A stretch of DNA of 64,000 nt from Gemmatimonadota bacterium. GTDB lineage: Bacteria; Gemmatimonadota; Gemmatimonadetes; Gemmatimonadales; Gemmatimonadaceae. The position numbers and the translations under genes were made by a program. Of this stretch, positions 1 to 64,000 are shown piece after piece; the stretch's first letter is position 1; every line of letters starts with the position of its first letter. The stretch covers positions 1-64,000 of the forward strand of contig JAQBPV010000442.1 of the NCBI GenBank assembly GCA_028287345.1, given 5' to 3'. The notes under the pieces are model-generated. The model did no database searches and was not told the origin of the DNA. It worked only from the letters and a program-made list of their open reading frames with translations.

Positions 1-90
1 GGTGTCCTTGATGGACGTCGCCATGAGATACCCAGCCGTCCCCAATACGAGGGCGCCACCGATGAGGAATTTCGTTCGAGCGGATGTCAT
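1..90 (-). CDS. Possible CcmE-like cytochrome c maturation protein, N-terminus only (runs off the left edge)
   Basis: Reverse-strand translation from ATG at 90: MTSARTKFLIGGALVLGTAGYLMATSIKDT, a short N-terminus plus one TM segment, compatible with CcmE. Only 30 aa visible. Confidence 0.4.
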   Translation of the reverse strand, partial: MTSARTKFLIGGALVLGTAGYLMATSIKDT

Positions 91-186
91 ACCAGCTGCC
101 CGCAGAGGGAGGTCGAGACCTCAGCAATATAACGACGGCGGAGTGGGCAGATAGCTCGGTCTTTCCCCTACAACTCCAGCTTTCGC

Positions 187-1302
187 CTAGTGTCCCCCGT
201 AGTCCGCGCGGGCGGCCACCTGCCGCTCCTGCGCATTGCGCAGCAGCGCAGCCGATCGATAAATGCCGTGCACGAACTTGCTGTACGGCATCGTGACGAA
301 GAACGAGAGAATGACGCCGAGATGCACGGCCAGTAGCACGCCCATGGCGCTCGAATCACGCAGGGCTAGCAGGAGGAGTCCGGTCAGCGCCGCGAGAAAC
401 AGCTGCGCGAGAAGGGCGTATTCCCCGCCCCAGAGCTTGCGGGCAGTCGGCTCTGGATCGCCGACGACCTTGAGCCAGATCAGGCCGAACGTCCCGATCA
501 CCATGCCGACCCCTCCCGCGGTGCCGAGCAGCACGGGCAGGCTGAAAAACGGATACGGCGCCGCGCGGTGCAGGAAGTGGTCGTAGATCGCGGCCGACGT
601 CGTCGAGGCGAGACAGAGCAAAAAGCCGTAGAACATGCAGTGATGATGAAGCCGTCTCGCCTGCGAGAACGACTCGTCACGATCATTGCAGCCGTGGCCG
701 CCGCCTCCGAGGTTCCGCAATGTGAGGGCATCACTCGCGGCCTTGGCGAGTGCACGGACTCCTGTCGCCTTGCCACCGCCTGTATCCCGCCAGAATCGCA
801 CGGCTCCGATACCGATCGCGAGCACCGCATAGAAAAAAGTCGCGAGCGCGACGCCGGTCATTGCCCACTGTGGAATGATCCGGTAGAACGCGCCAGCGCC
901 GAGGTGACTCTCGAAGAGCACGCCCGGCGTCTGCAGCCACGTCGCGAGTAGAAGCACAAGCGCGATGCCTCCGGCCGTGACGAGAGACACGACGGTCCCA
1001 TTGCGACGAAAAAGTGCCCCCATCGGCCTCGGCCACGCGTACTCCACGTACGTTTCCGCGCGCAGCTCCGACAGGATTTTCGGCAGGTTGATGCCGAACT
1101 CGTGCGGCGGTGCATACTGACATGCGTAGAAACAGCCGCGGCAGCCGTGGCACAGGTTCGCCAGATAGTTGAGGTCTCCGTCCGAGAAGGCGCGCCGCAG
1201 CTCCATCGCGGGAAACACCGCGCAGAAGCCTTCGCAGTAGCGACAGGCGTTGCAAATCTCCATCGACCGGCGCGCTTCGGCTGTCGTCTCAAGCGCGGGC
1301 AT
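187..1302 (-). CDS. tcuB: TcuB/CitB-like tricarballylate utilization 4Fe-4S membrane protein
   Basis: Cys-rich N-terminus (CNACRYCEGFCAVFP, CHGCRGCFYACQYAPPHEFGINLPK) followed by several TM segments; directly downstream of a TcuA-like gene. Start taken at MPALETT. Confidence 0.85.
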   Translation of the reverse strand: MPALETTAEARRSMEICNACRYCEGFCAVFPAMELRRAFSDGDLNYLANLCHGCRGCFYACQYAPPHEFGINLPKILSELRAETYVEYAWPRPMGALFRRNGTVVSLVTAGGIALVLLLATWLQTPGVLFESHLGAGAFYRIIPQWAMTGVALATFFYAVLAIGIGAVRFWRDTGGGKATGVRALAKAASDALTLRNLGGGGHGCNDRDESFSQARRLHHHCMFYGFLLCLASTTSAAIYDHFLHRAAPYPFFSLPVLLGTAGGVGMVIGTFGLIWLKVVGDPEPTARKLWGGEYALLAQLFLAALTGLLLLALRDSSAMGVLLAVHLGVILSFFVTMPYSKFVHGIYRSAALLRNAQERQVAARADYGGH

Positions 1303-2725
1303 GCAACGCCGCCTCCTTGCCGGCAATGCGACCAAACACTGATCCGATCACCATGCCGAAGCCGGCGAGATATCCCTGACCGAGGATGTTGCCGGCCATG
1401 ATCTCCCCCGACGCGTAGAGGTTCGACATCCCGCGGCCGTCCGTGCGGATGACGCGCGCACGCTCGTCGACGCGAACGCCGAGGTAGGTGAACGTGATGC
1501 CGGGACGAAGTGGGTATCCGAGATATGGCGGCGTATCGATAGTGCGAGCCCAATGTGTCTTCGGTGGCGTGAGCCCTTCGGTCTTGCAGCCGTCGAGCGC
1601 CTGTGATGAGAAAGCGCCAGGAACAACGGCAGCGTTGTATTCCCGGACCGTTGCCTCGAGCGCGGCGGGGTCAAGCTCCAACCGATGGGCGAGCTCGGCG
1701 ATGCTGTCCGCTCGAATGGCCGGAAAGACGGAAGGCATGAAGAGGCTTTCGGCCTTGCTGTCGATGATGGAGTAGGCGATCTGGCCGGCTAGCTTTGCGA
1801 TGAGCCTGCCCCAGATAGCGTAGCGCTTCGGCCAGACGTCCTCGCCTTCGTCATAGAAGCGCTGTGCATTTCGGTCCACGACGATGGAGAAAGGCACGCA
1901 GTCCAGCCGCGTGACGATCCCACCGTCGAATTTCGGCGATCGCGCGTCGATGGCGACGGCGTGGCACTGTGTCGGATCGCCGACGGGTTCAACACCCTGC
2001 TCCAACAGTGCGTCGAGCACGCGGCCCTTCGCGTACGGCGTGCCGCGAATGATGAAGTTGTCCGCGGCGTCGCCCCAGTAGCGTTTCAGCCACTGGATGT
2101 TTGCTTGAAAACCACCGGCGGCGGCCACGACGGCTCTCGCACGAATCGTCGCGGGAAATCCGCGACTGCTCACGACGATCTCGCGCACCCTGTCGCCGTC
2201 GAGGTGCACCGACTGGACTTCAGTGTCGTAGACGACCGTGACGCCGAGTCGCTCGGCCGTCGCGTAATACGCATTCACCAGCGCCTTTCCGCCGCCGAGG
2301 AAGAATGCATTCGTGCGGGACAACCCCAGCGTGCCGGTGAGAGCCGGCTGGAAGTGCACGCCGTGGCGTTGCATCCAGGTCATGAGATCGCCGCTCGCAC
2401 GGATCGTCATTCTCGCGAGTGCTTCGTCGGTCCGTCCAGCGGTGACGCGATGCAAGTCGTCCCAGTACTCCGCTTCCGAATACGAGTCGGAGAGTACGCC
2501 CGCAGGCTCCGTGTGCATGAGGCGCAGGTTTCTCGTGTGTCGACTGTTGCCCCCACGGAACGCTCGCGGTGCATGCTCGAGCAGGAGGACGCTCGCACCA
2601 AACTCGCGCGCGGAGATTGCCGCGCAGAGCGCGGCATTCCCGCCGCCAAGCACGACGACGTCGAACTCTGCGGCCGAGAGGTCGATCATCGGCGTGGAAT
2701 CACGTGGTGGGGTGGCATGCGACAC
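1289..2725 (-). CDS. tcuA: FAD-dependent tricarballylate dehydrogenase-like flavoprotein (TcuA)
   Basis: N-terminal dinucleotide-binding motif VVVLGGGNAALCAAISAREFGASVLLLEHAP; C-terminal GRGMSNLYASGEIMAGNILGQGYLAGFGM; adjacent tcuB. Confidence 0.85.
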   Translation of the reverse strand: MSHATPPRDSTPMIDLSAAEFDVVVLGGGNAALCAAISAREFGASVLLLEHAPRAFRGGNSRHTRNLRLMHTEPAGVLSDSYSEAEYWDDLHRVTAGRTDEALARMTIRASGDLMTWMQRHGVHFQPALTGTLGLSRTNAFFLGGGKALVNAYYATAERLGVTVVYDTEVQSVHLDGDRVREIVVSSRGFPATIRARAVVAAAGGFQANIQWLKRYWGDAADNFIIRGTPYAKGRVLDALLEQGVEPVGDPTQCHAVAIDARSPKFDGGIVTRLDCVPFSIVVDRNAQRFYDEGEDVWPKRYAIWGRLIAKLAGQIAYSIIDSKAESLFMPSVFPAIRADSIAELAHRLELDPAALEATVREYNAAVVPGAFSSQALDGCKTEGLTPPKTHWARTIDTPPYLGYPLRPGITFTYLGVRVDERARVIRTDGRGMSNLYASGEIMAGNILGQGYLAGFGMVIGSVFGRIAGKEAALHARA

Positions 2726-2748
2726 ATCGTCGCACGACGAAGGCCGAC

Positions 2749-4059
2749 CTAATCAGCTGCCGCCAGCTCCGCTGGCACCACGTCGACCCGCGGCGTTCGC
2801 TGTTCCATTTTCATGTGAAGACGCTCGCCGTCCGCGTGTGCGACGTACGCGACTCCGACGAGTTGGCCCATCACGTTGACGGTGGTCCTGATCATGTCGA
2901 GGAGCCGATCCACTCCGACCACGAGTGCCACACCGGCCTGTGCCTGCGCACTCATTCCCACGGTGTTCAGCACGATGAGGATGGTGACCATGCCGCTGCC
3001 CGGAACGCCCGCACCGGAGATCGCCGACGCCGTGGCGGCGAGCACGATGATGATCTGCTCGGTCAGCCCAAGCGGCACGCCGTAGACCTGCGCGATGAAC
3101 ATCACCGCGACCACCTTGTACAGCGCCGAGCCCGACTTGTTGAGCGTCGCGCTCAGAGGCAGGACGAATCCAGCGACCTTCTTCGAGACGCCGAGCTCAC
3201 ACTCGGCAACCTCGAGGCTCACCGGCAATGACGCATTGGACGATGAGGTCGAGAAGGCGACGAGTGGCGCCTTGACGATCTTGCGAAGAAACGTGACCGG
3301 GTTCATCCCGATGAAGACGCGGACGATGAATCCCAGCACGCCGAAGGCGTGAATCGCTTCGCCGACGACGACTGTCACGCACAGGAAGAAGAGGCTGCCC
3401 AACAACTCCATGCCGAACTGCGCGAATACCGCCCCGCTCAGCGCGAACACGCCGTATGGGGCGAGCTTCATCACCCACCCAATCATGACCATCGAGGTCT
3501 CGTTCACTGCGTCAAAGAACGCGACGATCGGCAGCTTGTAACGATCGGCGAGGGTTCCGGTCGCTGCACCGAACATGATGGTGAAGAAGACGACGGCGAG
3601 CAGGTCGAGGTCGCTCAGCGCGCGGAAGGGATTACGCGGGATGATCTCGAGGATCGTCTGCACGAGCGGAATTGCGACGAGCGGGGCAGCGCTAGCGGTC
3701 GCGAATTTCGACGCGAGGCGGTCGCGCGTGGCGGGATCGAGGCCCGAGCCCGGCTGAATGAGATGAAACGCCGCGATACCCACGCACGCCGCGACGATCG
3801 TCAGCGCGACGGAGAAGAGCAGTGTTCGGCCGCCCACCTTTCCGACGCGTTGCGCGTCACCGAGCGACGCCGTGCCCACGAGGAGGCTGCTTACGACCAG
3901 CGGGAGCACGATCATCGTCATCAGACGAATGAACGCGGTACCCACCGGCTCGATCATCATGACGGCGCGTTGCAGCCACACGACGTCGTAGGCCTTGGCG
4001 GTGATGCCGACACTGGCGCCGACGACGAGCGCGAGGAGGATCTTCGTCGGAAGCTTCAT
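2749..4059 (-). CDS. Dicarboxylate/amino acid:cation symporter (DAACS family)
   Basis: MKLPTKILLALVVGASVG..., AFSTSSSNASLPVSLEVAE and GAGVPGSGMVTILIVL motifs. The ORF track start at 4533 is overextended; ATG at 4059 overlaps the upstream gene stop by 4 bp. Confidence 0.9.
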   Translation of the reverse strand: MKLPTKILLALVVGASVGITAKAYDVVWLQRAVMMIEPVGTAFIRLMTMIVLPLVVSSLLVGTASLGDAQRVGKVGGRTLLFSVALTIVAACVGIAAFHLIQPGSGLDPATRDRLASKFATASAAPLVAIPLVQTILEIIPRNPFRALSDLDLLAVVFFTIMFGAATGTLADRYKLPIVAFFDAVNETSMVMIGWVMKLAPYGVFALSGAVFAQFGMELLGSLFFLCVTVVVGEAIHAFGVLGFIVRVFIGMNPVTFLRKIVKAPLVAFSTSSSNASLPVSLEVAECELGVSKKVAGFVLPLSATLNKSGSALYKVVAVMFIAQVYGVPLGLTEQIIIVLAATASAISGAGVPGSGMVTILIVLNTVGMSAQAQAGVALVVGVDRLLDMIRTTVNVMGQLVGVAYVAHADGERLHMKMEQRTPRVDVVPAELAAAD

Positions 4060-5075
4060 GAGGTTGCGGGCTGGGTCGCGGAGAACAGCTCTGTCATGGC
4101 CGACGGATCGATGTTTCCGCCACTGATGACGACGGCGATGCGCCTTCCGCGCATCTGCACACGATCGGTTTGCAACGCTGCGACGCCCGCCGCACCAGAG
4201 AATTCGATCACGAGCTTGTCGTGCAGGAAATGCCAGGCGGTTGCCGCACGCAGTGCCTCTTCCTCGACGGTGACGATCTCGTGGACCAGCGCACGCACGT
4301 GTGCGAGCGTGAGATCGCTGACGCGCACTGCGGCGAGACCGTCGGCGATCGTGCGCGTGCGCTCCAGCAGCACAGGTGCACCCGCAGCCAAGGCGGCCGT
4401 CATCGAAGGCGCTGCGACCGGCTCGACACCGATCACGCGCGCGTTCGGAGACAGCGACTTGATCGCGACGGCAATGCCGGCGAGCAATCCACCACCTCCG
4501 CAGGGCACGAGCACCGTGTCCACCTCGGGCCAATCCTCGACGATCTCGAGTCCGATGGTGCCCTGACCCGCGACGATGCGTCGGTCGTCGAATCCGGGAA
4601 CCACCGTGCGTCCGGTCTCAGCAGCGATCGCTTCAGCGCGCGTACGTCGCTCCACCGAGGTGTAGCCCTCGAGCACGACGTCCGCGCCAAGCCGACGCGC
4701 GCCTTCCTGCTTGATCGCCGGCGCCGAGAGTGGCATAACGGCAATGGCGTGGCTACCGAGCAGGCGTGCCGCGAGCGCGACGCCCTGCGCATGATTCCCG
4801 GACGAATACGTGACGACGCCACGCTTCCTCTGGGAATCCTCGAGCTGTGAGAGATAGTTGAAGGCACCGCGAATCTTGAACGAGCCGCCACACTGCAAGG
4901 ACTCGCACTTCAACCGAATCTCCGCACCGGTGATCGCGCTGAGCTCTGGCGAGGCGACCAATGGCGTACGCAGGGCGATGCCGTGCAGACGCGCGCGCGC
5001 ATCCGCTATCTCGTCCGCCGTTACGAGACGGACCGCGCGAGACCTACCGTCCGCGGGTTCTATCGAACGGTCCAA
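4056..5075 (-). CDS. Threonine/serine dehydratase-like PLP enzyme (fold type II)
   Basis: ESLQCGGSFKIRGAFNYL lysine motif, SSGNHAQGVALAARLLG, PCGGGGLLAGIA glycine loop. Confidence 0.88.
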   Translation of the reverse strand: MDRSIEPADGRSRAVRLVTADEIADARARLHGIALRTPLVASPELSAITGAEIRLKCESLQCGGSFKIRGAFNYLSQLEDSQRKRGVVTYSSGNHAQGVALAARLLGSHAIAVMPLSAPAIKQEGARRLGADVVLEGYTSVERRTRAEAIAAETGRTVVPGFDDRRIVAGQGTIGLEIVEDWPEVDTVLVPCGGGGLLAGIAVAIKSLSPNARVIGVEPVAAPSMTAALAAGAPVLLERTRTIADGLAAVRVSDLTLAHVRALVHEIVTVEEEALRAATAWHFLHDKLVIEFSGAAGVAALQTDRVQMRGRRIAVVISGGNIDPSAMTELFSATQPATS

Positions 5076-5563
5076 TGGAATCCCAATGGCACACGTACTT
5101 CACCCGGCCCGCCATGCACGGGAATGCCGCCACTCGCGCCGCCGTCACGCGTCACCGCGATGATCGTGTAGATCGCCGCCGCTCCGACGCCGATGGCGAC
5201 GAATGCCGTGCGCGCGCGATCGAGGCGCCGCGTCTCCATGCGTACGAGCTCCGAGCGGGCGAGCACGACCTCCTGCGTCAGCACGCGCGCGCGAAAATCA
5301 CCTTCATAGAACGAGCTCGGTACCGAGAAGAGCACACTATCCGGCCGCGTCTCGAGTACGACGCCCTCCAGCGTGAACTCGTGCAGCACGCGCGACTGCG
5401 CCTCACCGCCGCGGCGCAATCGTTCGACGCCGACGCCAGACACCTGCGCGCGAAGGTCCATCCCCGGCTGAAGCTCGGTAGCGGGGACTTCGAGGTAGCG
5501 ATAGCAGCCGCTCGCGACAGCGAGAAGCGACGACAGCGCGATCGACGCAACGCGTCTTCTCAT
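5060..5563 (-). CDS. Uncharacterised lipoprotein
   Basis: N-terminal signal with lipobox-like LAVASGC; C-terminal TM-like segment; overlaps both neighbours. Confidence 0.7.
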   Translation of the reverse strand: MRRRVASIALSSLLAVASGCYRYLEVPATELQPGMDLRAQVSGVGVERLRRGGEAQSRVLHEFTLEGVVLETRPDSVLFSVPSSFYEGDFRARVLTQEVVLARSELVRMETRRLDRARTAFVAIGVGAAAIYTIIAVTRDGGASGGIPVHGGPGEVRVPLGFHWTVR

Positions 5564-6075
5564 GTGGTGTCCTGCCGAAAACCGCGATGCTCGCGGAAGA
5601 ATGGAACGAGACCGCCGGCATTGAGGATCTGCAGCATGTGCGCGGGTAGCGGTCGCGCTTCCGCCACGGTGTGTCGCGTCTCGTTGCGGACGATCAGCAA
5701 CGCGCCAAGCTCGATGACAATGCGGTCGCCCTCCCGGATGTCACCTGTATCGCACTCGACGGGAACGAGCCCATTGTTGATCGCGTTGCGGTAATACGTT
5801 CGCGCGAAGCTTCGCGCGATCACGGCACGAATGCCGGCGGCATAGGGAACAGTCACCGCGATCTCCATCGCCGAGCCGCATCCGAAGTTGCGGCCGGCGA
5901 CGAAGATGTCACCTGGCTGAACGCTGGCGGCGAACGCGGGATCGAGCGTCTCGAGCATGTACTGCTTCAGCACATCAGGATCGATCGTCTCGCGCTTGCG
6001 AACCGACGCGATGATGTAGTCGGTATTCACATCGTCGCCGAGTATCCGCGCGCGCCCCTCGAGTCGGATGGACAT
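5560..6075 (-). CDS. leuD: Aconitase-superfamily small subunit (3-isopropylmalate dehydratase small subunit-like)
   Basis: MSIRLEGRARILGDDVNTDYIIASVRK, GRNFGCGSAMEIAVTVPYAAGIRAVIARSFARTYYRNAINNGL: typical swivel-domain motifs. Substrate not determinable. Confidence 0.85.
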   Translation of the reverse strand: MSIRLEGRARILGDDVNTDYIIASVRKRETIDPDVLKQYMLETLDPAFAASVQPGDIFVAGRNFGCGSAMEIAVTVPYAAGIRAVIARSFARTYYRNAINNGLVPVECDTGDIREGDRIVIELGALLIVRNETRHTVAEARPLPAHMLQILNAGGLVPFFREHRGFRQDTT

Positions 6076-6077
6076 CG

Positions 6078-7337
6078 TCAGGCGCTCCGCCGCGGATCGG
6101 TGATCCGTCCGGTCACCGCGGCCGCAGCGCACGACGCTGGTGACGCCAGGTAGATCTGGGCCGTCGCATTGCCCATGCGCGCCTTGAAATTCCTGTTGGC
6201 AGTCGAGATGACCGTCATTCCATCACCTGGAATCACTCCCGATGTTCCGCAGCAGGCGCCGCAACCGGGAGTCGTAAGGACAGCACCCATGCGCGTGAAC
6301 CGCTCGAGACTTCCGTCGAGCGTCAGTTCGAGCAGCACCTCGCGCGATGCCGGCGTCACGACGAGCATCACGCCAGGCGCTATGCCGCCGCCCTGCATGA
6401 GAATCTCGAGTGCCTCGTGGAAGTCGCGGGTTCGTCCGCCGGTGCAGGTCCCGATGAACACCATGTCGACGGGCGTACCTGCGGCGACGCTCAGCGGCAC
6501 GACATCATCCGGTTCGTGCGGTCGCGCGACTTGCGGCACCAACTGCGAGACGTCGATCACGACTTCGCGTAGATAGCGCGCATCGGCATCCGGATCGACC
6601 GGCGCGTACGTCGCGTCCGTCCGTCCGCGCAGATACGCCTCGGTGCGCGCATCGGCCATGAAGATGCCAGCCTTTGCCCCCATCTCGACGACGAGATTGC
6701 TGACGACGAGGCGATCGTCGATCGTCAACGCCTGTGCCGCAGGCCCGTGGAACTCGAGCGTCTGGTAGTTGGCGCCCTCCTGTCCGAGCTTCCCGACGAG
6801 CGCGAGCGCGATGTCCTTCGGATAGACGCCCTCCGGCAACCCGCCCTCGAGGAGAACCTTCGTCGTCTCGGGGACACGCAGCCAGACCTGTCCCGAGATC
6901 ATCGCCGCCGCGAGATCGGACGAGCCGATACCCGTGCCGAACGTGTTCATCGCGCCGAACGTCACACTGTGGCTGTCGGCGCCGACAACGAGACCGCCCG
7001 GACGGCACCACCCCGTTTCCACCATGAGCTGCAGCCCGATTCCCTCGCCCACCTCGAACGTGCGAATGCCCTGATCCCGCGCGAACTGCCGAATGCGATC
7101 GTGCAGGCCTGCGCTCTTCGCGCTGTTCGGTGGCGAATAGTGATCGAGCGAGAAGGCGATGCGTTCGGGATGCAACACTCGGTCGCCGCCCATCTCGTTG
7201 AAGTAGTCGATCGCCATCGGGGTCGAGCCGTCGGTGCCTAACGCGTAGTCGAACGTGCAGACGACGACGTCGCCGGCGCGTGCGTCGACGCCCGAGGTGG
7301 CGGACAGGATTTTCTCGCTGATGGTCTTGCCAGCCAC
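6078..7337 (-). CDS. leuC: Aconitase-superfamily large subunit (3-isopropylmalate dehydratase/homoaconitase-like)
   Basis: MAGKTISEKILS, GADSHSVTFGAMNTFGTGIGSSDLA, GTCTGGRTRDF, TPGCGACCGTSGV cluster-ligand cysteines. Confidence 0.88.
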   Translation of the reverse strand: MAGKTISEKILSATSGVDARAGDVVVCTFDYALGTDGSTPMAIDYFNEMGGDRVLHPERIAFSLDHYSPPNSAKSAGLHDRIRQFARDQGIRTFEVGEGIGLQLMVETGWCRPGGLVVGADSHSVTFGAMNTFGTGIGSSDLAAAMISGQVWLRVPETTKVLLEGGLPEGVYPKDIALALVGKLGQEGANYQTLEFHGPAAQALTIDDRLVVSNLVVEMGAKAGIFMADARTEAYLRGRTDATYAPVDPDADARYLREVVIDVSQLVPQVARPHEPDDVVPLSVAAGTPVDMVFIGTCTGGRTRDFHEALEILMQGGGIAPGVMLVVTPASREVLLELTLDGSLERFTRMGAVLTTPGCGACCGTSGVIPGDGMTVISTANRNFKARMGNATAQIYLASPASCAAAAVTGRITDPRRSA

Positions 7338-7340
7338 GCG

Positions 7341-8474
7341 TCAGACCTCGACGCGTGCTGGCACGCCCGACCGCAACTCGGCGAGGACGGCCGAGAGCTC
7401 GGTGCATGTGCGATCGACGTCAGCCGAGCGAATGTCACCCATATGACCGATGCGAAACGACGTCGCCGCGTACGCGCCCAGTCCACCCGCGAGCAGGATG
7501 CCGCGCTGCGTCATCTTGTCGCGAATGGCCTTCGGTGCAATGCCGTCTGGTGCGCGAAGCGCCGTCAGCGTGGGTGATTGCTTCTCGAGCTCGGGAAAGA
7601 GCAGCTCCAATCCCATTGCTGCCGTGCGTTCGCGCGCGAGTCGCGCCGTCTCCTCATGCCGCGCGTAGACGCTGGCGAGGCCTTCCTCGTGAATGAGCTC
7701 CAGCGCGGCGGCGAGCTGCAGATACACATGCACCGGCGCGGTTCCCGTCGTTTCGGGCTGCGCCTTTCCGTACACCTTTCGCGCTTCGCCGAAATCCCAA
7801 TAGTTGCGCGGCAACGTGCCGGTGTCGTATGCCGACCATGCCCGCTCGCTGAGCGCCACGAAGGCGACGCCGGGGCTCGCCATGAGACACTTCTGCGATG
7901 CCGTGACCGCGACGTCTGCGCCCCACTCGTCGAATTGAAAGGGCACTCCGCCAAACGAGCTGATGCCGTCCACCATGCCCAGCACGCCGCATTCGCGCGT
8001 CACCGAGAGAATGGCCCGGACATCGTTCTGACCGCCTGTGGACGTATCGGTATACGCGACGGTGAGGGCCCGCGTCTTCGGATGATCTCGCAAGGCCTGC
8101 TCGACTTCCGCGACGTCGGTGCCGCGCGTCCAGTCGGTGCACACACGATGCACGATGACCCCATACGATTCGGCCAGGCTCGCCCACATCTCGCCGAACT
8201 TGCCGTTGCAGCAGGCGACGAGCTCATCACCCGACGACAGCAGGTTCGCGATGGCGCCTTCCATTCCACCGCGCCCCGTCGTGTGGACGGGAAGCACGTC
8301 GCCGGTGACTGCGCCGAAAATCGGCCGCAGCCCGTCGATGACCGAGACGAGCGCGCGTGAAAACGCCGGAGTGCGATGGTGAATCATCGGCTGACCACCG
8401 GCGTCGAGCACGCGCTGCGGCAGCCGCGTCGGGCCGGGCGTCATCAGCAGCAGCTCGACCGGGCGATCCGTCAT
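7341..8474 (-). CDS. Class V aminotransferase, alanine-glyoxylate/serine-pyruvate aminotransferase-like
   Basis: MTPGPTRLPQRVLDAGGQPMIHHRTPAFS, GRGGMEGAIANLLSSGD, ASQKCLMASPGVAFVALS (PLP lysine region). Confidence 0.88.
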   Translation of the reverse strand: MTDRPVELLLMTPGPTRLPQRVLDAGGQPMIHHRTPAFSRALVSVIDGLRPIFGAVTGDVLPVHTTGRGGMEGAIANLLSSGDELVACCNGKFGEMWASLAESYGVIVHRVCTDWTRGTDVAEVEQALRDHPKTRALTVAYTDTSTGGQNDVRAILSVTRECGVLGMVDGISSFGGVPFQFDEWGADVAVTASQKCLMASPGVAFVALSERAWSAYDTGTLPRNYWDFGEARKVYGKAQPETTGTAPVHVYLQLAAALELIHEEGLASVYARHEETARLARERTAAMGLELLFPELEKQSPTLTALRAPDGIAPKAIRDKMTQRGILLAGGLGAYAATSFRIGHMGDIRSADVDRTCTELSAVLAELRSGVPARVEV

Positions 8475-9151
8475 GAGATCACGCCGCGTTTCTTGAGGAT
8501 CTCATCGATCTCACCCTTGAACAGTACTCCGGCGTCGATCTCGGCAACGCGCTTCTGCTCGCGCGCGACGAGTGCAAGCACCAACTCGAGCACGTCACTC
8601 GCCTCCTCGCGCGGAACGATCACCACGCCGTCGGCGTCGCCGATCACGAGGTCGCCGGGCATGACGACGGCATTGCCGCACGAAATCGGCACGTTGATCT
8701 CACCCGGTCCGTCCTTGTCGCAACCGCCCGCGCACACCGTGCGGCTGAACGCCGGAAAGCCGAGCGCAGCGATCTGCTCGATGTCACGAATGGCGCCATC
8801 GACAACGATACCGCCGAGACGCGCGCCAACTGCCGAGCGACACATCAGCTCGCCGAAGACGGCGCTCGTCCTGTTGCCATTCGTGCTGACGAGGACGACG
8901 TCACCTGGCTGCGCGACCTGGATCGCCTTGTGGACCATGAGATTGTCCGCCGGACGCGCATCGACCGTCACGGCTACACCACAGATCGACAGCCCGGAGC
9001 GCTGCTGGATCTCGGGATCCATGAAATGGAATCGACCCATCGCGTCGGCGACGTTCGGCGATGCCATGCCGCGGTACCGCTCCACCAACTCCGCGCTGAT
9101 GCGTGGAACGTCAGTCCTGATCCGAAATCCGATCTTGCCCTGCTCCGTCAT
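8471..9151 (-). CDS. RraA-like fold protein (HMG/CHA aldolase family)
   Basis: VADAMGR, AQPGDVVLVSTNGN, GARLGGIVVDGAIRDIEQI, MPGDLVIGDADGVVIVP. Confidence 0.85.
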   Translation of the reverse strand: MTEQGKIGFRIRTDVPRISAELVERYRGMASPNVADAMGRFHFMDPEIQQRSGLSICGVAVTVDARPADNLMVHKAIQVAQPGDVVLVSTNGNRTSAVFGELMCRSAVGARLGGIVVDGAIRDIEQIAALGFPAFSRTVCAGGCDKDGPGEINVPISCGNAVVMPGDLVIGDADGVVIVPREEASDVLELVLALVAREQKRVAEIDAGVLFKGEIDEILKKRGVIS

Positions 9152-9259
9152 CTCGCTCCTTGGTGATTGACTATCAGCAGCGCAGAGCCCGGCGCACGTC
9201 GCGCACTCACGAGATCAACACTCGCGACCAGACTCTGTACCAATGGTTCGACGTCCGCT

Positions 9260-12200
9260 TCACATGAGGGGACCATTCGGCACGATCGGCTTGAGGTTGG
9301 CCTGTCGCAGCAGCTCGTTCACCCTGACGAGTTGTGTACGAGATATCTGCCCGAGCCGCTCCAGCTGCACGCCAAGCCTCGTGGAGAGCTCGCCGAAGAC
9401 CACCTGCGACTGCCGCGACGGGCGAGTGTCCGCACCGGTCGACACGGCGTACACATTGGCCAGCTTGTTCGTCAGCCTGGGTCCGAAGTGCTTGATGTCG
9501 CTTTCGGCGGCGACGCGTACCTCGTACACCTCGCTCTCGATGGCGCTCATCTGCGCGCTCAGATCCTGCGCGGCTGCCGCGATGGTGCGATCCTGCGTCT
9601 GCTTCAACCGCTCGTTGATCTGCGCCTTGATGTCGCGGATGCGAACGACCGCCGACGTAGCGTCGTTGAGACGACGATGCGTGGCAAGGGCGAACTCCTC
9701 CTGGGCGACGAGGTCCGCAGCTTCGACATCGGCGATGCGTGGGTCGCGATTGATGCTGAACGAGCGCTCGCTTTTCACGCCGTCGGCATTGATGCGGATC
9801 GTATACTTGCCCGGCAGCACGCGGGGACCGTCGACATTGGCGTCGCGGAGCCGCAGACCGGTGAAGTCCGCTGCGGGAGGATAGCGCAAATCCCAGACGA
9901 CACGATGCAGTCCAGCGGCGGTGGACACGATGGGATCGGGAGTCGACGAGCCCCAGCGTGGACCGTTCACCACGTGTCCGAGTGAGTTGCGGATCGGCAC
10001 CCTCGGCTTCGACTCGGGCGTACCGGTGAAGGTTCGCACGACTTGCCCAGTGCCGTTGACGATTTCCATGGTGACGCGCTTCGCCGGCTGCGCGAGGGAA
10101 TAGAAGACGTTCAACGCGTTCACACCCGGCACGAGCGTCTGCGAGTAGTCGACGCCATTCGATTGCTGGGCTGTCGTGCGGATCGCGTCGGCTGGCGTGT
10201 AGAGATGAAGCGGCGACCTCAACGACGTCGTGGACAACTCGCGAAGGGCCGAGATGTCATCGAGGATGTAGATGCCACGTCCGAACGTGGAGATGACGAC
10301 GTCATTGTCCTTGACATCGATGTCGGATACCTGGACGTCCGGCAGTCCGAGCGAAATGCGTTGCCAGTGCGCACCCGTGTCGAACGAGATGTACGGTGCG
10401 TGCTCGGCACCCGCGAAGAGCAGGCCTTTCCGAACGGGATCTTCGCGCACCGCGCGAACGAAATCGCCTTCCTCGATGCCGTTGACGATCTTCGTCCACG
10501 TGGCGCCGAAATCTTCCGTCTTGAAGATGTATGGCGCGATGTCCTGCAGCTTGTACTTCTCGGCGGCGAGATACGCCGTGCCGGCGGAATGCGGCGATGT
10601 CGTGATGAGGCTCGCCTTCGCGAAGTCCGGCATGCCCGGCGGCGTGACGTTCTTCCATGTCTTGCCGCCATCGCGCGTGACGTGAATGCGGCCGTCGTCA
10701 GAGCCGGTCCAGATGATGTTCGCGTCGAGCTTGGTCAGGCCGATGGTGAAGATCGTCGCGTAGTAATCCGTGCCACTGTGATCGTTGATCGGCATGTCGG
10801 AGCCGACGAGCGTCTTGGGGTCAGCGCGCGTGAGGTCGGGGCTGATGCGTTCCCAATCCAGGCCACCGTTCTTCGTCCGCCACAGGTGCTGCGATCCCGC
10901 GTAGACCACCGACGGATCCTGCGGCGACATGAGGATCGGGAAGGTCCACTGGAAGCGCTCCTTGAGTTGATTGGGGCGTTCCCCGTCGGACATGTCCGGC
11001 CAGATGTCGATGTCCTGTTTCTGCCCCGTCGCGCGGTCGTATCGCACCATGCCGCCGCGCTGCGAGCCGCCGTATCCAAGCGTCGTCTTCGTCGGATGCA
11101 TGGCAATGTATCCCTGTTCGCCTGCCGGACCGAGATACCAGAAGTCGCCATTGCCATCGCTCGGCACGCACTTGGAGGAGTTGTCCTGGTGCGCGCCACA
11201 GACGAGATAGGGGAAATCGTTCGTCGTCGTGATGTGATAGATCTGCGCCGTGGTGTAGTCGCGGTTGGTCCACGTCTGGCCGCCGTTGACGGTGACGTTC
11301 GCTCCGCCGTCATTCGCCTCGACGATGCGATTGGTGTTGCCCGGGTCGATCCACATGTCCTGATTGTCGCCATGTGGTGTGGAGATGGTGCGATACGTCT
11401 TGCCGCCGTCATCGGAGCGATAGACGTTGCGGTTGAGGACGTAAATGCGATCGCGCGCCTTCGGATCGGCGTAGATGCGCACGTAGTATTCGGCGCGATG
11501 GGCCAGCGCGTTGTCGCCGTTGATGCGCTCCCACGTGGCGCCTGCGTCGCTCGAGCTGAACACGCCGGCGCTGTCGGGGTCCGCTTCGATCACGGAGTAC
11601 AGGCGATTGCGATCGGCGCCGGATACGGCGATGGCAATCTTCCCGATGCGGCCCTTGGGCAACCCCGGATTGCGCGTGAGCTCCGTCCAGTGGTCGCCGC
11701 CGTCGGTCGTCTTGAAGATGCCACTCGTGGTGCCGGTCACGCCGCCCCACGGCGGACGCACGGCGTCCCACACAGTCGCGTAGAGTGTCCGCGGGTCTGC
11801 CGGATCCATCACGAGATCGGAGACGCCTGCGGTGTTGCTACGGAACAGAACTCGTGTCCAGTTCACGCCACCATCGCTCGAGCGATACACGCCGCGCTCG
11901 GGATTGGGGCCGTAGGGATCTCCGAGCACCGCGGCGTAGACGAGGTTGCAGTCCGTCGGATGCACGCGCATGCGCGTGATGGCGGTCTGTCCCGTACTCG
12001 ACGCGAGACCGATGTGCTTCCACGTCTTGCCTGCGTCGCGCGACGCGTATGCTCCGTCTCCGGTATTCATCTGCGCACGCCACTGTCCCTCACCGGTGCC
12101 GATGTAGACGACATCGGGGTTGGCCGCGCATACACCGATGGCACCGACGGAGGAACTCTTCATGAAGCCGTCGGTTACCGCACCCCAGCTGGTGCCGCCA

Positions 12201-12460
12201 TCCGTCGTCTTCCAGAGACCACCGCCGGTGGCGCCGAAATAATATTCGAGTGGACGACTCGAACTGCCGTGGACGGCAATCGACCGACCACCCATTCGCG
12301 GACCGACGCTTCGCCAACTCCACAGTTCCGCCATGCTCTGGACAGCCGGCATTGCCGCCGCGCTACCCTGTGCGGTGGCGAGGCGAGGGAGGAACAACGT
12401 CAGCGCGAGAGACGTGACAACCGTGACGCGCGAGCGCAGGCTGCAATGCGATGGGTTCAC
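9260..12460 (-). CDS. VPS10/sortilin-like secreted protein with BNR/Asp-box repeats
   Basis: Repeated S/T-x-DGG-x-T/S-W motifs (KTTDGGTSWGAV, RSSDGGVNWTRV, VTRDGGKTWKNV); signal peptide; GTG start overlaps the ALDH stop by 4 bp. Confidence 0.88.
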   Translation of the reverse strand: MNPSHCSLRSRVTVVTSLALTLFLPRLATAQGSAAAMPAVQSMAELWSWRSVGPRMGGRSIAVHGSSSRPLEYYFGATGGGLWKTTDGGTSWGAVTDGFMKSSSVGAIGVCAANPDVVYIGTGEGQWRAQMNTGDGAYASRDAGKTWKHIGLASSTGQTAITRMRVHPTDCNLVYAAVLGDPYGPNPERGVYRSSDGGVNWTRVLFRSNTAGVSDLVMDPADPRTLYATVWDAVRPPWGGVTGTTSGIFKTTDGGDHWTELTRNPGLPKGRIGKIAIAVSGADRNRLYSVIEADPDSAGVFSSSDAGATWERINGDNALAHRAEYYVRIYADPKARDRIYVLNRNVYRSDDGGKTYRTISTPHGDNQDMWIDPGNTNRIVEANDGGANVTVNGGQTWTNRDYTTAQIYHITTTNDFPYLVCGAHQDNSSKCVPSDGNGDFWYLGPAGEQGYIAMHPTKTTLGYGGSQRGGMVRYDRATGQKQDIDIWPDMSDGERPNQLKERFQWTFPILMSPQDPSVVYAGSQHLWRTKNGGLDWERISPDLTRADPKTLVGSDMPINDHSGTDYYATIFTIGLTKLDANIIWTGSDDGRIHVTRDGGKTWKNVTPPGMPDFAKASLITTSPHSAGTAYLAAEKYKLQDIAPYIFKTEDFGATWTKIVNGIEEGDFVRAVREDPVRKGLLFAGAEHAPYISFDTGAHWQRISLGLPDVQVSDIDVKDNDVVISTFGRGIYILDDISALRELSTTSLRSPLHLYTPADAIRTTAQQSNGVDYSQTLVPGVNALNVFYSLAQPAKRVTMEIVNGTGQVVRTFTGTPESKPRVPIRNSLGHVVNGPRWGSSTPDPIVSTAAGLHRVVWDLRYPPAADFTGLRLRDANVDGPRVLPGKYTIRINADGVKSERSFSINRDPRIADVEAADLVAQEEFALATHRRLNDATSAVVRIRDIKAQINERLKQTQDRTIAAAAQDLSAQMSAIESEVYEVRVAAESDIKHFGPRLTNKLANVYAVSTGADTRPSRQSQVVFGELSTRLGVQLERLGQISRTQLVRVNELLRQANLKPIVPNGPLM

Positions 12461-13932
12461 TGGACGGTCCGCTTACCGTGAAGGCTGATGGTGATGAGTC
12501 GTTCGTCGGTCATCTCTTCGATCGCGTAACGAGGCCCTTCCCTGCCGAAACCACTGTCCTTGACGCCGCCGTACGGCATCAGGTCCACGCGGCTGCTCGA
12601 TGTCTCATTGATGTGCACCGCGCCGACGCGCAGTCGGCGACCCGCCGACATCGCACGATCGATGTCTTGCGTGAACACCCCCGCGGCGAGCCCGTACGGC
12701 GTGGCATTCACGTGATCCAGCGCGTCATCGAATACATCGAACGGCATGATCGAGATCACGGGCGCGAAGATCTCGTCCTTGATGACACGCATCCCGGCAT
12801 TCGTGCCGAGGAGGATCGTCGGTGCGACCAATGCGCCGGAGCGAGTGCCGCCCTCCGCCAGGGTGGCGCCGCCGGACACCGCCTCGTCGATCCAACTCGA
12901 CGCGCGTTCCGCCTCGGACTCGGTGATCATCGGGCCGACGAGCGTCGCGTCATCGTACGGATCGCCGATGACAGACGACCGCAGGCGCTCGACCAACATC
13001 TCCGCGAAGCGGTCGACGATCGCGCGTTGCACGTACAGCCGCTGCACCGACGTGCACACCTGCCCCGCCTTGCGAAAGCTGGCATTCAGACATCGCGGGA
13101 GCGCTCTCTCGAGATCGGCATCTTCGCAGACGATGGTGCTGGCGATGCTGCCCAACTCGAGTGACGAGCGTCGTAGCCCGATCGCTCGATGAAGCGCGCG
13201 ACCGACTTCCGTGCTGCCCGTGAACGTATAGAAGGCCACATCCTGCTCGGCGGCGAGCCACTGCCCCACGTCACGTCCATCGCCGTGAACCAGGTTGAGA
13301 TGTCCCGCTGGAAGTCCCGCGTCGAGCAATATCTCGCACAACAGCGCGGCGCTCAGCGGCGTGAGACTCGCAGGTTTCAACACCACAGTGTTTCCAGCAG
13401 CCAATGCCGGTGCCACCTTGTGCGCCACCGTATTCAACGGGGAGTTGAACGGCGTTATCGCCACGACCACGCCGAGTGGCATGCGCACAGTGAAGGCCAT
13501 GCGGTGCGCGGTTCCTGGCGCGCCGTCGATGGGCACCATCTCGCCGTGAATACGCTTTGCCTCTTCGCCAGAGAGGAGCAGTGTCTGGATGGCGCGATCC
13601 ACTTCGCCATTCGCGTCGGAGACCGTGAATCCAGTCTCCGCAACAATGCTCGCGATCATCGGAACGCGTCGTTCGCCCAGGAGTGCGGCGGCGCGGTGCA
13701 GAATCTCGTAGCGGGCGTAGGGCGCGAGCGGATGTTGCTCGAACGACGTGCGCGCCGACGACACAGCCAACGCGACCTGCTGCCGCGATGCGCGCGCGAC
13801 CTCAGCCAGCGGTTCCCCGGTCACCTTGTGACGCACGACGAACGGCCGCTCGCCATCGACCCACGCGGAGTCGATGAACATGCGACCCGCGTTCGCACGC
13901 GGCGCCGGCGAGTGGGGAATCGACACGGTCAC
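12457..13932 (-). CDS. Aldehyde dehydrogenase family protein
   Basis: ITPFNSPLNTVAHKVAPALAAGNTVVLKPASLTPLSA, FTGSTEVGRALH, GQVCTSVQRLYV, EIFAPVISI. GTG start at 13932 overlaps the preceding stop by 4 bp. Confidence 0.9.
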   Translation of the reverse strand: MTVSIPHSPAPRANAGRMFIDSAWVDGERPFVVRHKVTGEPLAEVARASRQQVALAVSSARTSFEQHPLAPYARYEILHRAAALLGERRVPMIASIVAETGFTVSDANGEVDRAIQTLLLSGEEAKRIHGEMVPIDGAPGTAHRMAFTVRMPLGVVVAITPFNSPLNTVAHKVAPALAAGNTVVLKPASLTPLSAALLCEILLDAGLPAGHLNLVHGDGRDVGQWLAAEQDVAFYTFTGSTEVGRALHRAIGLRRSSLELGSIASTIVCEDADLERALPRCLNASFRKAGQVCTSVQRLYVQRAIVDRFAEMLVERLRSSVIGDPYDDATLVGPMITESEAERASSWIDEAVSGGATLAEGGTRSGALVAPTILLGTNAGMRVIKDEIFAPVISIMPFDVFDDALDHVNATPYGLAAGVFTQDIDRAMSAGRRLRVGAVHINETSSSRVDLMPYGGVKDSGFGREGPRYAIEEMTDERLITISLHGKRTVQ

Positions 13933-14813
13933 GTCGGGTCTGCTGCGCGCAGTACTGCGATGACTTCGCGATAGCCAGGCATCTCGTTCGTGTCGCGCTT
14001 CGCGTGTGTCCGTTCCGCTGCCCACCGCAGTCGCTGCGCCGCGCCACGAGCCATCATTGGCTCGATGCCCATCTCGGTGAGTGTGTCGACGACCTCGTTC
14101 ATCTCGTCGGCCCGCCGCAGCCCATGCCGTGCCGTTCGGCTCAGCATGTAGTTCGCGCGCGCGACCCAATCCATTCCCGGTGTCGAGCGCGACATGCTGT
14201 CGAGAACATGTCGCTCGACGCCGGTCTGCGATGCTGCCAAGAGGCACTCCATGAGGAGTGCCTCGGTGCCCTTCACGAGAATGCTCTGAAAGAGCTTGGC
14301 GGCCGCAGCGTCACCAACGTGCGGTGACAGAATCTCCATTTCCATGCCGAAGGGACTGAGGAGCGCCACGAGATCCGCCGACGCAGCGCCGGCGAGGAGA
14401 ATCGGCACGCGATGGAGGCGCGGCGGTACAGCGGCCATCACGCCCGCATCGACATAGCGTGCGCCGAAGCTCTCGACGAGTTGTTGTGCGTTGCGCTTCA
14501 CCGCCGGCGCGGCGGAGTTCATGTCGACGAAGAACTGTCCCTCGCGCAGATGTGGCGCGGCCGCCGCTGCGGCGGCGAGGCAGTTCGACGTCACGACGGT
14601 CGAAAACACCACATCGCACGGCGCCATCATCTCGGCGTTCGAGTCGACGAGCGTCGCCCCAGCGTCCTCGGCGCGCTCACACAGCGAGCGCCGCGCAGCA
14701 GGCTCGGAGACGAGGATGTCATACGCTCTCGCCTGCACGCCCTGGGGTGTCATGCCCTTCGCAACTGCGTGCCCCACCTCGCCGAACCCGATGAACCCGA
14801 TGCAGGTCGTCAT
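13929..14813 (-). CDS. NAD(P)-dependent oxidoreductase, 3-hydroxyisobutyrate dehydrogenase-like with DUF1932-type C-terminus
   Basis: MTTCIGFIGFGEVGHAVAKGM Rossmann motif; C-terminal SILVKGTEALLMECLLAA. Confidence 0.85.
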   Translation of the reverse strand: MTTCIGFIGFGEVGHAVAKGMTPQGVQARAYDILVSEPAARRSLCERAEDAGATLVDSNAEMMAPCDVVFSTVVTSNCLAAAAAAAPHLREGQFFVDMNSAAPAVKRNAQQLVESFGARYVDAGVMAAVPPRLHRVPILLAGAASADLVALLSPFGMEMEILSPHVGDAAAAKLFQSILVKGTEALLMECLLAASQTGVERHVLDSMSRSTPGMDWVARANYMLSRTARHGLRRADEMNEVVDTLTEMGIEPMMARGAAQRLRWAAERTHAKRDTNEMPGYREVIAVLRAADPT

Positions 14814-16180
14814 ACGCTGACCGGCTCGGCGGCGTGAGCACTGTCTGGCGCGAGGTCGCAGGTCGTCTCGATGCCGTCGAGTGCCCACAACGTGTCGAGC
14901 AAACGTTCAGCGCGCGCGCTGCCGATCACCGGATCGGCGAGCTCGCGGAACTTGTCGCTGAGCTCCGCGTCGGTGAGCGGCAAGTCGGGATCACCTTTGC
15001 GAGTCGGCTGGAGGAACTCTAGGCGTCTGCCGTCGCGCGTGTGCACGATCACGCGTGCCGCGCGCTGCTGCGGAAATTGCGCGTCGAGCTCCGGGCTCAC
15101 ACGCAGCTCGAATGTCTGCATGAGACGCCGGACGTCCGGATTCCGGAGGCGCTCATGACTGAACGCATCGAGCCGTACGCTGCCGTGGACGAATGCCGAC
15201 GAGACGACGTAGGGAAGACTGAACTTCGCCTCGAACTCGGTTGTCGGCGTGGCATTGCCTGTAACGTCGAGCGCCGTCTGATAGGTCTCGACCTCGATGT
15301 GGTCGATGTCCTCCCCGCTGATTCCGTCGCGCTCGCGAATGATCAGCGCGCCGTCGATCGCCGCAAAGGTATGGCCGCAGCAACCGTGGTTCTTGAAGGT
15401 CATCGCCGTGATGTTGTAGCGCGTCCCGAGATCGGCGACGGCAGCGCTCCAGTCACAGTCCTGACTCATGGCGCGGCCCATGCCGCGCTCTCCATCGAGC
15501 ATGTCGGCGGCGCCTGTCACTCCCTGCTGGGCGAGCATCGCGGCGAGCAGGCCACCCTCGGCGGCGCGGCCGGCGTGGAGCGGCTTGCTCATCGCATCCG
15601 AGCGGAAGGCCTGCTGGAGTCCCGCGGCGAACGTCGCGCTCGTGGCGAGTGCATGCCCGATCTGCGTCTCGTCGAGCTCGAACACCGTCGCTGCGGCGAC
15701 GGCGGCACCGAACGTTCCCACGGTGCCGGTCGTATGCCAGTACTTGTAGTGCGCCGGCTTGAGCGCAACGGCGATGCGCGTCGAGATCTCATAGCCGATG
15801 ATGACGGCGCGGAGCAGCGCGTCACCGGATGCACCGACGCTCTGCGCGGCCGCCAGCGCGGCAGCGATGACCGGTGCGCCCGGGTGATACATGGCGTCGC
15901 GGAAGATGTCGTCGAACTCCACGGTGTGCGATGCCGTTCCGTTCACGAGCGCCGCCGTCCGTGCCGTCGCGCGCACACCTGACGGATACAACACGGCGTC
16001 ACCGTGGCCGACGTCGTCGGCCAGCGCCATGACGAGGGACGTCGCAGGTGCTATCGCCCCGCCGGGCAGCAGGGCGGCGAACCAATCGATGATCGCGCGC
16101 TTGGTGGCATGCTCGACCTCGGGCGACGGCACGTTGATCCGCTCCGCGACCGCATACTTCGCAAGGGTCTGCTGCAACAT
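14810..16180 (-). CDS. MmgE/PrpD family protein (2-methylcitrate dehydratase-like)
   Basis: KRAIIDWFAALLPGG, NGTASHTVEFDDIFRDAMYHPGAPVIAAALAAAQ, GYEISTRIAVALKPAHYKYWHTTGTVGTFGAAVAAA. Confidence 0.9.
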   Translation of the reverse strand: MLQQTLAKYAVAERINVPSPEVEHATKRAIIDWFAALLPGGAIAPATSLVMALADDVGHGDAVLYPSGVRATARTAALVNGTASHTVEFDDIFRDAMYHPGAPVIAAALAAAQSVGASGDALLRAVIIGYEISTRIAVALKPAHYKYWHTTGTVGTFGAAVAAATVFELDETQIGHALATSATFAAGLQQAFRSDAMSKPLHAGRAAEGGLLAAMLAQQGVTGAADMLDGERGMGRAMSQDCDWSAAVADLGTRYNITAMTFKNHGCCGHTFAAIDGALIIRERDGISGEDIDHIEVETYQTALDVTGNATPTTEFEAKFSLPYVVSSAFVHGSVRLDAFSHERLRNPDVRRLMQTFELRVSPELDAQFPQQRAARVIVHTRDGRRLEFLQPTRKGDPDLPLTDAELSDKFRELADPVIGSARAERLLDTLWALDGIETTCDLAPDSAHAAEPVSV

Positions 16181-16196
16181 GGGGACAGTCCTCTCG

Positions 16197-17879
16197 TTAG
16201 AATTGGGACCGATACTGGGCCGGATCGATGCGCGCTTCAACCACGAGCGGTCGCGAAAGGCCGGACGCCGCGCCAAGGACGCGCCGTAAACCCGCTGCGT
16301 CATCCACGCGAATACCGTCGCAGCCCATCGCGCCCGCCAATCGCTCGAGATCGGTCGACTCGATCCGCGTCAGCACGCTCGGATACTGCTTCGCCATTTG
16401 CTTGAGCTCAATCCGGTTCAGGCTGTTGTCACAGAATACCACGACGACGATGCCAAGGCCGAGCGACGACGCGAGCTGCAGCTCGCTCTGGACCATCGCG
16501 AAACCGCCGTCGCCGATCGTGCAAACCACCGGGCGATCCCGATTGAGCAGCTTCGCCGTGATCGCGGCCGGAAGAGAGAAACCCATCGACGAGAGTCCGT
16601 TCGTCATCAGGAAATCGCCCGGCCGGAGCGCGCGCCAACCCTGCCCAATCAGCAGCTTGTGCGATCCGACATCGGTCGTCAGGATCGTGTCGATGGGAAA
16701 CGACTCGCGCACGGCATCGACGACGTCGGTCGGATTGAGTTTGCCGGCGACGCGCCCCTCGTAGAAGGCGTCGCGCAGGGTGTCGCGATGCCGAGCGATG
16801 TCGGCGCGCGGCCATTTCGGCTCGCCGCGATACTCATCGGTGAGCGTGTCCAACACGGAGGCAATGTTTCCGACGATCTCGAGTTCCGCCGGATAGATCT
16901 GATCGGTATTCGGAGTGCTGTCGACATGAATGACGGGCACCGTGAGCGACCACGGCTTGATCAACTCGACGGCATCGAATCCGACGGCGATGACGAGATC
17001 AGCCGTCTGCAGAAACTCCCATACGACTCTATTGCACGCCATGTCGATCGTGCTGGCGTACAAGGGATGGTCCTCGGGGAACACTCCCTTCGCCATTGGC
17101 GAAACGACGACCGCGCATCCGAGCTTCTCGGCGAAGGCAATCAGCTGGTCCGTTGCGCCGCTCCGCCGCGCCGAGATACCGACGAGAAGAACGGGACGTC
17201 GCGCGTGCTCGAGTTTGCGCAGGGACTCCGACACATCACCGCCGACGGCGAACAGCTGCGGGAACTGCGTCACGCCTGTCGGCGGGAGACTCACCTCTCC
17301 GTCAGTTGCCGGCTGCGCGAGCAGGTTCGCATTCGTGGTGATGTGCACCGGACCGGGACGCTCGGCGACCGCAACGCGAAGCGCCTTGCGCATGACCGTC
17401 GACGCGGACTCCGGCAGTATGCGAGCGGTCCACTTTGTTATTGGGGAATACAATCTGTTGTGGTCGACGACCTGGTGCGTGAAAAACTGCTCCAGCCGCG
17501 TGCCCACCTGGCCCGAGATCGCCAGCATCGGGACGCGGTCGAGATACGCGTTCGCCACGCCATTCACCATCGAGGTGGATCCCGGGCCGAGCGTCGATAC
17601 ACAGACACCCGGCCTGCCCGTCAACATGCCGTACGCTTCCGCCATGAAGGCGACCGTGCCCTCACGTCGACCAAGGATCATCTCGATCCCCTCGCGGCGC
17701 GTCGCTTCCAGGAGCTCGATGTTCGGATCGCCCGGATATCCGAACAGGTGCTTTATCCCCGCTGCCGTGAGGTACCGGGCCATGACGGCCGCGGTGCTGA
17801 GCGTGTCTGCCAAGATCGTGAGCTCCGTCTTCGCGAAAGTGAACGATTTGGTGGGGCGGCCTCGGTCCACTCGCTCCAC
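16197..17879 (-). CDS. Thiamine pyrophosphate-binding enzyme (acetolactate synthase/2-oxoacid decarboxylase-like)
   Basis: LTAAGIKHLFGYPGDPNIELLEA, REGTVAFMAEAYG, GDGGFAMVQSELQLASSLGLGIVVVVFCDNSLN TPP-binding motif. Confidence 0.88.
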   Translation of the reverse strand: MERVDRGRPTKSFTFAKTELTILADTLSTAAVMARYLTAAGIKHLFGYPGDPNIELLEATRREGIEMILGRREGTVAFMAEAYGMLTGRPGVCVSTLGPGSTSMVNGVANAYLDRVPMLAISGQVGTRLEQFFTHQVVDHNRLYSPITKWTARILPESASTVMRKALRVAVAERPGPVHITTNANLLAQPATDGEVSLPPTGVTQFPQLFAVGGDVSESLRKLEHARRPVLLVGISARRSGATDQLIAFAEKLGCAVVVSPMAKGVFPEDHPLYASTIDMACNRVVWEFLQTADLVIAVGFDAVELIKPWSLTVPVIHVDSTPNTDQIYPAELEIVGNIASVLDTLTDEYRGEPKWPRADIARHRDTLRDAFYEGRVAGKLNPTDVVDAVRESFPIDTILTTDVGSHKLLIGQGWRALRPGDFLMTNGLSSMGFSLPAAITAKLLNRDRPVVCTIGDGGFAMVQSELQLASSLGLGIVVVVFCDNSLNRIELKQMAKQYPSVLTRIESTDLERLAGAMGCDGIRVDDAAGLRRVLGAASGLSRPLVVEARIDPAQYRSQF

Positions 17880-17925
17880 CGTCGGAGCGAGTTTGCGCCT
17901 GCCCGGGCCGTCGTGTGACGACGAC

Positions 17926-20715
17926 CTAGGGAATCGGCGTCGGCGTCCCGTAATCGTAAAGGCCGTTGAACAGAAGCTTGAACGTACTGTGCGTTTGCCC
18001 GCGGAAGGCGACCTCGGGACCGAGCAACACCACCGTTCCCTTACCGACTTTCGCGTTCACGACGGCCGTGCCGCCGCGGACGTAATCGCGACCCCATGCC
18101 CACCCACTCGACACGAGATCCGGACTGTCGAACGAGGCCACGGAGGTGGTTCCCTTCGATGCCGCGTCTGGTGCAAGGCGGAAGACAGGGCTGTTGCTGA
18201 ACACGACGTCGACCTGATCGGGCATGCCGTACGAGAGCGGCCCACCCTTCGCGATGTTCATCTTCAGGAGCGAGCCGGGGATGTAGTACTTCTCCTGTGT
18301 CAACGGACGCTCGACACCACTCGCATCCTTTTCCACGAGATAGTTCTTCACCGGTAAACCCAGTATCTCACCCATCGACGTCGAGCTGCCGAGCGCGATG
18401 ATCGTTCCTCCCGCCTCGGCGAAGCGCTTGAGCTGCGGGATCGTCTTCTCCGAGCTGATCGAGCCGAGCCAGCCGCGGAACTCCGCCGGTAACGACTCGG
18501 GCGTCGGCTGTGCGGCGCCGCCACGTCGGCCGCCGTCCGCGGAGAGCCGCGCGGATCCATCGGGAAACACGAGTACGTCGAACTTCGCGTTGAGATTGCC
18601 GGCGTCCAACGTCTGCGGATAGACGATCTCGTATGGGTACTCGAACTGCTCGAACAGCCACTTCGTCCAGCCGGACGGAATGTTGCCGCCGTACTGATCG
18701 TAGACGCCGATGCGGGCCTGACGAAGTTGTGTCGTCTCGGAGCGCGGCGCGCTGCTCACCGCATGAATGGGGACGCCGAGCTCGCGAGCGCCGCGGTCGA
18801 CGATCGCCTTCACTGCCGGCGTGGCGGGCACCCACAGCGCGCCCGTACCGAGATCCTCGCCGTCGGCCGTCGTCGGCTCCTTCACCATGAACACCGTCGC
18901 GTTGCTCTTGAGCAGGCGATTCACGAGGATGAACGAGTTGTTGATGCGATGACTCACGAGATAGCCCGCCGGGCTGCCTACGCCGCGGACGCTCGCAACA
19001 GGCATCGATTGCAGCGACGTCACCTTGGTGAACGGTCCGTCGAACGCGTTCTGATAGCGATCGAACTGGATGCCCATCGAGAACGCCGGCGTCCAACCGG
19101 TGACGTCATACGGCGGATTCGGCGGTCCGCCCGGATACTTGAAGTCGTTGGGATGATCCTGCGGCTCGAACATATCGACGACGAATGCGCGAGGCGCCTG
19201 CGCGGTCTTCACGACGTACGAGCTCGCGGGATATCGCTTGCCCGCCACCTGGAAGGGCGACGTCGCACGCAGGACGGTGATGCCGTTCTTGAGTAGCACG
19301 TTGACGAACTTCGTCGCCGTGGCGAAGTCGGCCTGGTCCGATGGAATGACGTATCCTCTGGCGTCGCGCATCTTCGGGTCGTGCAACACGCCAGCGTAGA
19401 TCTCCGTCGGAACGATCGTCGCGCCACGTCCACCACCATCGCCACCACCGCCGGAACGCATCGCAGGAAGCTTGGCGGCCGCGCTTTCCGCCGCGGCGAT
19501 GCGCTTCGGCGTTACCGTCCAGCTGTCCGTATTGCCACGTTCGATCGAGTTCTTCCCCATCTGGTAGATGTTGTAGAGGAAGGTCTCGCGATAGCGCGAC
19601 GCGACGTCCAGCACGGCGCGGCTGTATTCCATGTCGTAGTCGATCGAGCGACGGAAGTGCCAGACCTGTGGCGCCACCGGCATCGGTCCGTTCCCGCTCG
19701 GGAGTTGGCGCTCGAGGACGAGCGGCACCTCCATCGGCGTCGGACTGCCGATGATCTCCGTGAGCAGGCCGACGATGTTGTGGAAGTAGCTCACGGTACG
19801 CATGGCGCCGTTGAACCACGTCGAATAGTTCGCCGCGGCCTTCATCGCCGAACCCGGCATCCCCTTCGCGATGAGCCGGCTGTGCATGGCGGCGCCCACG
19901 AGGTCGAGCTCAGTGATGACGAGCGGGTCGAAGCCGTAGTTGAACGGATCGCGGAATGGTGGCATGAACACCACGGCGCCGGCCGGTCCCGTCTGATGAT
20001 GCGTATGCGTTATCTGCGGCAACCAGTCCGTGAAGAGGACCTTGTTGATGTTGATCGTCTCGGGCTGGTTGGACATGAACAAGTCGCGCGCATTGTCGTG
20101 ACCGACGTACTTCTGGTACAGCCGCGGAATGTTCATGGTGCGCTTGGACGAATCGGCCTCGCGCATGTACCAGTTCGAGACGAGCTCCATGCCATCGGGA
20201 TTCGCGAGGCAGAGCAGCAGGATGTCGTCGTCGAGGAAGCGCATGGTCTCCTCGTCGTTCCGGCTCACCATCTGGAACGCGAGTTCCATCAACGCCTGAT
20301 GGCCGACGGTCTCCGTAGAGTGAAGCCCGCCGTCCATGAAGATGACGGTCTTGCCCTCCTTGGCGAGCGCTCGTGCCTGATCATCGGTCAGGCCCTCGGC
20401 CATCGCGAGCCGCTTGGAGATGCCGCGATAATGATCGAGCTTCTTCTGGTTCGCCGGCGACGTGATGACCGCCATGTATTGGTGGCGGCCTTCAGCTGTC
20501 AGGCCGATGTCCACCAGCTTCAGGCGATCGGACTCGATCGCAAGTGTCTTCCAGTACTTCTCCAGCTGCGTGTAGTTGGCGAGCCGATAGTCGTCGCCAA
20601 GGTTGAAGCCGAACGCTTGCTTCGGCGTCGTGATCTTGCGGCCCTGTGCCGACACCGGCTGGCCGACGAGCGACATGACGAGGATGAACGGCGCAATCAG
20701 CGAACGCGATCGCAT
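17926..20715 (-). CDS. M14-family zinc carboxypeptidase-like secreted protein
   Basis: Signal peptide MRSRSLIAPFILVMSLVGQPVSA; FMDGGLHSTETVGHQALMELAFQ and LLCLANPDGMELVSNWYMRE zinc/substrate motifs. Start moved to ATG at 20715. Confidence 0.82.
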   Translation of the reverse strand: MRSRSLIAPFILVMSLVGQPVSAQGRKITTPKQAFGFNLGDDYRLANYTQLEKYWKTLAIESDRLKLVDIGLTAEGRHQYMAVITSPANQKKLDHYRGISKRLAMAEGLTDDQARALAKEGKTVIFMDGGLHSTETVGHQALMELAFQMVSRNDEETMRFLDDDILLLCLANPDGMELVSNWYMREADSSKRTMNIPRLYQKYVGHDNARDLFMSNQPETININKVLFTDWLPQITHTHHQTGPAGAVVFMPPFRDPFNYGFDPLVITELDLVGAAMHSRLIAKGMPGSAMKAAANYSTWFNGAMRTVSYFHNIVGLLTEIIGSPTPMEVPLVLERQLPSGNGPMPVAPQVWHFRRSIDYDMEYSRAVLDVASRYRETFLYNIYQMGKNSIERGNTDSWTVTPKRIAAAESAAAKLPAMRSGGGGDGGGRGATIVPTEIYAGVLHDPKMRDARGYVIPSDQADFATATKFVNVLLKNGITVLRATSPFQVAGKRYPASSYVVKTAQAPRAFVVDMFEPQDHPNDFKYPGGPPNPPYDVTGWTPAFSMGIQFDRYQNAFDGPFTKVTSLQSMPVASVRGVGSPAGYLVSHRINNSFILVNRLLKSNATVFMVKEPTTADGEDLGTGALWVPATPAVKAIVDRGARELGVPIHAVSSAPRSETTQLRQARIGVYDQYGGNIPSGWTKWLFEQFEYPYEIVYPQTLDAGNLNAKFDVLVFPDGSARLSADGGRRGGAAQPTPESLPAEFRGWLGSISSEKTIPQLKRFAEAGGTIIALGSSTSMGEILGLPVKNYLVEKDASGVERPLTQEKYYIPGSLLKMNIAKGGPLSYGMPDQVDVVFSNSPVFRLAPDAASKGTTSVASFDSPDLVSSGWAWGRDYVRGGTAVVNAKVGKGTVVLLGPEVAFRGQTHSTFKLLFNGLYDYGTPTPIP

Positions 20716-20778
20716 GGCAGCTCCAGGGGGCTCACGGAAGCCGTACCACGATGGTACGACACAGGGCACGACGTCCGA

Positions 20779-22134
20779 TCAGGACTTGATGGCAAGGTTC
20801 GGATTCGTATTCAACTCGGTGCGACCGATCGGGAAGCAGGTGTCCTTCCCCTTCCGATCGTCCATTCGCAGCAGCGCCGGCAGACCGCCAGGCGTCGCCG
20901 GATCCTTGCCGGCGCCGTCCCAGCGACGACGCAGTCCAAGCGCGCGCCCTTCGAGATAGGTCTCGATCAGTGTCTCGAGCTTGAGATACGTCCAGGCGGA
21001 GTCGCTGGTGATCGCCGTGTTGCGGAGCGGCACACCAGCGTCGGTGCGGAGGTCGTTCACGAGTGCCATCGCACCGGCAATGTCGCCCGTCCGCAGCTTC
21101 GACTCCGCGACGATCATCTGCGCTTCGCGACCATCCGTCAGGTCGATCGGCGAGCCTTGCGCGGTGTACTTCTGCTGCTGGTAGAAGAGCACTTGCCCGA
21201 CCACGCCGCGGCCATCGCCAAGGTCACCGACGGACCCCTGCGTGAACTTCCATTGCGGGAAGGTCAGGTATTTCACTCGCGGATCCTTCGTCAGGTCGTA
21301 GTAGTCCGCATACCACGTGTGCCACACGGTCTCGTTGCGGAACGTGCTGCCGTCCATCGCGAAGAAGTACGAATTCAACTGTTCGCGATCGAGGTTGTTG
21401 TAGAGCGCCTGAAACTTGTACGCTTTCGGTGTGAGCGCGGCATCCGCTGCGGCGCCGGCCCAGTTGCCGAGCCACGTGCGCACGGACGCGCGTCCGCCGT
21501 ACGCAGCATTGGTGAACGCTGCGTTGTTCACCGCCTTCGCGATCGCGATTGCCTCGGTGAACGCCGCCTCGGCGCGGGTGAAGTGCACGCTCGCGGGCTG
21601 TCTGGGGCCGCCGTCGATGGTGGTCTCACACATGTTCTCGCCGAGCAACCGGTTGCTGAATCCGACGTAGAGCAGCCCCTGCGCCGCGATCGGCGACTTG
21701 GCAAAATCCGCCGCCGGCAGTGCGGCGCGGATGCGATCGACCGCGGCTTCGGCAACCCAACGCGCCGCTGACGCCTTCGACGTGCGATTGTCCGTTTCAT
21801 CAGCCGTGATGATGCCGACGGAGAGCTGCGGACTGATACCGAACGATCCTGTCTGTCCACCGGGGTGCAGCTCGCGCGCGACGGCTGACGCGTCGAACCC
21901 CAATGCGCCACCCGTGCCGGAGGCGAGCGAGTTGGCGATGGCGCGGCCCGCGCCATTCACCACCGCTTGATGCGCCGACGCGAGATCGAGGAATTGATCC
22001 TGCACTGGCCCCGGATTCTCGACGTCGAGATTGCAGGCCGTGGCGATCAACATGCTCACCGCGACGATCGCGAGCGTGTACCGGCGCGGATGCACGCGCG
22101 ACGCCGGCCGATCGAACTGTGTGGTGGTCGGCAT
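20779..22134 (-). CDS. SusD/RagB family outer membrane lipoprotein
   Basis: N-terminal TACNLDVENPGPV; helical SusD-like sequence; immediately downstream of SusC with a 1-bp gap. Confidence 0.85.
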   Translation of the reverse strand: MPTTTQFDRPASRVHPRRYTLAIVAVSMLIATACNLDVENPGPVQDQFLDLASAHQAVVNGAGRAIANSLASGTGGALGFDASAVARELHPGGQTGSFGISPQLSVGIITADETDNRTSKASAARWVAEAAVDRIRAALPAADFAKSPIAAQGLLYVGFSNRLLGENMCETTIDGGPRQPASVHFTRAEAAFTEAIAIAKAVNNAAFTNAAYGGRASVRTWLGNWAGAAADAALTPKAYKFQALYNNLDREQLNSYFFAMDGSTFRNETVWHTWYADYYDLTKDPRVKYLTFPQWKFTQGSVGDLGDGRGVVGQVLFYQQQKYTAQGSPIDLTDGREAQMIVAESKLRTGDIAGAMALVNDLRTDAGVPLRNTAITSDSAWTYLKLETLIETYLEGRALGLRRRWDGAGKDPATPGGLPALLRMDDRKGKDTCFPIGRTELNTNPNLAIKS

Positions 22135-22135
22135 C

Positions 22136-24991
22136 TTAGAAGTTCACCTTGAGCGAGGTGGTGAAAATCGCGGGAGCGGGATACTGCTCGTTCATGGAGC
22201 GCACCTTCGACAGCGCGCCATCGTTGGCCATCATCTCTGGATCGAACATCTTGAAGTCCTTGTTCAACCAGCGGATCCAGTTGCGGGCCGAGAAGGTGAT
22301 GGAGGCGTTGCCGGCACCTGGCACGATCGCGGACGGCAGACCCACGCGCAGGCTCATCTCGCGCACCTTGAAGAAATCGGTCGGATAGATCGTCGATCCC
22401 GACTTGAAGTTGCTGACGATGCAGAACTGTCGGTCGTAGGCCGTGAGCTGAGCGCCGCGTCCCGCGGCGATCTCCGCATTGGCGTAAATGCACGTCGGCC
22501 AGACGGTGATGCCGCGCGACTGTGCACCCTCGGAACCGCTGTCGAAGATGTAGCCGCCGTGCTGATACTCGCCGCGTGCCGTGAACTGAATGCCGTGCGG
22601 CAACTCGATCGACGTGCTGGGGTTGATCGTCAGCGTCGGCAGATTCGGTCCGAAGAGGTAGTTGTTCTCGGTAATCGGAGCCGCGATCTCGTCGGGGTTC
22701 TTGAGATGCGTGCCGACGATGACGGGGATCGGCTGACCTTCCATGATCCATCCCTGCCCGCCGAGCGAGAAGCTCGGCGCTCCGCCGAGGTTGACGGCCT
22801 TGTTCGCCGACTTCGCCACGTTCACGCCGACGTCCCACTTGAATCCGGCGCGCTCGAGCGGCGTGCCACGCACCGCGAGCTCGATGCCCGAGTTCTCGAT
22901 GGTGCCGACGTTGCGGAGCTGTGAATTCTGGAAGCCAAGCGACGGCGTCTGCTGCACGGGGAAGAGCGCGTCCTTCGTGAGCTGATGGTAGTGCGTGAAG
23001 TCCACACCGAATCGCCCATCGAACGCGGCGAAGTCGAAGCCCAGTTCCGTCTCGGCCGTCCGCTCCGGTCCGAGTACGGGGTTACCCACGTTGAGCGGGA
23101 GATACGCCGGCAGGTTTCCCCACCCAATGGGGTCCCAGGTGCGAACCGCGTCGAATGCGCCCGGTGCGCGTCCTGCCTGACCATAGGCACCGCGCAGCTT
23201 CAGCGTGCCGATGCTCTTCGGCCAGAACGGTTCATCGGAGACGACGTACGAGACACTCGCCTTCGGATATCGCTGTAGTCCGAAATCGCTGCCGAATGCG
23301 CTGTTGCCGTCCACGCGCAGACCAAGCGTGAGGAAGTAGCGCTCCTTCAGGTTGAACAACGCCTGCGCGAATAGACCTCCATTGATGACCTTCATCGCCG
23401 ACTCGAACGATTGGCGAATCGCGCCTGAGCTCAACGTCGGAGTGCTCGGTCCGGGAAACTGGTCGGCGAGACCATCGAGTGTGTGCTCGTCGACGGTCAC
23501 ACTCTGCGCGCCGCCAGAGAGGCTGAGGCGCAGGTCATGCGCCATCGGCATGTGCTCGATGTTGTACGTGCTCACGAGATCGAGGCTGAGAATCCGGCTG
23601 CGATTCATCACATCGCTCATGCGCCCGAGCGGCTGCGGCGGGAAGCCGAACGGCCTGATCGACCGGAGCTCGTTCTCCGTCATGTCGTAGCCGGCGGTGA
23701 AGCGGTTCGTCCAGTTGGCGGTGGGTGCGTAGAGAAACGTGAGGCCACTCGTGAAGCGATCGATCATGCTGCGGACGTCGAAGGTCAGCACCTGGCTGAT
23801 GATCGCCGGATCCGCCGAGCCGAAGAAGTTGTTGGCGCCGCGATAGACGTTGAGCGTCAGCCCGTGCGAGTTGTTGCCGGTCGGCGTCGTCTGCGTTGCG
23901 GAGTGCGTGAGGAAGTTGTTCCACTGGATCTGCATTCCCTTGAAGCCGGCGAATCCGAAATTGCCGCGCAGGGATTCGCGCTTCTCGTGATCGTTCGGGA
24001 GCACGCCCTTGTTGTCCTCGAGCAGCCCCGATACGAAGTAGCCGTCCTCGCGGCCGCCGCCACGCACGGACAGGTCATACTTCTGTCGCATGCCGTTCTT
24101 GAGCCACGGATCGAGGTACGCGTACTCCGCTGGCGCGGGCGCGAAGGGCTGCAGCTTCGCATAGCCGTGATCGGCATTCAGGCTCCAGCGCGGGCTCCCA
24201 GCGGCGCCGCGCTTGGTGAAGATCTGAATCACTCCGGCATTCGCCTCGGTGCCGTACAATGTCGTCGCGGCCGCACCCTTGATGATCTCGATGCGATCGA
24301 TGTCCGACGGGTTGATGTCGTTGAGAGGACTCTGGACGTCGTTGTTGCTGCGATTCGAGCTCTCGCCGCCGGAGACGTTCTTCGAGTACGGATCGCTGCG
24401 CGTTCGCACGCCATCGATGTACACCAACGGCTGGTTGCTCATCGCCACGCTGACATTGCCGCGCAGGCGAATCTGCGCCGCGGAGCCCGGCTGTCCCGAG
24501 CTCGACATCACGGTCATGCCAGGTGCCTGCGCTTGCAGCATCGCGTCGACACTCGATGGATTGTCGATCGCCTTGGACATATCGATCTGCGAGATGCTGT
24601 TGCCGACTTCGCGCAGTCGTGCTGCGCCGGCGGTGCCCGTGACGACGACGGCATCCAGCGCCGCCACCGCTTCCTTCAAGTCGAAGTTGAGATCGACGGT
24701 CTGACCATTCACCACGAAGACGGGACTCGTCATCGCTTGATAGCCGATGCGTTGCGCGCGGATCTGCCGGCTGCCCGCGGGAACGCGGAAGATCTTGTAG
24801 CGGCCATCGGCGTCGGTCGTCGTGCCGAGTGTGGTGCCGACGACGACAAGTTGTGCTGATGGAACGGGACCACCCGCTCTCGTAACGCGCCCCTGCACCG
24901 TTCCCAGCTCCTGCTGCGCACCGACGTCGCCAAAGGGTGCGAGCAGTGAGAGCGTGAACAGTACTCGAGCTGCCGCGTGTGACGACGACAT
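22136..24991 (-). CDS. SusC/RagA family TonB-linked outer membrane protein
   Basis: CarboxypepD_reg-like N-terminus (VQGRVTRAGGPVPSAQLVVVGTTLGTTTDADGRYKI), plug region (IRLRGNVSVAMSNQPLVYIDGVR, IEIIKGAAATTLYGTEANAGVIQIFTKRG). Confidence 0.92.
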   Translation of the reverse strand: MSSSHAAARVLFTLSLLAPFGDVGAQQELGTVQGRVTRAGGPVPSAQLVVVGTTLGTTTDADGRYKIFRVPAGSRQIRAQRIGYQAMTSPVFVVNGQTVDLNFDLKEAVAALDAVVVTGTAGAARLREVGNSISQIDMSKAIDNPSSVDAMLQAQAPGMTVMSSSGQPGSAAQIRLRGNVSVAMSNQPLVYIDGVRTRSDPYSKNVSGGESSNRSNNDVQSPLNDINPSDIDRIEIIKGAAATTLYGTEANAGVIQIFTKRGAAGSPRWSLNADHGYAKLQPFAPAPAEYAYLDPWLKNGMRQKYDLSVRGGGREDGYFVSGLLEDNKGVLPNDHEKRESLRGNFGFAGFKGMQIQWNNFLTHSATQTTPTGNNSHGLTLNVYRGANNFFGSADPAIISQVLTFDVRSMIDRFTSGLTFLYAPTANWTNRFTAGYDMTENELRSIRPFGFPPQPLGRMSDVMNRSRILSLDLVSTYNIEHMPMAHDLRLSLSGGAQSVTVDEHTLDGLADQFPGPSTPTLSSGAIRQSFESAMKVINGGLFAQALFNLKERYFLTLGLRVDGNSAFGSDFGLQRYPKASVSYVVSDEPFWPKSIGTLKLRGAYGQAGRAPGAFDAVRTWDPIGWGNLPAYLPLNVGNPVLGPERTAETELGFDFAAFDGRFGVDFTHYHQLTKDALFPVQQTPSLGFQNSQLRNVGTIENSGIELAVRGTPLERAGFKWDVGVNVAKSANKAVNLGGAPSFSLGGQGWIMEGQPIPVIVGTHLKNPDEIAAPITENNYLFGPNLPTLTINPSTSIELPHGIQFTARGEYQHGGYIFDSGSEGAQSRGITVWPTCIYANAEIAAGRGAQLTAYDRQFCIVSNFKSGSTIYPTDFFKVREMSLRVGLPSAIVPGAGNASITFSARNWIRWLNKDFKMFDPEMMANDGALSKVRSMNEQYPAPAIFTTSLKVNF

Positions 24992-25148
24992 GCGTGAGCC
25001 TCCTCGACGTGATTGAAAGGCCGTGCGGACTTCGGGCGGCGGACGGCGACGTAGGCAAGCGGCGCTGCGGGGTGCGCCACGGAAATGTCGGCCGCCCCAT
25101 CGGAATGGACGGGACGAAAGTCGCTATCGTATCCTGATAACACGCCAT

Positions 25149-25173
25149 CGACGCGGATCTACTATCCGCGTCG
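25149..25173. promoter_or_regulatory. Perfect inverted repeat CGACGCGGAT-CTACT-ATCCGCGTCG between the sigma gene and susC
   Basis: 10-bp arms 25149-25158 and 25164-25173, 5-nt loop; read directly. Confidence 0.6.
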
Positions 25174-25178
25174 CGAAG

Positions 25179-25775
25179 TCATCGCTCGAGCATCTCGCGA
25201 AGGTGGCGTCGAAGATCGAGCATCGCCGCGCTGAGATGGTTCGCGACGGTCTGCGGCGAGATCCCCATGCGCGCAGAGATCTCGAGGTACGAAAGCTTCT
25301 CTTCCTTCGCGAGAAGATAGACCTCCTTGCGCCGCGTCGGCAGCTGCTGCAACGCGCGCTGAAACGCCGTCTCCAACTCCTTCTCCTCGAGGCACTCCAG
25401 CGGAGTCCATGGCGATGCGGAATCTGCACGCAATCGCTGCTCATCACGCCGCGCTCGCGCCGCGCGCGCACGACGCTCGTTCAGCGCCGCATTGCGCGCG
25501 ATGCGATACACGTACGCGCTCACCGTTCCTGTCGGTGACCAGCGTTCACGTTGCTGCCAGAGACGAATGAAGGTCTGCTGTACGAGATCGGCTGCTGCAT
25601 CGTCATCGGCGGCGATGCGACCAGCGTACGCAAGCAACGGACGCCAGTAGCGTTGCATGAGTGCATGCAACGCCATCGCATCGCCGTCGCAAATGAGCAT
25701 CATCAATGCTTCATCCGTGGCGGCAGACGCGACGAGTGGAGAGCCCATCGGCAGTTCTGCAGGATCGGTTGCCAA
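25179..25775 (-). CDS. ECF RNA polymerase sigma factor
   Basis: Region 2 (AADLVQQTFIRLWQQRERWSPTGTVSAYVYRIARNAALNERR) and region 4 (LPTRRKEVYLLAKEEKLSYLEISARMGISPQTVANHLSAAM). Confidence 0.9.
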   Translation of the reverse strand: MATDPAELPMGSPLVASAATDEALMMLICDGDAMALHALMQRYWRPLLAYAGRIAADDDAAADLVQQTFIRLWQQRERWSPTGTVSAYVYRIARNAALNERRARAARARRDEQRLRADSASPWTPLECLEEKELETAFQRALQQLPTRRKEVYLLAKEEKLSYLEISARMGISPQTVANHLSAAMLDLRRHLREMLER

Positions 25776-25829
25776 GTACGTCTCGCCGGTGAGGAGGGAC
25801 GAGAAACGCCTGCGGGAGGATCATGCTGC

Positions 25830-25862
25830 GCTATCCGCGTCAAGGCATGCGACGCGGATAGC
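25830..25862. promoter_or_regulatory. Perfect 12-bp inverted repeat GCTATCCGCGTC-N9-GACGCGGATAGC upstream of the sigma gene
   Basis: Arms 25830-25841 and 25851-25862; 55-87 bp upstream of the sigma start codon. Confidence 0.6.
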
Positions 25863-25931
25863 ATCCTCTACGGTGATCCCGCTCAGGACGTTGACGGACT
25901 TGTCAGAATGTTCGTTCGCGCGTGATGTGAA

Positions 25932-26243
25932 TCAGCGTCGCGTTTGTGCGAGCAATACGCTCGCGGCACCAGCGCCAGCGGCGTCCCATGTGAGGTCTCG
26001 CACGCTGAACTCTCCCTTCACGCGAAGGTCGTGCAACTCCTTCCCGACGCCCACTGCCGCCGTCGTCACCGATGCACCGGCGAGCGCCGCTCCGTGGTTC
26101 AGGCCTGAGGTTCGAAGCGCGCCATACGACATGCTTTGCACGAACGCCGACGTGAAGAAATGCTTCACCTTGTCCTCGGCCAACCATCGATCGCTCGGAA
26201 GTGACGCCGGGTTCAGCGAGAAGACCAGCCAGAGTCCGCGCAT
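25932..26243 (-). CDS. Small YfiM/DUF2279-like membrane/lipoprotein
   Basis: SDRWLAEDKVKHFFTSAFVQSMSYG, ALAGASVTTAAVGVGKELHD, DLTWDAAGAGAASVLL; ATG overlaps the upstream stop by 4 bp. Confidence 0.65.
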   Translation of the reverse strand: MRGLWLVFSLNPASLPSDRWLAEDKVKHFFTSAFVQSMSYGALRTSGLNHGAALAGASVTTAAVGVGKELHDLRVKGEFSVRDLTWDAAGAGAASVLLAQTRR

Positions 26244-26893
26244 CAGGCCACGCTCCGTTGCGGTCGGCGCAACGCGAATCGTTGGCCAATCAAGTGAAGC
26301 GAGCGATCGAGCAACTCGCGATGTTCGGGCGCATGAATCCAACTGCTCGCACCACTCGGATGCGGCAGCGGTATCACGATCGAATTGCCTCCCTCGTGCT
26401 CGACCTCGTGCTCCCGACCGACCGCCGCGTCGAGCGGGAGAGGGCCAAGGAACCGATCGATCGCCAGCCGTCCGACGGGGATGATGAGCGGAGGACGAAT
26501 GATGCGCAGCTCGTCGGCCAGCCAATCGCCACACTTCACCCGCTCAGCCGGCGAGGGTACGCGGTCCCCTCGGCCACCGGCATGCGGGCCCGGATAGCAG
26601 CGCGTGATCGCGGAGATGTAGAGCCATTCGCGAGCAGTCGGTTCGTCGAGACCGGCGAGCTCGAGCCACCGGAAGAGTGTTTTTCCGGCGCGGCCGGCGA
26701 AGGGCGGTCCGCCACCCATCTCGACCTGTCCGGGCGCCTGCCCCACGAGCATAGCCCGCGGTGCGCGCGCGGACGAGACGATCGGCACCACGCCAGCGCT
26801 GTTGCTGCACCGGCGACAACCTGCGAGGCGATCACAGTGCGCGTCGAGTGCCTGAGCGAGCGCGAGTGGAGCGCGGGACGAAGTTCGAGCCAT
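26243..26893 (-). CDS. Uracil-DNA glycosylase superfamily protein
   Basis: CRRCSNSAGVVP, AMLVGQAPGQVEMGGGPPFAGRAGKTLFRWLELAG, ITRCYPG, IPLPHPSGASSW. Confidence 0.88.
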   Translation of the reverse strand: MARTSSRAPLALAQALDAHCDRLAGCRRCSNSAGVVPIVSSARAPRAMLVGQAPGQVEMGGGPPFAGRAGKTLFRWLELAGLDEPTAREWLYISAITRCYPGPHAGGRGDRVPSPAERVKCGDWLADELRIIRPPLIIPVGRLAIDRFLGPLPLDAAVGREHEVEHEGGNSIVIPLPHPSGASSWIHAPEHRELLDRSLHLIGQRFALRRPQRSVA

Positions 26894-26900
26894 CGAGTAT

Positions 26901-27956
26901 CTACCCGCCGGCGTCGGCCGAGTTTCCGCTCGCCCCGAATGCATATGGCGGCCTCACCACGCCATCGTCGGTGATGATCGCCGTGATGAGCTCTGCGGGC
27001 GTGACGTCGAATGCGGGATTGTACACCGATGCCTTCGCTGGCATGAGCAACCTTCCATTCCACTCGCGCAGCTCGTCGCCGTCGCGATGTTCGATCGTGA
27101 TGTCGCACCCACTCGCGGTCTTGACGTCCACGGTCGACTTCGGCGCCGCGACGTAGAAGGGAATGTCGTGGTAGCGTGCCGCGAGGGCGAGCGCGTATGT
27201 CCCGATCTTGTTCGCCACATCCCCGTTGGCGGCAATGCGGTCCGCACCGACGATGACCAGGTCGATGGCGCCGCCGCGCATCAGTGACGCCGCCATACCA
27301 TCGGCGAGGACGGTGACGTCAATGCCCGCCTGCGTCAGCTCCCACGCGGTGAGGCGACTGCCCTGCAGCAGCGGACGCGTCTCATTGGCGAAGACGTGCA
27401 CCCGTTTCCCTTGCTCCTTCGCCAGATAGATCGGCGCGAGGGCTGTACCGATGCCACCAGTCGCCAGCGCGCCGGCGTTGCAGTGTGTCAACACGCTCGC
27501 CATCTCGGGAATGAGCTCGACGCCGTGCTCCCCGATGCGCCGGCACATGGCGCGGTCCTCCTCGAGAATCGCGGTCGCCCCTGCCCGAAGCGCGTCGAGG
27601 ATCTCTCGGGGGCGTCCCGGGGTAGTTCGAGCGATACCACACATCCGCTCCATCGCCCAGGGCAGGTTCACGGCCGTGGGGCGCACACCACCGATGCGAT
27701 CACACAGCGCTTCCGCCGCAGCAATGAACTGCTCGCGCGTGTCTTCCGTGAGACGCGAGAGTGCGACGACCAAACCCATCGCCCCAGCGATGCCGATGGC
27801 GGGTGCACCGCGGACGGACAGCGTGAGAATCGCGTCGCAGACGTCATCGACGGTGCGCAGCTCACGGCGCACGAGCTCGTTCGGAAGCTGCCGCTGGTCG
27901 ATGATCTCGACAGCGTCTCCTTCCCCCGACCACCGCACCGCCTCGACGACCGTCAT
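26901..27956 (-). CDS. mtnA: S-methyl-5-thioribose-1-phosphate isomerase
   Basis: DAILTLSVRGAPAIGIAGAMGLV, LTHCNAGALATGGIGTALAPIYLA, ETRPLLQGSRLTAWEL, VGADRIAANGDVANKIGTYALA. Confidence 0.95.
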   Translation of the reverse strand: MTVVEAVRWSGEGDAVEIIDQRQLPNELVRRELRTVDDVCDAILTLSVRGAPAIGIAGAMGLVVALSRLTEDTREQFIAAAEALCDRIGGVRPTAVNLPWAMERMCGIARTTPGRPREILDALRAGATAILEEDRAMCRRIGEHGVELIPEMASVLTHCNAGALATGGIGTALAPIYLAKEQGKRVHVFANETRPLLQGSRLTAWELTQAGIDVTVLADGMAASLMRGGAIDLVIVGADRIAANGDVANKIGTYALALAARYHDIPFYVAAPKSTVDVKTASGCDITIEHRDGDELREWNGRLLMPAKASVYNPAFDVTPAELITAIITDDGVVRPPYAFGASGNSADAGG

Positions 27957-28070
27957 ACTGGAAAGTTAGCCGACATCCTCACAACTTGGCTCAGGCACGG
28001 TTGCGCTCTCGTTCTTCGAAGTGTCGAACGTATTGCAACCTTTCTGCCTCTCATATTTCCCGACAACAAC

Positions 28071-30875
28071 ATGCGACTTCTCACGCGCCTCGCGGTGCTC
28101 CTCGTCACCGCGCTTCCTGTCGCGGCCCAATCCGTCGACCTGTCGGCGCGGCTTCCTCTCGATACGGCCGTCCTTCGCGGACAGTTGCCCAACGGCGTGC
28201 ACTACCTGATCCGCCGCAATGCGCTGCCACTCAAGCGCGCGGAGCTGCGACTCGTCGTGAATGCCGGCTCCATCCTCGAGGATGACGCGCAGCGCGGCGT
28301 CGCGCACTTCGTGGAGCACATGGCCTTCAACGGCACGAAGCGTTTTCCGAAGGCCGACATCGTGAACTTCCTCGAGCGCTCCGGTGGCCGGTTCGGGGCT
28401 GACCTCAACGCCTACACGTCGTTCGACGAGACCGTCTATCAGCTGCAGATCCCGACCGACACCGCGCGACTCGTCAACACGGCGCTCGACATCCTCGAGG
28501 ATTGGGCACACGACATCACCTTCGATCCCGCGGAGCTGAAGAAGGAGCGCGGCGTCGTCATCGAGGAGTGGCGCACTGGGCTCAGCGCCGAAACGCGCGT
28601 GCAGAACAAGCAGTTCCCCGTGATGCTGCACGGCTCCAAGTACGCGACGCGTCTTCCCATCGGCACGAAGGAGAATCTCGAAAAGTTTCCTGCGACGCTG
28701 GCGCAGAAGTTCTATCGCGACTGGTATCGTCCCGAGCTGATGACGGTCGTCGCGGTGGGTGACTTCGACGTCAAGGAGATGGAAGCGTCCATCCGCGAGC
28801 GGTTCGCGCGCATTCCCGCCTCCGTCAATCCGAAGCCGCGCGCGTACTCCAACGTGCCGAATCACCCGGAGACGCTCGTCTCCATCGAGACCGACAAGGA
28901 GTACCCGAACTCCTCGGTTACGCTGATGTGGCTCAGGGAGCGCGACAGCACGCGCACCGTTGCCGACATGCGGCGGCAATTCATCTCGTCGCTCTACGAC
29001 GGCATGGTCAACGCCCGCTTCGGTGAGCTCTCGCAGCGGCCCGACGCGCCGTTTGCCTATGCCGGATCGGGACGCGGCTCGTTCGTTCGCACGAAGGATG
29101 TCTACCAGCTCTATGCCGGTGTGAAGGAAAGCGGCTTCGAGAGCGCAGCTGAGGCGCTGCTCGCCGAAGCAGAGCGCATCACGCGATTCGGCTTCACGCA
29201 GACGGAGCTCGATCGTCTCCGCACCAACTACCTGCGCAGCCTCGAGCAGATGTATGCAGAGCGCACGAAGACCAACTCGTCGGCGTTCGCGGGTCAGTAC
29301 GCCAACGCCGCGCTGACAGGTGCGCCGATCATCGGCATTGCGAACCAGCAGGCGCTGGCGAAACAGCTGTTGCCCACGATCACGCTCGCCGAGGTGAATG
29401 CGCTGGCGAAGTCGTCGTTCACGGCGAGCAATCGCGTGGTCCTCGTTGCGGCGCCGGCGAAAGCCGAAGTGAAGGTGCCCACGAGCAGGGCAATGCTCGC
29501 CGTATTCGACAAGGCGAAGGGTTCGAAGCTCACCGCGTTCGTCGACTCGACCTCCGATTCGCCGCTCGTGCCGACGCCACCAACCCCGGGAAAGGTCGTT
29601 TCCGAGCGCACCATCGACGGTACCGACATCATCGAATGGAAGCTGTCGAACGGTGCGCGCATGTTGCTGAAGCCGACCGACTTCAAGGAAGACGAGGTGC
29701 TGTTCTCGGCCAACAGCCCGGGCGGTGCGTCGCTGGTATCGGACAAGGACGTCATCAACGCGGACTTGAGCAGCATCATCATGTCGATCGGCGGCGTCGG
29801 TGATTTCAACCAGATCACGCTCGGCAAGAAGCTGACGGGCAAGCGCGCCGGCGCACGGGCGGCGCTGTTCGAGAGCGCGGAGACGCTCAGTGGCTCGGCG
29901 TCGGTGAAGGACATCGAGACGATGTTCCAGCTCGTGTGGCTCCGCGTGACACAACCACGGGTCGACTCGAGCGCGTTCGTCGCGTTCAAGAACCAGATGC
30001 GCTCGGTGATGGCGAACCAGCGGAACACGCCCGAGGCCGTGTTCGAGGACACGATCACCGTCACGATGGCGCAGCATCATCCGCGCGTCTACATCGTCTC
30101 GCCGGAGCTTCTCGATTCTGTCGATCTTCGGCGCGCACTTGCGATATACCGTGAGCGGTATGCCGACGGCGGCGCGTTCACGTTCTTCCTCGTCGGCAGC
30201 TTCAAGCCGGATTCGGTGCGACCGTTGGTCGAGCGCTACATCGCTTCCCTTCCGTCATTGAATCGCAACGAGAAGGCGCGCGACGTGGGAATTCGTCCAC
30301 CCGCCGGCGTGGTGGAAAGGACGGTGCGCATGGGCGTCGAGGCAAAGGCGCAGACGCAGCTCGTCTTCACCGGCGAGTGCAAGTACAGCTACGAGAACCG
30401 CGTCGTACTCGGTGCGCTGCGCGACCTGCTCGACATCCGGCTGCGCGAAGCACTGCGCGAGGACAAGGGCGGCACGTATGGCGTGAGCGTCGGTGGATCG
30501 TGTCACCGCGTGCCGAGGGAGCACTACGAGATCAACCTGTCGTTCGGCAGTGCTCCGGAGCGAGTGGACGAGTTGGTGAAGGAGGTGTTCGCGGTGATCG
30601 ACAGCGTGAAGGCAGGCATCGTGAGCGACTCGAATCTCATCAAGGTGAAGGAGATTCCGCTGCGCTCGCACGAGACAGCCCTTCGCCAGAACGGTGCGTG
30701 GATCTCCGCCATGGCCGACGCGGATGAAGACGGCCGCGACCAGCGTGACTTCCTGAGACTCCCGGAGCTCATCAACGGCGTGACGCGTGAGAAACTGCGC
30801 GACGCAGCGCGGCTGTATCTGCGCAAGGATCAGTATGCGCGTTTCACATTGCTTCCTGCTGCAAAGACAAAATAA
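28071..30875 (+). CDS. M16 family zinc peptidase (PqqL/pitrilysin-like, two-domain)
   Basis: HFVEHMAFNGTKRF (HxxEH) after a signal peptide MRLLTRLAVLLVTALPVAAQ. ORF track start at 27396 is overextended. Confidence 0.92.
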   Translation: MRLLTRLAVLLVTALPVAAQSVDLSARLPLDTAVLRGQLPNGVHYLIRRNALPLKRAELRLVVNAGSILEDDAQRGVAHFVEHMAFNGTKRFPKADIVNFLERSGGRFGADLNAYTSFDETVYQLQIPTDTARLVNTALDILEDWAHDITFDPAELKKERGVVIEEWRTGLSAETRVQNKQFPVMLHGSKYATRLPIGTKENLEKFPATLAQKFYRDWYRPELMTVVAVGDFDVKEMEASIRERFARIPASVNPKPRAYSNVPNHPETLVSIETDKEYPNSSVTLMWLRERDSTRTVADMRRQFISSLYDGMVNARFGELSQRPDAPFAYAGSGRGSFVRTKDVYQLYAGVKESGFESAAEALLAEAERITRFGFTQTELDRLRTNYLRSLEQMYAERTKTNSSAFAGQYANAALTGAPIIGIANQQALAKQLLPTITLAEVNALAKSSFTASNRVVLVAAPAKAEVKVPTSRAMLAVFDKAKGSKLTAFVDSTSDSPLVPTPPTPGKVVSERTIDGTDIIEWKLSNGARMLLKPTDFKEDEVLFSANSPGGASLVSDKDVINADLSSIIMSIGGVGDFNQITLGKKLTGKRAGARAALFESAETLSGSASVKDIETMFQLVWLRVTQPRVDSSAFVAFKNQMRSVMANQRNTPEAVFEDTITVTMAQHHPRVYIVSPELLDSVDLRRALAIYRERYADGGAFTFFLVGSFKPDSVRPLVERYIASLPSLNRNEKARDVGIRPPAGVVERTVRMGVEAKAQTQLVFTGECKYSYENRVVLGALRDLLDIRLREALREDKGGTYGVSVGGSCHRVPREHYEINLSFGSAPERVDELVKEVFAVIDSVKAGIVSDSNLIKVKEIPLRSHETALRQNGAWISAMADADEDGRDQRDFLRLPELINGVTREKLRDAARLYLRKDQYARFTLLPAAKTK

Positions 30876-30914
30876 GCTGTCGCCTCGAGCACTACGGCCT
30901 TACTGCAGCTGCTC

Positions 30915-32717
30915 TTACTGACGCATCGCGCCGTGGAGCGCTGCGCGACGAGAGAGCAGCGCAGAGTCCGCCGCGCTGTGCTTGAGCCCCACCGCGTACG
31001 CCGAGTCAGCGGCCGCCGGCCGGCCCAGCTGCTCCAGCGCAACGCCCAGGAACAGCGCAGCCACCGACGCCGACTCCGAATGCAGTAGTGATGACGCTGC
31101 GCGGACCACCGCTTCCGGACCGGCCGCGCGTCCCACCGCATCGAGATACAGCGCAATGAAGCCAGGTTCCGCGCGCGCGTCGCCGTCCTTGAGCAACGGC
31201 GCCAGTGTATTCGCCGCCGGCCCGAATCTTCCCGCCGAGTACATCGCCTGGCCGACCTCGAACCGCAGTTGTCGATCGGCCGGCGCCATCGCGAACGCAC
31301 GCTCGAGCAACTCGAGCGCGCGTGCCGTGTCGCCTCGAGCGCGCGCGTCCATGCCGAGCAGCTTGTAGCTCAGATGCTCACTCGGCTGCGACTCGGCCAA
31401 TCGCAACCAGAGCGAGCGATGGCTGGTCCACGCGATCGCGTAGTGCGTGCCGACGAGCATCGCGCGTCCGATCACGATCGCGATGATCACCGTCGCCAGC
31501 CGTCGGCCGAACTGCGGCAGACTGTCGAGCCCCCACGCGATGGCGAAGGCGACGCCGACCGTCGCGCCGAACAGCGTGCGATCGGAAAGGATCTGTCCCG
31601 TGGCCGCCAGGAGGTTGGACGCCGGAAAGTACGTCAGCATCACCCACCCCAATGCGACGAGCGGCCGGCGATCGCCGCGGCGAGCGACCGCGATACAGAT
31701 CGTCGCCAGCGCGATGACGATGGCGCCGCTGAGCAGCGCGAGTCCCGAACGGTGCGCAGGAAAGATGCTCGGCCCATAAAAGGGAGAGAGTCCCGTCGGC
31801 CACACCAGCATGCCGACGATGCGCGGCCACAGCGACAGCATCGCTGTCACACGCTCGGAGCCGGAGAGTGAGCTCAATCCCTGCGCTGCAATGGAGCCAT
31901 GCGACACCGGCGCGCCGAGGACGACCACGCGTGCCATCAACACGATCCCTACACCGACGAGCGCAGCGAGCCAGGCGCGCACGTTTCGCTGCACGAAGCG
32001 GCCGAGTGCCTCCGGCTGCCCATTGCGTCGCCAGCCCCACACGGTAAGAGCGGCGAGCGGCACGGACAGTAAACCCGATTCCTTCGCGCCGATCGCCGCT
32101 GCGGCGAGCAGGCCGATGCCCATTGCGCGCAGCCAGTCGCGTCGCTTGTCGCCTGGCGTCGGCTGGAATGAACCAATCGCCCAGACGAGTGCGACGGTAC
32201 AGATCACCATCACCAATTCGGAGCTGTTCGCGACGCTCGCAATGGCCTCGACGTGAAGCGGCTGTGTAGCGAACCACGCCGCACCCACCAGCGCCGCACC
32301 AGCCCCGACGCCTCGGCGCAGCATCCACCACACGCCCAGCGCGGCGATGGCGGCGAGCACCAGCGCGTACAAGTGCATCGCGCGCGCGGAGCCGCCGGTG
32401 AGATTCCACACCGTGGCCAACAGCGCCATGTGCAGCGGACGATAGAGGCCGAGTGCGTCGACGCCTTCCGTCGGCCAGTAGGGCTGCGACCATACATGAA
32501 CGATGGCGCCCCATCCGCGCAGGAACACGTTGTCGCGAATGATCGTCGTGTCGTCATAGACGAACGGCGCGCGCAGCGTCGGGAGCAACGGGCCGATCGC
32601 GAGAATGGCAAGCGCGAGCGCCGCACCAAGTCTTCGTCGCGCCGACGCGCCGCCTCCTGCTGCAGGCGGCGAGGCCGTGCGCGGCTCGGAGTCGGTGTCA
32701 CGCGAGGAGTGAGTCAC
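30915..32717 (-). CDS. Polytopic membrane protein with C-terminal TPR region, TMTC/GT-C-like
   Basis: APFVYDDTTIIRDNVFLRGWG, YRPLHMALLATVWNL, multiple TMs, C-terminal TPR-like repeats (ARGDTARALELLERAFAMAP). Confidence 0.75.
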   Translation of the reverse strand: MTHSSRDTDSEPRTASPPAAGGGASARRRLGAALALAILAIGPLLPTLRAPFVYDDTTIIRDNVFLRGWGAIVHVWSQPYWPTEGVDALGLYRPLHMALLATVWNLTGGSARAMHLYALVLAAIAALGVWWMLRRGVGAGAALVGAAWFATQPLHVEAIASVANSSELVMVICTVALVWAIGSFQPTPGDKRRDWLRAMGIGLLAAAAIGAKESGLLSVPLAALTVWGWRRNGQPEALGRFVQRNVRAWLAALVGVGIVLMARVVVLGAPVSHGSIAAQGLSSLSGSERVTAMLSLWPRIVGMLVWPTGLSPFYGPSIFPAHRSGLALLSGAIVIALATICIAVARRGDRRPLVALGWVMLTYFPASNLLAATGQILSDRTLFGATVGVAFAIAWGLDSLPQFGRRLATVIIAIVIGRAMLVGTHYAIAWTSHRSLWLRLAESQPSEHLSYKLLGMDARARGDTARALELLERAFAMAPADRQLRFEVGQAMYSAGRFGPAANTLAPLLKDGDARAEPGFIALYLDAVGRAAGPEAVVRAASSLLHSESASVAALFLGVALEQLGRPAAADSAYAVGLKHSAADSALLSRRAALHGAMRQ

Positions 32718-32856
32718 TAAGCGTGAAGGTAGCCGTCCTCAGCCAGTGAAGCCATCGAGACCGCTAACGGTGGCACGCAACTTTAGGTGAATTGGCGGGG
32801 GGTGAATCGCTGCTTTGTCATGAGAAACCCAGTGGGAGAATTCCTTGCGATTGGCC

Positions 32857-33768
32857 ATGTGGCTCGGCTGCGGCATCGCGATGATCGTGCTCGTATCGTC
32901 CTGCGGAGACGCTCAGTCGCCAACGACGGGCTCGGCGCGAATGTCGGCATTTTCATCGTCGGACACCGCGACGCCGCCCTACGTCGGCGTGGACGCACGC
33001 GGCGTTCCTCACTATGCGCGCGTGACTCTCTCCGACGACGATCGCCAACTTCTTCGCAAGGTCTACGGCGTGGAGGACCCCGGCCGGCTTTACGTTTCTG
33101 ATTCGTCGGAGGATAGGCTCCTCAAGTACGACACGCAGATCAAGCGCTGCCAGACATGCTACGTGAACTCGTACCGGATCGGCTTCCACTCCGTGCGCCG
33201 TCCGGGCGAGACGTGGGAAGCGCTGGAACGCCGAGTGCGCAGCATGCGACTCGCCGATTTCCCGCCCTCGGCGCGCATGGCGACGACCTCCATCCGCGCG
33301 CTCGATCCCGCAGTGTCCGCCAGATTCGACAGCCTCCTTTCCGAAGGGCGACGCCTCGGCTTCGTGCTGCATGTCGCCGACACCTATCGCTCTCCCGAGC
33401 GCGAGGCGTACCTCATGTGGAAGGGAGGTGGGCGCACGCATACGCTGACATCTCTCCATTCCTACGGTCGCGCGATCGATGTCGTCGTCGGAGACGGAAA
33501 CACCAGGCACGCGTCCACCCGCCAACACTGGATCGCGTTTCGACGTTGGGTCACCAGTTACGATGGCCATGACTTTCGCGTGCTCGGCACTCCCGAGCGG
33601 ACATGGGATTGGGGTCACATCGAGTTGCCCGGCGCGGATATCGGTTTGCCCACCATCCAGGCGGCAATCGCTCGCGCGCGACGCTGTCAAAGCGGCGTTA
33701 CCGGAGAGACGCCATGCGACTTTCCTCCGCACCTCGACCCGTCCGTTGCCGTCCGGCCCTCACCTTAG
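32857..33768 (+). CDS. Lipoprotein with M15/VanY-like (D-Ala-D-Ala carboxypeptidase-like) domain
   Basis: Lipobox-like MIVLVSSC; HTLTSLHSYGRAIDVVVGDG and DWGHIELPG match the SxHxxGxAxD...H pattern. Confidence 0.75.
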   Translation: MWLGCGIAMIVLVSSCGDAQSPTTGSARMSAFSSSDTATPPYVGVDARGVPHYARVTLSDDDRQLLRKVYGVEDPGRLYVSDSSEDRLLKYDTQIKRCQTCYVNSYRIGFHSVRRPGETWEALERRVRSMRLADFPPSARMATTSIRALDPAVSARFDSLLSEGRRLGFVLHVADTYRSPEREAYLMWKGGGRTHTLTSLHSYGRAIDVVVGDGNTRHASTRQHWIAFRRWVTSYDGHDFRVLGTPERTWDWGHIELPGADIGLPTIQAAIARARRCQSGVTGETPCDFPPHLDPSVAVRPSP

Positions 33769-34766
33769 GCGCGCGTGCGTTTCCGTCGTTCGGGAAAGTG
33801 CGCGTCGAGGAAGCGGATCAGCGCTCGCTCCTCCGGCGAGTGCGCATACACGTCCGCACGTGACGCATAACTCGCCGGAAGCTTGATCGTCTCGCCATCA
33901 TCCACATAGCGCGCAATGACCATCGGATGCACGTACGATGATCGACAGATGGCCGGCGTGTTTCCCAACTCGGATGCCACGAGCCGCATCGTCGTGGCGA
34001 CGTTGCGCTTCGCCTCGGTCGGCGAGTCCGCCGGCCCCAACTCGGCCAGCACCGTCGCGGCGCGCAGCGTGCCGCCCCACGTACGAAAGTCCTTCGCGCT
34101 GTAATCGACGCCCAACGTCTCGTGGAGGTATGCGTTGACATCGCGCGAAGTGAGGTCGCGCCACTTACGGCCGTCCTGATAGCGGAAGAGGCGCGCTCCT
34201 GGCATGGTCATGTAGCGCTTCACGAGCCGTGTCAGCTCCCGATTGGCGACCACTTGCCGCTGCTTGATCGACTTCTTGCCCACGTAGTTGAAGACCGCTC
34301 GGCCGTCGGCGACCTGTACGTGGCGCTTGCGCAGCGTCGCGATGCCGAAGGTCTTGTTCTCCGTCGCGTACTTCTCGCTGCCGATGCGAAAGAAGCTCTC
34401 GCTGATGAGGCGCACGACTGCGGCCGCCGCCGCGCGGCGCGACGGGGTCCGCGATGCCGCATGCGTGCGGATGCGCTTCCGCAATTCCGGAAGCTCCTTC
34501 GCCATCTCGCGCACTCGATAGTACTTGCGCAGTTGTCCGCGCTCTACGGCGCGCGTGTGGTAGCGATACTGCTTTCGCCCCTTCGCATCGAGCCCCCATG
34601 CCTGCACCTCGGCGCTCGCGCTCGCGGCGATGTGTACGTTCGTCCACGCTGGCGGTACGGCGAGCAGGCGAATACGCTCGAGCGTTCGTTCGTCACGCAC
34701 TGGCTTGTCGTTTCGGGCATATCGAAATCTCGTCTTGCCACCTTCACGCGTGATCCATTCTGCCAT
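33765..34766 (-). CDS. DNA topoisomerase IB
   Basis: PPAWTNVHIAASASAEVQAWGLDAKGRKQYRYH, FGIATLRKRHVQV, FNYVGKKSIKQRQVV, CRSSYVHPMVIARY (catalytic Tyr region). Confidence 0.92.
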   Translation of the reverse strand: MAEWITREGGKTRFRYARNDKPVRDERTLERIRLLAVPPAWTNVHIAASASAEVQAWGLDAKGRKQYRYHTRAVERGQLRKYYRVREMAKELPELRKRIRTHAASRTPSRRAAAAAVVRLISESFFRIGSEKYATENKTFGIATLRKRHVQVADGRAVFNYVGKKSIKQRQVVANRELTRLVKRYMTMPGARLFRYQDGRKWRDLTSRDVNAYLHETLGVDYSAKDFRTWGGTLRAATVLAELGPADSPTEAKRNVATTMRLVASELGNTPAICRSSYVHPMVIARYVDDGETIKLPASYASRADVYAHSPEERALIRFLDAHFPERRKRTRA

Positions 34767-35053
34767 GGCGGGCTGGAGGGCAAGTTGTGGTCCGTTTGGT
34801 ATCTTCCAGTCAGACTGGCTTCCGCCTGTCAGGCTTCACTCTCAACCAACCGACAGCAACACCAACAGCAACTGACTGACTTGAATTCTTGAATTTTTGG
34901 AATTTGATCTCTGTTGCGCAGCGTTGATGAGCGCCCGACGCAGTGCTGACGCAGTCAATTCCCATAATTCTTTTTCAATACTTTGAAATTCTAGTCCTTC
35001 TTGTTTCCTGTTCGTTGGTCTGAGTGAACTACCAGCGGCAACGAACCGTCCCG

Positions 35054-35851
35054 ATGCCCTCGATAGCACCAATGTCCTACGCGCTTCTCACGTTCCAGGT
35101 CGCAGACCGGATCGCCACGATAACGGTGAACCGGCCAGACAAGCTGAACGCGCTCAACGACGCACTGATGGCGGAGCTCGGACTCGCCATGGCCGAAGCC
35201 GTCGCGCGATCGGATGTCCGCGCCGTGTTGCTCACTGGCGCGGGCCGAGCGTTCGTTGCGGGCGCTGACATCGGTGAGCTCGTGGACCAGACGGCGGTGG
35301 AAGGGAAGGCGCGCGCCGAGCGCGGACAGCGGACGTTTCGGCAGTTCGAGACGTCCCCGAAGCCGACGCTCGCTGCGGTGAACGGTTTCGCGCTCGGGGG
35401 CGGCTGCGAGCTCGCGATGGCGTGCCACATTCGCATCGCGTCGGAGAAGGCGAGGTTCGGCCAGCCCGAAGTGAAGCTTGGGATCGTGCCTGGGTACGGC
35501 GGTTCGCAGCGACTGCCTCGGCTCGTCGGCAAGGGTCGCGCGCTCGAGCTGCTGCTCACCGGCGACATGATCGACGCAACGGAGGCGCACCGCATCGGAC
35601 TGGTGAATCGCGTCGTGAGCGCCGAGTCGCTCATCGAGACGTCGCGCGCGATGCTCACGACGATGCTCGCGCATGGTCCACTCGCCATCGCGCAGTGTAT
35701 CGAGGCAGTCGATCGCGGGTTGGACATGGGGCTCGACGACGCGATCGCCCTCGAGGCGTCGTACTTCGGAATGCTGTCCGCGACCGCCGACAAGGCGGAA
35801 GGTATGCGCGCCTTCCTCGAAAAGCGCGCCGCGACATTCACGGGAACTTGA
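35054..35851 (+). CDS. Enoyl-CoA hydratase/isomerase family protein
   Basis: AGRAFVAGADIGEL, ALGGGCELAMACHIRIAS, FGQPEVKLGIVPGYGGSQRLPRLVG. Confidence 0.92.
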   Translation: MPSIAPMSYALLTFQVADRIATITVNRPDKLNALNDALMAELGLAMAEAVARSDVRAVLLTGAGRAFVAGADIGELVDQTAVEGKARAERGQRTFRQFETSPKPTLAAVNGFALGGGCELAMACHIRIASEKARFGQPEVKLGIVPGYGGSQRLPRLVGKGRALELLLTGDMIDATEAHRIGLVNRVVSAESLIETSRAMLTTMLAHGPLAIAQCIEAVDRGLDMGLDDAIALEASYFGMLSATADKAEGMRAFLEKRAATFTGT

Positions 35852-37020
35852 TGACTACGGCGGACGCTCGCGTCGTACTGCGATCGCTCGCGCTGCGGGA
35901 CTTTCGCAACCTGGCTCGGCTCGATCTCTCCTTTCCGCACGCCGGTGTCGTCGTCATCGGCGACAATGGTCAGGGGAAGACGAACCTCCTCGAGGCGATT
36001 TACTACCTGCATCTCCTCCGCTCCGTGCGCGGCGCGCGCGACGTCGACATCGTGCGATTTGGCGCGCCGGGCTTTCACATCGCCGCGCGTGCCGACGGTG
36101 GCGTCAATCACGAGATCTCCGCGGGCTTCGAGCGTCAGGGCAAGCGCAAGCGCGTGAAGCTCGGCGGTTCCGAGCCGCAGCGTCTGAGCGACGCTCTGGG
36201 CGCCCTGCCCTGTGTGCTCTTCTCACCGGCCGACGTCGACCTCGTGGCTGGAGCACCCACGGCGCGGCGAAGGTATCTCGACATCCTGCTCGCGCTCTCG
36301 TCCCGCCCATACCTCTCGGCGCTGCAGCGCTATCGCCACGCGCTGGCGCAGCGCAATGCCGCGCTGCGCGACGCCATGAAGTCGGGCGGTAGCAAAGCGG
36401 AGCAACGCATCGCCGTCTGGGAGGCGCCACTCGCCGAACATGGTGCCGTGTTGTGGCTGGAGCGCGTGATGTGGGCCGAGCAGGCCGCGCCGAGATTTGC
36501 GACGGTGTGCGAGGCGATTGGTGAGCAGACCGAGGTATCGATGCGCTATGCGTCGTCGCTCGAACCGGCGACGCGTACGCTCGAGGATGTGAAGAGTGCG
36601 TTGGCGCGCGGGCTCGAGGAGCGTCGTCAGCTCGATGTGCGGCGATGCATCACGCACACCGGCCCGCATCGCGATGATCTCGCGCTGCTGCTGGGCGGCC
36701 GCGAGCTGCGGGCATTCGGGTCGGCGGGTCAGCAGCGCACGGGCGCGATTGCGCTGCGGTTGCTCGAGGGCGAGACGCTGCGCGAGCGATTGGGCGTCGC
36801 GCCGATGTTGTTGCTCGACGATCCGTTCGCTGAGCTCGACGTACATCGTTCGTCGCGGATTCTCGAGCTGCTCGGCGGGCAGGCCATGGGGCAGACAGTG
36901 CTGACGGTTCCCAGGGAAAGTGACATTCCGCCGGCGCTGACGCAGCTGTCGCGGTGGCGGATCGCCGAGGGTGTGATCACGGCAGACGTGGCGGATGACG
37001 TCCATGCGGGTGCCGCGTGA
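35851..37020 (+). CDS. recF: DNA replication and repair protein RecF
   Basis: LRDFRNLARLDLSFPHAGVVVIGDNGQGKTNLLEAIYYLHLLRSVRG (Walker A), PMLLLDDPFAELD (Walker B). ATG shares its A with the upstream TGA. Confidence 0.95.
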   Translation: MTTADARVVLRSLALRDFRNLARLDLSFPHAGVVVIGDNGQGKTNLLEAIYYLHLLRSVRGARDVDIVRFGAPGFHIAARADGGVNHEISAGFERQGKRKRVKLGGSEPQRLSDALGALPCVLFSPADVDLVAGAPTARRRYLDILLALSSRPYLSALQRYRHALAQRNAALRDAMKSGGSKAEQRIAVWEAPLAEHGAVLWLERVMWAEQAAPRFATVCEAIGEQTEVSMRYASSLEPATRTLEDVKSALARGLEERRQLDVRRCITHTGPHRDDLALLLGGRELRAFGSAGQQRTGAIALRLLEGETLRERLGVAPMLLLDDPFAELDVHRSSRILELLGGQAMGQTVLTVPRESDIPPALTQLSRWRIAEGVITADVADDVHAGAA

Positions 37021-37328
37021 GTCCCGCCAAGAAGAAGCCTGCCGCGCTTGGTGACGTGCTCGCCGGTGTGCTGCAGAAAGCGGGCATTGCGGCGCGCGTC
37101 GAGCAGGCGGGGATCATTCCCGAGTGGGCCGCGCTGGTGGGGGAGCAGATCGCGCGCGTGACGGAGCCACAGTCGATTGCGGCAGACGGTACGCTGTTCG
37201 TGCATGTGACGACGAACGCGTGGATGATGGAGTTATCGCTGATGGAACCCGAGCTGTTGCGTGCGCTGAATGCGAAGCCGGGGCGGATCGCGGTGAAGAA
37301 GATTCGGTGGCTGATACGGCGCGGGTAA
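37017..37328 (+). CDS. DUF721/DciA-like protein
   Basis: Short protein with EWAALVGEQIARVTEPQSIAADGTLFVHVTTNAWMMEL; GTG start overlaps the recF stop; located between recF and gyrB. Confidence 0.8.
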   Translation: MSPAKKKPAALGDVLAGVLQKAGIAARVEQAGIIPEWAALVGEQIARVTEPQSIAADGTLFVHVTTNAWMMELSLMEPELLRALNAKPGRIAVKKIRWLIRRG

Positions 37329-37341
37329 CAAGGCAAACAGA

Positions 37342-37539
37342 CAACTGCCTGACGCGGATCAACGCGGATTGTACTGCCGGATCTACACGGATCGTGCCTC
37401 GGGCAGGCGCCTTTCGCGTCGCGCGACATCATCAAAGAACCTTCGACTCTTTTTTTCTACTGCTCTTCAACGTGGTTCGTGGCTTGGCAGTATCCGTGAA
37501 AATCCGGCAGTGTCCGCGTGCATCCGTGTCAGGCAGTTG
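37342..37539. repeat. 198-bp palindromic intergenic repeat, copy A
   Basis: Left arm CAACTGCCTGACGCGGATCAACGCGGATTGTACTGCCGGATCTACACGGAT pairs (imperfectly over about 50 bp) with right arm ATCCGTGAAAATCCGGCAGTGTCCGCGTGCATCCGTGTCAGGCAGTTG; shares exact 25-mer and 18-mer with copy B. Confidence 0.8.
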
Positions 37540-37666
37540 ATCTTCCGTCGACCGAAGTTTGGTGCTCGTTTCGTCGTTGATCCGCGGCATCCGCATGCAT
37601 CAGATTTGCCAGTGCGGTAACTTGTTGGCTGACAACGCCTTATACCGCGTGCTTTCTATTGCATAA

Positions 37667-37694
37667 ACCTGCAAAATCATGTAGATTTGCAGGT
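37667..37694. promoter_or_regulatory. Perfect inverted repeat ACCTGCAAA-N10-TTTGCAGGT upstream of gyrB
   Basis: Arms 37667-37675 and 37686-37694, about 66 bp upstream of the gyrB ATG. Confidence 0.55.
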
Positions 37695-37700
37695 CTGTAG

Positions 37701-39704
<2,004 letters not shown>

Positions 39705-39719
39705 CGACCTCGCTGATCC

Positions 39720-39762
39720 AAAGTGGCGGAGAGACACTCGAGTCTCTCCGCCACTTTTTTTT
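39720..39762 (+). terminator. Intrinsic terminator of gyrB
   Basis: Perfect 16-bp stem AAAGTGGCGGAGAGAC / GTCTCTCCGCCACTTT, loop ACTCGA, followed by an 8-T run. Confidence 0.95.
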
Positions 39763-39840
39763 GGCAACCAGTGCAGAACTGGCGCTTCGAATCGTCATCC
39801 CCAGTCCAGCTCGAGCTCGAGTCAGAGGGTGAGCGGTCAG

Positions 39841-39961
39841 CCGGAGCGCGAGCGTGAGCCTCCAGCCACCAGCAAGTCAGAGCGCGAGCTCGGGCTCTGA
39901 GCTGAAGCTCGAGCTCTGGTGGGCTCAGAGCTGGAGGCTCACGCTCACGCTCATACTCCGG
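39841..39961. repeat. Nested long inverted repeat, GAGC/GCTC-rich
   Basis: Exact 17-bp arms GAGCGTGAGCCTCCAGC (39850-39866) / GCTGGAGGCTCACGCTC (39930-39946), outer CCGGAG/CTCCGG, inner CAGAGCGCGAGC/GCTCGAGCTCTG (39878-39889/39907-39918). Confidence 0.75.
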
Positions 39962-40023
39962 CTCGAAGCTGAATCGAGCTGCTGCGCTCTACGAGTAAAC
40001 GCTGTCTCGACTGGTGACGTACC

Positions 40024-40629
40024 ATGGGCGTGAACATCGAACCTGCGCGACCGGCTTCCGGACACGACGACTTGCCGCCCCTCCTCAAGCATGCGTGCGC
40101 CGGGGACGAGGTTGCGGTGGAGCGCTTGCTCGTTCGCTTCCGCGATCGGATCCACCAGTGGGCCGCCCGCTACACGCACGACGCGGACGAGGCGGACGAC
40201 GTCGCGCAGGAGGTGATGGTCGGCCTGCCTGATCGCGTGAAGCGGTTCGACCAGCGCCGCCCGTTCGCGGCGTGGCTGTACGTCCTCACCCGACGCGTCG
40301 CGCGCTCGACGCAACGGACGGCATCGCGGCGCAGGGACCTGCTCGCGTCGTTCGTCCCTGATGTCGACGAGGCCACCGACAGCCACGGTTCGACGGAGAA
40401 TGCCGAGACCCTGAGCGCGCTCGTCCTGGGTTATTTCGACGCGCTGCCGCCGAGGCAGCGACAGGTGTTCGAGATGGTGGAGCTACGCGGCACACCGCAC
40501 GCCGTTGTGGCGCGCGAGCTCGGCATGCAGGAGTCCACTGTTCGCGCGCACCTGTTCAAGGCGCGCGCAAGCATCCGGACCAAGTTGCTGGAACATCACG
40601 AAGCGTTGGTACGGGAGTACCTCTCATGA
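40024..40629 (+). CDS. ECF-type RNA polymerase sigma factor
   Basis: DEADDVAQEVMVGLPDRVKRFDQRRPFAAWLYVLTRRVAR; LPPRQRQVFEMVELRGTPHAVVARELGMQESTVRAHLFKARASIRT. Confidence 0.92.
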   Translation: MGVNIEPARPASGHDDLPPLLKHACAGDEVAVERLLVRFRDRIHQWAARYTHDADEADDVAQEVMVGLPDRVKRFDQRRPFAAWLYVLTRRVARSTQRTASRRRDLLASFVPDVDEATDSHGSTENAETLSALVLGYFDALPPRQRQVFEMVELRGTPHAVVARELGMQESTVRAHLFKARASIRTKLLEHHEALVREYLS

Positions 40630-41045
40630 ACTGCACCGAGGCACGATCCGCCATGCTGGAATGCGAGCTCGCCGACCTGGCGCCGCAGGCGACCGGCAGG
40701 CTCGCACGCCACATCGGGCGATGCAGCGATTGTCGCGCGCGCGCCGACGCGATCGTCGCGCGCACTGGGACGCTGCGAACGGCGCTCGCCGCACGAGGCC
40801 GACCCGGAGCGGAGCGAGTCTTCCGGCGTGGTCGCGCGATCGGCGCGTTATCGATTGCGGCGGGACTCGTCGTGGTCGTCGCCCTCGCGCGTCGCGCACC
40901 ACATGCTCCAATCGCGCCGATACCTCAGGCGTTACAGCAACTCAGCCCGGTCACCATCGAGAACGCGCAGGGACGCGCGGTCACGGTCGTGGAGCGGCGG
41001 GACACCATCGACGTCGTCTTTCACATTCGGGAGCCCAATGAATAG
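40626..41045 (+). CDS. Putative anti-sigma factor with ZAS-type zinc motif
   Basis: H-I-G-R-C-S-D-C (HxxxCxxC), single TM (IGALSIAAGLVVVVALA); overlaps the sigma gene by 4 bp. Confidence 0.85.
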   Translation: MNCTEARSAMLECELADLAPQATGRLARHIGRCSDCRARADAIVARTGTLRTALAARGRPGAERVFRRGRAIGALSIAAGLVVVVALARRAPHAPIAPIPQALQQLSPVTIENAQGRAVTVVERRDTIDVVFHIREPNE

Positions 41046-41691
41046 AATCGTGTTGTGCGCGACGCTCCTCTGCAGCGCGGTCTCCCTCCCCGTCGCCGCC
41101 CAGGGGCCGGCGGCCGGCGTGCGCTTCCATCTCCGGCTCATCTCGGCCGATACGGGCGTCGCGGCCGTCGCGGCGCTCGATCGGGAGGCGCAGCTGAAAC
41201 AGGACGAGATCGAGCGTCGTGCGCGGGCGCTCTCCGGCATACGAGCAGGTGCGAAGATGCCGGCAGTCTCGGCCCCGAACGCGCTCATTGGGAAGCCCTC
41301 CATGGTGTACGTGAAGTGCGTGCGCCCCGACTCCGGAAAATGGAAGCGCGAGTCACCCGGGTGCGGGCCGCAGGTGAACGACTCGACATACAAGTTGCTT
41401 GCGGAGTCGACCGTGACCTCCGACGCCCAGGGGCATCTGAGCGAGCGCCTGATCTGGGCCGGCGGCGACGCGGTCGTGGAGCTCGATGCGTCGGAGCGGT
41501 CGGGGGTGGGTTCGACCGAGCGCATGCGGTTGAAGATCGGCTTCTGGCCGCGGCTGGCCAAGGGTGCGGCGGCGCCGCAGGAGACCGCACTGCGCATGAC
41601 GAACGCCGCCGCCATCTTCGGTAAGTCGGTTATGATGACCGTGCTGTTCAAGGACGGCGCTCAGATACTGCTCGTGGTACCGGAGCGATGA
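41038..41691 (+). CDS. Uncharacterised secreted protein
   Basis: Signal peptide MNRIVLCATLLCSAVSLPVAAQ; start overlaps the anti-sigma gene end. Confidence 0.75.
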   Translation: MNRIVLCATLLCSAVSLPVAAQGPAAGVRFHLRLISADTGVAAVAALDREAQLKQDEIERRARALSGIRAGAKMPAVSAPNALIGKPSMVYVKCVRPDSGKWKRESPGCGPQVNDSTYKLLAESTVTSDAQGHLSERLIWAGGDAVVELDASERSGVGSTERMRLKIGFWPRLAKGAAAPQETALRMTNAAAIFGKSVMMTVLFKDGAQILLVVPER

Positions 41692-41705
41692 GGTCGGCGA
41701 TGTCG

Positions 41706-41915
41706 TCAGCCGGGCGTTCCGCCCGACCCACCGCCAGAGCTCTGCGAAGCGCCGGTCCCACCGGATCCCTTGGCGCCGGACGACCCGTACTTCCCCTGGG
41801 CTTTGCGGCTGCTGTCCGTCTTCCCCTGATCGGTGCCGGACTGACCCTTGCCACCCTGCCCGCCCGGCATGCCGTCCTTTTCGCCGCCCTTCTTGCCCTT
41901 GCCCTTGTCCGCCAT
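41706..41915 (-). CDS. Small Gly/Lys/Ser-rich hydrophilic protein
   Basis: MADKGKGKKGGEKDGMPGGQGGKGQSGTDQGKTDSSRKAQGKYGSS...; low complexity, coding status uncertain. Confidence 0.45.
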   Translation of the reverse strand: MADKGKGKKGGEKDGMPGGQGGKGQSGTDQGKTDSSRKAQGKYGSSGAKGSGGTGASQSSGGGSGGTPG

Positions 41916-41979
41916 GATCTCGACCTCGCGATGTGAGTCGGTTCACCGCTGGGTAGGGCATAAATAGGGCCCTCGCTCC

Positions 41980-43365
41980 TTACCTCTTGGTCCAGATGAC
42001 GATCACGCCACAACCACGGTTCGCGCCTGGCGGACCACCAGCCAGATCGTTGTAGACCTCCATCGCGCCGATGTCGTACGGATGAATGATGCTGAGATCC
42101 TGATTCTGCATGTTGTCGATCACGATGTTCGGCGCGCAGTTGCGCCCGGCACCACCGCCTCTCGTGCTCACGACTCTCGAATCGAATCCCGATCCAACGA
42201 CGCGAAAGCCCGGCATCATGCGAAACAGTTCGGCAGTCTCGGACGCGTGACGCTGGGTAATCTGCTCCTCGGTGAAATACCGGCCGACCGACGAGCGCTT
42301 GTGCTGCTCGAACTCCCGATACCTGCTGCGCTGCGCGATGACACGAACGGAGTCGAGTGACACTATGCGGTCGACCGACAGCTGGATGTCGACCGTACGT
42401 CCACTGCGCAGCGCGACCGGCATTCGACCGATGAAGTACCCGATGCGAAGAGCCTCGACCAGCTGGCTACCCGCGGGCAGTCCACTGAGCCTGAAGTGGC
42501 CGAGTGAATCGGTGCGCGCCGTGCCCGCGGCGTCCTCTACGCGAATCGTGACGTCGGCGAGCGGCAGGCCGGTGGAGTTGCGCACCGTTCCCGTGAGGAC
42601 GGCGGTTCCAGTGAGCGGAGGCGGCTCAGTGGTGTCGGCACTGACCAACGCGCGTGACGCGACCGCACTGAAGGTAAGGTCGAGTCGCCTGAAGCCAACG
42701 CTGTCGGAGACTTCGGTACGAAGCACGCTGCCCGCGCGTCCGCCCGCCTGCACCTGCAGCAGCAGATAGCTGCCCGTGGGAACGCCGCACAATCGATAGA
42801 TGCCCGCGGAGTCCACGCGCACGCTTCCTGATCGTGCAGCGGTCATCGTTTGCAGCGTCGTTCGATCGATGGTGATGTCGTTCCACGTCACCGCGACCGA
42901 TGCGCCGATGAGTGGCCGGTCGGTGTCCGCGTCAGTTACCGTCCCAACGACTGCGCCAGTATTCGCGGCAAGCAGCAGCCCTGGACAGGCGGCACGGCGC
43001 AAGGTGGCGCCGGATGGAATGCCGAGATCGACGCGCGCTCTCTCTCCGGCCGTAAGCACGACTTCGCGCGCTGCGACGGGCACGTCGAGCGAGTCGAGCG
43101 TCGGATGGGTGAACAACACGGAGTAGCGTCCGGCAGTGAGACTGTCGAGGTGATAGCGACCATCCTTGTCGGAGACGACCGTCCGCATGAACTCCGGCTG
43201 TGCGGGTTCGATGCGAGTGATGTAGATGATGGCGTCGGACAGCGGCTTGTAATGCGTGCTGTCGGTCAACACGCCGTCGATGCGCGCGGGCTGTTGGGCG
43301 ACGGCTCGCTCTGCAGCGAGTGCGAGCGTCATGATCACAAGAGCGGCGACGATGCGGTTCGTCAT
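41980..43365 (-). CDS. Protein with repeated carboxypeptidase-regulatory-like domains and C-terminal TonB-dependent receptor plug-like domain
   Basis: DGVLTDSTHYKPLSDAIIYI, GTVTDADTDRPLIGASVAVT, GTVRNSTGLPLADVTIRVEDAAGTARTDSLGHFRLSGLP; C-terminal FRMMPGFRVVGSG...IVIDN...IGAMEVYNDLAGGPPGANRGCGVIVIWTK, then stop. Confidence 0.78.
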   Translation of the reverse strand: MTNRIVAALVIMTLALAAERAVAQQPARIDGVLTDSTHYKPLSDAIIYITRIEPAQPEFMRTVVSDKDGRYHLDSLTAGRYSVLFTHPTLDSLDVPVAAREVVLTAGERARVDLGIPSGATLRRAACPGLLLAANTGAVVGTVTDADTDRPLIGASVAVTWNDITIDRTTLQTMTAARSGSVRVDSAGIYRLCGVPTGSYLLLQVQAGGRAGSVLRTEVSDSVGFRRLDLTFSAVASRALVSADTTEPPPLTGTAVLTGTVRNSTGLPLADVTIRVEDAAGTARTDSLGHFRLSGLPAGSQLVEALRIGYFIGRMPVALRSGRTVDIQLSVDRIVSLDSVRVIAQRSRYREFEQHKRSSVGRYFTEEQITQRHASETAELFRMMPGFRVVGSGFDSRVVSTRGGGAGRNCAPNIVIDNMQNQDLSIIHPYDIGAMEVYNDLAGGPPGANRGCGVIVIWTKR

Positions 43366-43502
43366 CGGGGAGAAGATACGCACGATTCTGACATTCGCGA
43401 CAGGAAGCAGGTGCCTCGATCGCTGCGCTCCTGTCGGGAGGACAGAGATACCGCTAAGATCTGCCGTCACCGCGCCACGCTCGCTCCCCAGGTGAGACCG
43501 AC

Positions 43503-44255
43503 ATGCGACGCATCGTGCTGCAGGTTCTCGGACTCGCACTACTCTCCCAGCCGCTCGCGGCGCAGACCGCCGACGACGTCATCGCCCGCTACATCAAGAC
43601 CATCGGCGGGATGGAAACCATCCAGGCGGCGAAGTCGCTGCGACGGACAGGCAAGTTCATCGGAGGCGGCGGCTTCGAGGCCAAGGTCGTCCAGGAGAAC
43701 AAGCGACCAAACCTCGTGCGCGAGGAGTTCTCACTTCAGGGCATGACGGCCATCAACGCCTACGACGGCAGGGCGGGATGGAAGATCGATCCCTTCGGCG
43801 GCAAGAAGGATCCCGAATCGCTGAGCGAGGACGAGATGCATGGCATCCTCCTCGACGCCGACTTCGACGAGCCGCTCATCAACTACCGGGAGAAGGGAAA
43901 CAAGGTCGAATTGGTGGGCACCGAACAGATCGAGGGCACCGACGTCTACAAGCTGAAAGTGTCGCTGCCCAACGGCGACGTGCGCCATTACTACATGGAC
44001 ACCGACTCCTACGTGCCGATCAAGATGGAGGAGAAGCGACTGATCCGCGGCAGCGAGCAGGAGTTCGAGACGACGCTCGGCGATTACAAGGCGGTGAATG
44101 GCTGGTTCATGCCTTTCTCCATCGAGAGTGGACCGAAGGGACAGGACAAGAGCACGGTGACGTACGAGAAGATCGAAGCCAACGTGCCGCTCGATGATCG
44201 GCGCTTCAGCAAACCCATCGTGGCTACGAAGCCCGCGTCACCGGAGAGGAACTGA
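43503..44255 (+). CDS. LolA/outer-membrane lipoprotein-sorting-like secreted protein
   Basis: Signal peptide; IARYIKTIGGMETIQAAKSLRRTGKF, GREGWKID-like YDGRAGWKIDPFGG, YYMDTDSYVPIKMEEKR. Confidence 0.75.
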   Translation: MRRIVLQVLGLALLSQPLAAQTADDVIARYIKTIGGMETIQAAKSLRRTGKFIGGGGFEAKVVQENKRPNLVREEFSLQGMTAINAYDGRAGWKIDPFGGKKDPESLSEDEMHGILLDADFDEPLINYREKGNKVELVGTEQIEGTDVYKLKVSLPNGDVRHYYMDTDSYVPIKMEEKRLIRGSEQEFETTLGDYKAVNGWFMPFSIESGPKGQDKSTVTYEKIEANVPLDDRRFSKPIVATKPASPERN

Positions 44256-44257
44256 CC

Positions 44258-47200
44258 ATGCGCGCACGCTCTTACGTTGTGCTCTTGACGTTGGTGCTGT
44301 TCGCAGGTCGACTAGCCGCACAACAGTCAACTGTGAAGGTCGACTCCGAGACGATCTCCGGACTCGGCGCGCGCAACATCGGCTCGGCGGCGATGAGCGG
44401 CCGCATCGCCGCAGTCGACGCTGTCCATGAAGGAAACCGTCTCACCGTATACCTCGGCTCCGCGAGCGGCGGCGTATGGAAGTCGGTGAACGGCGGCACG
44501 ACCTACAAGCCGATCTTCGACAAGCAGGATGTACAGTCGATCGGCGCGGTGACGATCGACCCGACGAATCCGCGAACGATCTGGGTCGGCACCGGCGAAG
44601 CGTGGACACGCAACAGCGTCTCCATCGGCGACGGCGTGTACAAGTCCACCGACGGCGGCGACAACTGGACCAACCTCGGACTCCGCGAGTCCGAGCGCAT
44701 CGCGAAGATTCTCGTCGATCCATCAGCGCCCAACACGGTTTACGTCTGCGTCCCGGGAAAGCTCTGGAGCGACAGCGACGAGCGTGGCGTCTACAAGACG
44801 ACCGACGGCGGAAAGAGTTGGAACAAGGTGCTCAGGGGCGCGAACGCATCCACCGGATGCTCGATGATGTCGATGGATCCGAAAGATCCCAAGACCATCT
44901 ACGCCGGCATGTGGGATTTCCGCCGAAAGGGGTGGACCTTCCGCTCCGGCGGTGACGGTCCGGAGGCGCCGAGTGCCAGTGGGCTGCTCAAGAGCACGGA
45001 TGGCGGCGCGACGTGGTCTGACCTCACTGCGACGAGCGCGCAGGGATTGCCGACAAAGCCGTGGGGACGCGTCGCCGTGGCAGTCGCGCCATCGAACCCG
45101 AACGTCGTCTACGCATTCATCGAAGCGGTGCCGCCAAAGAACGCGCTCTATCGCTCGGACGACGGCGGCAAGACGTGGCAGATGCGCGATCGCAGCCAGA
45201 ATATGATCTGGCGACCGTTCTATTTCGCCAACCTCATCGTCGATCCGAAGGACGAGAACCGCGTCTTCAAGCCCGACGGTCCGCTGATCCTCAGCACTGA
45301 CGGAGGGCAGAGCTTCAGCAACATCTCCGGCGGCGCACATGGGGACTTTCACGACGTGTGGATCGATCCGAAGAGCACCGATCGTCTCATCACCGGCGAC
45401 GACGGCGGCGTGTGGTACTCGTACGACGGCGGCAACAAGTGGTGGAAGGGAGAGAACCTGCCGGTATCGCAGTTCTACCACGTGAGCGTCGACATGGATC
45501 GACCGTATCGCGTCTACGGCGGACTCCAGGACAACAGCAGCTGGGTCGGCGAGTCAGCGTACCCAGGCGGCATCACCAACAGTCGGTGGGAGAACATGTA
45601 CGGCGGCGACGGCTTCTGGATGTTCGCTGATCCGGTCGATCCCGACTACGTGTACGCCGAGGCGCAAGGCGGAGAGATCGGTCGCATCAATCGCAAGACG
45701 CACGAGTCGCGACCCATCAAGCCCCTGCCGCTCTACCAGGAAAAGAAGCTCCGCTTCAACTGGAATACGCCGATTCACCTGAGCACCGTGAACAAGGGCA
45801 CGCTGTACATCGGCGCGGAGTTTCTCTTCCGCTCGCGCGACTTCGGGGAGTCGTGGGACCGCGTGTCGCCCGACCTCACGACGAACGATCCGGCGAAGCA
45901 GAAGCAGGAGGAGTCCGGCGGCGTGACCATCGACAACTCCGCGGCAGAGATGCACACGTCGATCTACACCATCTCGGAGTCGCCGAGGAACGCGAGGATC
46001 ATCTGGGTCGGCACGGACGACGGCAACGTCCAGCTGACGCGCGATGCCGGAAAGACATGGACGAACATGGTGGCGAACATTCGCGGCCTGCCGAAGAACG
46101 CGTGGGTCTCGTCGATCGAAGCGGGGCGACACGAGGACGGCGTGGTGTACGCGACCTTCGACCTGCACACCTTCGGCGACATGCGGCCGTATGCGTATCG
46201 GTCGGCGGATTTCGGCAAGACGTGGACGCCGCTGGTGGCAGCGAACAGTCCCGTGCGCGGCTACGCCCACGTCGTGAAGGAAGATCTCGTCAACCCGGAT
46301 CTCCTCTTTCTCGGCACGGAGTTCGGACTGTGGATCTCCGTGGACCGCGGTGCGAACTGGTCACGCTTCAAGGGTGGCGATCTTCCGAATGTCGCCGTTC
46401 GCGACCTCGCGATTCATCCGCGCGACAACGACCTCGTGATCGCCACACACGGCCGAGGGATTTGGATCGTGGACGACATCACGCCGCTTCGCGCGCTCAC
46501 GCCGCAGGCGCTCGCGAGCGACGTGATGTTCGCGAAGGTGCGGCCGACCATCGCGAGGGCCTCCGCCGGTGGTGGATGGGTCAATGGCGACGCGTCATTC
46601 GTCGGCCCCAACCCGCCCGATGACGCGATGATCACCTACTACCTGAAGAAGCGGCACATCTTCGGCGACATGAAGCTCGAGGTGCTCGACTCGGCAGGTC
46701 ACATCGTCGGTACGCTGCCGAGCAGCAAGCGGCGTGGCTTGAGCCGAGTCGCCTGGTCGATGCGGTTGAAGGCGCCAACCGTGCCCGCTGCTGCGTCGGC
46801 GGCTGGAGGAGCGTCGGTTGGGCCACGCGTGTTGCCGGGCAACTACACCGTGCGCATGACGAAGGACAACAAGGTGTTCACGACGGCATTGCAGGTGCTT
46901 CCCGATCCGCGGTCAAAGCATTCCGCGGCAGACCGGCGGGCACAGTTCGACCTCTCGATGAAGCTGTCGGGAATGCTCGGCGAGATGGCGGCCGCCGTGG
47001 ATCGCATGAACGACATCCGCTTCGCCCTCGAGGATCGTACAGGCAAGCTCTCGACGGGAGACACGCTCGCGCCGCGCCTGACACGCGCATCGTCAGACGT
47101 GGACGAGATGCGCAAGAAGATCGTGGCGACCAAGGAGGGCGGCATGATCACCGGCGAGGAGCGCTTGCGCGAGAATCTTGCCGACCTGTATGGCAACGTG

Positions 47201-47374
47201 ATCTTCTACGACGGTCGTCCATCGCGAGCGGAGTTCACGCGCACGGGTGCGATCGGCCGAGAGTTGACGGACATCTCGCGCACGTTCGACCAGTGGATCA
47301 ATCGCGAGCTGGGAGGAATCAATTCGGCGCTCAAGACGAGACAGCTCGACCCGATCCCCGTGCTGGTGCCGTAG
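44258..47374 (+). CDS. VPS10/sortilin-like secreted protein with BNR/Asp-box repeats (second paralogue)
   Basis: YKSTDGGDNWTNL, YKTTDGGKSWNKV, YRSDDGGKTWQM, LTRDAGKTWTNM; signal peptide; 2 bp downstream of the LolA-like gene. Confidence 0.9.
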   Translation: MRARSYVVLLTLVLFAGRLAAQQSTVKVDSETISGLGARNIGSAAMSGRIAAVDAVHEGNRLTVYLGSASGGVWKSVNGGTTYKPIFDKQDVQSIGAVTIDPTNPRTIWVGTGEAWTRNSVSIGDGVYKSTDGGDNWTNLGLRESERIAKILVDPSAPNTVYVCVPGKLWSDSDERGVYKTTDGGKSWNKVLRGANASTGCSMMSMDPKDPKTIYAGMWDFRRKGWTFRSGGDGPEAPSASGLLKSTDGGATWSDLTATSAQGLPTKPWGRVAVAVAPSNPNVVYAFIEAVPPKNALYRSDDGGKTWQMRDRSQNMIWRPFYFANLIVDPKDENRVFKPDGPLILSTDGGQSFSNISGGAHGDFHDVWIDPKSTDRLITGDDGGVWYSYDGGNKWWKGENLPVSQFYHVSVDMDRPYRVYGGLQDNSSWVGESAYPGGITNSRWENMYGGDGFWMFADPVDPDYVYAEAQGGEIGRINRKTHESRPIKPLPLYQEKKLRFNWNTPIHLSTVNKGTLYIGAEFLFRSRDFGESWDRVSPDLTTNDPAKQKQEESGGVTIDNSAAEMHTSIYTISESPRNARIIWVGTDDGNVQLTRDAGKTWTNMVANIRGLPKNAWVSSIEAGRHEDGVVYATFDLHTFGDMRPYAYRSADFGKTWTPLVAANSPVRGYAHVVKEDLVNPDLLFLGTEFGLWISVDRGANWSRFKGGDLPNVAVRDLAIHPRDNDLVIATHGRGIWIVDDITPLRALTPQALASDVMFAKVRPTIARASAGGGWVNGDASFVGPNPPDDAMITYYLKKRHIFGDMKLEVLDSAGHIVGTLPSSKRRGLSRVAWSMRLKAPTVPAAASAAGGASVGPRVLPGNYTVRMTKDNKVFTTALQVLPDPRSKHSAADRRAQFDLSMKLSGMLGEMAAAVDRMNDIRFALEDRTGKLSTGDTLAPRLTRASSDVDEMRKKIVATKEGGMITGEERLRENLADLYGNVIFYDGRPSRAEFTRTGAIGRELTDISRTFDQWINRELGGINSALKTRQLDPIPVLVP

Positions 47375-47389
47375 CGGTTGTCACCCGAG

Positions 47390-48634
47390 CTACTTCGACG
47401 CCTTTGGAAGCGAGAGCGTGAACGTCGACCATTGATCGACCTTGCTTTGGACGCGGAGTTCGCCATTCATCGCTTTCGCGAGGTCACTGCTGATGGCGAG
47501 ACCAAGGCCGGTGCCTTCCTGCTTGCTGGTGAGCGAACGGCCCACTTGGACGAAGGGCTGGAAGATGGCGTCGATCGCTTCTTCGGGAATGCCGATTCCC
47601 GTGTCGTGTACGCTGAGCTCGTAGCAGTCACCCCGCTCCTCGCAGCGGATGGAGATGGCCCCGCCGGAGGCCGTGAACTTCACCGAGTTCGACATCAGGT
47701 TGATGAGTATCTGCTCGATCTTGGACCGGTCGCCGGCGACGATGGCGCCGTCGAAATCTCCCAGCTCCAAACGAAGGTTCTTCGCAATGGCCTGCGGCTC
47801 GATCATCGGCACCACCGCGTCCACGACGTCCTGCAGTGCTACCGGGCCGACATCGACCGTCAATCGCCCGGCTTCGAGGCGGCTGAAGTTGAGGATGTCG
47901 TTGATGATGGCGAGGAGATGCTGCTGGCTGTTGCGAATGCGCTCGAGGTACTGCGTCTGCTGTGGTGAGATGGTTCCGCCGATCCCGGTGAGGAGCAGGT
48001 CGGCGTAGCCGCCGATCGCGTTCAACGGTGTACGTAGCTCGTGGCTCATCGCGGCGAGAAACGACGCCTTGACCTGATTCGCCTCTTCTGCCTGGTCGAC
48101 GCGGCGGGCCGCGGCGAGGGCCCGCAACTCAGCCGCGCGTCGTTCGGTGAGGTCGCGCGTGACCTTCGCAAAGCCGACGAGCCGCCCCGTGCCATCGCGG
48201 AGGGCCGTGATGACGATATTCGCCCAGAAGCGCGTGCCGTCCTTTCGCACGCGCCAGCCTTCGTCCTCGACACGCCCCTCACGCGACGCGACTTCGAGCT
48301 CCCAGGCTGGCTTCGTGTACTTCTCCTCTTCGGTATAGAAGACAGAGAAGTGCTTGCCGATGATCTCCTCCGGCAGGTAGCCCTTGAACCGCTGCGCGCC
48401 GCGGTTCCAGCTCAGAACGTGGCCGGTCGCGTCCAGCGCGAAGATCGCGTAGTCCTGTACGCTCTCGACCAGAAGTTTATAGAGGCCGTCGCCTTCGCTG
48501 AACGGAGCGCCACCCATCCGCGCACTCGCGAAGGTCGCCGCGTCGGTTACGGCGTGCTCCGACGTCCGCGTCGAGACTCGCTCGGACACGGCATTGGAGA
48601 CATCAGGACTGGTGCGGGTGCTGCGGTCGGCCAT
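47390..48634 (-). CDS. PAS domain-containing sensor histidine kinase
   Basis: PAS/PAC (ESVQDYAIFALDATGHVLSWNRGAQRFKGYLPEEIIGKHFSVFY), HisKA (FLAAMSHELRTPLNAIGGYADLL), HATPase (LINLMSNSVKFT, DTGIGIPEEAIDAIFQPFVQ, GTGLGLAIS). Confidence 0.93.
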   Translation of the reverse strand: MADRSTRTSPDVSNAVSERVSTRTSEHAVTDAATFASARMGGAPFSEGDGLYKLLVESVQDYAIFALDATGHVLSWNRGAQRFKGYLPEEIIGKHFSVFYTEEEKYTKPAWELEVASREGRVEDEGWRVRKDGTRFWANIVITALRDGTGRLVGFAKVTRDLTERRAAELRALAAARRVDQAEEANQVKASFLAAMSHELRTPLNAIGGYADLLLTGIGGTISPQQTQYLERIRNSQQHLLAIINDILNFSRLEAGRLTVDVGPVALQDVVDAVVPMIEPQAIAKNLRLELGDFDGAIVAGDRSKIEQILINLMSNSVKFTASGGAISIRCEERGDCYELSVHDTGIGIPEEAIDAIFQPFVQVGRSLTSKQEGTGLGLAISSDLAKAMNGELRVQSKVDQWSTFTLSLPKASK

Positions 48635-48759
48635 GGCTGAGTGCGCTTCTTTTGGCGAAGGGTGGGGGTGAGGTATTGATAACGCACAGCGGAGGCCACG
48701 TGCGCGAGGAGCATGCAAATGCTATTCTGGTGGCCACCCACCGCCCAGGAGATGATCGC

Positions 48760-49284
48760 ATGGCCATGCTCATCGCGGCGAAGAACGCGAACCTCGAATC
48801 CTTCAAGCTCACCGCGCTGCAACAGGCTGCGGACGCGGCGGAAATCGCTGCACAGGCGATGGTTGACTATCCACCAGCGCTCACGCCGGTGACGGTCGCC
48901 CAATTCCTGCTCGAGTCGAACTGGGGGCGAAGCGGTATGGGCGACGCGAACAACTACTTCGGTATAAAGGCGCGCGCTGGCGAGCCGTTCGTAATGAAGG
49001 ACACGACCGAGTTCGTGAGCGGGAAACCGGTGAAGGTGCAACAGCCCTTCCGCCGCTACGAGTCGATGGCGGACTGCTTTGCCGATCATGCACGGCTGAT
49101 CTGCAACCGCATGAGCAACGGCAAGAAGATCTACGCCAAGGCACTCTCGAATCCGAACGATCCCGTCGCCTTCGCGAATGCGCTCACCGGCATATACGCG
49201 ACGGACCCGCAATACGGAAGCAAGCTTGTCGCGATCATGAAGGATCGCGGCCTGCTGGAGACGTTCGGCTTCACGATTTCGTAG
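48760..49284 (+). CDS. Glucosaminidase-domain protein (FlgJ/endo-beta-N-acetylglucosaminidase-like)
   Basis: VTVAQFLLESNWGRSGMGDANNYFGIKAR, PFRRYESMADCFADHARLI, ANALTGIYATDPQYGSKLVAIMKDRGL. Start uncertain (ORF extends to 48652). Confidence 0.82.
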   Translation: MAMLIAAKNANLESFKLTALQQAADAAEIAAQAMVDYPPALTPVTVAQFLLESNWGRSGMGDANNYFGIKARAGEPFVMKDTTEFVSGKPVKVQQPFRRYESMADCFADHARLICNRMSNGKKIYAKALSNPNDPVAFANALTGIYATDPQYGSKLVAIMKDRGLLETFGFTIS

Positions 49285-49296
49285 CGTTACTCTTTC

Positions 49297-49316
49297 GCGA
49301 GGCTCCGCCGCCTCGC
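49297..49316. terminator. Short GC hairpin between convergent genes
   Basis: GCGAGGC-TCCGCC-GCCTCGC between convergent stops; no T-tract. Confidence 0.35.
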
Positions 49317-50660
49317 CTAGATCACCGCCGCCAACGCGAGCGTCAAGAGCAAGGCAACGACAGAGATCAACGTCTCGGCCACTGTCCATGTCTTGAAAGT
49401 CTGCGTCACCGTCAGGCCGAAGTACTGCTGCACCAACCAGAAGCCCCCGTCGTTGACGTGCGAGAGCGTCAGCGATCCGGCACCCGTCGCAAGGACCATC
49501 AGCTCCGGCGACACCCCGGTACTCGCTGTCGCGAGCGGGGCCACGATTCCGCACGCCGTCGTCATCGCCACTGTCGCCGACCCCGTGGCGACACGGATCA
49601 GCGCCGCCACCAACCACCCCAGCACGAGGGGTGACATGTTCACGTTTTTCGAGACACCGATGACGGCGGACGCGATTCCACTGTCCATCAGGATGCGGCC
49701 GAAGCCAGCGCCCGCACCTACGACGAGTGTCACCAGTGCAATGGGCGCCACCGAGTCACTGGTGAACTTCAGGATGTCCTCGCGATTGAATCCGCAGGCG
49801 CGTCCCAGCGTGTAGAAGCTCAGCAGCAGTGAGAGAAGCAACGCGACCACCGGATTGCCAGCCAACCGAAGCGCGTCATTCCCGAACGTCCCCGCCGGCG
49901 CGAGTTGGTCGGCCCAGTTCCCGACGAGGATCAAGACCACGGGAAGAAGAATCGTGAAGAGCGTGATCCCGAATCCGGGAAGCGCTTGCCGACGCGGTGC
50001 GTCGGTGAGCGCGTTCATCAACGCCGTGTTCGGCGTAGGAATCACATAGCGCGACACGAGCTTCGCGAAGATGGGTCCCGAGAGCGCCGCCGTCGGGATG
50101 CCCACCGCCAGGCCGTAGAGCATCGTACGCCCGATATCCGCGTTGTACGCTGTCACGGCGAACAGCGCCGCCGGATGCGGTGGGAAGAGCCCGTGCACCA
50201 CACTCAGTCCCGCAGCCATCGGAATTCCAACGAGCACCATCGACGCGCCCGTGCGTTTCGCGATGGTGAACGCGATGGGCACGAGCAACACGAAGCCGAC
50301 GTCCCAGAAGACTGGAAGCCCGACGATGAACGCGACGCAGCCCATGGCCCAGTGGACGTTGCGCGGCCCGAACAGGCGAATCATCGTCTGTGCGATGGTA
50401 TCCGCGCCGCCCGACTCCGCGAGCATCTTGCCGAGCATCGCGCCGAGCGCGATGACCATCGCCACGTGTCCGAGTGCGTTGCCGACACCGGTCTCGAACG
50501 ACTTCACGATGGTGTTCATCGGCATGCCGACGGCGATGCCGAGCGTGAGTGAGACGATGACGAGCGTGACGAACGGATTGAGCCTGAACTTCGCGATCAG
50601 GATGACGAGCAGGACGATCGCCGCCGCGGCGTAGATCAGGAGAAGATTGCCTTGAATCAT
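49317..50660 (-). CDS. GntP family permease
   Basis: ALGAMLGKMLAESGGADTIAQTMI, GLPVFWDVGFVLLVPIAFTIAKRTG, HGLFPPHPAALFAVTAYNADIG, SHVNDGGFWLVQQYFGLTVTQTFKTW. Confidence 0.92.
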   Translation of the reverse strand: MIQGNLLLIYAAAAIVLLVILIAKFRLNPFVTLVIVSLTLGIAVGMPMNTIVKSFETGVGNALGHVAMVIALGAMLGKMLAESGGADTIAQTMIRLFGPRNVHWAMGCVAFIVGLPVFWDVGFVLLVPIAFTIAKRTGASMVLVGIPMAAGLSVVHGLFPPHPAALFAVTAYNADIGRTMLYGLAVGIPTAALSGPIFAKLVSRYVIPTPNTALMNALTDAPRRQALPGFGITLFTILLPVVLILVGNWADQLAPAGTFGNDALRLAGNPVVALLLSLLLSFYTLGRACGFNREDILKFTSDSVAPIALVTLVVGAGAGFGRILMDSGIASAVIGVSKNVNMSPLVLGWLVAALIRVATGSATVAMTTACGIVAPLATASTGVSPELMVLATGAGSLTLSHVNDGGFWLVQQYFGLTVTQTFKTWTVAETLISVVALLLTLALAAVI

Positions 50661-50731
50661 GGGCGCAACTCTGCACCAAAGCCGGGCGCATGGATAGACC
50701 TCGCCCTTCCGCGCCGCTACGTTGGACCGCC

Positions 50732-52177
50732 ATGAATCGGTGCGACACGCTCATCGCCAACGCGCAGGTGGTCGACGGAACGGGGGAACCGGCGCGGCGC
50801 GCCGACGTTGCCGTCCGCGACGGCCGGATCGTCGCGATCGGGAGTCTGCGAGACTGGACGTCAGCCGAAGTCGTCGACGCAGGGGACAAGGTGTTGAGCG
50901 CCGGATTCATCGACGTCCACACACACGATGACATCTCCGTCATTCGCACTCCGGAGATGTGGCCCAAGCTGTCGCAGGGTGTCACCACGGTGATCGTCGG
51001 CAACTGCGGTATCAGCGCGGCACCTGTGCGGCTGCGCGGCGAGGTGCCCGATCCCATGAACCTGCTCGGACGCAGGGAGGATTTCAGCTATCCGACATTT
51101 GCGGCCTACCGCGACGCAGTCGAACGTGCATCGCCAGCCGTGAACGTCGCGGCCCTCGTGGGACACACGGCGCTCAGAAGCAATCACATGAATAGCTTCG
51201 ATCGTGCGGCGACATCACGTGAGATCGAGGCGATGCGCGCAGAATTGTCCGAGTCGTTGGCGGCGGGCGCGCTGGGCCTGAGCACCGGGCTCGCCTACGC
51301 CAACGCGTTCTCCGCCCCGACCGAGGAGGTCGTGGCCCTCGCCGAGCCACTGCATTCGGCAGGCGCGCTGTACGCAACTCACATGCGGACCGAGCACGTC
51401 GCAATTCGCTCGGCCATCGACGAAGCCGTGCGCGTAGGACACGAGGCCCGTGTGCCCGTGGCGATCTCGCACCTCAAGTGCGCGGGCCGCGAGAACTGGG
51501 GGCGCAGTGCGGAGGTGCTCGCCGCGCTCGACGACGCGCGCGCGTCGTCGGCAATCGGGTGGGATTGCTATCCGTACTCGGCCAGCTCATCTACGCTCGA
51601 TCTCGGCCAGGTGAACGAGAGCATCGAGATCATCATCACGTGGTCGGACCCGCATCCAGAAGTCGCAGGCAGTTCGCTCGCTGCAATCGCCAGGGAATGG
51701 AACGCGACGCTCATCGACACCGCTCGGCGGCTGCAGCCCGCCGGCGCGATCTACCACTCGATGTCCGAGCAGGACATGACGCGCATTCTGCGACATCCCA
51801 CCACGGTGATCGGTTCGGACGGACTGCCGAACGATCCGCGTCCGCATCCTCGGCTCTGGGGTGCGTTTCCGCGTGTATTGGGACGCTATTGCCGCGATGA
51901 GAAGTTGTTTCCACTCACCGAAGCGGTGCACAAGATGACGGGGTTGTCGGCGCGGCGCTTCGGCCTTGTCGAGCGCGGCGAGATCCGCGAAGGGTTCTGG
52001 GCGGATCTCGTGTTGTTCGACGCTGCGACGATTCGCGACGTTGCAACGTACGCCGACCCGATGCGCGCGGCAGAGGGCATCGCGGCCGTCTGGGTCAACG
52101 GCGTATGTGCGAGTCGCGATCAGGTGCCGACGGGGGATCGTGCGGGTCGGTTCCTGCCGCGGCGACACGTTGGCTAG
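50732..52177 (+). CDS. N-acyl-D-amino-acid deacylase (D-aminoacylase) family amidohydrolase
   Basis: VLSAGFIDVHTHDDISV, LSQGVTTVIVGNCGISAAPV, AGALGLSTGLAYANAFSAPTEEV, YATHMRTE, IGSDGLPNDPRPHPRLWGAFPRVLGRY. Confidence 0.93.
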   Translation: MNRCDTLIANAQVVDGTGEPARRADVAVRDGRIVAIGSLRDWTSAEVVDAGDKVLSAGFIDVHTHDDISVIRTPEMWPKLSQGVTTVIVGNCGISAAPVRLRGEVPDPMNLLGRREDFSYPTFAAYRDAVERASPAVNVAALVGHTALRSNHMNSFDRAATSREIEAMRAELSESLAAGALGLSTGLAYANAFSAPTEEVVALAEPLHSAGALYATHMRTEHVAIRSAIDEAVRVGHEARVPVAISHLKCAGRENWGRSAEVLAALDDARASSAIGWDCYPYSASSSTLDLGQVNESIEIIITWSDPHPEVAGSSLAAIAREWNATLIDTARRLQPAGAIYHSMSEQDMTRILRHPTTVIGSDGLPNDPRPHPRLWGAFPRVLGRYCRDEKLFPLTEAVHKMTGLSARRFGLVERGEIREGFWADLVLFDAATIRDVATYADPMRAAEGIAAVWVNGVCASRDQVPTGDRAGRFLPRRHVG

Positions 52178-52283
52178 GTTCGCCGATCTGCGCGCCGGGC
52201 GCCGCGCGCTGGCCGAGTCGTTGGCGCACTACCGCGGCGATGCGAGTGCGTTGGTGTTGGGCGTCGCGCTGCACTACAACTAG
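52170..52283 (+). pseudogene. Truncated N-terminal remnant of a phosphoribosyltransferase-like gene
   Basis: Frame reads LARFADLRAGRRALAESLAHYRGDASALVLGVALHYN-stop, resembling F-x-DR-x-AGR-x-LAE-x-L-x-HYRG...VLGLPRGGVPVA N-termini of PRTase-family proteins but ending abruptly. Confidence 0.5.
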
Positions 52284-52325
52284 TCTCGGTGACACGCCAA
52301 GGCAAATGGGCACGCCACCGAGACT
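52282..52325. terminator. 10-bp perfect inverted repeat between convergent genes; possible terminator
   Basis: AGTCTCGGTG (52282-52291) / CACCGAGACT (52316-52325), 24-nt loop; no clear T-tract. Confidence 0.4.
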
Positions 52326-52349
52326 CGAGCTAGGCGCTGGAGCGGGCAA

Positions 52350-53732
52350 TCAGCCACCAAGTATCGCCATTCCCGCTTGCAGGTCGCCGGCGTAGTACGA
52401 CATGGCCGCGCGCTGGAACGCGACTGTGTATCGCGCGGTGACGACGGCGCTGGCCGCCTGCAGCTGTGCGGCACGGGCCTGCGTGAGCTCGAGCAACGTC
52501 GACGATCCGAGCTCGTAGCGCTTCTGCGTCGTCGTCACAGCGAGATCGGCCGCCTTCTGCTGCGCCTGCGTGGCGACGAGTTGCTGGCGCGCCGTCTCGT
52601 AATCGAGATACGCACGTCGCACCTCGAGGCCGACAGCCTGTCGCTGATTCTCCAGCGCGAGGCGAGCGTTGTCCTCCTGGAGACGGGCCTGCTGCGTCGC
52701 GATGCTTGTGGCGCCGCGATCGAACAGCGGGAACGACACACCGATGCCGACGGAGCCGCCGCGACGCTGGTTGAGCTGATCGACCAGTCCGAGGTCGGTG
52801 GCGGAGCTGAACGCCGTGTTGTAGCCGACGCTGAGCGAGACGGTCGGCAGTTTCGCGCCGGACGCACCCTTCACCGTCTGCGCTGACGCACTGACCCGCG
52901 ACTGTTCGGCCGCAAGGTCGCTGCGTCGTGCAAAGGCGCGCTCGAGCAGGCTGTCGAGGTGGATGGTTGTTGTCGTCGGATCCGTTGCGACGGCCGGCGT
53001 CGCGAATTGATAGTTGCTGCGTGGATCGAGTTGCAGCGTCTGCATGAGTCCGATCTTTCCGAGCTCCACATCACGCTGCGCCGCCACCACGGTGGACCGT
53101 GCGCTCGCCGTCGCGGCCTGCTGCTGATAGAGGTCGCTGATTGCACGCGTGCCAGCCTGGACGAACTTGTTGATCTGCGCCTCCTGCGCCTCGAGCGCAA
53201 CGAGGTTCTCGCGTTGGATGCGCAACTGCTCCTGCGCCTTCACGAGCGTGAGAAAGTCGGACGCCACGGTGAACACCGTCGTCTGCCGGGCGCGCGCGAG
53301 CTCATTCGAACTTGCCGTCTGGTCGAGTTGCGCCGCGCGGAGGGCGGTGACGTTTCGCATTCCGTCGAACAGCGTCACCGACGACGACACGCCCGTGTTC
53401 AGCGTGGACGTCGTCTGCGTGACGATGGTGCCTTCGGACTGGTTGAAGGTGCGACCGAGCGTCTGCGCCGTGTTCGTCGACAGCGAGAGCGTCGGCAGGA
53501 ATGCCTGCTTTCGCGATGATACGACGGTTGCACTGAGCGTCGACGCGTTCTCCGACTGTCTGAGCACCGCGTTCTGTCGCAGTGCGATGCTCATCGCTTC
53601 GTCGAAGGTGATGGTGTCGGACGTCGGCGAGGTCGCCGCGACCTGGGCCTCTGCACTGGACGACAGGAGACCGATGCTTCCGAGCGTCGCGATACCGATC
53701 GCGACGATGCGCGAATATTTGAAGAACTTCAT
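52350..53732 (-). CDS. TolC family outer membrane efflux protein
   Basis: Signal peptide; ITFDEAMSIALRQNAVLRQSENA, GVSFPLFDRGATSIATQQARLQEDNARLALENQRQAVGLEVRRAYLDYETARQQL. Confidence 0.92.
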   Translation of the reverse strand: MKFFKYSRIVAIGIATLGSIGLLSSSAEAQVAATSPTSDTITFDEAMSIALRQNAVLRQSENASTLSATVVSSRKQAFLPTLSLSTNTAQTLGRTFNQSEGTIVTQTTSTLNTGVSSSVTLFDGMRNVTALRAAQLDQTASSNELARARQTTVFTVASDFLTLVKAQEQLRIQRENLVALEAQEAQINKFVQAGTRAISDLYQQQAATASARSTVVAAQRDVELGKIGLMQTLQLDPRSNYQFATPAVATDPTTTTIHLDSLLERAFARRSDLAAEQSRVSASAQTVKGASGAKLPTVSLSVGYNTAFSSATDLGLVDQLNQRRGGSVGIGVSFPLFDRGATSIATQQARLQEDNARLALENQRQAVGLEVRRAYLDYETARQQLVATQAQQKAADLAVTTTQKRYELGSSTLLELTQARAAQLQAASAVVTARYTVAFQRAAMSYYAGDLQAGMAILGG

Positions 53733-53763
53733 GGTGGGTGACCTCTATGGTGACGGCAGCGCG

Positions 53764-54981
53764 TTACTCGAAGCGCAGCGCTTGAATGGGATCGAGCGAC
53801 GCGGCCTTGCGCGCCGGGTAGTAGCCGAAGAAGATGCCAACCGCCGCCGAGAATCCGACCGCGAGCAACACGGCCGACGCCGGTGTGGTGACGCGCCAGC
53901 CGGTGAAGTGGCCGACGAGTGCTGCTCCGCCGGTTCCCGCGGCGAGCCCCACGATGCCGCCGAGCAGGCACATCACGATGCTCTCGACGAGGAACTGCGT
54001 GAGCACGTCGCCGCCGCGCGCGCCGATGGCCATGCGGATACCGATCTCACGCGTCCGCTCCGTCACCGACACGAGCATGATGTTCATGATGCCGATGCCG
54101 CCGACGATGAGCGACACCGAGGCGATCGCGGCCAGCAGGGACGTCATCACGGAGCTGGTGCTCGTTGCCGCCTGCGCGATGGTGGTCTGATCGCGGACGG
54201 TGAAGTCATCGGGTCCGCCGGGATTGATGCCGTGCGCATCGCGCATGATGTCGCGAATTTCGTTCTGCGCTTCGGCAAGCACCTTCGGATCCGACGCGCT
54301 AGCGAGGATCTGCCCGAGGAAGCTGAAACCGTTCAGCCGCGACTGCGCCGTGGTGTATGGCACGAGCACGACGTCGTCCTGGTCCGAGCCGTTGGCCGTC
54401 TGGCCCTTGCTCGCCAGTACGCCCACCACGGTGAACGGCGAGCGGCCAAGCCGAATCTCGCTGCCCACGGGATCGATGTCGGGAAACAGGTTCTTCGCCA
54501 CCGTGGCGCCGAGGACGACGACTGTCCGCTTGGAACGCACGTCGTCGTCGCTGAACAGCGAGCCGCTCGTCACGCCCCAGTTGCGAATCGTCAGGTAGTC
54601 CGTCGCCACGCCATTCACTTCAGCGCGCCAGTTCTTCCCTGCACCGACGATCTGCGTGCGTGTCACGATCACCGGCGACACGGCAGCGAGCATCGTCGCC
54701 TGGCTCTTGATCTTGTCCACGTCCGCGACGGTCAGGCGGTTGAACGACTGCGCACCCTGGCTCGCGCCGCCCGCGTTCGTCGTACCGGCGGTGATGACGA
54801 TGAGGTTGGTGCCGAGGTTTTCGATCTGCTGCTTGATCTGCGACTGCGCGCCATTGCCGATGGCGACCATCACGATCACCGCACCCACGCCGATCACGAT
54901 GCCGAGCATCGTGAGCAACGTGCGCATCTTGTTCTTCAGGATGCTCTGCAGCGACATCTTGAGCAGGATTCTGTTCTTCAT
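53764..54981 (-). CDS. ABC transporter permease, MacB-type
   Basis: [98 protein letters not shown]. Confidence 0.95.
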
Positions 54982-55763
54982 GCTGCCTCCTCCACCACAT
55001 CGAACGGATCGCTCTCGATGTTGGTGAGATCGTCGGCGGCAATGCGCCGTCCAACGACAGGGTGGTCGCGAATGATGTGGCCATCGCGGACTTCCACGAT
55101 GCGCTTCGCGTACTGCGCGATGTCCGGCTCGTGCGTGACGATAAGGATGGTGATGCCCTGATCGTTGAGCTCCTGAAACAGGGCCATCACTTCGATCGAT
55201 GTGCGCGAGTCGAGATTGCCCGTGGGCTCGTCGGCGAGCAGCAGCGTCGGCTGCGTCACCATGGCCCGCGCAATCGCGACGCGCTGCTGCTGTCCACCCG
55301 AAAGCTCGCCCGACTGGTGATCGAGCCGGTCGCCGAGGCCGACCTTCGCCAGCGCCTCTTCGGCGCGACGCCGAGAGTCGGTGCCGCTCGTGCCGCGGCG
55401 ATAGAGCAGCGGCAGCTCGACGTTGTCCACCGCACTCGTGCGCGGCAGCAGGTTGAAACCCTGGAAGATGAAGCCGAGCTTCTCGTTGCGGAGATCGGCG
55501 AGATCGTTCTTGCTCAAACCGTTCACCTGCTTGCCGTCGAGCGTGTAGTTGCCCGCCGTCGGGATGTCGAGGCAGCCGAGGATGTTCATCAGTGTGGACT
55601 TACCCGATCCCGAGGTGCCCATGACGGCGAGCATCTCTCCGCGCTCGACGCTCAGGTCGACGCCGCGCAGCGCGAACACTTCGTTCGTCCCCATGCGGTA
55701 GACCTTCTTGACGCCGGCGAGGCGAATGACTGGAGAGCTCATGGTATGATTGGATTTGGTCAT
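54978..55763 (-). CDS. ABC transporter ATP-binding protein, MacB/LolD-type
   Basis: [19 protein letters not shown] (Walker A), [15 protein letters not shown] (signature), [12 protein letters not shown] (Walker B). Confidence 0.96.
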
Positions 55764-55777
55764 GTCATCGTCTCCGA

Positions 55778-57040
55778 TCAGAAGGGACCCGGAGGACCAC
55801 CGCGACCACCCGTGGTGGCCGGCTGCAGCGGATTCTTGGTCGCCGCGGTTGCGCCAGGCGCAGCGGCGCCCGCCTGCTGCGTTCCGAGCACGATCGCCGC
55901 GCCCGCGTTGAGATCCTTGCTGTCGATCTGGGTGCGCGAGCCGTCGGTGAGTCCGGTCCGGACGGTGTGCTTCTGCAATACGCCGTTGGCGTCGACGGTC
56001 CAGATGCTTCCGCGTGTTGCGCCTGCACCTGCGGGGCGCGTTCCGGCGGGACGTGCGCCAGCAGGACGTCCGGCGCCAGTTGGGCGCGCCTTCGCGGCCG
56101 CACTATCAACCGGTACCGCGCCGGCCGGTGGCGTAAAGCGCAACGCCGTGGTGGGAACGGTGAGCACGCTGTCAGCGCTGCCGGTGACGAACTTCGCTGT
56201 CGCCGTCATGCCAGGGAGCAGCTTGCCATCCTGATTCTGCACCGAGATGATCGCCGTGTAGCTCACGACGTTGTTGACCGTCGTGGAGTTGAGGCGCACC
56301 TGCTTCACCTTGCCCGTGAACTGGCGATCCTTATATGACTGCACCGAGAACGAGACGTCCTGATCAGGCGTGATGAGCCCGATGTCGCTCTCGTCCACGT
56401 TCGCGAGGATCTGCATCTGCGAGAGGTCGTTGGCGATGACGAACAGCTTCGGCGCCGAGAGACTCGCGGCGACGGTCTGCCCCACGTCCATCGCGCGCTC
56501 GACAACGACACCGTCGATGGGCGAGTAGATGTTCGTATACGAGAGATTCTGCCGCGCCTTCTGCAGGCTGATGTCGGCCGACGTGTAGTTCGCCTTCGCG
56601 ATAGCGTACGTCGACACCGAGGCGTTGAACTCGACGTCGGTGACGATCTTTTGGTCGTGCAGCGTCTTGTTGCGCTCGTACTCGAGCTTGGCCTGCGTCA
56701 ACGGAGCCTGTGCGCGCGCGACACCGGCCTGTGCATCCTGCACGGCCTGCTGCTGCAGCGTGGGGTCGATGCGCGCGATGAGCTGGCCCTTCTTGACATG
56801 GTCGTTGAAGTCGACGTTGATCGCCGAGATCTGCCCGGAGACCTGCGTGCCGACTTCGACGGTGCGCACGGCGCCGAGAGTACCGGTGGCCGACACGGTC
56901 GCGCGAATGTTGCCGCGCTCGACGCTACCAAGGCGGTATTGCGGTGTACTGCTGGCGTCGGCCCGCTGGTGCACCCACAGCGCCGCGCCGAGTGAAGTCG
57001 CCGTGAGTACGGCGGCGATGATGCGTGTCTTGTTGGTCAT
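55778..57040 (-). CDS. Membrane fusion protein (MacA/HlyD-like periplasmic adaptor)
   Basis: VSATGTLGAVRTVEVGTQVSGQISAINVDFNDHVKKGQLIARIDP; IYSPIDGVVVERAMDVGQTVAASLSAPKLFVIANDLSQMQILANVDESDIG. Confidence 0.94.
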   Translation of the reverse strand: MTNKTRIIAAVLTATSLGAALWVHQRADASSTPQYRLGSVERGNIRATVSATGTLGAVRTVEVGTQVSGQISAINVDFNDHVKKGQLIARIDPTLQQQAVQDAQAGVARAQAPLTQAKLEYERNKTLHDQKIVTDVEFNASVSTYAIAKANYTSADISLQKARQNLSYTNIYSPIDGVVVERAMDVGQTVAASLSAPKLFVIANDLSQMQILANVDESDIGLITPDQDVSFSVQSYKDRQFTGKVKQVRLNSTTVNNVVSYTAIISVQNQDGKLLPGMTATAKFVTGSADSVLTVPTTALRFTPPAGAVPVDSAAAKARPTGAGRPAGARPAGTRPAGAGATRGSIWTVDANGVLQKHTVRTGLTDGSRTQIDSKDLNAGAAIVLGTQQAGAAAPGATAATKNPLQPATTGGRGGPPGPF

Positions 57041-57129
57041 GATGTCCTCGAAGGCGGGCAGTGGGTAAGCGTGTTTCGCTCATGCACGATACCCGCATCG
57101 ATTGTCGCTGTGGTGCGCCCTGTTCCGAG

Positions 57130-57155
57130 ACGCCGTTGCATGTCATGAACGGCGT
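57130..57155. promoter_or_regulatory. Dyad-symmetric site ACGCCGTT-gCATGtCATG-AACGGCGT upstream of the macA-like gene
   Basis: Perfect 8-bp outer arms 57130-57137/57148-57155, with internal CATG/CATG symmetry; about 90-115 bp upstream of the start at 57040. Confidence 0.55.
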
Positions 57156-57173
57156 TCTGTGTGGCATGAGCGG

Positions 57174-57373
57174 AACTGCCACAGCTCACACGGATGAACA
57201 GACGCGGATGACTGCCGGATTTTCACGGATCAAACAGCACCTTCCTTGTTTCGTAGTATCCGTGAACATCCAGGTGCTTTCCGTGTCGGTTATCCGTGTA
57301 GGCAGTTGTGTTTTGCAGTATCCGTGAAAATCCGGCAGTACTCCGTGTCGGTTATCCGCGTCAGGCAGTTGTG
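57174..57373. repeat. About 198-bp palindromic intergenic repeat, copy B, with tandemly duplicated right arm
   Basis: ACTGCCGGATTTTCACGGAT (57211-57230) is the exact reverse complement of 57320-57339; right-arm copies 57249-57310 and 57311-57373 are near-identical; shared 25-mer GCAGTATCCGTGAAAATCCGGCAGT with copy A. Confidence 0.82.
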
Positions 57374-57481
57374 CGTTTCCGCTTTCACTCGAACCATCCC
57401 GAGGCGGCTCATGACACCCTCACCACGGTTCGTGCCTCCACACCTACCGCCCAAGAGCACCATCCGCGTAAATCTCCTTCC

Positions 57482-58639
57482 ATGGAAGCACACGCCAACG
57501 ACCAGGACCTCCCGCTCACGCGACGCGAGATCGCGACGATCATCGCGTTCTGGACCGCGTTCGCGATGCTGCAATTCGCGAACAGGCTGTTCGACGCGAT
57601 GTCCCGCCCTGGCCCGACGAACTTCCAGAGCGGATGGCTCACCATCCCGCTCGTCGATTCCATCTCCTGGGCGCTGCTCACCGCCCCGCTCTTCTGGCTC
57701 GCGTCGCGCTACTCCACGGATCGCGTGTCACGCCGCCAGCAGTTCCTGGTATTCGGTGCCGTCGGTCTCGTCGTCGTTCTTCTCGTCGGAGTGCTGGGCA
57801 CCGAGGCGCGCTCCATCCTCGGCTCGGCACCTCCGGGTGGAGGTGGCGGGGGCGGCCGAGGAGGACGTGGAAATCGCCCGCCTCCCTTCTGGTTCGGCAT
57901 CCTCAACGCGCTCGTCATCTATTTCGGTGTGATCGCGGCCGGCATCGCGCGAGCATACTCGGTGCGCTATCGCGCGCGTCGCGAGCAGACGGTCAAGCTC
58001 GAGCGACAGCTCGCCGAGGCACGCCTCGATGCGCTGCGTCGCCAGCTCGATCCGCACTTTCTCTTCAACACGCTCAACGTGATCTCGTCGCTCGTCGAGC
58101 GCGATCCACGTGGCGTGCGACGGATGATCTCGCGGCTCGGTGGCCTGCTGCGATTCAGTATCGAGGGAGCGCAGGCACCGGAGATACCTCTGCGGCAGGA
58201 GCTCAAGCTGCTCGAGCAATACCTCGACATCATGCAAGTGCGCTTTCAGGGACGTCTCGAGACGGTCGTGGAGGCGGATCCGCGCACGCTCGGCGCGCTC
58301 GTTCCTACGCTCATCCTGCAGCCGCTCGTGGAGAACGCGATCAAGCACGGCATCGAGCGACAGCGTGAGGGTGGTCGTATTCGCATCGAGACGCTGCTGC
58401 GCGATGACGTACTGGTGCTTCGCGTCACCGACAACGGAGCCGGGCTCACGCCGTCTGCGAGCAACGGGAGCGACACGACGGGCACCGGCGTCGGGCTGCG
58501 CAATACGCGCGCACGACTGGCGGAGCTCTATGGAACGAAGCAGAGTTTCTCGCTGTCCGCCGCGCCGGAAGGTGGCGCAGTGGCCGAGGTGTCGCTTCCG
58601 CTGCATTCCACGGAGCCGTTGGAGGTCGCGCATGGCTGA
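57482..58639 (+). CDS. LytS-type sensor histidine kinase (His_kinase/HATPase)
   Basis: ARLDALRRQLDPHFLFNTLNVISSLVERDP, LKLLEQYLDIMQVRFQGRL, PTLILQPLVENAIKHGIE, GTGVGLRNTRARLAELYG. Start moved to ATG at 57482. Confidence 0.94.
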   Translation: MEAHANDQDLPLTRREIATIIAFWTAFAMLQFANRLFDAMSRPGPTNFQSGWLTIPLVDSISWALLTAPLFWLASRYSTDRVSRRQQFLVFGAVGLVVVLLVGVLGTEARSILGSAPPGGGGGGGRGGRGNRPPPFWFGILNALVIYFGVIAAGIARAYSVRYRARREQTVKLERQLAEARLDALRRQLDPHFLFNTLNVISSLVERDPRGVRRMISRLGGLLRFSIEGAQAPEIPLRQELKLLEQYLDIMQVRFQGRLETVVEADPRTLGALVPTLILQPLVENAIKHGIERQREGGRIRIETLLRDDVLVLRVTDNGAGLTPSASNGSDTTGTGVGLRNTRARLAELYGTKQSFSLSAAPEGGAVAEVSLPLHSTEPLEVAHG

Positions 58640-59465
58640 TTCGCTCAACGTCGGCAACGCGCCGCTGCGCGTGCTCGTCGTCGACGACGAACCACTCAAT
58701 CGACTTCGCCTGGAAGATCTGTTGCGGCGAGAGACCGGAGTCGCTGAGATCCTCAGCGCGAGCGATGGATACGAGGCAGTCACCGCCATACGCGCCGAAC
58801 GTCCCGATCTCGTCTTCCTCGACGTGCAGATGCCCGGGAAGACCGGTCTCGACGTCGTGCGCGAAGTCGGCGCCGATGCGATGCCCGCGACGATCTTCGT
58901 CACCGCATACGATCAGTACGCGGTGGAAGCGTTCGCCGTCGCCGCCGTGGATTATCTCGTGAAGCCGTTCGATGACGAGCGCTTCGAGGAGGCGTTTCGT
59001 CGCGCGAGAAAGACGCTGGCCGCGAACGACATGGGCCGGCTCCGCGAACAGCTCCTGTCGATCCTGCAGCCGGGCGCGAACGCGGAACGTGACGGCACCA
59101 GCGCTACGTCTGCCGCGCCGGGATCGCCCTACCTCGAGCGACTTGCCGTCGAGATTCGCGGCACCGTGAAGCCCGTGCTCGTGCAGGAGATCGACTACAT
59201 CACGTCCGACGGACCCTATGCGGAGCTGCACGTCGCCGGACGACGCCACGTGATCCGCGAAACGATGCAGACGCTCGAGGAGCGACTCGATCCGTCGAAG
59301 TTCATGCGCGTGCATCGCTCCGTCATCGTGCGACTCGAGCTCATCGAGTCACTGGAGCGCGGTGCCGGCGGCGACGGCGAGCTCCGACTGCGTGGCGGCG
59401 CGCGCCTTCGCGTGAGCCGGACGCGGCGCGAAGCGCTCGAGCGGTGGCTCGGCCTCGCGCGCTGA
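58632..59465 (+). CDS. LytTR-type response regulator
   Basis: Receiver (RVLVVDDEPLNRLRLEDLL, DLVFLDVQMPGKTGLDVV, DYLVKPFDDERF) plus LytTR (IDYITSDGPYAELHVAGRRHVIRETMQTLEERLDPSKFMRVHRSVIV). Confidence 0.95.
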   Translation: MADSLNVGNAPLRVLVVDDEPLNRLRLEDLLRRETGVAEILSASDGYEAVTAIRAERPDLVFLDVQMPGKTGLDVVREVGADAMPATIFVTAYDQYAVEAFAVAAVDYLVKPFDDERFEEAFRRARKTLAANDMGRLREQLLSILQPGANAERDGTSATSAAPGSPYLERLAVEIRGTVKPVLVQEIDYITSDGPYAELHVAGRRHVIRETMQTLEERLDPSKFMRVHRSVIVRLELIESLERGAGGDGELRLRGGARLRVSRTRREALERWLGLAR

Positions 59466-59466
59466 C

Positions 59467-60513
59467 TTACAGCATCTTCTTCTGCTTCAGTGCGACGATG
59501 AAGAGCACCGCGAGCGCCACCTGAAACCCCACCATGATCTCGAAGCCGTAGGGATGATGCGCGAGCGGGATCTTCTCGAAGTTCATCCCGTACACGCCCG
59601 CGACGACCACGAAGGGCACGCTCACCGCTCCCACCGTTGCCAGTGCCTTGGACACGTAGCCGAGTCGGTTGGACACCTGCGTGAGATACGCATCGAGCGT
59701 GCTGCTCAGCAGGTCGCGATAGCTGTCGAGTGAATCCGTGATGCGGAGCATGTGGTCATGCACATCACGGAAGTAGATCTGCGCCTCGAGCGGCAGGAAC
59801 GGCGACGGACGCATGGTGAGCTGGCTGAGCACGTCGCGCTGCGGGGCGAGAAAGCGACGCAGTGAGATCACGAGTCGCTTCACCTTGAAGATCTCCTGCA
59901 GCAGCTCCTCGTCGAACCTGCCGAATACGCGCTCCTCGATCTCGTCCACGAATTCGTCGAGCTGATCGAGCACCGGGAAGTACGCGTCGACCGCTCCATC
60001 GAGGACGAAGTGTGCGATGCGCGCGGGCCCTCGCTCGAGCAGGTCCGGGTTGGCGCGCAGCTGCGAGACGAGTGTCTGGATGATCGGCAGGTTCTGCAAG
60101 TGCGTCGTGATCACGGCGTTCTTCGTGATGAACATCGTGAGGTTCGCCGTATCCAGGTCGTACGGATCAGGCGTCGAATCCGCGAAGCTCACCACCCGCG
60201 CGATGACGAGCAGAAAGGTGGGATACTCATCCACCTTCACTCGGCTGTTCGGATTGAGCGCGTCTTCGATGGCGAGCGGGTGGAAGTTGAAGACGTCCTT
60301 CAGCAGCGACGCCTGCGCGGGGTCGGAGGCGTCGAGATCCACCCAGAGCGTGCCCTCACCACTCGTGAAGGCTTTGCGCAATGCGTCGGGATCGAGTGAG
60401 TCTTCGACCTTGCCGTCGCTCTTGCGGTGAATGGTGCACAGGGTCGAGCCCTCCTCGTCTGGAACGAGGAGCGGGAGCGCCTTCATGATGGAACGTGCGT
60501 GTTGACGGGCCAT
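59467..60513 (-). CDS. corA: CorA family magnesium/cobalt transporter
   Basis: FHPLAIEDALNPNSRVKVDEYPTFLLVIARVV; C-terminal VVAGVYGMNFEKIP (YGMNF motif) with two TM segments. Confidence 0.93.
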   Translation of the reverse strand: MARQHARSIMKALPLLVPDEEGSTLCTIHRKSDGKVEDSLDPDALRKAFTSGEGTLWVDLDASDPAQASLLKDVFNFHPLAIEDALNPNSRVKVDEYPTFLLVIARVVSFADSTPDPYDLDTANLTMFITKNAVITTHLQNLPIIQTLVSQLRANPDLLERGPARIAHFVLDGAVDAYFPVLDQLDEFVDEIEERVFGRFDEELLQEIFKVKRLVISLRRFLAPQRDVLSQLTMRPSPFLPLEAQIYFRDVHDHMLRITDSLDSYRDLLSSTLDAYLTQVSNRLGYVSKALATVGAVSVPFVVVAGVYGMNFEKIPLAHHPYGFEIMVGFQVALAVLFIVALKQKKML

Positions 60514-60571
60514 CGCGGACGCTACCTCACTCTCCCTCAGTTCGGTAGATGGGCGGCGCGCTTCGGTCGTC

Positions 60572-60847
60572 CTACGTGGCGTAGTAGTGCTGGATGCAGC
60601 TCAGGATCGCACGCTCGGCGATCGGCTTGCTCTCACCGTCGATCGCCTCCGCGATGACCTGCTTCGCATCGATGAGCATGGCTTCCGGCGTGTGCCCCTT
60701 TCGCCGGAGCACCTGGCAGAATCGCGCGGCAGCGGCTTCGACCTCGCCGATGTCCTTGCGCGTTTCGTGCGTCTTCCGGAGCGCCATTCGGAACTCCTGC
60801 CGCGCGATGACAAGGTCGTTGTCGGAGGGCGTTGTGCCTTCGTTCAT
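60572..60847 (-). CDS. Uncharacterised small helical protein
   Basis: MNEGTTPSDNDLVIARQEFRMALRKTHETRKDIGEVEAAAARFCQVLRRKGHTPEAMLIDAKQVIAEAI; amphipathic and plausible; no family recognised. Confidence 0.55.
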   Translation of the reverse strand: MNEGTTPSDNDLVIARQEFRMALRKTHETRKDIGEVEAAAARFCQVLRRKGHTPEAMLIDAKQVIAEAIDGESKPIAERAILSCIQHYYAT

Positions 60848-60950
60848 CTGTCTCCCGTTAGTCTCCACGGTTGGCACACGGTGCGAATATCATTCCAGCA
60901 ACTGATGATTTGCCGGTGAACCCAACCTTGGCGCGTGGAGTAGCAAGGAC

Positions 60951-61496
60951 ATGCATTCATCCGTTCGGTGTCGTTGGCCACAGCAGACGAAGCGGCCGGC
61001 GCGCCGCGTTGCGATCGTCTATGTCGCAGCTGCTCTGATCGCAGCGGCATGTGGCCCGCTGGCGACCTCAGGGCCGCTGAGCGGCTCGGGCTCGATCAAA
61101 CTCAATGCGTCGGGCGAGGACATCGTCGTCCGAACCAATACGCAGCGCGAGTTGCTCGGTCTTCCCGTGCTGCGGCGGAGCACGCATCTCATGAGCGCTG
61201 CGCAGCTCCAGGCGGATCAGATGGCGGCGCTCAACACCATGGCGCACGAGCTGTCCGGCGCATCGTATCCGTCACCAAGCTCGCGCCTCGATGCAGTGGG
61301 ATATCGAATGAGCGCGTCGGCCGAAAACGTCGCGGAGGGCTATCCGACTCCGGCAGCCGTTGTCGCGGGATGGATGACGTCACCTGGCCATCGCTCGAAC
61401 ATCGTCTCTACGGCGTTCACCGAGATGGGAGCCGGATACGCCGCCGGCAAGAACGGCCGGAAGTACTATGCGCAGGTGTTCGGTCGCCCTCGCTGA
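60951..61496 (+). CDS. CAP/SCP-domain secreted protein
   Basis: TNTQRELLGLPVLRRSTHLMSAAQLQADQMAALNTMAHELSG, SAENVAEGYPTPAAVVAGWMTSPGHRSNIVSTAFTEMGAGYA. Confidence 0.9.
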   Translation: MHSSVRCRWPQQTKRPARRVAIVYVAAALIAAACGPLATSGPLSGSGSIKLNASGEDIVVRTNTQRELLGLPVLRRSTHLMSAAQLQADQMAALNTMAHELSGASYPSPSSRLDAVGYRMSASAENVAEGYPTPAAVVAGWMTSPGHRSNIVSTAFTEMGAGYAAGKNGRKYYAQVFGRPR

Positions 61497-61497
61497 C

Positions 61498-61752
61498 CTA
61501 GATCGGCCGCGCTTCGCCCTTCGAGAGCAGGAGCAGCTGTCGGCCGAACACGACGTGCACGCCAATCAGCGCGAGGACCACTCCCGCCACCGTGAACCAC
61601 GAGAGAAAGCGCAGCGTCGGATCGAGTCCGCTCGTCGGCACGGGCCTCGTGATGTACAGGAATAGCGCGTAGATGGCCGCAATGCCGCCACACGCGGCAA
61701 GGGCTCCGAGTCCGGCGAGCTTGGCGATCTTCGGGGGCATCGCAATCCTCAT
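61498..61752 (-). CDS. Small two-TM membrane protein
   Basis: MRIAMPPKIAKLAGLGALAACGGIAAIYALFLYITRP...FLSWFTVAGVVLALIGVHVVFGRQLLLLSKGE. Confidence 0.65.
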   Translation of the reverse strand: MRIAMPPKIAKLAGLGALAACGGIAAIYALFLYITRPVPTSGLDPTLRFLSWFTVAGVVLALIGVHVVFGRQLLLLSKGEARPI

Positions 61753-61815
61753 GAGATTGAGTGAACCAGCTGCACGTTCATCGTAGCCAGCGCGCGGCGC
61801 TCTCGGCAAGCGGCG

Positions 61816-63147
61816 TCAGCGCGCCAGCACCTCGACGCCCGCCGACGTCACGCGATGCGATACTAACGGCAAGGGGAGCTCGGCCTCGTCGGCGATTGTG
61901 ACGGCTGCGCGCAGCGTGGCGCGACCGCTCTCCACACCCGACCTGTCGCGCGCGAAGATGGTCGCGATCGGCTCGCCCTGCTCCACCCAGTCGCCGGGCC
62001 GCGCCGTGATGACGAATCCCACGGAGAGATCGAGCTTGTCTTCCATCTTCGTGCGTCCACCGCCCAGCGCAGCGATCCCTCTCCCAATGGTTCGCGGCTC
62101 GACACGTGAGATGAAGCCGCGTCTCGCCGCGACGAAGAGCTCGACCTCCTTCGACTGCGGCAGGATCGCCGGATCATCCACCACGGAAGGATTGCCGCCC
62201 TGCGCTTCGATGATGCGCTGGAAATGCTCGGCCGCTTTTCCCGAGGCGATCTGTGCCTCCATCATCGCGCGCGCCTCGGCTCGGTCCTTCGTCACATCGG
62301 CGAGCAGGAGCATCTCCGCGCCGAGCGCGTATGTCACGTCCATGAGGTCGGCCGGCCCTTCACCCTTGAGTGCGGCGATGGACTCCTCGACCTCCAGCGC
62401 ATTGCCACATGCGCGGCCCAGCGGACGATCCATCGCGGTGACCAGCGCGACGACGGGACACTTCTGATCCGCGCCGAGCGCGATCATCGTGTTCGCGAGC
62501 TCGAGGCCTCGCTCGAGATCTGGGAGGAACGCACCCGATCCGCGCTTCACGTCGAGGACGAGGCCCGTCAGTCCTTCCGCGAGTTTCTTGCTCATGATGC
62601 TCGCGGCAATCAGCGGGATCGACTCGACGGTGCCTGTGGCGTCGCGCAACGCATACATCTTCCTGTCGGCAGGCGCGATCTCCTCCGTCTGCCCGAACAG
62701 CGCGCAATTCAACGTCTCGAGAAGTTTTCTCGCTTCGTAGAGCGCCATGTTCGTATCGAAGCCGGGAATCGACTCCAGCTTGTCGAGCGTACCTCCGGTA
62801 TGACCCAGTCCTCGTCCCGACATCATCGGCACGGCGACGCCGAGCGACGCGATCAGCGGCGCGAGGACGATCGACACCTTGTCGCCCACGCCACCGGTGG
62901 AGTGTTTGTCGATGCGCGGGCGATTGAGATATCCCAGCTCGAGCGTGTCACCGCTGCGGAGCATGGCGTCGGTGAGCGCGTGCGTCTCGCTGCGGTCGAG
63001 ACCGCGGAGAAAGCACGCCATGAGGAACGACGCCATCTGGTAGTCGGGGACGTGCCCGGCGGCATAGGCGTACGCGAGGGCGCGCCACTCGCCTGGCTCG
63101 ATATGGCCGCCGTCGCGTTTGCGCTCGATGAGTCTTAGCGCGAGCAT
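61816..63147 (-). CDS. deoA: Thymidine/pyrimidine-nucleoside phosphorylase
   Basis: RIDKHSTGGVGDKVSIVLAPLIASLGVAVPMMSGRGLGHTGGTLDKLESIPGF; LDVKRGSGAFLPD; DRPLGRACGNALEVEE. Confidence 0.95.
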   Translation of the reverse strand: MLALRLIERKRDGGHIEPGEWRALAYAYAAGHVPDYQMASFLMACFLRGLDRSETHALTDAMLRSGDTLELGYLNRPRIDKHSTGGVGDKVSIVLAPLIASLGVAVPMMSGRGLGHTGGTLDKLESIPGFDTNMALYEARKLLETLNCALFGQTEEIAPADRKMYALRDATGTVESIPLIAASIMSKKLAEGLTGLVLDVKRGSGAFLPDLERGLELANTMIALGADQKCPVVALVTAMDRPLGRACGNALEVEESIAALKGEGPADLMDVTYALGAEMLLLADVTKDRAEARAMMEAQIASGKAAEHFQRIIEAQGGNPSVVDDPAILPQSKEVELFVAARRGFISRVEPRTIGRGIAALGGGRTKMEDKLDLSVGFVITARPGDWVEQGEPIATIFARDRSGVESGRATLRAAVTIADEAELPLPLVSHRVTSAGVEVLAR

Positions 63148-63276
63148 TGAGCCTTCTGTGGGGTATACGTATCATGGCGGAGGGCTGGCCTTGCTCTCCG
63201 TGGCACCACCCGCACCGGCCCGAACCCACCCGTCGGATCAGCCGTCCGATCGTTCACCAGAATCATGGAGTCTCTC

Positions 63277-64000
63277 ATGTTCGTTTCTTTCGCGACCTCA
63301 CGCCGCCTTCTGGGCGCCGCTGTCGTCGTCACGCTTGCTGCCGCGCCGGTCCGCCTCATGGCGCAGTCGGCGGCCGAGCATGTCGCGCTCGGCGACAAGG
63401 AGCACGCGGCAATGAACGCGCCGGGTGCGCTCCGTCACTACGAAGAGGCGATCAAGGTCGACGCGAAAGACTACGACGCGCTCTGGAAGGCGACGCGTGA
63501 AGCCGTGGACGTCGGCGAGTTCAATTCGGACGACAATGAACGCGACCGCCTGTACACGCTGGCCGAACAATACGCGCGGCGCGCCGTGGAGGCGAATCCC
63601 AACGACGCTGAGGGACATTTTCATCTCGCGCGCGCACTCGGACGCAAGGCGCTGTCGCTCGGCAAGCGTGACCAGGTGAAGTACGCTGGTGACGTGCGCA
63701 CGCAGGCACTCGAAGCACTGAAGCTCAACCCGAAGCATCCCGGCGCATTGCACGTCATGGGGATGTGGAACTACAACGTCATGCGCCTCAGCGGCATGAC
63801 GCGCTTCATGGCGAAGACCTTCCTTGGCGGCAAGGTGTTCGACTCCGCCAACTGGGACGACGCGCAGAAGTACATGGAAGAGTCGGTGGCCATGGAGCCG
63901 TCGCGCGTGGTGCACCATCTCGACTTGGCGCGGGTGTACAAGGCGCGGGACAACAAGGAGCGCGCGCGTGCCGAATACCAGGCAGCAATCAGCGCCACGC
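63277..64000 (+). CDS. Secreted TPR-like protein, C-terminus off the right edge
   Basis: Open frame to the window end: MFVSFATSRRLLGAAVVVTLAAAPVRLMAQSAAEHVALGDKEHAAMNAPGALRHYEEAIKVDAKDYDALWKATREAV...; missing from the ORF track because it has no stop in the window. Confidence 0.8.
   Translation, partial: MFVSFATSRRLLGAAVVVTLAAAPVRLMAQSAAEHVALGDKEHAAMNAPGALRHYEEAIKVDAKDYDALWKATREAVDVGEFNSDDNERDRLYTLAEQYARRAVEANPNDAEGHFHLARALGRKALSLGKRDQVKYAGDVRTQALEALKLNPKHPGALHVMGMWNYNVMRLSGMTRFMAKTFLGGKVFDSANWDDAQKYMEESVAMEPSRVVHHLDLARVYKARDNKERARAEYQAAISAT

Follow-up and report, generated by a model that had tools for sequence, protein, structure and literature searches.

The two palindromic repeats, A and B, of the window analysed here (64,000 nucleotides of contig C46 of G000, a Gemmatimonadaceae MAG of 6.08 Mb, 91.8% complete with 5.6% contamination) are probably non-autonomous, gene-less, MITE-like derivatives of palindromic-arm elements that carry a GxxExxY gene, and are tolerated at transcript ends. 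The complete element would consist of an inverted arm, a small PD-(D/E)XK nuclease gene (GxxExxY, PF13366/TIGR04256), and a second inverted arm. In the mechanism proposed, the GxxExxY nuclease would recognise and then cut or nick its own arms, repair or replication would spread the arms, and gene-less copies would be moved in trans. The part played by the nuclease is inferred.

Copy B has an inverted left arm at 57181–57230 (minus strand), which matches the family with 0 mismatches and whose core, 57211–57230, is the exact reverse complement of 57320–57339. An 18-nt loop, read from the sequence at 57231–57248, marks a short-form element. Two right arms follow on the plus strand, a diverged one at 57249–57310 and a consensus-like one at 57311–57373 (core 57320–57339; outer end GGCAGTTG at 57371), the latter assigned from repeat, family, and exact matches. 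The tandem right arm and its exact inverted counterpart on the left had both been reported in the preliminary description and were found again here. The two right arms are spaced 62 bp apart and share 81% identity over 53 nt, a divergence too great for a recent duplication; B was probably inserted as a short-form copy, and its right arm was then duplicated in tandem. The exact 25-mer said to be common to A and B is present at 37487 and 57315, and ATCCGCGTCAGGCAGTTG at 57354 is indeed the exact reverse complement of 37342–37359 in A. The near-equal total length of the two copies is partly coincidental, B being the short form with one right arm added and A the long form. Folding gives a z-score of −7.2 for B and one of −9.2 for A, and 0 of 200 shuffles fold as well for either copy.

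Copy B is flanked by two divergent genes, whose identities as macA-like and lytS-like were borne out by Pfam. The former encodes a membrane-fusion protein of the HlyD/MacA adaptor type (55778–57040, minus strand; HlyD_D23, E = 7.9e-20) and the latter a sensor kinase (57482–58639, plus strand; His_kinase, E = 2e-24), after which comes a LytTR regulator gene. From B it is 140 nt to the macA-like start on one side and 108 nt to the lytS-like start on the other, B being upstream of both. An effect on macA or lytS expression is possible. A sequence scan of B revealed no sigma-70 promoter or intrinsic terminator. The position of B between two divergent start codons is what one would see if it were a fixed macA/lytS regulatory region, unrelated to mobile DNA; this is highly improbable, being contradicted by some 60 other copies beside unrelated genes. 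In the nearest lytS relatives found in the genus, furthermore, lytS is not divergent from macA or stands at a distance from it, and they gave no usable orthologous site for B.

The family to which both copies belong was delimited across the G000 genome. The arm core ATCCGYGNNNATCCGGCAGT, with up to 2 mismatches, gave 97 matches, compared with none for a reversed control; a blastn search that used only B as query gave 100. These resolve into about 60 loci, which are solitary, dispersed rather than arrayed, and nearly all intergenic; most are inverted pairs in which a minus-strand left arm precedes a plus-strand right arm. Arms are built from words spaced 9–11 bp, the word in the G000 family being ATCCGYG. 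Long forms have a loop of about 85–110 nt with a common internal sequence (25 aligned), and short forms, among which B with its 18-nt loop and extra right arm is counted, have loops of ~20–30 nt. Two or three elements stand in tandem at loci L046, L048, and L067, which makes tandem duplication a habit of the family. The proposal that a repeat family had been inserted at several places is thus strongly supported, by the ~60 loci, by the lack of any blastn match to B at E <= 0.001 in 59 relatives, and by empty orthologous sites of A. An invariant region with no other copies, which the preliminary description had named as the contrary case, is not what the genome holds.

Copy A lies in the gap between dciA and gyrB. 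Its left arm (37342–37392, minus strand), a family match, lies just past the dciA stop codon; the internal region of the long-form loop, CCTCGGGC...CATCAAAG...GTGGCTTGGCAGT (37393–37486, plus strand), was aligned with 24 other long-form copies, and the right arm (37487–37539, plus strand) is identified by repeat, family, and exact matches. The same gap contains no element in five other members of the genus (G001, G003, G004, G005, and G009), relatives that are too diverged to define exact borders or a target-site duplication. In two more species it is occupied by palindromes made of other words, GATTCGCG in G006 (L162) and GGGGATGC in G007 (L158), as if it were a recurrent landing site. A terminator scan at A returned three weak matches, none convincing, of which only that at 37338–37351 (minus strand) touches the element. 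Downstream of gyrB, at 39844–39952 of the window, there is a further palindrome with 54-nt arms (76% complementary), a 1-nt loop, and GAGC-rich words; a similar GAGC-word palindrome occurs at L188:4427-4546, and the former is probably another dialect of the same kind.

Arm words differ from one genome to the next. The word of G006 has 10 matches in that genome and 0 in nine other genomes of the genus, G000 included, and a de novo scan of samples of seven genomes found palindromes with differing words, often between convergent genes. Searches for the arm by exact pattern in other phyla gave chance matches inside genes, except in two Gemmatimonadota MAGs. No carrier of the arm was found among viral contigs, and a literature search on the repeat words found nothing. 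Two ATCCGYG copies (L052 and L082) contain an insert bearing other inverted arms, CTTGAATCATG, which also occur as gene-less pairs (L061 and L068) and around a GxxExxY gene on contig C226 (L288). Conversely, an ATCCGYG short form sits inside an element with CTTGAATCATG arms at L076. Nesting in both directions indicates that the two dialects entered one another; the borders of the nested copies do not fix a target-site duplication.

To describe placement, gaps were classed with a gene finder based on codon usage, for which the window served as training set (our own script, and approximate), and background rates were taken from an unbiased sample of 188 kb plus the window. Of the 57 copies, B among them, for which both neighbouring genes could be assigned, 31 fall in convergent, 23 in co-directional, and 3 in divergent gaps. 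Convergent gaps make up 11% of intergenic bases (p = 8.5e-16), and divergent gaps 31% (p = 2.4e-6). With only 3 copies in divergent gaps, B is an exception and atypical, not a typical promoter element. Under the preferred reading, the bias toward 3' ends would arise from insertion preference, purifying selection, or bidirectional use of the hairpin at 3' ends; a bias this strong could also reflect a retained function. An alternative built on the same excess in convergent gaps is that the palindromes are residents that act at transcript ends in both directions, as terminators or 3' stabilisers, and are kept there by selection; their copying would be old and their mobility now irrelevant. GC-rich hairpins in several loops, one followed by a T run (L093), fit that account, but B has no terminator signal, the words are lineage-specific, and empty sites exist.

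The lack of arm covariation also speaks against transcript-end elements under selection. When long forms were oriented, 85.1% of cells were paired, compared with 85.9% in shuffles, and pairs with changes on both sides numbered 5, compared with 8.5 in shuffles; most copies have mismatches at two arm positions. Conservation of the arms seems to be of sequence, not of base pairs, and with no covariation, selection for a hairpin is not shown. Taken together, we regard the transcript-end account as rather unlikely. A structured RNA kept by base-pair selection was rejected, as the consensus fold was weak and covariation did not exceed that of shuffles. An apparent anti-correlation between the arms proved to stem from the insertion of elements in either orientation. 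The window had 0 Rfam matches at the gathering score. Some ATCCGYG copies (L093, L032, and L067) enclose a GC-rich hairpin, which at L093 (G000:C210:5800-11800, near 2977–3040) precedes the T run (GGGCTGGCTTCG...CGAAGCCAGCCCTTTTTT), as if the arms had either captured a terminator or grown up around it.

The case for a derivation of A and B from GxxExxY elements starts from a single locus of G000 (L062; G000:C318:1052-1546), where family arm cores, with 0 mismatches each, stand 455 nt apart with an ORF between them. The ORF encodes a GxxExxY protein (PF13366, PDDEXK_3, E = 3e-39; TIGR04256, E = 9e-39). No other gene-bearing copy of the ATCCGYG family is known; the MAG has a completeness of 92%. 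PF13366 is present in all 24 family genomes tested, and inverted repeats within 300 bp of each gene were therein sought with an approximate inverted-repeat score. GxxExxY genes were found between inverted, periodic-word arms in 34 of 66 cases, compared with 1 of 175 control genes of similar size, that one being the GxxExxY gene of G159. The 29 top-scoring GxxExxY genes, taken as a first batch, differ from controls with a Fisher p of 3e-16, and 17 of the 37 genes in the second, lower-scoring batch are likewise bracketed, so gene selection does not explain the bracketing. About half of GxxExxY genes have no detectable arms.

A second gene type is framed in a comparable manner. Genes for S23/IVP four-helix proteins (PF05635), which number 1 to 11 per genome searched, are framed by simpler inverted tandem words in 27 of the 29 sampled (L327–L349 and L351–L356), and sit in sister elements with words other than ATCCGYG. 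Outside the phylum, on annotated plasmids, 3 of 6 GxxExxY genes score 15 (Bacteroides, Bernardetia, and Sphingomonas), and so do 6 of 8 S23 genes on cyanobacterial plasmids, compared with 1 of 14 neighbouring control genes, which adjoins a framed S23 gene. The framed GxxExxY gene of the Sphingomonas plasmid (L360) lies between fabD and fabG, and framed S23 genes were seen flanked by ribonucleotide reductase genes, by cas6 and cas4, and by cas10 and a cmr3-type gene (L366 on Nostoc pNe_5; L364 and L370 on cyanobacterial plasmids). These appear to be insertions into operons.

Arms and genes can also be linked within and across genomes. Gene-less palindromes were sampled from ~2–4% of most genomes, those of G000 mainly from targeted loci. 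Against this set, 7 of 15 gene-bearing elements have arms whose best match is a palindrome from the same genome, where 1.5 would be expected (p = 1.5e-4). For one of the 7, in G159, that match is to the palindrome that flanks the very gene, and other palindromes of G159 use the same words. In that genome, seven CACGGAGG-word palindromes can be seen in 20 kb (L252; G159:C21:260001-280000), two of which directly flank a GxxExxY gene. Arm words are also distributed by protein subfamily: LGPG-type GxxExxY proteins have GAG-word arms in 8 of 8 cases, whereas the others have GGAT (12), GAG (6), or other words (7), giving a Fisher p of 0.002 for GAG versus GGAT. Protein identity correlates with arm k-mer similarity (Mantel r = 0.18, p = 6e-4). 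An association between word and protein is expected from shared ancestry of whole elements, inherited as one unit, and is alone no proof of recognition.

The residues G-E-Y, D, E-x-K, and Q...Y of the PD-(D/E)XK and QxxxY motifs are retained in 36–37 of 37 proteins, from which the nuclease core appears intact. We take the QxxxY-like motif to resemble that of RecB/Cas4-type nucleases. No chain in the PDB matches GxxExxY, and the NCBIfam and Pfam names for the protein state no biological role. In the literature searched, which most subscription papers and preprints lie outside, GxxExxY had only incidental mentions, and no description of it in palindromic elements was found.

The strongest rival to a nuclease that moves its own arms is that GxxExxY is cargo only, another enzyme moving the palindromic arms while small genes ride inside. 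Three unrelated protein families are found in inverted-arm elements made of tandem words, namely GxxExxY, S23/IVP, and 2 of 4 Y1_Tnp genes, so something general might mobilise the arms, and the GxxExxY genes that stand without arms point the same way. The correlation of arm word with nuclease subfamily across genomes and the catalytic motif kept in nearly all copies argue otherwise, as does the absence of a Y1 transposase from G000 and from the element-rich G159. Cargo status is a serious possibility, but the less probable one.

Several known systems were compared with the family. REPs are single hairpins of 20–40 bp, tagged GTAG or CGTC and tied to RAYT tyrosine transposases, and TIRtrons are RAYT-like genes within long TIRs that belong to dispersed TIR families (PMC3733652). 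In REPtrons and TIRtrons, whose RAYT or TIRYT genes lie between REPs or long TIRs (PMC3733652), a gene-bearing element with inverted ends is, as here, accompanied by many gene-less copies that are intergenic and 3'-biased, but theirs is a Y1 tyrosine transposase, whereas the gene here is the PF13366 GxxExxY gene and the arms are arrays of periodic words. That A and B are ordinary REP/BIME elements spread by a RAYT is very unlikely: palindromic, intergenic, and 3'-biased as they are, and known as TIR-flanked RAYT relatives are, the elements measure ~200 bp and lack the 20–40-bp hairpin with a GTAG or CGTC foot, and their gene-bearing copy encodes a PD-(D/E)XK protein. A search for Y1_Tnp (PF01797) gave no match in G000, and none in G159 or G004. 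In G005 and G007, GGGGTCAG-type arms surround the Y1_Tnp genes (L254 and L255), as in the TIRtrons of PMC3733652.

The likeness to MITEs lies in a length of ~200 bp, non-coding sequence, inverted ends, dispersal over ~60 loci, and ends identical in core to those of the gene-bearing C318 parent, the putative autonomous element. One difference is that the parent enzyme here is not a known transposase; as for a target-site duplication, neither the diverged relatives nor the nested copies fix the borders that would reveal one. ERIC and BIME sequences are, like A and B, imperfect intergenic palindromes of about 130–200 bp, unrelated to them in sequence, and we know of no GxxExxY-bearing form of either. 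The closest parallel for the S23 elements is the 23S rRNA intervening sequence (IVS) of Coxiella, a selfish element of 428 nt that has terminal inverted repeats of 28 bp and an S23p gene (PMC4990558). Tandem heptamers lie beside its ORF; it is excised by RNase III and is possibly a transposition remnant (PMC4990558). As in such 23S rRNA IVSs, a small ORF lies within terminal inverted repeats in the framed S23 genes sampled here, irrespective of whether any of them is in an rRNA gene, and these elements look like relatives of the Coxiella IVS. A and B differ from it in being intergenic between protein genes, in being gene-less, and in having arms of the GxxExxY type and not the S23 type.

On a broader view, held more tentatively than the origin of A and B, there may be a broad and so far undescribed class of tiny mobile elements, present in many bacterial phyla, whose core genes are those of GxxExxY nucleases and S23/IVP four-helix proteins. 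Short periodic words in inverted arrays would form the ends of these elements, drifting into dialects particular to each genome while co-evolving with the protein; many unexplained dispersed palindromes would be gene-less copies, and 23S rRNA IVSs would be members that landed in rRNA genes. This would bring dispersed palindromes, S23 genes, and rRNA intervening sequences under one frame, and it would supply a reason for the presence of a palindrome, copy B, in a promoter gap. By linking GxxExxY to intergenic palindromes through anatomy, statistics, and the association of protein with word, the analysis offers a concrete, testable role for these widespread proteins.
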